DNA of 34,458 nucleotides. It comes from Oscillospiraceae bacterium. Its GTDB lineage: Bacteria > Bacillota > Clostridia > Oscillospirales > Oscillospiraceae. The first letter of the stretch is position 1. Each line of letters begins with the position of its first letter. The notes beneath the pieces were generated by a model, which saw nothing but the letters and a program-made list of their open reading frames with translations, made no database searches and was not told where the DNA came from. Both the position numbers and the translations under genes were made by a program. The DNA lies in assembly GCA_017617795.1 (NCBI GenBank), contig JAFZVM010000113.1, positions 1 through 34,458 of the forward strand. The letters run 5' to 3'. Positions 1 to 34,458 of this stretch are shown piece by piece.

Positions 1-657
1 GGGGGCGGCGGGCAGGGCGGCTTCCCGCACGGGGCGGGTGTTCACGATATGGCCGTGCTCCCACTGCACGTTCTCGTCCTCCGCCAGGATGACGGCGCAG
101 AAGACGCAGTCCTGCCCGTCCAGGGCGATCATGCCGTGGGGGGTGGAGGAATCGTAATAGATGCTGTCCCCCGGGAAGAGGACCTCCGCATTGTCCCCCA
201 CCTGCACCTTCAGGCTGCCCTCCAGCACCAGGTCGAACTCCTGGCCGCCGTGGGTCACCAGGTGGATGGGCTTATCCTGCTCCTCCTCGGAATAGGCGTA
301 GCGCACCCAATAGGGGTCCGCGATCTTATCCTTAAAGCGGGAGGCCAGGCTGCGGATCTCGATGCCCGGCTCATGGGCGGTGAGCTCTCCCTTGCCCCTG
401 CGGGTGACGGCGTAGCGGCTCAGGCGGGCGCTGCTGCCCTCCATGAGCTCCACGATCTCAACCCGGAAGACCTGGGCGCACTTATGGATAAAGGTAAATG
501 GCAGGTCCGTCTCCCCCGCCTCGTACATGCGGTAGGTCTCTTCGTCCAGACCCGTGAGCTCCGCCATGCGGGGGATGCTGTATCCCGCCTCGCCCCGAAG
601 CGCGCGGATGCGGCCCGCGACCTCAAACAATGCTCCCGTTGTCGTTCCCGTAGCCAT
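1..657 (-). CDS. XRE-family regulator with C-terminal cupin domain (3' end outside window)
   Basis: Reading leftward from the ATG at 657-655, the frame is open for 219 codons to the window edge, so the C-terminus is not seen. Residues about 10-70 form a helix-turn-helix of the XRE type (RIRALRGEAGYSIPRMAELT). Residues about 125-195 form a cupin barrel (GGQEFDLVLEGSLKV, then FPGDSIYYDSSTPHG). Family members are DNA-binding repressors or activators whose cupin pocket senses a small ligand; the ligand here is unknown. The start is supported by a GAGGAGGT site seven bases upstream. Transcription is expected from the promoter at 976-1004 through a T-box leader, so expression should depend on tRNA charging. 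In Clostridia such regulators often precede AMP-binding or 2-oxoacid oxidoreductase genes, which is known context and not visible here. The opposite-strand frame is a shadow. Confidence 0.88.
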   Translation of the reverse strand, partial: MATGTTTGALFEVAGRIRALRGEAGYSIPRMAELTGLDEETYRMYEAGETDLPFTFIHKCAQVFRVEIVELMEGSSARLSRYAVTRRGKGELTAHEPGIEIRSLASRFKDKIADPYWVRYAYSEEEQDKPIHLVTHGGQEFDLVLEGSLKVQVGDNAEVLFPGDSIYYDSSTPHGMIALDGQDCVFCAVILAEDENVQWEHGHIVNTRPVREAALPAAP

Positions 658-698
658 GACTGTTACCTCCTCAAGCGATGTTCGGGCGGCGTCGGCGC

Positions 699-741
699 AA
701 AAAAACAACCCGCCCCAAAGAAGATGCTTTGAGACGAGCTG
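699..741 (-). terminator. T-box intrinsic terminator
   Basis: A 15-bp stem pairs CAGCTCGTCTCAAAG (741-727) with CTTTGGGGCGGGTTG (720-706), including several G-U pairs. The loop is six bases and a run of seven T (705-699, minus strand) follows. It excludes the antiterminator because CUCAAAG is used in both folds. It ends about 40 bases before the regulator start codon. Confidence 0.88.
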
Positions 742-970
742 ATCCTTCAACCCGCGGTACCACTCAAATTGCGCGTCATACGCGCCGCTCATGGGGCTCA
801 AGCAAGCCCTCGGCTCTCACGCGGCCTTCACGGAGGGCCTTACCCGCTCAACGCGCTCAGGTCCCCGGCTCGGAAGTGATGTGTCCATGGAACGCGCCAT
901 CGTCCGGCTTTCAGCCTCCGCCGGATCTCTGTGGCCCGGTGCATCCCGACCGTCTTCGTCACAGCCTTTT
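699..970 (-). ncRNA. T-box riboswitch leader, probably tRNA-Ile (specifier AUC)
   Basis: On the minus strand the conserved T-box element TGGTACCGCGG lies at 762-752. Stem I is closed by GGCU (966-963) with AGCC (870-867). Its upper helix pairs GGGAUGC with GCGUUCC, and a distal GGCGGAGGCUGAAAGCC region follows the family pattern. GAAG pairs with CUUC beside the specifier loop, which places the codon AUC at 880-878, six bases before GAGC as in B. subtilis glyQS. The antiterminator pairs UUUGAG with CUCAAA across the UGGUACC bulge and continues GCGGGUU with AGCUCGU. CUCAAAG is shared with the terminator arm, giving the two exclusive folds of a transcriptional T-box. The first gene downstream is the XRE-cupin regulator, not a tRNA synthetase. 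The class call is firm; the isoleucine reading is an inference from spacing. Confidence 0.92.
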
Positions 971-975
971 AGCGC

Positions 976-1004
976 ATTAAAGCAGGTTTCGCCGCGTTTG
1001 TCAA
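976..1004 (-). promoter_or_regulatory. Sigma-A promoter for T-box leader and XRE-cupin gene
   Basis: The minus strand carries TTGACA (1004-999), a 17-bp spacer and TTTAAT (981-976). The expected start near 970 lies just before the base of stem I, so the whole T-box is transcribed. Confidence 0.82.
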
Positions 1005-1047
1005 CGGTTTTTTGCGAAATCTTCCCGGAGCCGTCCGCCGGGCCCCT

Positions 1048-1369
1048 TCAGTTTCCGGCAAAAGGCGCCGCGGCAGCGTACTCCCTGCGCTCCAGACAGT
1101 CATATTTTCTGCTCAGCTCCTCCCACAGCCGCTCTCCCTGCTCCGTGGGCATCACCTCGATCATCACCCGGTTCGTCATCTGCCGCACTCCGATGGAAGC
1201 CAGGCCGTCGGTCCAGAAGCCGGGGTGTTCCGCGGTGATCTCCGCCTCCGTCCGCAGAAGGGTCCGGAGGCAGCGGGACCCGTTCCGGCTCGTCCGCCGC
1301 ACATCCCCCCAGCAGCGCGAGAAGGGCCAGCGCACCGGCCAGAACTCCTGCAAGACACGTCATTTTCAT
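1048..1369 (-). pseudogene. Small lipoprotein gene, apparently frameshifted
   Basis: The ATG at 1369-1367 follows AAAGGAG and opens a lipoprotein signal peptide (MKMTCLAG, hydrophobic core, lipobox LLGGC). After about 35 residues this frame turns low-complexity, rich in R, D and G. The next frame then carries protein-like sequence (AEITAEHPGF, MTNRVMIEVMPTEQGERLWEELSRK) to the stop at 1048. Frame arithmetic requires removal of one base, most simply a G in the GGAGGCGGAG run near 1241-1252 (plus coordinates). The corrected product would be about 106 residues and surface-anchored, function unknown. It could be a real pseudogene, programmed slippage or a sequencing error; the sequence alone cannot distinguish these. 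Confidence 0.6.
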
Positions 1370-1405
1370 TTTTTGCTCCTTTCCCAGGCCTGATTTCGGG
1401 TCCAG

Positions 1406-1434
1406 GGTACAATTTGACGCCGCGTCAATGTCAA
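1406..1434 (-). promoter_or_regulatory. Possible promoter with operator palindrome (1414-1428) for the lipoprotein
   Basis: The minus strand has TTGACA (1434-1429) and, 17 bp further, a weak TGTACC (1411-1406). The spacer contains a perfect inverted repeat TTGACG-CCG-CGTCAA at 1414-1428. A repressor bound there would block the promoter. The -10 match is poor, so the promoter call is tentative; the palindrome is directly visible. Confidence 0.4.
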
Positions 1435-1477
1435 GGGTTCTTCCGCAAAAAAGCGAAAATTTATGCAAAACTCCCGC

Positions 1478-1506
1478 TTGACAGGGGCGGGAGGACACAG
1501 TATAAT
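1478..1506 (+). promoter_or_regulatory. Consensus sigma-A promoter of the 2-oxoacid oxidoreductase operon
   Basis: TTGACA (1478-1483), 17-bp spacer, TATAAT (1501-1506): a perfect consensus. Transcription should start near 1513, leaving a leader of about 215 nt before the P-loop gene. Such a strong promoter fits a major catabolic operon and suggests control by a repressor or by the leader hairpin at 1689-1717. Confidence 0.88.
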
Positions 1507-1562
1507 CACCATATTCCCTGTATTCTCTATTCATTTAATGTGAAAGTGAGGCGCAGTTTTCC

Positions 1563-1649
1563 GTGGCGAAGCAAACGCTGCATCCCCTGCTGCTTACCCT
1601 GCTGGCCGGGCTTATTCCGGGCAGCCTGCTTCTGCATGAGGAAAACTGA
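1563..1649 (+). CDS. Possible 28-residue hydrophobic leader peptide
   Basis: A GTG-started frame encodes M(V)AKQTLHPLLLTLLAGLIPG and ends in HEEN before TGA. It lies between the consensus promoter and the terminator-like hairpin at 1689. The product would be one short hydrophobic segment rich in leucine (10 of 28 residues). Its ribosome site (GTGAGG, about 10 bases upstream) is weak and no homolog is recognised. A Leu-rich leader ahead of an attenuator in a branched-chain 2-oxoacid operon is suggestive, but the reading may be chance. Confidence 0.22.
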   Translation: MAKQTLHPLLLTLLAGLIPGSLLLHEEN

Positions 1650-1688
1650 ATCGCCGAAGGAAAACGAACCCAGCTTACAGGAAGGATA

Positions 1689-1728
1689 AGCGGCTCCGTT
1701 TTGCCGACGGGGCCGCTGAGTTTATTTT
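1689..1728 (+). terminator. Terminator-like hairpin in operon leader (possible attenuator)
   Basis: AGCGGCTCC (1689-1697) pairs with GGGGCCGCT (1709-1717), giving nine pairs and an 11-base loop, followed by TTTATTTT (1721-1728) directly before the ATG at 1729. The following gene has no clear Shine-Dalgarno site in this gap. The hairpin could end leader transcripts or act as a conditional attenuator of the operon. Confidence 0.5.
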
Positions 1729-2433
1729 ATGGATGCGTTTCTGCGGGATATGGCCGAAGGGCCCCGGAAGATCGCCGTGGTGGGCCACTTCGGCACGGGA
1801 AAGACGGAATTTGCCGTCTCCCTGGCCTTCGCCCTGGCGGCGGAGGGGGTGAAGCCCCTGGCCCTGGTGGATCTGGATATCGAAAACCCCTATTTCCGCA
1901 GCCGGGAGCAGGGGGAGAATCTGGAGAAGGCCGGGGTGAAGGTGTACTCCGACGCCTACGGAGGCAAGAGCGCCACGGAGCTCCAGACCCTGGACCCCGC
2001 CATCCGGACCCCTCTGGAGGATGAAGGCTGCCGGGTGATCTGCGACCTGGGGGGCGACCCGGAGGGGGCCAGGCTCCTGAACCAGTACACCCGGTATTTT
2101 CGGGAGAACGCCCGGCTCCTGTATGTGGTGAACAAAAACCGACCGGGAACCGACACGGCGGAAAAAGCCCTGGACCAGCTCCGGCGTATCGAAGCCATGA
2201 CCGGGCTTTCCGTCACCGGTCTCGTCTCCAACACCCACCTGCTCCGCCTCACGGAGAAGGAGGATATCCTGGAGGGCTGGGATTTCGCCTCGGCCCTGGG
2301 GCGGGAGACGGGCCTCCCCGTCCTGTGCGCCTGCTGTCCGGAGGCGCTGGAAGCGCAGCTTGCGGACGCCGGGATCCCCTTGTTCCGGATCGGGATGTAT
2401 ATGCGTCCGACCTATCTGGACAGAGAATTATAA
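1729..2433 (+). CDS. P-loop ATPase, MinD/ParA-like (SIMIBI type)
   Basis: This 234-residue protein starts with a short lead-in, then a Walker A motif GHFGTGKTE (residues about 19-27). LVDLDIENPYFRSRE (about 46-60) resembles the switch I region of MinD/ParA or NifH-type ATPases, and VICDLGGDPEGAR (about 103-115) fills the Walker B position. There is no membrane segment, so it should be cytosolic. Related ATP-binding proteins occur beside Vor/Kor clusters in Clostridia, but their role is not established. Assistance in cofactor or cluster handling for the iron-sulfur enzymes downstream would fit the context and is inference. The start is chosen because the hydrophobic strand and P-loop follow directly; no good ribosome site is seen, which is unusual next to its well-equipped neighbours. 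Confidence 0.85.
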   Translation: MDAFLRDMAEGPRKIAVVGHFGTGKTEFAVSLAFALAAEGVKPLALVDLDIENPYFRSREQGENLEKAGVKVYSDAYGGKSATELQTLDPAIRTPLEDEGCRVICDLGGDPEGARLLNQYTRYFRENARLLYVVNKNRPGTDTAEKALDQLRRIEAMTGLSVTGLVSNTHLLRLTEKEDILEGWDFASALGRETGLPVLCACCPEALEAQLADAGIPLFRIGMYMRPTYLDREL

Positions 2434-2516
2434 TGTTTGACCGTTCCGAAAGGACAACTGTTTTTTCCTGTTCCCTGATCACTATTCACTTTTCACTGAA
2501 TAATACGGAGGTGCCT

Positions 2517-2750
2517 ATGGCAAAGCGTTACCGGGTCCTGTTCAACAAGGACAAATGCAAGGGCTGCGAGCTGTGCGTCAGCTTCTGCCCGAAAAAGATC
2601 CTGGCCATGGACGAGGGCGTGAACAACAAGGGTTACCACCCCGCCGGGATCACGGATGAGTCCGCCTGCGTGGGCTGCAGGAGCTGCGCCACCATGTGTC
2701 CGGACTGCTGCATTTCCATCTACGAACTGGAAGAAGGTGAGACCGCATGA
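2517..2750 (+). CDS. 2-oxoacid:ferredoxin oxidoreductase delta subunit (2x[4Fe-4S] ferredoxin)
   Basis: This 77-residue protein has two ferredoxin motifs, CKGCELCVSFCPKKI (residues about 14-28) and CVGCRSCATMCPDCC (about 51-65). It would pass electrons from the thiamine site of the Vor/Kor complex to external ferredoxin. The ATG at 2517 is preceded by CGGAGG at normal spacing. An in-frame upstream ATG at 2325 would add a non-ferredoxin extension overlapping the previous gene and is rejected. The stop overlaps the next start as ATGA. The order delta-alpha-beta-gamma is typical of Clostridia clusters annotated as 2-oxoglutarate or 3-methyl-2-oxobutanoate ferredoxin oxidoreductase. Confidence 0.92.
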   Translation: MAKRYRVLFNKDKCKGCELCVSFCPKKILAMDEGVNNKGYHPAGITDESACVGCRSCATMCPDCCISIYELEEGETA

Positions 2751-3823
2751 GCCGTATCCTGATGAAGGGGAACGAGGCATTCGCCGAGGCAGCCATCCGG
2801 GCGGGCGTCCGCTGCTACTTCGGCTATCCCATCACCCCCCAGAACGAGATCCCCGAATATATGAGCCATGCCCTGCCCGAGGCGGGCGGCGCATTCATCC
2901 AGGCGGAGAGCGAGCTTGCCGCCGTCAGCATGGCCTTCGGCGCCTCCGCAAGCGGCGGACGGGTGTTCATCTCCACCAGCTCCCCCGGCCTTGCGCTGAT
3001 GCAGGAGGGCATGGGATTCCTCTGCTCCGCGGAGACTCCCCTGGTGGCCCTGAACGTCTCCAGGGGCGGCCCGGGCGTCGGCGGCATCCAGCCCGGCCAG
3101 GCTGACTACATCCAGGCCACCCGGGGCGGGTACAACGGAGACGCCAAGCTCCTGGTCTTCGCCCCCGCGGGGATCCAGGAATGTGTGGATCTGCTGTACA
3201 GGGCCTTTGATATCGCCGAGGAATACCTGAACCCGGTGCTGATCCTGGCGGACGGCATGATGGGTCAGATGATGGAGCCCGTGGAGCTGCCCGAGCCCAA
3301 GGGCATCACCCCGGAGGACAAGCTGAACGAGACCCGGCCCTGGGCCATCACGGGAACGGACGCCCATCCCGGCCGGAACGTGGTCTTCTCCCTGCGGATG
3401 CAGCCGGATGAGCTGGAAGCCCACGTGGAGAAGCTCTTTGAAAAATACCGCCGGGCGGAAAAAGAGCTGGTGAAATGGCAGGAGTACGACCTGGAGGACG
3501 CGGAGGTGGTCTTCGTGGCCTTCGGCACCGTTTCCCGCCTCTGCCTGGAGGCCATGGAGCTGCTGGGAGAACAGGGGATCAAGGCGGGCCTCATCCGGCC
3601 CATCAGCCTCTGGCCCTATCCCTATCAGGCCTTCGATAAGCTGGGTGACAAGACGAAGCTGGTGGTGAGCGCGGAGCTCAGCATGGGCCAGATGATCGAG
3701 GACGTGAAGCTGGGTGTCAAGGGCCGGTGTCCCGTAGCCCTGGTGCACCGCACCGGCGGCATCGTCCCCGGCTCCCGGGAGATCGCGGACAAGACGAAGG
3801 AACTGTTGGAGGGTCTGAAATGA
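2747..3823 (+). CDS. vorB: 2-oxoacid:ferredoxin oxidoreductase alpha subunit (VorB-like)
   Basis: This 358-residue protein opens with the pyrimidine-binding domain of the family. YFGYPITPQNEIPEY (about 25-39) is the substrate-pocket motif and the sequence around SELAAVSMAFGAS carries the activating glutamate region. The transketolase C-terminal-like domain follows (VVFVAFGTVSRL near 250 onward). It pairs with the beta subunit to oxidise a 2-oxoacid and CoA to acyl-CoA, CO2 and reduced ferredoxin. The form is closest to subunits labelled VorB (3-methyl-2-oxobutanoate, from valine), but substrate cannot be settled from sequence alone; 2-oxoglutarate or aryl 2-oxoacids are alternatives. It is translationally coupled on both sides (ATGA with delta, overlap with beta). 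Confidence 0.92.
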   Translation: MSRILMKGNEAFAEAAIRAGVRCYFGYPITPQNEIPEYMSHALPEAGGAFIQAESELAAVSMAFGASASGGRVFISTSSPGLALMQEGMGFLCSAETPLVALNVSRGGPGVGGIQPGQADYIQATRGGYNGDAKLLVFAPAGIQECVDLLYRAFDIAEEYLNPVLILADGMMGQMMEPVELPEPKGITPEDKLNETRPWAITGTDAHPGRNVVFSLRMQPDELEAHVEKLFEKYRRAEKELVKWQEYDLEDAEVVFVAFGTVSRLCLEAMELLGEQGIKAGLIRPISLWPYPYQAFDKLGDKTKLVVSAELSMGQMIEDVKLGVKGRCPVALVHRTGGIVPGSREIADKTKELLEGLK

Positions 3824-4563
3824 AAGCTGTATTTACGCCCACCAAAGGCATGACCCCGGTGGATACCAGCTATTGCCCCGGCTGCACCCACGGCATCGCC
3901 CACCGGCTCATCATGGAAGTGCTGGACGAGATGGACCTGCTGGGAAAGACCATCGGCGTCGCCCCCATCGGCTGCGCCATCAACGCCCACCATTTTATGA
4001 ATGTCGACATGTGCGAATCCATGCACGGCCGCGCACCCGCCGTGGCCTCCGGCATCCGCCGGGTGAACCCCAGCAAGGTGGTCTTCACCTATCAGGGGGA
4101 CGGGGACCTGGCGGCCATCGGCATCGCGGAGATCACCCATGCCGCCCTCCGGGGAGAAAAGTTCACCACCTTCTTTATCAATAACGGCATCTACGGCATG
4201 ACCGGCGGTCAGATGGCCCCCACCACCCTCATCGGCCAGAAGGCCACCACCGCCATTTACGGCCGCTCCCAGGAGCAGGCGGGCATGCCGCTGAAGGTCT
4301 GCGAGCTGCTGAGCACCATCGACGGAGCTGTATTCGTGGAGCGGGTCATGCTGAACAATCCCGCCAACGTGCGGAAGGCCAAGGAGGCCGTGCGGAAGGC
4401 CATCGCCATCCAGCGGGCGGGCCTGGGCTTCACCTTTGTGGAATTTCTCTCCTCCTGCCCCACCAACTGGGGCCTGGCTCCCGCGGACGCCCTCCGCTGG
4501 GTGGGGGAACAGATGGCGGAGTACTACCCCGTGAAGAATTTCAAAACGCCGGAGGGATTTTGA
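3820..4563 (+). CDS. 2-oxoacid:ferredoxin oxidoreductase beta subunit, TPP-binding
   Basis: This 247-residue protein shows YCPGCTHGIAHR (about 19-30), which resembles the CPGCGHG motif of Kor/Vor beta subunits. The thiamine diphosphate and magnesium site is GDGDLAAIG (about 92-100) followed by NNGIYGMTGGQ (about 124-134). The ATG at 3820 overlaps the alpha stop (ATGA) and follows GGAGGG, so it is preferred over in-frame starts inside the alpha gene. As in typical four-subunit enzymes, iron-sulfur clusters are carried by the separate delta protein. It forms the catalytic centre with VorB. Confidence 0.93.
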   Translation: MKAVFTPTKGMTPVDTSYCPGCTHGIAHRLIMEVLDEMDLLGKTIGVAPIGCAINAHHFMNVDMCESMHGRAPAVASGIRRVNPSKVVFTYQGDGDLAAIGIAEITHAALRGEKFTTFFINNGIYGMTGGQMAPTTLIGQKATTAIYGRSQEQAGMPLKVCELLSTIDGAVFVERVMLNNPANVRKAKEAVRKAIAIQRAGLGFTFVEFLSSCPTNWGLAPADALRWVGEQMAEYYPVKNFKTPEGF

Positions 4564-4566
4564 GCC

Positions 4567-5091
4567 ATGAAATGCAGAATGTTCTTTGCCGGCAGCGGCG
4601 GCCAGGGCACCCTGGCCATCGGTCAGATCATCGCCAAGGCGGCCATGGAGGAAGGCCGGGAGGTCACCTGGCTCCCCTCCTACGGTCCCGAGATGCGGGG
4701 CGGCACCGCCAACTGCACCGTGGTGGTCTCCGACCAGCCCATCCGCTGCCCCCTCATCGACGAGGCGGACGTGCTGGTGGTGATGAACCTCCCCAGCCTG
4801 TTGAAATTCGAGCCCATGGTGGTACCCAACGGCCTGCTTTTCATCAACAGCGACCTGGTGCCCCAGGAGCCCAAGCGCAGCGACCTGCGCATCCACAAGA
4901 TCGCCGTCAACACCGAGGCCCAGAAGCTGGGCTCCGACAAGGCGGCCAACATCATCATGCTGGGAGCCATCCTGGCAGAGACGGACCTGGTGAAGAAAGA
5001 GACCATCGAATATGAGCTGGAGCAGCTCTTCTCCGGTCGGAAAGCCAAGTATCTGGATATGAACCGGAAAGCGCTGCACCTGTACTTCTGA
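4567..5091 (+). CDS. 2-oxoacid:ferredoxin oxidoreductase gamma subunit
   Basis: This 174-residue protein begins MKCRMFFAGSGGQGT, the glycine-rich signature of the catalytic-domain gamma family. SYGPEMRGGTANCTVVVSD (about 38-56) and MLGAILAET (about 138-146) are further typical motifs. The subunit completes the delta-alpha-beta-gamma enzyme and probably helps bind CoA. It starts three bases after the beta stop. A 52-base gap follows, with a short CCCC/GGGG hairpin but no T-run, before the NifJ gene, so read-through is expected. Confidence 0.92.
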   Translation: MKCRMFFAGSGGQGTLAIGQIIAKAAMEEGREVTWLPSYGPEMRGGTANCTVVVSDQPIRCPLIDEADVLVVMNLPSLLKFEPMVVPNGLLFINSDLVPQEPKRSDLRIHKIAVNTEAQKLGSDKAANIIMLGAILAETDLVKKETIEYELEQLFSGRKAKYLDMNRKALHLYF

Positions 5092-5143
5092 GACACCCTT
5101 CTGCCTCCCCTGAAGGGGAATAAGCAACAAGGAGGCACACGCC

Positions 5144-8100
5144 ATGCCTGATCGTATCTTTGCCCCCATGGACGGCAACGAGGCCGCCGCCCACGTGGCC
5201 TATCAGTTCTCCGAGATCGCGGCCATCTACCCCATCACCCCCTCCTCCCCCATGGCGGAGCACACGGACGAGTGGAGCGCCCAGGGGCGGAAGAACCTCT
5301 TCGGCCAGCCCGTCCGGCTGGTGGAGATGCAGTCCGAGGCGGGGGCCATCGGCGCGGTCCACGGGGCCTGCGAGACCGGCTCCCTGGGGGTGAGCTTCAC
5401 CTCCGCCCAGGGGCTGATGCTCATGATCCCGGTGATGTACCGCATCGCGGGCTCCCGGCTACCGGCGGTCCTCCATGTGGCCAGCCGCACCGTTGGCACC
5501 CATGCCATGAGCATCTTCGGGGACCACAGCGACGTGATGGCCTGCCGCAGCACAGGATGGGCCCTGCTCTCCAGCGGCAGCGTGCAGGAGGTCATGGATC
5601 TGGCGGCGGCGGCCCATGTGGGCGCCATCTCCTCCCGGATCCCCTTCATGCATTTCTTCGATGGCTTCCGTACCTCCCACGAGATACAGAAGATCCAGGT
5701 GCTGCAGCCCGCCGACCTGGAACCCCTGCTGGACAGGGAAGCCCTGGCAGCCTTCCGTGCCTCCGCCCTGAACCCGGACCACCCCACCCTTCGGAACACC
5801 GTCCAGAATCCGGACGTATATTTCCAGATCCGGGAGGCCAACAACCCTGCCTACGCCGCCCTGCCCGGGCAGGTGGAGGAGATCCTGGGAAAGATCTCCT
5901 CCCTCACGGGGCGGGAATACCACCTGTTCAACTACTACGGAGATCCGGAGGCGGAGCGGGTGATCGTGGCCATGGGCAGCGTCAGCGGCACCATTCAGGA
6001 TACGGTGGACCTGCTTCGGAGCCGGGGAGAAAAGGTGGGCTATCTGCAGGTGCACCTTTACCGCCCCTTCGCCTCGGATTTCTTCCGGGCCGCCCTGCCG
6101 GATACCGTGAAGCGGATCGCGGTGCTGGACCGGTGCAAGGAAGCCGGTGCCCCCGGCGAGCCCCTGTATCTGGACGTATGCCAGGCCTTCCTGGGCCGGG
6201 AAAAAGCGCCGCGGATCATCGGCGGCCGCTACGGTCTTTCCAGCAAGGATACGGACCCGGGCCAGATCCTGGCGGTATACCGGGAACTGGAGGCGGCGGA
6301 ACCGAAGAACGGCTTCACCATCGGCATCACGGACGACGTCACCGGCCTGAGCCTGCCTGTGACGGAACAGCCGGAGACGGACAAGCCCGGAACGGTCTCC
6401 TGCAAATTCTGGGGCCTGGGGTCCGACGGCACCGTAGGCGCCAACAAGAACAGCATCAAGATCATCGGCGACCATACTGCTCTGTACGCCCAGGGCTACT
6501 TTGAATACGATACGAAGAAATCCTTCGGCATCACCCGGAGCCATCTGCGCTTCGGTCCCTCCCCCATCCGCGGCGCCCATCTGGTGCGCAGCGCGGACTT
6601 CGTGGGCTGCCACAATCCCGCCTTCCTGCAGCATTTCGATATGGTCCAGGAGCTGAAGCCCGGGGGCACCTTCCTGCTGAACTGCCCCTGGACGGATGAG
6701 GAGCTGGAGCAGAAGCTGCCGGACCGGGTGAAGCGGTGTCTGGCCCGAAAAGGCGCCGCCCTGTACGTCATTGACGCGGACCGCATCGCCCGGGACCTGG
6801 GTCTGGGTAACCACGCCAACACCGTGCTGCAGGCCGCCTTCTTCCGTCTGGCGGGGATCCTCCCGGCGGAGGAAGCCGTGGGATACATGAAGGAAGCCGC
6901 CCGGAAAAGCTACGGCAGCAAGGGCGAAAAGGTGGTGCAGAAAAACCTGAACGCCATCGACGCCGGGGCGGAGGCCGCCCGCCGGGTGATGGTCCCCGCC
7001 GCCTGGGCCGACGCGCCGGATACCCCGCTGGAGGCGCCGGAACCGGAGGCGCCGGAGTTCATCCGGAACATCCTGCGGCCCCTGAACGCCCTGAAGGGGG
7101 ACGACCTGCCCGTCTCCGCCTTCAGGGGCCTGGAGGACGGGGTCCTGCCCCTGGGCACCACCGCCTGGGAAAAGCGGGGCTTCTGCGACCGCAGCCCCGT
7201 GTGGGATGCGGAAAAGTGCCTTCAGTGCAACCTCTGCTCCCTGGTATGCTCCCACGCCGTCCTGCGGCCCCTGCTCCTGAACGGGGAAGAGTCAAAGGCG
7301 TCTCCCGCCTCCTTCCGCACCGCCCCCGCCAAAGGGAAGCAGGGAGAAGGATTCCAGTATTCCCTCCAGATCTCCGCCCCGGACTGCTCCGGCTGCGGCA
7401 GCTGCGAAAGCGTCTGTCCCGGGGGAGCCATCCGTCTTCTTCCTCTGGAGGAAGGGGATTACCGGCGGGAGAACTGGGATTACGGCCTGAGCCTCTCCGA
7501 CAAGGGGGACGTGTACGATCCCGCCACCGTGAAGGGCAGTCAGTTCCGGGAGCCCCTGGTGGAATTTTCCGGCGCCTGTGCGGGCTGCGGGGAGACCCCC
7601 TACGCCAAGCTTCTGACCCAGCTCTTCGGGGACCGGGTCTACTGGGCCAACGCCACCGGCTGTTCCCAGGCCTGGGGCGCGGCCATGCCCAGCGTGCCCT
7701 ACTGCAAAAACAAGAAGGGGCACGGGGTAGCCTGGTCCAACAGCCTGTTTGAGGATAATGCGGAATTCGCCCTGGGCATGGCCCTGTCCTCCCGGCAGCA
7801 GCGGGAACGGGCGAAGCTCCTGGCGGAGGGGAAGGTCAAAACCGCCTCCGGCGCCCTGAAGGAAGCCCTGGAGGCCTGGCTGGCAGGTTTTGATTCCGCC
7901 GCCGGCACCCGGGAACGGGCGGAGGCCCTGGAGGCGGCCTGCCGGGAAGACCCGGAGCTGTGGGCCATGCGGGACCAGTTCGCCAAAAAGACCGTGTGGA
8001 TGTACGGCGGGGACGGCTGGGCCTATGACATCGGCTACGGCGGCCTGGACCACGTGTTCTCCACCGGGGAGGACGTGAACGTTTTCGTCATCGACACGGA

Positions 8101-8626
8101 GGTCTACTCCAACACCGGCGGGCAGAGCTCCAAGGCCACCCCCCTGGGGGCCGTAGCCCAGTTCCAGTCCTCCGGGAAGAAGAGTCCCAAAAAGGACCTG
8201 GGAGCCATGCTGCGGCAGTACCCCAACGTATACGTGGCCCAGGTGGCCATGGGGGCGAATCCCGCCCAGCTGGTGAAGGCCCTGCTGGAGGCGGACGCTC
8301 ACCCCGGTCCCTCCATCGTCATCGGCTATACCCCCTGCACCGCCCACGGCATCCATACGGGGATGTGCTCCGCCCAGGCGGAGATGAAGAAAGCCGTGCA
8401 GGCCGGTTACTGGCACCTGTACCGCTACGATCCCAAGAAGGGAAAACCCTTCCAGCTGGACTCTTCCGCCCCGAAGCTCCCCCTGCGGGACTTCCTGGAC
8501 GGGGAGGTCCGCTACTCCAGCCTGGCCCTGCGCTACCCGGAGAACGCGGACGCTCTTTTCGCCCAGGCGGAGGAGCAGGCGAAGGAAAAATACGACCGTT
8601 ACCGGAGAATGGATGAACAGGAATGA
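5144..8626 (+). CDS. nifJ: Pyruvate:ferredoxin (flavodoxin) oxidoreductase, single-chain
   Basis: This 1160-residue protein has the normal homodimeric PFOR length and domain order. The N-terminal substrate domain has YPITPSSPM (about 29-37), and a transketolase-like domain is followed by the gamma-like domain (FWGLGSDGTVGANKNSIK near 425). Two [4Fe-4S] motifs follow, CLQCNLCSLVCSHA (about 692-705) and CSGCGSCESVCPGG (about 747-760). The C-terminal TPP domain has CAGCGET near 810, GDGWAYDIGYGG near 956 and NTGGQSSKATPLG near 991. It converts pyruvate and CoA to acetyl-CoA, CO2 and reduced ferredoxin in the cytosol. The first cluster has S instead of the usual P after its last cysteine. The start follows AAGGAGG. 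The stop overlaps the next gene (ATGA), so PFOR and the LeuA-like protein are coupled. Confidence 0.96.
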   Translation: MPDRIFAPMDGNEAAAHVAYQFSEIAAIYPITPSSPMAEHTDEWSAQGRKNLFGQPVRLVEMQSEAGAIGAVHGACETGSLGVSFTSAQGLMLMIPVMYRIAGSRLPAVLHVASRTVGTHAMSIFGDHSDVMACRSTGWALLSSGSVQEVMDLAAAAHVGAISSRIPFMHFFDGFRTSHEIQKIQVLQPADLEPLLDREALAAFRASALNPDHPTLRNTVQNPDVYFQIREANNPAYAALPGQVEEILGKISSLTGREYHLFNYYGDPEAERVIVAMGSVSGTIQDTVDLLRSRGEKVGYLQVHLYRPFASDFFRAALPDTVKRIAVLDRCKEAGAPGEPLYLDVCQAFLGREKAPRIIGGRYGLSSKDTDPGQILAVYRELEAAEPKNGFTIGITDDVTGLSLPVTEQPETDKPGTVSCKFWGLGSDGTVGANKNSIKIIGDHTALYAQGYFEYDTKKSFGITRSHLRFGPSPIRGAHLVRSADFVGCHNPAFLQHFDMVQELKPGGTFLLNCPWTDEELEQKLPDRVKRCLARKGAALYVIDADRIARDLGLGNHANTVLQAAFFRLAGILPAEEAVGYMKEAARKSYGSKGEKVVQKNLNAIDAGAEAARRVMVPAAWADAPDTPLEAPEPEAPEFIRNILRPLNALKGDDLPVSAFRGLEDGVLPLGTTAWEKRGFCDRSPVWDAEKCLQCNLCSLVCSHAVLRPLLLNGEESKASPASFRTAPAKGKQGEGFQYSLQISAPDCSGCGSCESVCPGGAIRLLPLEEGDYRRENWDYGLSLSDKGDVYDPATVKGSQFREPLVEFSGACAGCGETPYAKLLTQLFGDRVYWANATGCSQAWGAAMPSVPYCKNKKGHGVAWSNSLFEDNAEFALGMALSSRQQRERAKLLAEGKVKTASGALKEALEAWLAGFDSAAGTRERAEALEAACREDPELWAMRDQFAKKTVWMYGGDGWAYDIGYGGLDHVFSTGEDVNVFVIDTEVYSNTGGQSSKATPLGAVAQFQSSGKKSPKKDLGAMLRQYPNVYVAQVAMGANPAQLVKALLEADAHPGPSIVIGYTPCTAHGIHTGMCSAQAEMKKAVQAGYWHLYRYDPKKGKPFQLDSSAPKLPLRDFLDGEVRYSSLALRYPENADALFAQAEEQAKEKYDRYRRMDEQE

Positions 8627-10014
8627 ATGAGATCAGGATCTACGACCGCACCCTCACCGAAGCCGGTGAGCTGAGCTTCAAAAACCGTCTGGACCTGGCC
8701 CGGGAGCTGGACGGGCTGGGGGTGGATATCCTCCAGCTGCCCTCCCCTTCCCTGGGGGAGGAGGCGGCGCTGCTGGTCCGCACCCTGGGCACCCTGCTGC
8801 GCCGGGCCGCCCCCGCCGTTTCGGTGGGCCTGGACGCCGGAGAAGCGGAGCTGGCCGCCAGGGAGCTGAAAAGCTCTCCCCGGGGCGTGCTGACGGTATC
8901 CGTCCCTCTATCCGCCTCCGGCATGGAATACCTGAGCGGTGTGAAGCCGGATAAGCTCCCCGCTCTGCTGGAGGAACAGATCCGCCGCTGCGCCGGACTC
9001 TGCGGCACCGTGTTTTTCGAGGCCCTGGACGCCACCCGGGCGGAGGAGGGCTTCCTGCTGCAGATGATGGAGTCTGCCATCGCCGCCGGAGCCAGGGGGA
9101 TCATCCTCTGGGATTCCGAGGGCAGACGCCTGCCCTGGGAACTGGCGGAGCTGCTGAAGGGTCCTGTGAAAATGGCCGGGAGCACCCCCGTTTTCGCTGC
9201 CTGCTCCGACGCCCTGGGCCTGGGAGCGGCGGACACGCTGGCCTCTCTGCGCTGCGGCGCGGCGGGGAGCGTCACCAGCGTGGGCGGACGGGAGAGCTGC
9301 AGGCTCTCCGCCCTGGCCGCCATTCTCCGGGAACGGGGAGATTCCCTGGGCCTCGCCTCCGGGCTGGATATGACCCGGCTGAACGCAGGGGTGGAACGCA
9401 TTGCCGAGCTGCTGGAATCCAGGCGGCGCAGCACCTCTCCCTTCGATAACGGAGCGGGCGCTCCCCTCTCCGCCATGCTGCTCACCGCCGGCGCGGATAT
9501 CGGCGCCGTGGAGCAGGCGGTGCGGAAGCTGGGGTACGAGCTCAACCCCGGGGACATGGCCGCCGTGTACGAGAGCTTCTGCCATATCGCGGAGAAGAAG
9601 GACGTGGACTTCCGGGAGCTGGACGCCATCGTGGCCAACGCCGCCCTGCTGGTCCCCTCCACCTATCAGCTGGAAAGCTATGTGGTCCACACGGGGAACG
9701 TGATCAGCGCCACCGCGGACATCGTGGTAAAGAAGGACGGGGCGCTCCTGCGGGGCCTGGCCCCGGGAGACGGTCCCGTGGACGCGGCTTTCCTGGCCCT
9801 GGAACAGATCACCGGCCGTCACTATGAGCTGGATGATTTCCAGATCTCCGCAGTCACCGAAGGGCAGGAGGCCATGGGCTCCGCCCTCATCAAGCTCCGG
9901 GACCGGGGCAAGGTGTACTCCGGCAGCGGCCTTTCCACCGACGTGATCGGCGCCTGCGTCAACGCCTATCTGGCGGCGCTGAACAAGATCGCCTATGAGG
10001 ATAAGCAGTCATGA
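8623..10014 (+). CDS. LeuA/homocitrate-synthase-like protein with degenerate metal site (probable pseudoenzyme)
   Basis: This 463-residue protein has an HMGL-type TIM barrel (about 1-270), a linker, and a LeuA allosteric domain (about 330-455; VVHTGNVISATADIVV, APGDGPVDAAFLAL, AVTEGQEAMGSALIKL, GLSTDVIGACVNAYLAALNK). Active-site residues of the family are replaced. The usual DTTLRDGEQ strand reads DRTLTEAGEL (8-17), losing the catalytic Arg and metal Asp. The metal-binding HxHND motif reads AACSD (192-196), while the flanking LGLGAADTLASL still aligns. Isopropylmalate synthase chemistry is therefore unlikely. The dimerising, leucine-binding type domain is kept, so a sensor or scaffold role is an inference. 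It is coupled to nifJ and to the next gene by ATGA overlaps. A different, metal-independent aldolase activity cannot be excluded. Confidence 0.85.
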   Translation: MNEIRIYDRTLTEAGELSFKNRLDLARELDGLGVDILQLPSPSLGEEAALLVRTLGTLLRRAAPAVSVGLDAGEAELAARELKSSPRGVLTVSVPLSASGMEYLSGVKPDKLPALLEEQIRRCAGLCGTVFFEALDATRAEEGFLLQMMESAIAAGARGIILWDSEGRRLPWELAELLKGPVKMAGSTPVFAACSDALGLGAADTLASLRCGAAGSVTSVGGRESCRLSALAAILRERGDSLGLASGLDMTRLNAGVERIAELLESRRRSTSPFDNGAGAPLSAMLLTAGADIGAVEQAVRKLGYELNPGDMAAVYESFCHIAEKKDVDFRELDAIVANAALLVPSTYQLESYVVHTGNVISATADIVVKKDGALLRGLAPGDGPVDAAFLALEQITGRHYELDDFQISAVTEGQEAMGSALIKLRDRGKVYSGSGLSTDVIGACVNAYLAALNKIAYEDKQS

Positions 10015-12506
10015 AGCTTTGTTTTTCCACCCGGGGCTGGCACGGCTACAGCTGGGAGGATTTCCGGCGCATGGCCCTGGAATACGGCTTTTCCGGGATC
10101 GAGATCCACAACATCCGGGACGGGGGACTGGCGGGAGAAACGGGTCCCGTAGGCCGCTCCGCCGCCCGGGCCACCTCCCGGGGCCTGTTTGAAGAGGGGC
10201 TGAGCATCCCCTGCATCGACGCCCTGTGCGACCTGGGGGATCCCGCCGACCCGGAGGGGAACATCCGGGAAGTGGAGAGCTGCATCCAGGCCGCCCGCCG
10301 GGTGGGGGTTCCCTACATCCGCGTCCGGGCCGCCAACGAGGGAGAGCAGGCCGGAGAAGCCGTCGCCGCCGCCCTGGAGCGCCTCACCCCCGAGGCGGAG
10401 GAGCAGGGCGTCACCCTGCTGCTGGAGAGCCGGGGTCCCTTCGCCCGGTCCGAAGCCCTGCGGGATATGCTGAACCGCTTTGCCTCCGACGGCCTCGCCG
10501 CCTTGTGGGACGTCCACTCCACCGTCCGCGTGGCGGGAGAGGATCCGGATACCACCGTGCAGAACCTGGGGGCATATATCCGCCATGTCCACCTGCGGGA
10601 CTCCCGTCCCGACGGGGAAAACTGGACCTACTGCCTCCTGGGAGAGGGCAGCCTGCCCATGAGCGACGTGATGGCCGCCCTGCGGAGCATCGGCTACAAG
10701 GGCTACCTCGCCCTGGAATGGGATCCCTCCTGGCTCCCCGGTCTGGGACCGGACGTGATCCTGCCCCATTTCGCCAGCCGGGTGGAACGTCTGCTGGAGG
10801 CGGACGCGCCTCGGCAGGATCTGTACTGGAACAACGCCCATACGGGTCAGTTCATCTGGAAGAAGGAGCTGCTGATCCAGGAGACCTTCCCCCAGCTGCT
10901 GGACCGGGTCACCGAGACCTTCCCGGATCAGTATGCCTTCCGCTTCCCCACCCTGGACTATACCCGCACCTACCGGGAATTCCGGCGGGACGTGGACCGC
11001 TTCGCCCGGGCGCTCATCGATATGGGGGTCCGCCCCGGCGCCCACGTGGCGGTGTGGGCCACCAACGTGCCCCAGTGGTATATCGCCTTCTGGGCGGTGA
11101 CCAAGATCGGCGCGGTCTTTGTCTCCATGAACACCGCCTATAAGCTGGCGGAGACGGAATACCTCCTGCGCCATTCCGACGCCCATACTCTCATCATGGT
11201 GCGCAGCTACCGGGACAGCGACTATGCCGGCATCATCCGGGAGCTCTGCCCCGAGCTGGAGCACACCCGGTCCGGCAGCCCCCTCCATTCCCGCCGGCTT
11301 CCCTTCCTGCGGAACGTCATCACCGTGGGCTTCCGCATGGCGGGGTGCCAGACCTTTGAGGAGGCGGAGGCCCGGGCGGACCGGGTACCTCCCGAGGAGC
11401 TCCTGCGCCGGGCCGCCGCGGTGAAGCCGGACGACGTGTGCAACATGCAGTACACCTCCGGCACCACTGGCTTCCCCAAGGGGGTCATGCTCACCCACCG
11501 GAACGTGGTGAACAACGGCAAATGCATCGGGGACCGGATGGACCTGAGCACCGCGGACCGGATGATGATCCAGGTGCCCATGTTCCACTGCTTCGGCATG
11601 GTGCTGGCCATGACGGCCTCCGTCACCCACTGCGTCACCATGCTGCCCCTGCCCTACTTCTCTGTGCGTCCCGCCCTGGAGTGCATCCACCGGGAGAGGA
11701 TCACCTGCTTCCACGGGGTGCCCACCATGTTCATCGCCCTGATGGAGCATCCGGATTTTCAGAAGGTGGACGTCTCCTGCATCCGCACCGGCATCATGGC
11801 CGGATCCCCCTGTCCCGAACCGGTGATGCGGGAGGTGGTGGAACGGATGAACATGCGGGAGATCACCATCGTCTACGGCCAGACGGAAGCCAGCCCCGGC
11901 TGCACCATGAGCCGGACGGACGATTCCATCGACGTGCGGGTCACCACCGTGGGCCGCCCCCTCCCGGAGGTGGAATGCCGGATCGTGGACCCGGAAACCG
12001 GGGAGGACTGCCCGGACAACGTGAGCGGCGAATTCCTGGCCCGGGGATACAACGTGATGAAGGGGTATTACAAGATGCCCCACGCCACCGCCGCCGCCAT
12101 TGATAAGGACGGCTGGCTCCATACCGGCGATCTGGCCTGTCGCACCCCGGAGGGCAACTTCCGCATCACCGGACGGCTGAAGGACATGATCATCCGGGGC
12201 GGCGAGAACATCTACCCCAAGGAGATCGAGGAATTTCTGTACACCCATCCCAAGATCGCGGACGTGCAGGTGGTGGGCGTTGCGGACGAAGCTATGGGCG
12301 AGGAGATCGGCGCCTGCATCATCCTCAAGGAAGGGGAAACCATGACCGCGGACGAGGTCAAGGCCTTCGTGCGGGCCAACATGGCCAAGTACAAGGTGCC
12401 CCGGTACGTGGATTTCATGGACGAATTCCCCATGAACGCCGCAGGCAAGATCCTCAAATATAAGCTCCGGGAGGACCTGGCGGCGAAATACGCGCCGAAA
12501 AACTGA
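10011..12506 (+). CDS. Fusion: xylose-isomerase-like TIM barrel + acyl-CoA synthetase (AMP-forming)
   Basis: Residues 1-265 form a sugar-phosphate isomerase/epimerase-type TIM barrel. Its metal-ligand pattern looks intact: E139 (LLLES), D167 (LWDVHS), H192/H194 (RHVHLRDS) and E236 (ALEWDP). Residues about 270-831 are a full acyl/aryl-CoA ligase: YTSGTTGFPKGVMLTH near 480, VYGQTEAS near 622, GWLHTGDL near 700, GRLKDMIIRGGENIYPKEIE near 722, and the catalytic Lys in AGKILKYKL near 813. It should activate a carboxylic acid with ATP and CoA. Its place behind Vor and NifJ suggests branched-chain or related acyl groups; the substrate is unknown. The barrel may act on a hydroxy or sugar acid feeding the ligase, which is speculation. 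There is no stop or start between domains. It is the last gene before the terminator at 12518. Confidence 0.9.
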   Translation: MKLCFSTRGWHGYSWEDFRRMALEYGFSGIEIHNIRDGGLAGETGPVGRSAARATSRGLFEEGLSIPCIDALCDLGDPADPEGNIREVESCIQAARRVGVPYIRVRAANEGEQAGEAVAAALERLTPEAEEQGVTLLLESRGPFARSEALRDMLNRFASDGLAALWDVHSTVRVAGEDPDTTVQNLGAYIRHVHLRDSRPDGENWTYCLLGEGSLPMSDVMAALRSIGYKGYLALEWDPSWLPGLGPDVILPHFASRVERLLEADAPRQDLYWNNAHTGQFIWKKELLIQETFPQLLDRVTETFPDQYAFRFPTLDYTRTYREFRRDVDRFARALIDMGVRPGAHVAVWATNVPQWYIAFWAVTKIGAVFVSMNTAYKLAETEYLLRHSDAHTLIMVRSYRDSDYAGIIRELCPELEHTRSGSPLHSRRLPFLRNVITVGFRMAGCQTFEEAEARADRVPPEELLRRAAAVKPDDVCNMQYTSGTTGFPKGVMLTHRNVVNNGKCIGDRMDLSTADRMMIQVPMFHCFGMVLAMTASVTHCVTMLPLPYFSVRPALECIHRERITCFHGVPTMFIALMEHPDFQKVDVSCIRTGIMAGSPCPEPVMREVVERMNMREITIVYGQTEASPGCTMSRTDDSIDVRVTTVGRPLPEVECRIVDPETGEDCPDNVSGEFLARGYNVMKGYYKMPHATAAAIDKDGWLHTGDLACRTPEGNFRITGRLKDMIIRGGENIYPKEIEEFLYTHPKIADVQVVGVADEAMGEEIGACIILKEGETMTADEVKAFVRANMAKYKVPRYVDFMDEFPMNAAGKILKYKLREDLAAKYAPKN

Positions 12507-12517
12507 TAAACAGCAGC

Positions 12518-12547
12518 GCACCGGGCGGTTTCCGCCCGGTGCTTTTT
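12518..12547 (+). terminator. Intrinsic terminator of the 2-oxoacid operon
   Basis: GCACCGGGCGG pairs perfectly with CCGCCCGGTGC around a TTT loop, followed by five T. It lies 12 bases after the acyl-CoA synthetase stop. Confidence 0.93.
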
Positions 12548-12574
12548 GCCTCCCGCCGCGATTCTTCTGTCTGC

Positions 12575-12603
12575 TTGACCGTTCTCCCGCCCGCTGGTAA
12601 GAT
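12575..12603 (+). promoter_or_regulatory. Sigma-A promoter of the CapA-like gene
   Basis: TTGACC (12575-12580), 17-bp spacer, TAAGAT (12598-12603). The start of transcription is expected about 35 bases before the ATG at 12645. Confidence 0.75.
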
Positions 12604-12644
12604 AGAAGCATCTGAAACGCAACGATCATCAGAGGTGGTACTGG

Positions 12645-13799
12645 ATGAAAAAGGCAGCTGTCCTCTCCGTGGGGGATCTGATCCTGGATGTCCCGGAGGT
12701 GGAAAAATACTTCGATGAATCCCGGGAGCTGCTGAAAAGCGGCGACGTGGTGATCGGCCAGGTGGAGATCCCCTACACCAACCGCCCCCAGTGGAGCGCC
12801 TACGACAACCACAGCGCTCCGGCCACGGATCCCGTCCGGCTGGAGGCCATGAAGGACGCAGGCTTCAACGTGGGCACCTGCGCGGGGAATCACTCCTTCG
12901 ACCAGGGATATTACGGCGTCATGGACACCCTGGATAAGCTGCATGAGCTGGGCATCGCAACGGCGGGAGAAGGGGCAAACGAAGCGGAAGCCTGCGCTCC
13001 CGCGGTGATCACGCGGAAGGGGCTGAAATTTGCCTGCTTCTCCTACACCGCCGTGGGGCCGAAGACCGTTCAGGCGACTCCGGCCAAGGCCGGGGCGGCG
13101 TTCATCTATGTCGCCACCTCCTATGACAACGACACCAACGAGCCCGGAGCCCTGCCCACCCACATCTATACCTCCGTCAGTCCCGCCGCCCTGGCGCAGA
13201 TGCGCACCGCCTTCCGGAAGGCGAAGGCGGATGGGGCGACGGTCCTGGCCAGCTTCCACATGGGCCGGATGCACAGCACGGATATCCAGCAGTACCAGAT
13301 CGAGATCGCTCACGCCGCCATCGACGCGGGGGCGGAGATGGTGTTCGCCCACCACCCCCACACCCTGCTGGGGATCGAGATGTACAGGGGCAAACCGATC
13401 TACTACAGCATCGGCCATTTCATCTTCGCAACGGACGCCTTCCTCCAGGAGGGCACGGCCCTGGCGGGGCAGCGCCGATTCCTGCCGAACCACTGGCAGG
13501 GAGTCAACACGGAGGCCCTGATCCGGCCCCGGGAGCCCATCACCGAGACCATCCCCTTCTACGTGGGGGACCAGGCCTCCCGCAACACCCTGATCGCCAA
13601 GGGTGTCTTTGATGAGACCGGCCTGGTCCGGGCCGGCTTCATTCCCTGCTGGATCGATGATACCGGCCATCCGGTCCCGGTGCGCCGGGGGGAAAAGGGG
13701 GACGAAGTCCTGGCCCACATCCGGGAGCTCTGCCGGCTGGAACAGCTGGATACCCGGTTCACCTGGAGCGAGGACGGGACCGAAGTCTGGCTCTCGTGA
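12645..13799 (+). CDS. CapA-family (PGA_cap) metallophosphoesterase-like protein, cytosolic form
   Basis: This 384-residue protein has the CapA core: SVGDLILD (8-15), GQVEIPYTN (38-46), AGNHSFDQG (80-88), SFHMGRMH near 203 and AHHPHTLLGIE near 235, followed by YRGKPIYYSIGHFIF. The family resembles calcineurin-type phosphoesterases and includes the poly-gamma-glutamate synthesis protein CapA. No signal peptide or membrane segment is seen, unlike membrane-bound CapA, and no capB or capC gene is nearby, so capsule synthesis is unlikely. It may be a stand-alone hydrolase of unknown substrate. AGAGGTGG lies upstream of the start and it has its own promoter. No clear terminator follows; a five-pair CCTGC/GCAGG hairpin at 13801-13816 lacks a T-run. 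Confidence 0.85.
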   Translation: MKKAAVLSVGDLILDVPEVEKYFDESRELLKSGDVVIGQVEIPYTNRPQWSAYDNHSAPATDPVRLEAMKDAGFNVGTCAGNHSFDQGYYGVMDTLDKLHELGIATAGEGANEAEACAPAVITRKGLKFACFSYTAVGPKTVQATPAKAGAAFIYVATSYDNDTNEPGALPTHIYTSVSPAALAQMRTAFRKAKADGATVLASFHMGRMHSTDIQQYQIEIAHAAIDAGAEMVFAHHPHTLLGIEMYRGKPIYYSIGHFIFATDAFLQEGTALAGQRRFLPNHWQGVNTEALIRPREPITETIPFYVGDQASRNTLIAKGVFDETGLVRAGFIPCWIDDTGHPVPVRRGEKGDEVLAHIRELCRLEQLDTRFTWSEDGTEVWLS

Positions 13800-13865
13800 A
13801 CCTGCACTGACGCAGGCTCATCACGGGGTCCCGAATTTCCATCCGCTGTCCCCGCTCCCTTGTCC

Positions 13866-13894
13866 TTGCAATTCCCCCTGTTGTATGCTATGAT
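13866..13894 (+). promoter_or_regulatory. Promoter of the FAD oxidoreductase gene
   Basis: TTGCAA (13866-13871), 17-bp spacer, TATGAT (13889-13894). The expected start near 13901 falls inside the palindrome at 13900-13915. Confidence 0.6.
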
Positions 13895-13899
13895 GTAAT

Positions 13900-13915
13900 A
13901 TATTAGTCATAATAT
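13900..13915. promoter_or_regulatory. Operator-like palindrome ATATTA-GTCA-TAATAT
   Basis: A perfect 6-4-6 inverted repeat overlaps the predicted transcription start of the FAD oxidoreductase gene. It is an island of AT in GC-rich DNA. A repressor bound here would block initiation; the protein is unknown. Confidence 0.45.
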
Positions 13916-13946
13916 GCGATCTGACGATCATCAAGGAGGAAACAGA

Positions 13947-15476
13947 ATGAACGCAAAGACCTATATCGAGCCTCAGACAACGATCCCCGTATATGATGAA
14001 TGCGACGTTCTGGTGGTAGGCGGCGGCTCCGCCGGCCATACCGCAGCCATCGCCGCTGCCCGGGCGGGCTGCAAGAACATCATCCTTATGGAACGGTACG
14101 GCTACTGCGGCGGCGACGTGACCGGCGGTTACGTGCTGCTCATCCCCAGCCTCTCCTTCCACGACAAGATCTATGTCCGGGGCATCCAGGAGGAGTGGTT
14201 CGACCGCCTCCGCAAGATCCCCGGCGCCGTGGCCGGTCCCGATCAGTCCCTCACCGGCAGCCATGATCCCCTGCTTATGAAGGCTTTCCGGGGCGTGGGC
14301 GGCGCCACCCGGGACCGCATCGAGTTCGGCTTCACCGTGGAGCCCAACCAGATGAAGATCGAGATGGACGTGATGCTCGCCGAGCACGCGGACGCCATCC
14401 GGGTCCTGTACCACAGCTGGGGCACCAAGCCCATTATGGAAGGCAATATCTGCAAGGGCGTTATCTTTGAGAGCAAGGAAGGCCGCAAGGCCGTTCTCGC
14501 CAAGGTGGTCATCGACGCCACCGGCGACGCGGACCTGTGCCGTCTCTCCGGCGCTCCCACCTCCTCCGCCATCGACGATGAGTGCCGCTGCTCCTCCACC
14601 GCTCTGGTGTATCGTATCGGCGGCTTCAGCAAGAAGGCCTACGGCGAATGGATGCGCACCCATATGGAAGAAGCCCGCGCCATGGGCCAGGCCGTCGCGC
14701 AGATCCACGGCTTCCGCGCCGGCATGATCGACGGCCCCACGGACGACGTGAGCTGGATGAACAACTGGCAGCCCAAGCATGACTGCTCCCTGATCAAGGA
14801 CCTGACCGATACCGAAATGAAGACCCGTCTGGCCCTGCGGAAGGTCGTGGACTACTACAAGACCGTCTGCCCCGAGATCTTCAAGGACGCCTACCTGTAC
14901 GACATCGCGCCCCAGCTGGGCACCAGAGGCTCCCACCGCATCGTGGGCGAGTACGTCATCTCCTCCAACGACTGGGCCTTCCCCAAGGAGCATGAGGACT
15001 GCATCGCCTGGCACTGCACCGTGGACACCCTGAACGACAACGCCCCCATCGAGATCCCCTACCGCGCCATCCTGCCTCAGAAGGTGGAGAACCTCCTGGC
15101 CCCCGGACGCCATATCTCCGCGGACCGCATCGCCATCGACAACGTGAACCTGATCCCCCAGTGCGTCGGCACCGGTCAGGCCGCGGGCGTAGCCGCCGCC
15201 GTGGCTGTGGCGGACGGCACCAGCACCCATACCCTGGACGTCAAGAAGGTGCAGGATATCCTGGCGGGCGAGCAGAACGTGCCCCTGCCCCGGAACCCCC
15301 ACACCGACGCCAGCTACACGGAGAACCTGGTGGCCCACGAGTACGGCCTGTATACCGAGGCCGCCAAGAAGGCCCGCGCCAGCGGCGACGCCGCCAGCGC
15401 CTACCGGCATTGGACCATCTCCGGCGGCATGGGCAACGCCAACGCCAAGCCCAAGGACCACACCGACAACAGCTGA
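13947..15476 (+). CDS. FAD-dependent oxidoreductase (FAD_oxidored family)
   Basis: This 509-residue flavoprotein has a dinucleotide fold at the N-terminus, DVLVVGGGSAGHTAAIAAARAG (shown here in part; residues 20-41), then ERYGYCGGDVTGGY, a cysteine-containing stretch typical of this family. VIDATGDADLCRLSG (about 196-210) and LLAPGRHISADRIAID near 385 complete the FAD site. Members oxidise or reduce diverse small molecules; the substrate cannot be told here. The start at 13947 follows AAGGAGG at good spacing; an in-frame ATG at 13914 lies upstream of that site and is rejected. It is monocistronic, with its own promoter and a strong terminator. Codon choice is notably uniform (C-ending), suggesting high expression. 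Confidence 0.88.
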   Translation: MNAKTYIEPQTTIPVYDECDVLVVGGGSAGHTAAIAAARAGCKNIILMERYGYCGGDVTGGYVLLIPSLSFHDKIYVRGIQEEWFDRLRKIPGAVAGPDQSLTGSHDPLLMKAFRGVGGATRDRIEFGFTVEPNQMKIEMDVMLAEHADAIRVLYHSWGTKPIMEGNICKGVIFESKEGRKAVLAKVVIDATGDADLCRLSGAPTSSAIDDECRCSSTALVYRIGGFSKKAYGEWMRTHMEEARAMGQAVAQIHGFRAGMIDGPTDDVSWMNNWQPKHDCSLIKDLTDTEMKTRLALRKVVDYYKTVCPEIFKDAYLYDIAPQLGTRGSHRIVGEYVISSNDWAFPKEHEDCIAWHCTVDTLNDNAPIEIPYRAILPQKVENLLAPGRHISADRIAIDNVNLIPQCVGTGQAAGVAAAVAVADGTSTHTLDVKKVQDILAGEQNVPLPRNPHTDASYTENLVAHEYGLYTEAAKKARASGDAASAYRHWTISGGMGNANAKPKDHTDNS

Positions 15477-15505
15477 GAAACAAAAACGCTCCAACGCTTT
15501 TTTGA

Positions 15506-15536
15506 CCCGCAGGGCTTCCCGCCCTGCGGGTTTTTT
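15506..15536 (+). terminator. Intrinsic terminator of the FAD oxidoreductase gene
   Basis: CCCGCAGGGC pairs perfectly with GCCCTGCGGG around TTCCC, followed by six T. Confidence 0.94.
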
Positions 15537-15557
15537 GCGTTATTTCCCGTACAGACA

Positions 15558-15586
15558 TTGGCAAATCTGCCCTGTCGTGGTATAAT
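15558..15586 (+). promoter_or_regulatory. Sigma-A promoter of the ATP synthase operon
   Basis: TTGGCA (15558-15563), 17-bp spacer, TATAAT (15581-15586). The AtpI-like ATG lies 28 bases downstream of the -10 box, behind AGGAGG. Confidence 0.86.
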
Positions 15587-15613
15587 ACAGAGTTATAGGA
15601 AGGAGGTGCTCCC

Positions 15614-15910
15614 ATGGAACTGTTTCTCACCGGGCTTGCCGCGTTCGCGGGGGGAGCGCTGATCTCCTGGGTGAACTATCTTCTCCTCCGCCGCCTGATG
15701 GGGAGCAAGGGAGAAACCGGGCTGAGCCTGGCCTCACCCCTTCGGATGCTCCTGAGCGCGGCCTATTTCCTGGCGCTGTACCTGATCGGAAAACACACGG
15801 GTCTCAGCCTCTATGCCCTGCTCATCGGCGGAGCGCTGGGACTGACGATATTGCTGGCCCTCTTCACCCGGCGGATAGCCCGGGACCTGGAGAGCAAAGG
15901 AAAGGAGTGA
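15614..15910 (+). CDS. AtpI/AtpR-like small membrane protein, first gene of atp operon
   Basis: This 98-residue protein has about three hydrophobic segments (near 5-25, 42-60 and 65-84) and a charged tail (RRIARDLESKGKE). Its size and position match AtpI-type proteins, which assist c-ring assembly or Mg transport, or the AtpR protein of N-type ATPases. Sequence alone does not separate these two. AGGAGG lies upstream and the stop overlaps the ribosome site of the a-subunit gene. Confidence 0.72.
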   Translation: MELFLTGLAAFAGGALISWVNYLLLRRLMGSKGETGLSLASPLRMLLSAAYFLALYLIGKHTGLSLYALLIGGALGLTILLALFTRRIARDLESKGKE

Positions 15911-15916
15911 TGCGCC

Positions 15917-16579
15917 GTGGGTGAACCCTCCGAACCGGTGATCCGCCTGTTCGGCATCCTGGACGTGACCGGGGAAGTGATCGCCATGTGGATCTTTCTG
16001 GTCCTGGCGGCTGTGATCTCCCTGCTGGTCACCCGGAATCTGAAGGAGCGGCCCGGCCGGCTCCAGAATCTGCTGGAGATCGCCGTCAGCGGTCTGGACA
16101 ACTTCTTTTCCGGCATTCTGGGCAGGGAGAACGGCAGGAAGTATCTCTTCTTCCTGGGCCCCTTGTTCTGCTTCATCATCCTGTCCAACTATTCCGGCCT
16201 CATCCCGGGGGTGGGGATCAGCAAATACGTCAAGGCCCCCACCTCTTCCCTCTCCGTCACCCTGGGGCTGGGCATCGTCACCTTCGTCTTTCTCCAGGCG
16301 GCGGGGATCCACGCCGGAGCGAAGCATTACCTGAAGCATTTCCTCACCCCGGTGGTGCCCCTTCTGCTGCTGGATGAGCTCATCAAACCCGCCTCCCTGG
16401 CCCTGCGTCTTTTCGGCAACATCTTCGGGGAAGAAACGGTGATGGAAAACCTCTACCATCTGCTCCCCATCGGCGCCCCCATTATCATGATGGTCCTGAG
16501 CCTGCTGTTCTGCGCCATCCAGGCCATCGTGTACACCATGCTCACCGCCTCCTATCTGCAGGAATTCATTGAAGATTAA
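15917..16579 (+). CDS. atpB: F-type ATP synthase subunit a
   Basis: This 220-residue membrane protein has five to six hydrophobic segments. SLALRLFGNIFGEE (160-173) contains the essential stator arginine (R164), and the last helix AIQAIVYTMLTASYLQEF is typical. It forms the two half-channels next to the c-ring. The start is a GTG at 15917 preceded by AAAGGAG; the ATG at 15909 is out of frame. Length is shorter than E. coli AtpB (271) but normal for Firmicutes. Confidence 0.94.
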   Translation: MGEPSEPVIRLFGILDVTGEVIAMWIFLVLAAVISLLVTRNLKERPGRLQNLLEIAVSGLDNFFSGILGRENGRKYLFFLGPLFCFIILSNYSGLIPGVGISKYVKAPTSSLSVTLGLGIVTFVFLQAAGIHAGAKHYLKHFLTPVVPLLLLDELIKPASLALRLFGNIFGEETVMENLYHLLPIGAPIIMMVLSLLFCAIQAIVYTMLTASYLQEFIED

Positions 16580-16621
16580 ACAAAACCCGGACTTTTCATC
16601 AACGAAAAAGGAGATTGTACC

Positions 16622-16855
16622 ATGTCCGATTCCGCCATTATCGCCCTTGCGGCGGCACTGACCATCGCCCTCTCCACCGTGTTCCCCGCCCTGGCCCAGG
16701 GCAAGACCGCCCGGGCCGCCATGGAAAGCATCGCCCGGCAGCCGGAGGCCGCCAAGGATATCCGGGGAGCTCTGCTGCTCTCCATGGCTCTGATGGAGGC
16801 CCTCACCATCTATGGTCTGCTCATCGCCTTCATGCTGGTGGGCAAGATCGCCTGA
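16622..16855 (+). CDS. atpE: F-type ATP synthase subunit c with altered glycine motif
   Basis: This 77-residue double-helix hairpin has the conserved loop ARQPEA (38-43) and the ion-binding glutamate E59 in ALMEALTIY. In helix 1 the usual GxGxGxG packing motif is nearly gone: [11 protein letters not shown] stands where GIGAGIGQG is expected, so Gly is replaced by Ala, Ser or Pro. Q26 and Y64 match Na+-ring ligands (Q32 and Y70 in Ilyobacter), but the Ser after the glutamate is A60. The coupling ion is therefore uncertain. Helix-1 glycine replacement is known to affect ring size in other bacteria. AAGGAG precedes the ATG. Confidence 0.94.
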
Positions 16856-16865
16856 ACCGGATAAG

Positions 16866-17288
16866 ATGAATATCCAGCCCAATATCCTGATCTGGACCAT
16901 CCTCTGCTTCTGTGCCTTCATGCTGATCCTCTGGCGTCTGCTGCTGCGGCCCCTGCTGCGGTTCATGGACGCCAGGGATGCGCGCATCGCCCACGCCCGG
17001 ACTCTGGACAAGAGCGCCCAGCGGGCGGAGGAAGAAGCCCGGCGGGAGGCTGAGCGGCAGCTTGCCCTCCGGCGGAGAGCCGAGGACCGGCAGCGGGAGC
17101 TTCAGGCGCAGCGGGAAGCCGGCGAGGCGGAGCTGAACGCCCAGGCCCTGGCCTTCCGGCAGGATACCGAACAGCAGCGGAAGGAGATGGAGGCCGAGGC
17201 CGCCGCCCTGGTGCCCGAGCTGGCCACCTCCCTCCATGACCACGTGGAAGCCTTTACGGAAAAGCTCGTGTCTTACGGAGAACGCTGA
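16866..17288 (+). CDS. atpF: F-type ATP synthase subunit b
   Basis: This 140-residue protein has one N-terminal membrane helix (ILIWTILCFCAFMLILWRLLL, about 7-27) and a long charged coiled coil rich in E, R, A and Q. The start at 16866 is 10 bases after the c stop and has only a weak upstream site, so translation may depend on coupling. In-frame upstream starts would overlap atpE and break the helix order. It is expected to dimerise with the second b-type stalk at the start of the next gene. Confidence 0.92.
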   Translation: MNIQPNILIWTILCFCAFMLILWRLLLRPLLRFMDARDARIAHARTLDKSAQRAEEEARREAERQLALRRRAEDRQRELQAQREAGEAELNAQALAFRQDTEQQRKEMEAEAAALVPELATSLHDHVEAFTEKLVSYGER

Positions 17289-19515
17289 ATGCATTTTTTA
17301 TACGCCCTGGTGAATTTCCTGCTCCTGGGCCTGGGTCTCTGGCTGGTGGGCCGGAGATCGGTTCTTCCCCGCTTTGCGCAGCGGCGAAAGGACATCGGCA
17401 AGGCCCTGGATGAGGCGGAGGCCCTGGAGGCCGCCGCCCTGGAAGAGCAGCCTGAAACGGAAAAGGAAAAGGAGCCCGACGCCCTGCCGGAGGAACCGGA
17501 GGACGGCGGGCTGGATGCATTGCGCCGGACCCTGGGATCGGAAAAAGCGCTGGCTGAACAGGTCCATGCCCGGGAGCTGGAGGAGCTCCGCCGGGAGGCC
17601 ATGGGAACCGCCCGGGACCAGGCGGTGCGTGCCCTGTGCCTGGAGCTGGGAGATCACCTCGGCCGGGAGCCCCAGGTCTCCCGCCTTCGGGCGCTGGAAC
17701 CCATTCTGGCGGAGCGGATCCTGGAAAAAATCAGCATCACCCCCGGAGATATGTGTTATCTGATGCATCACGACGTGCTGTACGTCACCCTCACCTCCGC
17801 CTATCCGCTGGCGGACGAGCTGGTGGATCTCATCGGTCAGCGGACCACCGCCCTGCTGCGGGAGGTGGGAGGCAAACCCTCCTACTGGGTGAAGGTGGAC
17901 CCGGACCTGATCGGCGGCCTGCGCCTGCGCATCGGCGATACCGTCTACGATATGACGGTGGAAAACCGGCTCTATCACCTGGAAAAGGATCTGCTGAAAC
18001 GGCCCCTGGACAAGGTCCTGGATAAGGAAAGCATCCTGGAGGACATGATGGCAGGGATCCGGGAGGCGGAGCCCCAACTGGATACCTTCCAGCTGGGCCG
18101 GGTCCTGAGCATCTCCGACGGTATCTGCTGGCTGGACGGTCTGGCGGACATCATGTACGGCGAAGTGGTGGAGTTCGACTGCGGCGAGCGGGGCATGATC
18201 CTGGATATCGAGCCCCAGCGCATCGGCTGCGTCGTCTTCGGCGACTATGAGAATATCGAGAGCGGCAGCCGGGTACGCCGGGTGGGCCGCATCGCCAGCG
18301 TCCCCGTGGGAGAGGCCCTCCTGGGCCGGGTGGTGGATCCCCTGGGCCAGGCCATCGACGGCAAGGGCCGCATCCGCACGGACCTGAAGCGCCCCATCGA
18401 GTACCCCGCTCCGGGCATCCCGGACCGGAGATCCATTTCCGTTCCCCTCCATACGGGCATCAAGGCCATCGACGCCCTGGTCCCCATCGGCCGGGGCCAG
18501 CGGGAGCTCATCATCGGCGACCGGCAGAGCGGCAAGAGCGCCCTGGCTGTGGACGCCATCCTGAACCAGCGCGGCAAGAACGTGGCCTGCATTTATGTGG
18601 CCATCGGCCAGAAGGAAACGGCGGTGGCGGAGCTGCGGGATAAGCTGGAGAAATACGGCGCCATGTCCTATACCACCATCGTCAGCGCCCCCGCCTCCAG
18701 CTCCGCCTCCATGCAGTATATCGCCCCCTTTGCCGGGGCCGCCATGAGCGAGTATTTCCTCTACTCCGGGCAGGACTGCCTGATCATCTACGACGACCTC
18801 TCCAAGCACGCCGTGGCCTACCGGGAGCTGTCCCTGCTCCTCCACCGCCCCTCCGGACGGGAGGCGTACCCCGGGGACGTGTTCTATCTCCATTCCCGGC
18901 TCCTGGAGCGGGCCGCCCGGCTCACGGAGGAGGCCGGCGGGGGCAGCGTCACCGCCCTCCCCATGATCGAGACGCAGATGGGCGACATCTCCGCCTACAT
19001 CCCCACCAACGTGATCTCCATCACGGACGGGCAGATCTTCCTGGAAACGGACCTGTTCAACGCCGGACAGCGGCCTGCGGTGAACGTGGGTCTCTCCGTT
19101 TCCCGTGTGGGCTCCGCCGCCCAGACCCCGCTGATGAAGCAGGTCTCTTCCCGTCTGCGCATGGATCTGGCCCAGTATCGGGAGCTCAGCACCTTTTCCC
19201 AGTTCGGCTCCGACCTGGACGACAGCACCCGCGCCGTCCTCTCCGCCGGGGAGCGGATGATGGCCGCCCTTTGTCAGCGGCGGTACGCCCCCCTGCCGGA
19301 CTGGAAGCAGGCCCTGCTGATCCTGGCGGTGTCCGAAGGCTTCGCCGCCGGGGAGAGCAAGGAGACCATGGAGGACTTTGAATCCAGCCTGTATGCCTGG
19401 ATGGAAACCTATGAGCCAACGATCCCGGAACGGCTGAAGACCGGAGCGAAGCTGAGCGGGGAGGAGATGGACCGGGTGAAGGAAGCCCTGGGCCGGTTCG
19501 TCCGGGAGGCCAGAC

Positions 19516-19532
<17 letters not shown>
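17289..19532 (+). CDS. atpA: Triple fusion: second b-type stalk - delta - alpha subunit of F-type ATP synthase
   Basis: One uninterrupted 747-codon frame. Residues 1-20 are a membrane helix and about 30-110 an E/A/R-rich stalk like a b' subunit. About 110-235 carry the delta subunit C-terminal signature (VTLTSAYPLADELVDLI, then VDPDLIGGLRLRIGDTVYDM). From about 240 to 747 comes a complete alpha subunit: GRVLSISDG near 270, P-loop GDRQSGKSALAVDAIL near 410, and VGSAAQ near 616. Separate atpH and atpA genes are absent. A b-delta fusion is established in mycobacteria; addition of alpha is unusual to my knowledge. Alpha occurs three times per F1 but delta once, so an alpha-only product is expected, perhaps from the internal start at 18048. 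The start ATG directly follows the atpF stop. The gene overlaps atpG by 17 bases. Confidence 0.93.
18038..18050 (+). promoter_or_regulatory. Internal Shine-Dalgarno and start codon for a free alpha subunit
   Basis: GGAGG (18038-18042) lies five bases before an in-frame ATG (18048, codon 254); a second ATG is at 18045. Initiation would give a 494-residue product starting MAGIREAEPQLDTFQLG, close to normal alpha length but lacking the extreme N-terminal helix that binds delta. Use of this site is inferred, not shown. Confidence 0.5.
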
Positions 19533-21733
<2,201 letters not shown>

Positions 21734-21734
<1 letters not shown>

Positions 21735-22036
21735 TGGCGGAGAAGCTGCGCTTCCGCCTCCTTACCCCGGAGGGGGAGATTTTTTCCTGCCTATGCGACG
21801 CCGTGAACTTCACGGTAAAGGATAACGCCTCCGGCGAGGGGGGCGGCAGTCTGGGCGTCCTCCCGGGCCATCTTCCCGCCGTGGCCGCCCTGGAGGAAGG
21901 GGGCGGCGTACGCTGCGTCGCGGGAGGAAAAACCGTTTTCTCCTGCCGGGTCCGGGGGGGCTTCGCCCGCATCGGCCGGGAAGAGGTGGATATTCTCGCC
22001 CCGGAGGTCAGGGAGATCCGCCGGGTGGAGGGCTGA
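21734..22036 (+). CDS. atpC: F-type ATP synthase subunit epsilon, short form without C-terminal helices
   Basis: This 100-residue protein has the epsilon beta-sandwich: RFRLLTPEGEIFS, GVLPGHLPAVAAL and the glycine-rich ending of the barrel. It stops at VREIRRVEG, about 35 residues before the usual end, so the C-terminal helical hairpin that inhibits ATP hydrolysis in many bacteria is missing. The ATG overlaps the beta stop (TGATG). It closes the operon; no clear terminator follows. Confidence 0.9.
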
Positions 22037-22044
22037 GGAAGGAG

Positions 22045-22191
22045 TTATCCACTATTCCACAATGGGTTTTCCACAGCCCGCGCCGCATCGCCATATTGTA
22101 TTCGTTGGCCGCGACGGTTTTTCAGCCGCTGCAGCCGTTTTCTTTTTCTCCCGGGGGAGTTGTCCACAAAACCGTCCCCAATCCTTCCACA
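22045..22191 (+). promoter_or_regulatory. Cluster of DnaA-box-like sites after the atp operon
   Basis: Three sites match TTATCCACA with one mismatch: TTATCCACT (22045-22053), TTTTCCACA (22067-22075) and TTGTCCACA (22160-22168). Two weaker ones are TATTCCACA (22053-22061) and CCTTCCACA (22183-22191). All lie on the plus strand; the outer pairs are spaced 22-23 bp. They could bind DnaA for origin function, titration or transcription control. No dnaA, dnaN or gidA gene is visible in the window, so origin identity is not supported further. Confidence 0.35.
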
Positions 22192-22207
22192 TCCTGTCCG
22201 TCTTCGT

Positions 22208-22325
22208 TCTGCCGGGGTTCGTTTGGTTCTTTTCCTTTCCTTTCCGTTCCTTTCCGTATCGCTTTGTTTCCGTTTGTTTTTGTTCGGTTCGGTTTGATTT
22301 GGTTCCGTTCTGTTTTGTTATGTTA
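22208..22325 (+). repeat. Strand-asymmetric T-rich low-complexity tract
   Basis: About 115 bases consist of T with single or paired C and G and almost no A on this strand. The tract repeats units such as TTTCC, TTTG and GGTTC. It contrasts sharply with surrounding GC-rich genes. It contains no convincing gene (the open frame at 22062-22511 encodes a Phe/Ser/Pro-rich simple sequence). It may be an easily melted element next to the DnaA-like boxes, or decayed simple repeat. Confidence 0.6.
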
Positions 22326-22340
22326 GTGACCAGTGGTCAC
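22326..22340. promoter_or_regulatory. Perfect operator-like palindrome GTGACCA-G-TGGTCAC
   Basis: A perfect 7-1-7 inverted repeat lies about 20 bases upstream of the predicted -35 box of the secreted Ig-like gene. Its position suits an activator or repressor site; the regulator is unknown. Confidence 0.45.
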
Positions 22341-22358
22341 CCGGGCTGCGCGGATCCG

Positions 22359-22387
22359 TTGCGTTTTCCGGAAAACTGTGCTATGCT
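22359..22387 (+). promoter_or_regulatory. Probable promoter of the LRR/Ig-like gene with palindromic spacer
   Basis: TTGCGT (22359-22364), 17-bp spacer, TATGCT (22382-22387). The start of the spacer is part of the perfect palindrome TTTTCCGGAAAA (22364-22375). Box matches are moderate, so the call is tentative. Confidence 0.42.
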
Positions 22388-22472
22388 GATCGCAGAAGAA
22401 ACAGGATGTCCTCAGGGGACAACATCTCCAAGGACAATACCGCGCCTCGGAGGGGTTCAGCGGACAGACGCG

Positions 22473-22505
22473 CCTCCTTCGGGGTCATACCGAAGGAGGT
22501 TTTTT
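22473..22505 (+). promoter_or_regulatory. Terminator-like hairpin containing the ribosome site of the secreted protein gene
   Basis: CCTCCTTCGG (22473-22482) pairs perfectly with CCGAAGGAGG (22490-22499) around a seven-base loop and is followed by six T. AAGGAGG in the 3' arm is the Shine-Dalgarno site, eight bases before the ATG at 22508. Thus one fold can both stop transcription and hide the ribosome site. Upstream GGAGG (22449-22453) can pair with CCTCC (22473-22477) as an alternative fold, and another hairpin TGTCC/GGACA lies at 22407-22421. The leader resembles a switch; no known riboswitch class was recognised. Confidence 0.6.
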
Positions 22506-22507
22506 GC

Positions 22508-24370
22508 ATGAAATCGAAGCGGTTCCTGAGCGTTCTGCTCACCCTGGTGCTGGTGTTCGCCCTGCTGCCGATCTTTTCCGTTCCGGTCCGGGCGGAAGGC
22601 GGAAACTGCGGAGTCATAGAAGCAGATACCGGAGAATACGGGGATAACGTCACCTGGAGCTATTCCGATCATACGCTGACCATTAGCGGCACGGGAGAGA
22701 TGGGTGATCTCACGTGTCCAAACGAATCGAACGGCCTGATCGTGACTACTCCCTGGCGCAGCAGATACACTTATATAGAAGCTGTTATTGTCGAAAGCGG
22801 CGTGACGCGCATCGGTGCCTGGGCGTTCTCCGGTCTCATCCACGCAACGAGCTTCACGATCCCGGATACCGTGCAGGAGATCGGAGAAGGCGCTTTCTAT
22901 TACTGCACGGATCTGACGACGATTTCCCTCCCGGAGGGCTTGACAAAGCTGGAAACGGATGTCCTCAGCAAATGCAGCAGCCTGACGAATTTCACGATCC
23001 CGGAGAGCGTGACGAGCATCGGCGATTACGCATTCTATAATGACCAGAAATTATCGGAGATCACCATCCCAAAAAACGTGACGGAGATCGGCACAATGGC
23101 CTTTTGGTGTTGCAGTTCGCTGAAAACGATCACCTTCGAGGGCTCTGCGCCGGATTTCGGCAGCACCAGCAGCAGCGTGTTCTACCAGGTCACCGCCACA
23201 GCCTATTATCCCGGGAACGACCCCAGCTGGACGGAAAGCGTGCTGCAGAACTACAGCGGTAAGATCACATGGGTCGCGCGAAGCAAGCCTGCAATCACCA
23301 CCCAGCCCGCCCCCCAGACCGCCGCGGCGGGCCAGACCGCGTCCTTTACCGTAGCGGCCGACGGGGATGATCTTACATACCAGTGGCAGTATTCGAAGGA
23401 TAACGGAGAAAATTGGACGAACAAGACCGGGGCCACCTCCGCCGGTTACACCGTCACGGTGAAGGAATCCTATGACGGGATGCTCTACCGCTGCATCGTT
23501 TCCAATACGGCGGGCAGCGTGATCTCCGACAGCGCGAAGCTGACCGTCATCCCCAAGCCGGTGATCACCACCCAGCCCTCCGGCAAGACGGTTACCGCAG
23601 GCGCGAAGGCGACCTTCAAGGTGGCGGCCTCCGGCGAGGGACTGAGCTACCAGTGGCAGTACAAGGCCAGCGGCAGCAGCACCTGGAAGAACAAGAGCGG
23701 CGCTACCAAGGCCAGCTACACCGTCACGGCCAAGGAATCCTATGACGGCATCCTATACCGCTGCGTCGTCACCAATGCCGGGGGCAGCGTGACCTCCAAC
23801 AGCGCCAAGCTCACGGTCACCCCCGCCAAGCCCGTCATCACCACCCAGCCCACGGGCAAGACCGCTGCTGTGGGGGCGACCGCCACCTTCAAGGTGGTGG
23901 CCTCCGGCACGGGGCTCACCTACCAGTGGCAGTACTCCAACGACTACGGCAAGACCTGGAAGAACAAGACCGGTGCCACCAAGGCCAGCTACACCGTCAC
24001 GGCCAAGGAGTCCTACAACGGCATGCTCTACCGCTGCAAGGTGTCGAACTCCGCGGGGACCGTTTACAGCAGCAAGGTGCGCCTCACGGTGAGCGGGGTG
24101 AAGCCCAAGATCCTGTCCCAGCCCGGGGCGAAGACGGCAGCGGCGGGAGACAGCGTTACCTTCAAGGTGGTGGCCGCGGGGGTGGGGATGACCTACCAGT
24201 GGCAGTATTCCACCAACGGGGGCACCAACTGGCACGACAAGGCCGGGGCCACGTCCGCCTCTTACACGGCCACCGCGAACGCCAAATACAACGGCATCCT
24301 CTACCGCTGCAGGGTGACCAACAGCTATGGCAGCGTCTATTCCAACGGCGCAATGCTGCTGGTCAGCTGA
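22508..24370 (+). CDS. Secreted protein with BspA-type LRRs and four Ig-like repeats
   Basis: This 620-residue protein has a signal peptide (MKSKRFLSVLLTLVLVFALL, cleavage near VRA-EG, about 29). Residues about 75-245 carry BspA/LRR_5 repeats of the type IPDTVQEIGEGAFYYCTDLTTISLPEG. Four Ig-like domains of about 91 residues begin near 259, 350, 441 and 532, each with ITTQP or ILSQP, LTYQWQYS, and YRCxVxNxxGSVxS. The two cysteines per Ig fold are not conserved; only the YRC cysteine is. Such proteins bind host or polymer surfaces. No sortase signal or transmembrane anchor is seen, so it is probably released or held non-covalently. The start at 22508 is set by the AAGGAGG site in the leader hairpin. 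The last part of the gene shares repeats with the gene at the right edge. Confidence 0.9.
   Translation: MKSKRFLSVLLTLVLVFALLPIFSVPVRAEGGNCGVIEADTGEYGDNVTWSYSDHTLTISGTGEMGDLTCPNESNGLIVTTPWRSRYTYIEAVIVESGVTRIGAWAFSGLIHATSFTIPDTVQEIGEGAFYYCTDLTTISLPEGLTKLETDVLSKCSSLTNFTIPESVTSIGDYAFYNDQKLSEITIPKNVTEIGTMAFWCCSSLKTITFEGSAPDFGSTSSSVFYQVTATAYYPGNDPSWTESVLQNYSGKITWVARSKPAITTQPAPQTAAAGQTASFTVAADGDDLTYQWQYSKDNGENWTNKTGATSAGYTVTVKESYDGMLYRCIVSNTAGSVISDSAKLTVIPKPVITTQPSGKTVTAGAKATFKVAASGEGLSYQWQYKASGSSTWKNKSGATKASYTVTAKESYDGILYRCVVTNAGGSVTSNSAKLTVTPAKPVITTQPTGKTAAVGATATFKVVASGTGLTYQWQYSNDYGKTWKNKTGATKASYTVTAKESYNGMLYRCKVSNSAGTVYSSKVRLTVSGVKPKILSQPGAKTAAAGDSVTFKVVAAGVGMTYQWQYSTNGGTNWHDKAGATSASYTATANAKYNGILYRCRVTNSYGSVYSNGAMLLVS
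23284..24367 (+). repeat. Four tandem Ig-domain DNA repeats, period about 273 bp
   Basis: Units start near 23284, 23555, 23828 and 24101. Similarity is visible at the DNA level (for example TACCAGTGGCAGTA in all units), which points to recent duplication or gene conversion and favours recombination between units. Confidence 0.8.
24067..24105 (+). repeat. Left copy of 39-bp perfect inverted repeat shared with right-edge gene
   Basis: This stretch, from CAGCAGCAAGG to GGGTGAAGCC at the third/fourth Ig-unit junction, is identical on the opposite strand to 33922-33884. Flanking repeat sequence is also very similar for several hundred bases. Confidence 0.85.
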
Positions 24371-24396
24371 CGGACCGGAGAGAAAACCGAACACAG

Positions 24397-24436
24397 AAAA
24401 CCGGGGTGCGGTGCAGGAAAGTGCATCGCACCCCGG
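24397..24436 (-). terminator. Hairpin between convergent genes, terminator of the leftward operon
   Basis: CCGGGGTGCGGTGCA pairs with TGCATCGCACCCCGG (one G-T pair) around six bases. On the minus strand TTTT follows (24400-24397) with a T-rich continuation; on the plus strand no T-run follows. It best serves the DUF169 operon and may also stabilise the 3' end of the Ig-like transcript. Confidence 0.8.
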
Positions 24437-24477
24437 AGCTTTGCCTCTGCCGGGAGTCGGAATGGTTCCGCCTCTTT

Positions 24478-25299
24478 TTATCTTGAGGAGGGGGTCCAGA
24501 GGTCGTCGCTGGTGGCGAGACCCCACTTTTCAAACATATCGTTGTAGAACTTGGGCCGGGGATAATCGGCGTGGAGCTCGTAGGCCAGCTGCTTATAGCT
24601 GAACCCGGCCTTGATGAGCTGGCGGGCAGACTCGATGAACACCTCCAGGTTCTTCCCCGTGAGGGTGAAGATCATCTCGTTCTCCCCCACCAGGCCTCGC
24701 TCGTATTCCCCGGCGTCGGGCATGGAGAGGTTGTAGTCCATGGTGCCGTTCAGCACGGGCACCAGGGCGGCGCCGCAGCTGTCGCAGGTATCCAGGCAGG
24801 CCTTGGTGATCTGGCCGCTGTGCCACTTGGCGGCCATGAGGAGCTGCCGCAGCTGGGAGGGATCACAGTAGATCATAATGGCCTGGGGCTCGAAGGTGCA
24901 GCTCTCCAGGGGGGCGATGACCATGCCGTCCTTCTTTTTATCCTCGTCGATGTAGGGATACTCCTCCACGAAGTGCTTGTAGCTCAGCTCCCGGTCCCGG
25001 ATGAAGTACCCGCTGCCCACGAAGCGCTTGTCCTTCTCATCCAGGTCCCGCAGGCGGAAGTTGATCACGGGCCAGAGGCACCAGTGGTCCTCCGGGAAGA
25101 TGGCCTGGGCCTTCCGGGTGCGGCGGACGTAGGACAGGGTCTGGCACAGGGCGTAGTGCTTCCCCTGGGCGGAGGGCTGGACGCAGCCCTCGGGGATCTC
25201 GTCCCGGTTCACCAGGCGGATGGCCATGGGGGCGTTCTTCAGACAATAGATGCTTTCCAGTTCCTTGCCGATCTCATGGATCTGTTCCAACGTAAGCAT
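24478..25299 (-). CDS. DUF169-family protein
   Basis: This 273-residue protein matches DUF169 by its opening (MLTLEQIHEIGKELES, then NAPMAIRLV) and by the core FEPQAIMIYCDPSQL and RLIKAGFSYKQ-like ending. Function of the family is unknown. It is rich in cysteine (C52, C74, C134, C145, and CLDTCDSCG with C168, C172, C175), which could bind metal or a cluster. There is no signal peptide or membrane segment. GAGGAGGT lies before the ATG at 25299. It is the last gene of a leftward operon behind two enolase-superfamily enzymes and ends before the hairpin at 24401-24436, so a helper role in that pathway is inferred. Confidence 0.85.
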   Translation of the reverse strand: MLTLEQIHEIGKELESIYCLKNAPMAIRLVNRDEIPEGCVQPSAQGKHYALCQTLSYVRRTRKAQAIFPEDHWCLWPVINFRLRDLDEKDKRFVGSGYFIRDRELSYKHFVEEYPYIDEDKKKDGMVIAPLESCTFEPQAIMIYCDPSQLRQLLMAAKWHSGQITKACLDTCDSCGAALVPVLNGTMDYNLSMPDAGEYERGLVGENEMIFTLTGKNLEVFIESARQLIKAGFSYKQLAYELHADYPRPKFYNDMFEKWGLATSDDLWTPSSR

Positions 25300-25329
25300 G
25301 GTTCATACCTCCTCATATATTTTGATAAT

Positions 25330-26523
25330 TTACTGTACGGTCTCATGGTACGCCGTCTGGAGGGCGTAGTCGGAGAGCTCCTGGCCGATGCCGGGGTCAT
25401 CCGGGATGATAAAGTCCCCGTTCACCGCCGCCATGTCTGTCTTTCCCAGCTCCCGGGTGAAGAGGAATTTGTTGATCACGTGGTTCTCATGGATCTGGAA
25501 ATTGGGAATGGCCGCCTCCACCTGCAGCGCCGCCGCCAGACTGATGGGGCTGCCGCAGACATGGATCTGCACCGAGGCGTCATAGATATGGGCCAGGTCG
25601 CAGATCTTCTTGCATTCCGTGATGCCGCCGCAGTTGGCGATCTCCGGCTGGATGACCTGGATGGAGTCGTCCTGCAGGAAGGGCAGATAGCGCCAGCGGG
25701 TGTAGATCCGCTCCCCGTTGGCCATGGGGATGTTCACCTTCCGGGCGCAGTTTTTGGCGGTGTCCGTATTCAGGGGATAGGTCCCCTCCTCGAAATAATA
25801 AATGCCATACTTTTCAATGGCCCGGGCATACTGGACGGCGCTGAGGGCGTCCGTGTGGCTGTGACACTCCACGATGATGTCCACGTCCGGCCCCACCGCC
25901 TTCCGGGTGGCCTCCAGACGGGCGCAGGCGGTGTCGATCATCTCCTTCGGCACGATGCCCCGCATGGTATCGTGGTCCCGCATCCGGCCGTCCGGCCCCA
26001 CACAGGTGAAGTCCGTCTTGATGGCGGTGTACCCTTCCTTCAGGGCGCACTCCGCCTCCCGTGCGTAATCCTCCGGGGTCACGGCGATGCGCAGGCCTCT
26101 GGCCTCATCCTCCGGCCAGCCCAGCTGGAGCTGGCTGGCATAGGCCCGGACTTTGTCCCGCTGCTTACCGCCGATGAGCTGGTAGCAGGGCACCCCGAAG
26201 GCTTTGCCCTTGATGTCCATCAGGGCGATATCGATGGCGCTCATGGCGGAGTAGAAGATGGGCCCGCCGCTCTGGCCCCAGAAGGTATCCATGAACATCC
26301 GCTCCCAGAGCCACTCCGTCCGCAGGGGGTCCTGCCCCAGGATCACCGGGGCCAGCTCCTTGATCATGTGGAAGCCCGCCATGGAACCCTTGCCGTAGGA
26401 TACGGCGGCCTCCCCGTAGCCGTACAGCTCCGTATCCGTATTGATCCGGCAGACGATGCCCCGCATGGCCTGGGGCATATACCGGGGCTTCAGGGCAAAG
26501 ACGTCGATACTGGTGATCTTCAT
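25330..26523 (-). CDS. Enolase-superfamily sugar-acid dehydratase-like enzyme (second copy)
   Basis: This 397-residue protein has the capping domain (MKITSIDVFALKPRY) and the (beta/alpha)7 barrel of the mandelate racemase group. Predicted metal ligands are E219 (VECHSH), E245 or E246 (YFEEGTYP) and E271 (ANGERI). The acid/base residues are H221 and H321 (IHVCGSPIS). The E-x-H, E, E, H pattern resembles D-galactonate and D-mannonate dehydratases (which have D-x-H), so dehydration of a sugar acid to a 2-keto-3-deoxy acid is the best guess. The first ligand being Glu is unusual. It starts 18 bases after its paralog's stop, behind AAGGAG, and is co-transcribed with DUF169. Racemase activity is an alternative. 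Confidence 0.88.
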   Translation of the reverse strand: MKITSIDVFALKPRYMPQAMRGIVCRINTDTELYGYGEAAVSYGKGSMAGFHMIKELAPVILGQDPLRTEWLWERMFMDTFWGQSGGPIFYSAMSAIDIALMDIKGKAFGVPCYQLIGGKQRDKVRAYASQLQLGWPEDEARGLRIAVTPEDYAREAECALKEGYTAIKTDFTCVGPDGRMRDHDTMRGIVPKEMIDTACARLEATRKAVGPDVDIIVECHSHTDALSAVQYARAIEKYGIYYFEEGTYPLNTDTAKNCARKVNIPMANGERIYTRWRYLPFLQDDSIQVIQPEIANCGGITECKKICDLAHIYDASVQIHVCGSPISLAAALQVEAAIPNFQIHENHVINKFLFTRELGKTDMAAVNGDFIIPDDPGIGQELSDYALQTAYHETVQ

Positions 26524-26541
26524 TGCCGTTTCTCCTTGCTC

Positions 26542-27717
26542 TTATTCCACCGTGGCCTTGACGGCCCCTGCCATGGCCTTTTCCGTCCACTCGTTTCCCA
26601 GACCGGGCAGCTCCGGGACCTTGATGCGGCCGTTCACCGGCTGATAGTCCATGGTGCAGAGATCCTTGTTGTACTGGTGGAGGAAGCACAGGTGGTGCTC
26701 ATGGATGATGAAGTTGGGGATGGCAGTCTCCAGATGCAGGGCCACGGTGGAGCTGATGGGGCTGCCGCAGGCGTGGGCCTGGATGGAAACATCGTAGATG
26801 TGGCCCAGATCGCAGATCTTCTTTGCCTCCGTCAGACCGCCGCAGGTGCCGATATCCGGCTGGGCGATCTGCAGGGCCATATTCTCAAAATAGGGCGCGT
26901 ACTGCCACCGGGAGAAGATCCGCTCCCCGTTGGCCAGGGGGATGTTGATATGCTCGCATATGAATTTTGAGGTCTTCACGTTGGGGCTGTTGGGCTCCTC
27001 GAAATACAGGATCTTGTACTTCTCCGCCATCTGGGCCACCTGGATGGCGCTGAGGGCGTCCAGGTTGGAATGGTTCTCGATGATGATGTCCACGTAGGGC
27101 CCGGCAGCCTCCCGCACGGCGGCAAGCCGCTCCTCAAAGGTAGCCAGCACCCGGGGCAGGAGCATGGCCTTCCGGTCCTCGTAGGTGTAGGCCTTTCCGT
27201 TTTCGTCGTAGCACATGAAGTCCACCTTCACGGCGTCGTACCCCTCGGATACCACCTGTTTGGTGATATCATAGTAATCCTGCACGCTCTTCTTGACCTC
27301 GTGCACCGGTCCGAAGCCCTGGTGGATCTGGCTGGCGTAGGCCCGCAGATCCTCCCGGAATTTGCCGCCCAGCAGGCGGTAGATGGGCAGGCCCAGAGCT
27401 TTGCCCTTGATGTCCCATAGAGCCACGTCCAGAGCGGAGATCCCGGCGTACACCACAGGTCCCCCCGCCTGGCCCCAGAAGGTGGTGCGGTACAGCTTGT
27501 GCCAGATGACCTCGTTCTCCATGGGATCCATGCCGATGACCAGCTTCGCCAGGTCCTTCACCATGCCGAAGGCCGCGGAGGCGCCCACGCCGTAGGACAG
27601 GGCGGCTTCCCCATCCCCGTAGATCCCCTCGTCGGTATGCACGCGGCAGCCGATGACCCGGAAAAAAGGCTTTCCCTCGCAGATGAATTCAAATACTTCA
27701 ACCTTTGTGATCTTCAT
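26542..27717 (-). CDS. Enolase-superfamily sugar-acid dehydratase-like enzyme (first copy)
   Basis: This 391-residue protein is a paralog of the following gene. Ligands align as E214 (IIIENHS), E240 or E241 (YFEEPNSPN) and E265 (ANGERIFSR), with H216 and H315 (QAHACGSPIS) as acid/base residues and K164-V-D166 on the second strand. QPDIGTCGGLTEAKKI is almost identical in layout to E. coli galactonate dehydratase. The start at 27717 follows GGAGGT; an upstream in-frame ATG at 27738 is ahead of that site and is rejected. It is first in the leftward operon and driven by the promoter at 27753-27781. Two adjacent copies suggest two related substrates or a heteromer. Confidence 0.9.
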   Translation of the reverse strand: MKITKVEVFEFICEGKPFFRVIGCRVHTDEGIYGDGEAALSYGVGASAAFGMVKDLAKLVIGMDPMENEVIWHKLYRTTFWGQAGGPVVYAGISALDVALWDIKGKALGLPIYRLLGGKFREDLRAYASQIHQGFGPVHEVKKSVQDYYDITKQVVSEGYDAVKVDFMCYDENGKAYTYEDRKAMLLPRVLATFEERLAAVREAAGPYVDIIIENHSNLDALSAIQVAQMAEKYKILYFEEPNSPNVKTSKFICEHINIPLANGERIFSRWQYAPYFENMALQIAQPDIGTCGGLTEAKKICDLGHIYDVSIQAHACGSPISSTVALHLETAIPNFIIHEHHLCFLHQYNKDLCTMDYQPVNGRIKVPELPGLGNEWTEKAMAGAVKATVE

Positions 27718-27752
27718 ACCGTACCTCCCTGTTCGCATACATTCTTTGTTTT

Positions 27753-27781
27753 ATTGTACCGAAAGCCTGCCGGAGCGTCAA
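27753..27781 (-). promoter_or_regulatory. Sigma-A promoter of the enolase/DUF169 operon
   Basis: Minus strand TTGACG (27781-27776), 17-bp spacer, TACAAT (27758-27753). It is divergent from the MoaF promoter with about 30 bp between -35 boxes, so one regulator could control both. Confidence 0.82.
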
Positions 27782-27810
27782 GGAAAAACGGGCCGGAAAG
27801 CGCAGCGCGC

Positions 27811-27839
27811 TTGACAACGCTTTCATCAGGCCTTAGAAT
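27811..27839 (+). promoter_or_regulatory. Sigma-A promoter of the MoaF-like gene
   Basis: TTGACA (27811-27816), 17-bp spacer, TAGAAT (27834-27839). GGAGGG precedes the ATG at 27880. Confidence 0.82.
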
Positions 27840-27879
27840 CGAAACCAGGAAAAACCATATAGAATCGGAGGGTTAAAGC

Positions 27880-29661
27880 ATGTTTTTCACGAAATTCGAT
27901 CCCCTGACCAAGGAATACGTGGACGAGAAGATCGGCGCGGCTCCGGCCGCCGCAGGACAGAGCTGCCCCTGCCTGGCGGGCCTGAAGTTCGCCGTGAAGC
28001 TGGAGGGGGAGTTCGCCCCCAAGACCCTGAAGTACGAGATCAAGGATGAAAAGACCCTGAAGGTGAAGGAAGGAAACAAGACCTGGACCGCGGCCTATGC
28101 CGCCGTCTCCCTGGGGGACGTCACTCTCCTCACCCACCTGATCCCCGGCACGGACCGGGGCTGGCACCTTGTGATCGACCGGCGCACCTGGGCCTGCACC
28201 GCCTTTGAGACCTGGTTCGGCATCAGCGTGCCCGTGGGCGGCAGCCTGTACGGGGACCGGAAGCCGGATCATTTCCGGGATATCCCCCGGGAGATCCAGC
28301 GGCAGTATTACTTCGGCTGGATCGACAAGGGCGACAACAAAAAGCCCGCGAAGCTCCACACCACCACCAACCGGATCGAGGGCCGCGGCCTGCATTGGGA
28401 ATTCGACACCGGCTATGAGATCCTCACCTTCAACCCCTCCAACTGCTGCACCACCTTCACGGAGCTGGGGGGCGAGATGGGCGGCATCACCATGACGAAC
28501 CCGGCGGATTACATCCGCATCGACGACGAGTACTACGTCTACGCCCGCTGGGAGGTGGAGTTCTCCGGCAAGATGTGGATCGAGGTCATGAACTTCTTCG
28601 ACTTCGCCGCCGCCGGCGTGGAGCTGGGCTTTGAGGCGGACAATTCCCTCACCTACCGTCTGCACAGAGCAGAGCTGGAGCGCACCGGCGACGTAGCCCA
28701 TCTGGAAAAGATCACGGACTACGGCGACCAGGAACGGCCCATGGGCTTCATCAACAAGCGGAAGGGCGGACGCTACTCCTACCGGCCCGCGGACATCGAT
28801 ATCCCCATGACCCGGGAGGAAGCCCTGCAGCACGCCGCGGAGAAGCAGAACATCCTCAACGGCGAAGCCAATATCATGAACGCCTTCAACACCATGCCCC
28901 TGTGCGCCGACCTGGCGGGCAGGAAGTTCAAGATCTGGAACGACAAGGAGAAATATGCCCAGGCTCCCTGGAGCGGGGACAAGGGCAAGGCCTGGGAATA
29001 CCAGATCATCGACGGCAGCAAGCTGAAATGGCGGCATGGCGGCCGCAACTGGCAGGAGGAGCAGTATGCCTGCTTCCAGCCGGACAAGGACCTGTATTTC
29101 TTCGCCCATATGCTCACTGGGGATCCGGATTACAGCATGGTCGGCCAGATCGTGGACTTCAGGAACGGCCTCACCACCACCGTCAAAACCGGCATCGGCA
29201 ACTGGCACAGCGAATGGGAAGCCGGAGCCAACGTGCTCTTCGGCACCCTGGAATACGGGGATATCCAGCCTCCCTTCGCCCGGCGGCACCACTTCACGGA
29301 TGAGCTGGTGGGCGAGAGCTTCGCCTATTCCTACAGCGGCAGCATGAACTCCATCCATGTGTACTCCTCCCCCGAGAGCTACTCCTGGACCATCTTCTCC
29401 GGGGATAACAGCGGCGGCGCCACCTGGTCCAGCCCCTGCTTCTATATCAAGCTCCGGCCGGACGTGTACCTCTTCCAGTGGGTGGAGGAGAACTGCAACG
29501 GCAGCCAGGGACTGCTGGTCATCAACCGGAAGATCCAGCACGACGGCGGCTTCTTCTACGGCGTCAGCCACAACGGCATCCAGCTGAACATCACCGGCGC
29601 CTACATGCGGGAGCTGGGGAAGTACAAGATCAAAAAGTACTTCGACTATTATAAGAAATAA
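27880..29661 (+). CDS. Tandemly duplicated MoaF-family protein
   Basis: This 593-residue protein contains two MoaF-like calycin units. The C-terminal unit (about 345-593) is close to the family: GRKFKIW, WEYQIIDGSKLKWRHGG, CFQPDKDLYFFAHM, RHHFTDELVGESFAYSYS, SIHVYSSPESYSW, VEENCNGSQGLLVINRK, GAYMRELGKYKIKKYFDYY. The N-terminal unit (about 30-280) repeats the layout with weaker match (GLKFAVKLE, LKYEIKDEKTLKV, VEVMNFF-like end). Known MoaF proteins are about half this length and belong to a regulon for aromatic amines in enteric bacteria; their biochemical role is not settled. They are lipocalin-like, so ligand binding is plausible. It is divergent from the dehydratase operon, suggesting a shared pathway. 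No signal peptide. Confidence 0.85.
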   Translation: MFFTKFDPLTKEYVDEKIGAAPAAAGQSCPCLAGLKFAVKLEGEFAPKTLKYEIKDEKTLKVKEGNKTWTAAYAAVSLGDVTLLTHLIPGTDRGWHLVIDRRTWACTAFETWFGISVPVGGSLYGDRKPDHFRDIPREIQRQYYFGWIDKGDNKKPAKLHTTTNRIEGRGLHWEFDTGYEILTFNPSNCCTTFTELGGEMGGITMTNPADYIRIDDEYYVYARWEVEFSGKMWIEVMNFFDFAAAGVELGFEADNSLTYRLHRAELERTGDVAHLEKITDYGDQERPMGFINKRKGGRYSYRPADIDIPMTREEALQHAAEKQNILNGEANIMNAFNTMPLCADLAGRKFKIWNDKEKYAQAPWSGDKGKAWEYQIIDGSKLKWRHGGRNWQEEQYACFQPDKDLYFFAHMLTGDPDYSMVGQIVDFRNGLTTTVKTGIGNWHSEWEAGANVLFGTLEYGDIQPPFARRHHFTDELVGESFAYSYSGSMNSIHVYSSPESYSWTIFSGDNSGGATWSSPCFYIKLRPDVYLFQWVEENCNGSQGLLVINRKIQHDGGFFYGVSHNGIQLNITGAYMRELGKYKIKKYFDYYKK

Positions 29662-29679
29662 ACCTCTGAAGACCGTTTT

Positions 29680-29718
29680 CGCCGGTCCCGGAAAAATCCG
29701 GGACCGGCGATGCTTTTT
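29680..29718 (+). terminator. Intrinsic terminator of the MoaF-like gene
   Basis: CGCCGGTCCCGGA pairs perfectly with TCCGGGACCGGCG around AAAA. ATGC and five T (29714-29718) follow. It sits between convergent genes; no T-run is present for the minus strand. Confidence 0.85.
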
Positions 29719-29722
29719 CCGT

Positions 29723-30469
29723 TCATTCCTCCAGCTCCGGGACGAGCTCTTTGGCATAGGCCCCCGGCTTCCGGCCCAGGTACTCGCAGTGGTTCAGTCC
29801 GGGGCGGATCAGGATCCTGGCCCGGGGATACAGCTTTTCCGCCACGGGCTTTGCCTTCCCCAGGGAGGGGTCCTTCTCCCCCCATTCGAAGGTCAGGCGG
29901 CCGACGCGCTCCTCATCCAGCGGCACGGCGCAGCCGGAGAGACAGGCCTTCAGGATCCGGCGGACGCTGTCCTGGCTCAGGGCTCCCAGCTGCTGCGCCA
30001 TGGTCCTTCCCAGCTCCTCGCCGTAGAGGCGGGAGATCATCCCCACCGCCGAGGACGGGTCCTTCTGCGCCTTCTTATGGATCCGGAGGAATCCTGTCAG
30101 AGCCAGCTGCGACTGGATTCCGTCCTGCTTCCCCAGAGGCACGCCGTCCATGTGGACGGAATGAAAGCGCAGGCCGCCCAGCTTCATCAGCTCCATGGCC
30201 GTAACGCCCCCCAGGGAGGCGGCGCACAGCAGGCGGATCTCCTCGATCCTCTGCCCGGTCAGCCAGCGGTGCAGCTCCAGGGCCTCCTGTTCCGGCGAGA
30301 TAAATTCTCCCTGATCCTCCCCGTGCCCGCCCTGGTCGGGGAAGATGAGATAATGGCTGCCGGGCAGCCGACGGCCCACAGCGGCGGCCATCTGTTCCCC
30401 GGAGAACAGCATCGGATGCAGCAGGAGAACGACCGGAGCGCCGGGCTCCCCTTCGGTATGGATCACCAT
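29723..30469 (-). CDS. Alpha/beta hydrolase
   Basis: This 248-residue protein has the fold's key parts: LLLHPM (15-20) for the oxyanion hole, FPDQGGHG (43-50), nucleophile S85 in CAASLGG, an acidic residue in EWGEKDPS near 214 and the terminal histidine in NHCEY near 231. The elbow is A-x-S-x-G rather than G-x-S-x-G. Substrate unknown; esterase or peptidase-like activity on small metabolites is likely. AGGAGG lies seven bases before the ATG at 30469. It is monocistronic and convergent with the MoaF-like gene. Confidence 0.86.
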   Translation of the reverse strand: MVIHTEGEPGAPVVLLLHPMLFSGEQMAAAVGRRLPGSHYLIFPDQGGHGEDQGEFISPEQEALELHRWLTGQRIEEIRLLCAASLGGVTAMELMKLGGLRFHSVHMDGVPLGKQDGIQSQLALTGFLRIHKKAQKDPSSAVGMISRLYGEELGRTMAQQLGALSQDSVRRILKACLSGCAVPLDEERVGRLTFEWGEKDPSLGKAKPVAEKLYPRARILIRPGLNHCEYLGRKPGAYAKELVPELEE

Positions 30470-30490
30470 GCGGATCCCTCCTTTTTCGAC

Positions 30491-30519
30491 AGTATAGAAC
30501 GCTCACGGGACAAAAACAA
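30491..30519 (-). promoter_or_regulatory. Promoter of the alpha/beta hydrolase gene
   Basis: Minus strand TTGTTT (30519-30514), 17-bp spacer, TATACT (30496-30491), about 20 bases before the start codon. Confidence 0.6.
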
Positions 30520-30565
30520 GCCCCCGGTCCAAAACGGCACGGCGGCATTTTCCCAAGAATGTCAG

Positions 30566-30594
30566 TATACAACACCGGTTAAATATGGTATAAT
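30566..30594 (+). promoter_or_regulatory. Promoter of the double hydrolase gene
   Basis: TATACA (30566-30571), 17-bp spacer, TATAAT (30589-30594). It is divergent from the alpha/beta hydrolase promoter, with about 45 bp between -35 boxes. Confidence 0.72.
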
Positions 30595-30626
30595 GAACAA
30601 AAATCAACGAGAAAGGGCGTAAAAAT

Positions 30627-33509
30627 ATGGCAGAATATAAGAGGATCTCCCGGTACTACCCCGGCTGCGACGGCACAAAGATCGCGGTGGACCTGTATAT
30701 CCCCGCGACGGAGCAGCGGGTGCCCGTGCTGGTGGAGTGCGGCTATGACGATCGCCGCCGGGCCTTCGATATGCGGAAGGAGACCCTGGAGCGGTTTCTG
30801 GAGGCGGGATACGCCCTGGCTCTCATCGAGCCCCGGGGTTCCGGCGCCAGCTACGGGGTGAGCGAAGGCTTCTTCTCCCCCCGGGACGCGGACGATCTGG
30901 CCGTCATCGTGGACGCCATCACCCTGGAACCCTGGTGCAACGGCAAGGCGGGCTCCTTCGGCGGCTCCAACAAGGGCCAGAGCCAGCAGCTCATGCTCAC
31001 CCGGCAGCCCAAGCGGCTCTTCGCCTCCGCCCCCTGCGACTGCAACCCGGATTTCTACTATCAGAATTTCTGCAACGGGGCCTCCTCCCTGCCCCGGCGG
31101 CCCGGCCACCATGCCTCCGCCGAGAACATCGGCACCCCCGTGGACGAGGATCCCGCGCCGGATTACCCCCTGGCCCACGAGGCCCTGGAGTGCCACCGCA
31201 TGAACCTGGGCTTCCTGGAGCAGCACGTGCCCAACATGTTCCGGGACCAGGTCAATCCCCGCATCGGCTACGCCCCCAACCTGGAGATCCCCGCCTGGTC
31301 GTATATGGACAAGATCCGCCACGGCCACGTGCAGGTGTACCAGAACGCCGCCTGGTTCGACCCCGGCTGCACCGGGGAGATCTTCGGCTGGAAGAGCTGG
31401 GGCGGGAAGCTGCTCCTGGGCCCCTGGCGGCACTGCGAGATCTACCGGGGCGGCAGCGACCTGCCCAACGGCGGCTTCGACTGGGTGGCCGAACACATCC
31501 GCTTCTTCGATCCCATCCTGAAGGACCGGGACAACGGCTCCACGGACGAGCCCCCCATCCTGTACTACACCCAGGGGGCGAAGGAGGGGGAGGAATGGCG
31601 CTACGCCGCGGACCTGCCCCTGGACACCCAGACTCAGCCGGATCTGTACCTCTCCCCCGACGGGGAACTGACGGAGGGCGACGTCCCGGCGGGGAAGCTG
31701 GACTACACCGTGCGCAATGATCTGACCCTCTACCCCGGCTTCGGGAAGCTGGACCGGCGCATCACCGTGGACATGGGAGACTATGAGAGCAAGAGCCTCT
31801 GCTTCACCCTGCCGCCTCTGGAAAAGGACCTGGAGCTCACGGGCATCCCGGTGCTGAACCTCTGGGTCACCTCCACCCATACGGACGGGAATTTCATCGC
31901 CGCTCTGGACGAAGTCCTGCCGGACGGCTCCAGCAGCTTCATCACCGAAGGCGCCATGCGGGCCAGCCACGCCAAGCTGAGCCCCGGCACCATCCGGGAC
32001 GCCTTTGGGGTCCCCTATCACCGGGGCTACCAGGCGGACGCGGTGCAGCTCAGCCCGGAGAAGCCCACCCTTCTGGCCTTCAACCTGGAGGCTACCTCCC
32101 GGATCGTGAAGAAGGGCAGCCGGCTCCGCATCGCCGTGAGCTGCGGCGGCAGCGGCTACGACCAGCCCGAGGGCTTCCCGGAGGAGGCGCCCACGGTGAC
32201 GGTACATACCGGGGGCCGCTTCGCCTCCTTCCTGCGCCTGCCGGTGATCGCCCCCAACGTCACGAAGTTCACAGGCACCCTCACCCTGGACGGGAAGCCC
32301 GAGCCCGCCAGCGTGTACGCCTTCAAGCGCAGCGTATACATCGAGCGCAGCGGCAGGCGGTGGCGGAAGTTCGACTGCCAGCAGGTCTTCCCCGACGGGG
32401 ACCATACGCGCTTCGTCACCCGGGCCTTCACCGCCGTTCGCCGCCCCATCGCCGGGGGCATGGCCCTCACTATCGCGGTGCCCGGCCTGGCCTTCACCGG
32501 CAGCGGGAAGCTGCCGGATACCGGGACCCTGGGAGAGACCAGCTGGGAAGTTAAGCGCGCCATGCCCGGCTTCCCCGGGCCCAGGCTCCCCAAGACCACC
32601 TACCGGAACCTGTACGTTGCCACAGTGCCCGTTTCCAAGGAGGCCCCCGGCTCCTCCAATCCCCAGCCCAGGCACACCCTGGACCTGATGGTGGACGTGA
32701 TCCTGCCGGAGACCGGAAAAGCCCCCTATCCCTGCTGCGTATACATCCACGGCTTCGGCGGCTCCAACCATGATTTCGAGGCCACCGCCCCGGACTTCCT
32801 GGCGCGGGGCATTGCCGTGGCCTCCATCGACTACCGTCTGCCGCCTCCCACCCCCTGGCCCGCCTGCGGCTGGGACGCCAAGGGCTGCTTCCGGTATCTC
32901 AAAGCCCACGCCGCCGAGCTGGGGCTGGATCCCTCCCGCTTCGCGGTGCTTGGCGGCTCCATGGGCGGCCACCTCACCAGCATGATCGCCGCCTGCAACG
33001 GCAGCCGGGCGGACGAGGGAGACATCGGCGGCAACACGGAGTTCGACAGCGGCGTCAAGGCCGCCTGCGCCTCCTTCGCTTTTACGGATTTCTTCGGCAT
33101 GGGGGACGACTGCGCCGCCGTCTGGCCCCTCCAGGCGGATCGCATCGCCCGGTGCGACGGGCCCTACGCCCCCCTGGCCTCCATGCTGGACTACGTGGGG
33201 CCCGGCAAGGGCATGGCCGACGTGAAGCTGCATCTCCACGACCCGGATCCCAAGTACGTGGCCCTGCGGGAGAAGGCCCGGGACGCCAGCCCCATCTGCC
33301 ACGTGTCCGCCAAGAGCGCCCCCACGGTGCTGGTCCACGGCATCTTCGAGTGCGGCATCCAGGTCCCCATGGGCCAGAGCCTCCGCTTCTTCGAGGCCCT
33401 CACCCGGGCGGGGGTCAAGAGCCTGCTGCTGTGCAACAACAACGGCATCTACGGGGCGGACCCGGAGGTCAGGCAGGCGGTGGTGGAATTCATCGTTTCC
33501 CGGATCTGA
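30627..33509 (+). CDS. Double hydrolase: CocE/NonD-like acyl hydrolase + BD-FAE-like alpha/beta hydrolase
   Basis: This 960-residue protein has two hydrolase modules. The first (about 1-550) is CocE/X-Pro dipeptidyl-peptidase-like: EPRGSGASYG (68-77), nucleophile S114 (FGGSNKG), D245 (AWFDPGC), H269 (GPWRHCE), and a jelly-roll domain from about 340 to 550. The second (about 670-960) is BD-FAE-like: VYIHGFGGS near 710 and nucleophile S778 (GGSMGG). In the second module the expected late Asp (HGDxDxxVP) reads HGIFECGIQVP and the final His region reads CNNNGIYGAD, so its triad looks incomplete. Substrates may be esters or amides. No signal peptide is seen, so the protein is cytosolic. Start follows GAAAGGG. 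It stands alone between promoter and the hairpin at 33534. Confidence 0.86.
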   Translation: MAEYKRISRYYPGCDGTKIAVDLYIPATEQRVPVLVECGYDDRRRAFDMRKETLERFLEAGYALALIEPRGSGASYGVSEGFFSPRDADDLAVIVDAITLEPWCNGKAGSFGGSNKGQSQQLMLTRQPKRLFASAPCDCNPDFYYQNFCNGASSLPRRPGHHASAENIGTPVDEDPAPDYPLAHEALECHRMNLGFLEQHVPNMFRDQVNPRIGYAPNLEIPAWSYMDKIRHGHVQVYQNAAWFDPGCTGEIFGWKSWGGKLLLGPWRHCEIYRGGSDLPNGGFDWVAEHIRFFDPILKDRDNGSTDEPPILYYTQGAKEGEEWRYAADLPLDTQTQPDLYLSPDGELTEGDVPAGKLDYTVRNDLTLYPGFGKLDRRITVDMGDYESKSLCFTLPPLEKDLELTGIPVLNLWVTSTHTDGNFIAALDEVLPDGSSSFITEGAMRASHAKLSPGTIRDAFGVPYHRGYQADAVQLSPEKPTLLAFNLEATSRIVKKGSRLRIAVSCGGSGYDQPEGFPEEAPTVTVHTGGRFASFLRLPVIAPNVTKFTGTLTLDGKPEPASVYAFKRSVYIERSGRRWRKFDCQQVFPDGDHTRFVTRAFTAVRRPIAGGMALTIAVPGLAFTGSGKLPDTGTLGETSWEVKRAMPGFPGPRLPKTTYRNLYVATVPVSKEAPGSSNPQPRHTLDLMVDVILPETGKAPYPCCVYIHGFGGSNHDFEATAPDFLARGIAVASIDYRLPPPTPWPACGWDAKGCFRYLKAHAAELGLDPSRFAVLGGSMGGHLTSMIAACNGSRADEGDIGGNTEFDSGVKAACASFAFTDFFGMGDDCAAVWPLQADRIARCDGPYAPLASMLDYVGPGKGMADVKLHLHDPDPKYVALREKARDASPICHVSAKSAPTVLVHGIFECGIQVPMGQSLRFFEALTRAGVKSLLLCNNNGIYGADPEVRQAVVEFIVSRI

Positions 33510-33533
33510 GGATAAAGAATTATGCATAACGCA

Positions 33534-33561
33534 GGCCGCGCGGGATGAAACCCGCGCGGCC
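33534..33561. terminator. Strong hairpin between convergent genes, weak T-run
   Basis: GGCCGCGCGGG pairs perfectly with CCCGCGCGGCC around ATGAAA. The plus side is followed by CTATTTG and the minus side by TGCGTTATG, so neither has a classical T-run. It probably acts as an imperfect bidirectional terminator. Confidence 0.55.
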
Positions 33562-33618
33562 CTATTTGTGATCCGTCAGGGGGATGATCCTATTCCGTGA
33601 AACCTTCTCTCTGCTCCC

Positions 33619-34458
33619 TCAGCTCACCGTCAGCACGGCGGGATCGGAGGTGACGCTGCCGACGCTGTTGGTGACCACGCAGCGGTACTGGATGCCGTTA
33701 TAGGATTCTTTGGCCGTGACGGTATAGCTGGCGGAGGTGGCCCCGGATTTATCCTTCCAGGTGCTGCTGCCGGCGGTCTTGTACTGCCACTGGTAGCTCA
33801 TGCCGACCCCTGCGGCCGCCACCTTGAAGGTGACGCTCTCCCCCGCCGCAGCGGAAACGGCCGCGGGCTGGGACAGGATCTTCGGCTTCACCCCGCTCAC
33901 CGTGAGGCGCACCTTGCTGCTGGTCACCGTCCCCGCGGAGTTGGTCACCTTGCAGCGGTAGAGGTAGCCGTTGTAGGAGGCCTTCACCGTGACGGTGTGG
34001 GTCGCCTTGGTAGACCCCGCCTTGTCGTGCCAGGTCTTGCCGTAGTCGGTGGAATACTGCCACTGGTAGGTGAGCCCCGTACCGGAGGCAACCACCTTGA
34101 AGGTGGCGGTCTCGCCCGCCGCGGCGGTCTGGGCTTTGGGCTGGGTGGTGATCTCCGGCTTGGAGACGGCGGCGGTGACCGTGAGCTTCGCGGCGGAGGA
34201 GGTCACGCTGCCTCCGGCGTTGGAAACGACGCAGCGGTACTGGATGCCGTTGTAGGACTCCTTCGCCGTGACGGTGTAGCTGGCCTTGGTGGCACCGGAT
34301 TTATCCTTCCAGGTGTTGCTGCTGGCTGTCTTGTACTGCCACTGATAAGTAAGGCCCGTACCGGAGGCCACCACCTTGAAGGTCGCCGTCGCCCCCGCCG
34401 CGGCGGTCTGGGCCTTGGGCTGGGTGGTGATCACGGGAGCGGCCACGGCGGCGATGAC
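33619..34458 (-). CDS. Ig-like repeat surface protein, C-terminal part (5' end outside window)
   Basis: The frame is open from the right edge for 280 codons to the stop at 33619. It holds three Ig-like domains of about 90 residues, each with ITTQP or ILSQP, LTYQWQY or MSYQWQY and YRCxVxN. They are the same family as the four domains in the secreted gene at 22508, with DNA stretches up to 39 bases identical. Any signal peptide or LRR region would lie outside the window. The M proposed near 34446 is an internal GTG and not a true start. It ends in SDPAVLTVS without an anchor, like its partner. The two genes point toward each other. Confidence 0.88.
   Translation of the reverse strand, partial: VIAAVAAPVITTQPKAQTAAAGATATFKVVASGTGLTYQWQYKTASSNTWKDKSGATKASYTVTAKESYNGIQYRCVVSNAGGSVTSSAAKLTVTAAVSKPEITTQPKAQTAAAGETATFKVVASGTGLTYQWQYSTDYGKTWHDKAGSTKATHTVTVKASYNGYLYRCKVTNSAGTVTSSKVRLTVSGVKPKILSQPAAVSAAAGESVTFKVAAAGVGMSYQWQYKTAGSSTWKDKSGATSASYTVTAKESYNGIQYRCVVTNSVGSVTSDPAVLTVS
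33884..33922 (-). repeat. Right copy of 39-bp perfect inverted repeat
   Basis: It is identical, on the minus strand, to 24067-24105. The two copies face each other across about 9.8 kb that holds the catabolic island. Confidence 0.85.

Follow-up and report, generated by a model that had tools for sequence, protein, structure and literature searches.

The genome of an Oscillospiraceae bacterium related to rumen species (assembly GCA_017617795.1) encodes, within one gene, a b'-like membrane stalk, the C-terminal domain (CTD) of the delta subunit and a complete alpha subunit of an F-type ATP synthase. This b'-deltaCTD-alpha fusion is real, and its junction is under purifying selection. We propose, with a probability of about 0.58, that it belongs to a working F-type ATP synthase in which each alpha bears a stalk arm of its own; such an enzyme would have up to three stalks and three a-subunits and could act at low proton-motive force. 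The window considered here, i.e. the whole stretch of DNA analysed, covers 34,458 nt of contig JAFZVM010000113.1.

A b'-deltaCTD-alpha fusion in one conserved frame

The fusion gene runs on the forward strand from an ATG at 17289 to a stop codon at 19530-19532 and encodes 747 amino acids (aa) with no internal stop, exactly the single uninterrupted frame that a sequence-only reading had delimited at 17289..19532. It lies in an operon ordered as AtpI-position protein, a, c, b, fusion, gamma, beta and epsilon, with the following features:

15614..15910 (+): small membrane protein in the AtpI position, 98 aa, labelled by position
15917..16579 (+): atpB, subunit a, 220 aa (PF00119, 146 bits)
16622..16855 (+): atpE, subunit c, 77 aa (PF00137, 63.5 bits)
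16866..17288 (+): atpF, separate subunit b, 140 aa (sub-threshold matches and position)
17289..19532 (+): b'-deltaCTD-alpha fusion gene, 747 aa (frame, Pfam and NCBIfam matches, public loci, alignment)
17289..17444 (+): residues 1-52, b'-like part with the membrane helix and the first helix of the stalk (AlphaFold helix 2-52; ATP-synt_B in 5 of 7 relatives)
17445..17507 (+): residues 53-73, acidic Pro-rich hinge (pLDDT below 50 at 54-67; fast evolution)
17508..17765 (+): residues 74-159, second stalk helix, then short helices up to the delta CTD
17766..17999 (+): residues 160-237, delta (OSCP) CTD (PF00213, 44.6 bits; superposition on OSCP CTD)
18000..18023 (+): residues 238-245, linker joining helix 224-237 of the delta CTD to helix 246-259 of alpha (AlphaFold)
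18024..19529 (+): residues 246-747, complete F-type alpha (TIGR00962 over residues 249-740; motifs)
19516..20331 (+): atpG, gamma, 271 aa (PF00231, 143.6 bits)
20334..21734 (+): atpD, beta, 466 aa (TIGR01039, 774.9 bits, profile run on 20331-21734; ATG at 20334)
21734..22036 (+): atpC, epsilon, 100 aa (PF02823, 45.8 bits, N-terminal domain only)

The genes are tightly packed around the fusion, the TGA stop of atpF abutting its ATG and the gamma start overlapping its end by 17 bases. Subunits a, c and beta appear intact: subunit a of the window carries its arginine in the motif LALRLFGN (the motif with Arg was found in 21 of 27 a subunits, the pattern being missed in 6), and in subunit c the ion-binding glutamate is surrounded by MEALTIYG, which we take to be of the cyanobacterial H+ type. 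The separate b matched NF006293 (B', E=1.5e-11) and PF00430 (E=0.03), both under cut-off, and no Pfam match to an epsilon C-terminal domain was found in the 100-aa epsilon product. The protein in the AtpI position had neither a Pfam match over cut-off nor any NCBIfam match; it has a homologue in 26 of 28 loci, the two exceptions (L027 and L048) both lying near contig ends. Directly downstream of the operon, at 22406-24370, a secreted-looking 654-aa frame can be read as carrying leucine-rich and Ig-like repeats.

A non-canonical complex, using F1-like parts for another job as the F1-like ATPases of mycoplasmas do, could be argued from the divergence of b, gamma and epsilon, all of which fall under their NCBIfam cut-offs, and from a second ATP-synt_ab pair on another contig. 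We hold this to be very improbable, given that a, c, b, gamma, beta and epsilon are complete and in order, that Fo and F1 genes share one operon with the Arg of a and the Glu of c in place, and that alpha and beta both lie far above the F-type cut-offs (774.9 against 462.85 bits for beta). Where an F-type operon would normally hold a separate delta with N- and C-terminal domains, this genome (77% complete) holds the CTD alone, inside the fusion.

The alpha part is full-length, as the sequence-only reading had it: TIGR00962 (atpA) reaches 699.7 bits against a cut-off of 484.45, all three ATP-synt_ab domains are matched (ATP-synt_ab_N at residues 270-333, ATP-synt_ab at 390-605 and ATP-synt_ab_C at 612-736), and both the P-loop GDRQSGKS and the SVSRVG motif are present. 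The "delta subunit" of the same reading must be narrowed to its C-terminal half. The PF00213 match at residues 160-235 covers only profile positions 99-172 of 172, and residues 162-237 of an AlphaFold model superpose on the OSCP CTD at 1.6 Å over 75 residues, while no N-terminal bundle of delta was seen in that model of residues 1-262. This partial model (mean pLDDT 86.7) was the one used throughout; a full-length model built on a 25-sequence alignment (mean pLDDT 70.7) was poor over parts of alpha and was set aside. The second b-type stalk proposed for residues 1-150 is only weakly supported by the window protein, where PF00430 gave E=0.03, under cut-off, no NCBIfam family matched residues 1-150 at E<=0.01, and no Pfam or NCBIfam family matched residues 1-155 over cut-off. 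It finds better support in fused relatives, as ATP-synt_B exceeded the Pfam cut-off in five (L112, L113, L116, L117 and L029) of the seven tested, L118 and L045 being the others.

The same one-frame fusion was recovered by tblastn in 27 of 32 public loci (L026-L050, L052 and L054, of which L048 and L050 end at contig ends), with best-segment identities of 59-96%. The remaining five comprise four loci with separate alpha frames (L051 and L055-L057) and one alpha fragment (L053); L051 and the Planctomycetota/Kuenenia loci L055-L057 had resembled fusions through joined tblastn pieces and were rejected, their alpha occupying a separate frame of 505-515 aa. Selection differed along the chain. Compared with L027, L054 and L028, dN/dS was 0.06-0.11 over the delta CTD, 0.13-0.33 over the deltaCTD-alpha junction (residues 239-268) and 0.14-0.17 over alpha. 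In the same pairs, residues 1-52 gave 0.07 and 0.25, and the hinge (residues 53-76) was relaxed at 0.96 and 0.51, dS being saturated against L054 in both segments. Invariant positions in the 25-sequence alignment include Y5, N9, L13, R32, D41, P152-D154 and numerous positions in the delta CTD. The covalent tie of membrane stalk to F1 head, which had been suggested from the window alone, is thus conserved in relatives and under selection.

A missed stop, a frameshift error or a mis-assembly joining three normal genes was the obvious concern for a window drawn from an incomplete assembly of 155 contigs, and the sequence-only reading had named the interval between codons 235 and 255 as the place where such an error would lie. 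The recurrence of the identical frame (27 of the 32 public loci, besides many further genomes), the confinement of the delta match to the CTD in every b'-deltaCTD-alpha gene scanned, and the selection acting on the junction leave an artefact with a negligible probability, and we regard it as ruled out.

A series of fusion designs among relatives

Forty loci chosen from OSCP matches in the family and order of the window resolved into several architectures. Full delta-alpha fusions that keep the delta N-terminal domain (NTD) occur in 8 of the 40 (662-697 aa, L081-L088), deltaCTD-alpha fusions in 12 (573-610 aa, L089-L098, L100 and L120) and b'-deltaCTD-alpha fusions in 8 (736-812 aa, L112-L119). 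In five loci (L106-L110) the delta CTD alone is encoded by a separate "mini-delta" gene (72-76 aa) beside an alpha of normal size, and four (L101-L104) combine a b-deltaCTD gene with a normal alpha; L111 has a normal delta, and L105 is ended by its contig end.

Some of these loci showed further peculiarities. In L099, from position 6041, two tandem delta CTDs are followed by alpha in one 675-aa frame. L089 holds a 242-aa b'-deltaCTD (from 4847) adjacent to a 578-aa deltaCTD-alpha (from 5624), is nested in the b'-deltaCTD-alpha group, and looks like a split of the fusion with a second CTD. L107 is a second operon copy in the genome of L106, with alpha split into two frames. The four b-deltaCTD loci L101-L104 also place gamma, a rotor subunit, and beta, a stator subunit, in one open frame of 766-769 aa (from 4067 in L101); such a frame is found as well in L092, on a contig containing N, and the 795-aa beta frames of G666 and G716 are taken as gamma-beta by frame length only. 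How a covalent gamma-beta chain would rotate is puzzling. Equally puzzling is the stoichiometry of L081-L088, as three NTDs could hardly share the F1 axis; these loci keep the NTD, and fusion alone therefore need not mean three stalks.

On an unrooted alpha tree (100 rows, quick maximum likelihood, SH-aLRT support), the b'-deltaCTD-alpha type formed one group including L089 (support 98). The full delta-alpha fusions, most deltaCTD-alpha fusions and two normal deltas made up a second group (98), and the mini-delta, the b-deltaCTD and two deltaCTD-alpha loci a third (100). With delta-alpha fusions spread over three separate groups, the plain reading of the tree would be separate origins; one early fusion followed by repeated splits is possible.

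Wider scans with TIGR00962 replaced a phylum-level PF00213 scan (398 genomes) that returned strong matches only and in which fusions were not visible. The frames counted in these TIGR00962 scans may extend upstream beyond the actual start codon, and frame length serves only as a proxy for fusion. At the level of the order (157 genomes), 25 of 70 alpha rows over cut-off measured at least 579 aa and 7 of 70 at least 737 aa. The 579-aa mark was reached by 22 of 101 alpha rows in the class scan (138 genomes). In the phylum scan (139 genomes), 121 genomes had an alpha row over cut-off and 12 of these reached the mark, G299 through an insertion; across the class and phylum scans the window alone reached 735 aa. 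In G299, alpha lies in one 637-aa frame (contig 4, 8120-9961) with an insertion of about 100 aa mid-frame.

Supply of alpha and the question of two products

If every alpha of the complex carries a stalk, no other gene should provide delta or alpha. In the window's own genome (77% complete), the fusion is the single OSCP match, and the four ATP-synt_ab matches correspond to the fused alpha, to beta and to two frames on contig 20, with no second alpha of the F type; the absence of a separate atpH or atpA, which had been claimed from the window, therefore extends to the available genome. The contig 20 frames (15202-17371; 728 and 499 aa) form a second ATP-synt_ab pair that we read as probable V/A-type A and B subunits.

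A TIGR00962 search of 25 chosen genomes returned an alpha frame of at least 737 aa in 19, with OSCP in the same frame as alpha in 15 of these 19 and the other four (G680, G704, G678 and G650) judged by length alone. Sixteen of the 19 had no other alpha over cut-off, and in nine of those 16, each at least 90% complete (G010, G054, G055, G107, G122, G130, G137, G180 and G196), the fusion was the sole OSCP match. Because these nine relatives lack any other match to delta or to an F-type alpha, the fused gene should supply all alphas of the complex. An additional unfused alpha occurs in G002, G175 and G680, accompanied by a standard delta in G002 and G175.

The sequence-only reading had seen a conflict between a fused chain and the 3:1 ratio of alpha to delta, unless two products exist. 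Such products could arise if a single fused chain entered each complex and free alpha were made by internal initiation or by proteolysis of the linker, giving an ordinary one-stalk enzyme with its stalk anchored covalently on one alpha. We scanned 34 fused genes (a set that includes the near-duplicates L029/L114 and window/L026, and from which L052 and L115 were missed by the anchor) for a start codon with a Shine-Dalgarno (SD) energy of at most -6 kcal/mol within 40 codons of the alpha boundary. Such a site was present in 8 of the 34 genes, at six different positions, and none reached the threshold in the other 26; among 1444 control windows of equal size, taken within those alphas, the rate was 18.7%. 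The scan detected gamma starts in 30 of 34 cases, and in separately encoded alphas it found an SD with a start at the first codon in 8 of 8. A conserved internal start for alpha in the b'-deltaCTD-alpha type was rejected on these grounds.

The two best sites, at -9.3 kcal/mol, belong to the window, where ctGGAGGacatgATG lies at codon 254, and to its near-twin L026; at or below -9 kcal/mol these are 2 of 34 genes against 1.8% of control windows, and an internal start at codon 254 is possible in both. For the deltaCTD-alpha type, a site at or below -6 kcal/mol was seen in 7 of 13 genes against 21% of control windows, with varying positions, and internal starts may be used there; in the full delta-alpha type the count is 1 of 8 against 36%. 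All four gamma-beta loci L101-L104 (three distinct sequences) retain, within the shared frame, an ATG with a strong SD (-10.3 to -11.7) ahead of beta, which suggests internal initiation of beta and shows that fused frames with likely internal starts exist in the same family. The window site, the deltaCTD-alpha counts and the gamma-beta loci speak for two products. Against them stand the low, scattered and near-control count in the window's own type and a junction region that is conserved rather than decaying, and we consider a two-product enzyme unlikely. That the ratio conflict forces two products, as first posed, is not supported: it is probably met by three stalk arms, and would disappear if three arms are built, as in an engineered enzyme whose alpha carries the delta CTD (Ueno et al. 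2025, PMC12229609).

A candidate multi-stalk ATP synthase

According to Ueno et al. (2025, PMC12229609), the delta NTD, sitting on the three-fold symmetry axis, restricts FoF1 to a single stalk. When they removed it from Bacillus PS3 FoF1 and joined delta residues 105-178 to alpha, the resulting enzyme carried as many as three stalks and three a-subunits, and its H+/ATP ratio was 5.8 instead of 3.0, the natural range being quoted as 2.7-5 (PMC12229609). On average this enzyme held two stalks and two a-subunits, not three, with a at 2.2-fold and b at 1.8-fold the wild-type level, and the stalks seen always retained an a-subunit (PMC12229609). The structure 9JC1 named in that article is also the best PDB match of the whole window fusion (9jc1_I, 606.8 bits, residues 170-732), with a delta-alpha fusion in three chains.

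By the published description of the engineered delta-deltaN-alpha FoF1, the window fusion shares with it a delta reduced to its C-terminal part and fused N-terminally to alpha, the NTD being absent, as well as an epsilon lacking its CTD and the lack of free delta or alpha, here in its own genome (77% complete) and in nine relatives, with the extra unfused alphas of G002, G175 and G680 as exceptions. It differs in being natural and in carrying a b' membrane stalk in the chain: where a separate b2 homodimer binds the fused delta CTD of the engineered enzyme, the window type has a b'-like helix in the chain and one separate b gene, presumably giving a b/b' pair. The window gene makes the same two moves as Ueno et al., loss of the NTD and fusion to alpha, and adds a stalk, from which we infer three arms.

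In the enzyme we propose, each arm would consist of the b' membrane helix, the stalk, the delta CTD and alpha, in that order, the delta NTD having been lost according to both profile and model. Three fused chains would make up F1, because complete relatives have no other match to delta or F-type alpha and an internal start is unconserved in the 34 genes, and each arm would pair with the separate b, because the b gene lies directly upstream of the fusion. By analogy with the engineered enzyme, each arm may bring its own a-subunit to the c-ring, so that stalks and a-subunits would each number up to three, with an H+/ATP ratio rising in proportion to the number of a-subunits. At low proton-motive force, such an enzyme could synthesise ATP or pump protons at little cost. 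More tentatively, and at somewhat less than even odds, we envisage a natural obligate three-stalk enzyme with three b'-deltaCTD-alpha arms, three b, three a and one c-ring, working at an H+/ATP ratio above 2.7-5 in anaerobes that live on weak ion gradients. If this were true, the covalent arm would also prevent the loss of stalks by which the engineered enzyme was limited.

All three alphas may also be fused while a single arm works as a stalk with b and a, the other two idle, folded aside or inserted in the membrane without a. The single a gene per operon in the loci examined would fit such idle arms, as would a hinge (residues 53-73) that is predicted to be disordered, evolves fast and need not be stiff, and the average of two a-subunits in the engineered enzyme (PMC12229609). 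Yet the conservation of the delta CTD, and to a lesser degree of the membrane helix, is hard to reconcile with two thirds of the copies being idle, and the stalks observed in the engineered enzyme always kept their a-subunit (PMC12229609); we judge idle arms to be quite unlikely.

Several known systems share parts of this architecture. Structurally, the nearest chain joining b and delta is the mycobacterial b-delta (445 aa), which keeps the delta NTD and works with alpha as a separate chain, unlike the window type, where the NTD is absent and alpha is fused. N-ATPases have an AtpF (TIGR03321) that is a b with a delta-CTD-like end and, as in the window type, no separate delta gene; the b'-deltaCTD module of L116 aligned with TIGR03321 over 9-232 of 246 (E 6e-18), under the family cut-off. 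Alpha (TIGR03324, 574 against 750.5), beta (TIGR03305, 580.4 against 752), a (TIGR03306, 115.2 against 302.1) and c (TIGR03322, 45.8 against 130.85) all scored below the N-ATPase cut-offs, and the window order (I-a-c-b-fusion-gamma-beta-epsilon) differs from the N-ATPase operon, in which beta and epsilon come first and atpR is present. Subunit E of V-ATPases and FliH are close systems as well, each with a stalk helix and a globular head; in the consulted part of PMC5706428, the N-ATPase b is described as similar to A-type subunit E, which FliH structurally resembles. Excerpts of two other articles mention b/delta fusions in Gordonia and Mycobacterium together with delta-less units in Clostridia (PMC5709465), and hint that alpha may contain a b in an N-ATPase of Azospirillum (PMC4154653).

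Natural delta-alpha fusions without the NTD are already in print, in Acidaminococcus fermentans (UniProt G4Q3K6 and A0A1I2C5T3; PMC12229609). By the authors' account these have the same deltaCTD-alpha order and the same NTD loss; the window type adds b', of which the available excerpts of that article make no mention for Acidaminococcus. Our alpha tree holds no Acidaminococcus, and the b'-deltaCTD-alpha type is a group of its own on it. A b'-delta-alpha chain was not found in the open-access articles searched. Compared with the fusions described in the consulted part of PMC12229609, the new part is the added covalent b' arm.

The window's own genome also contains an Rnf/Nqr D-type match (G000 contig 141, 1766-2704) in a 541-aa frame, longer than expected for RnfD and possibly another fusion. 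Together with the V/A-type pair, this match is compatible with life on small ion gradients and is silent on the direction in which the enzymes work.

The accepted rule for F-type ATP synthases is one stalk and one a-subunit per complex, with the size of the c-ring as the natural way to change H+/ATP. The series of designs in this family (separate delta, full delta-alpha, deltaCTD-alpha, b'-deltaCTD-alpha and mini-delta) makes the role of the delta NTD directly testable. The gene family described here suggests that evolution reached the multi-stalk route engineered in 2025 and extended it, by building the stalk into alpha itself.
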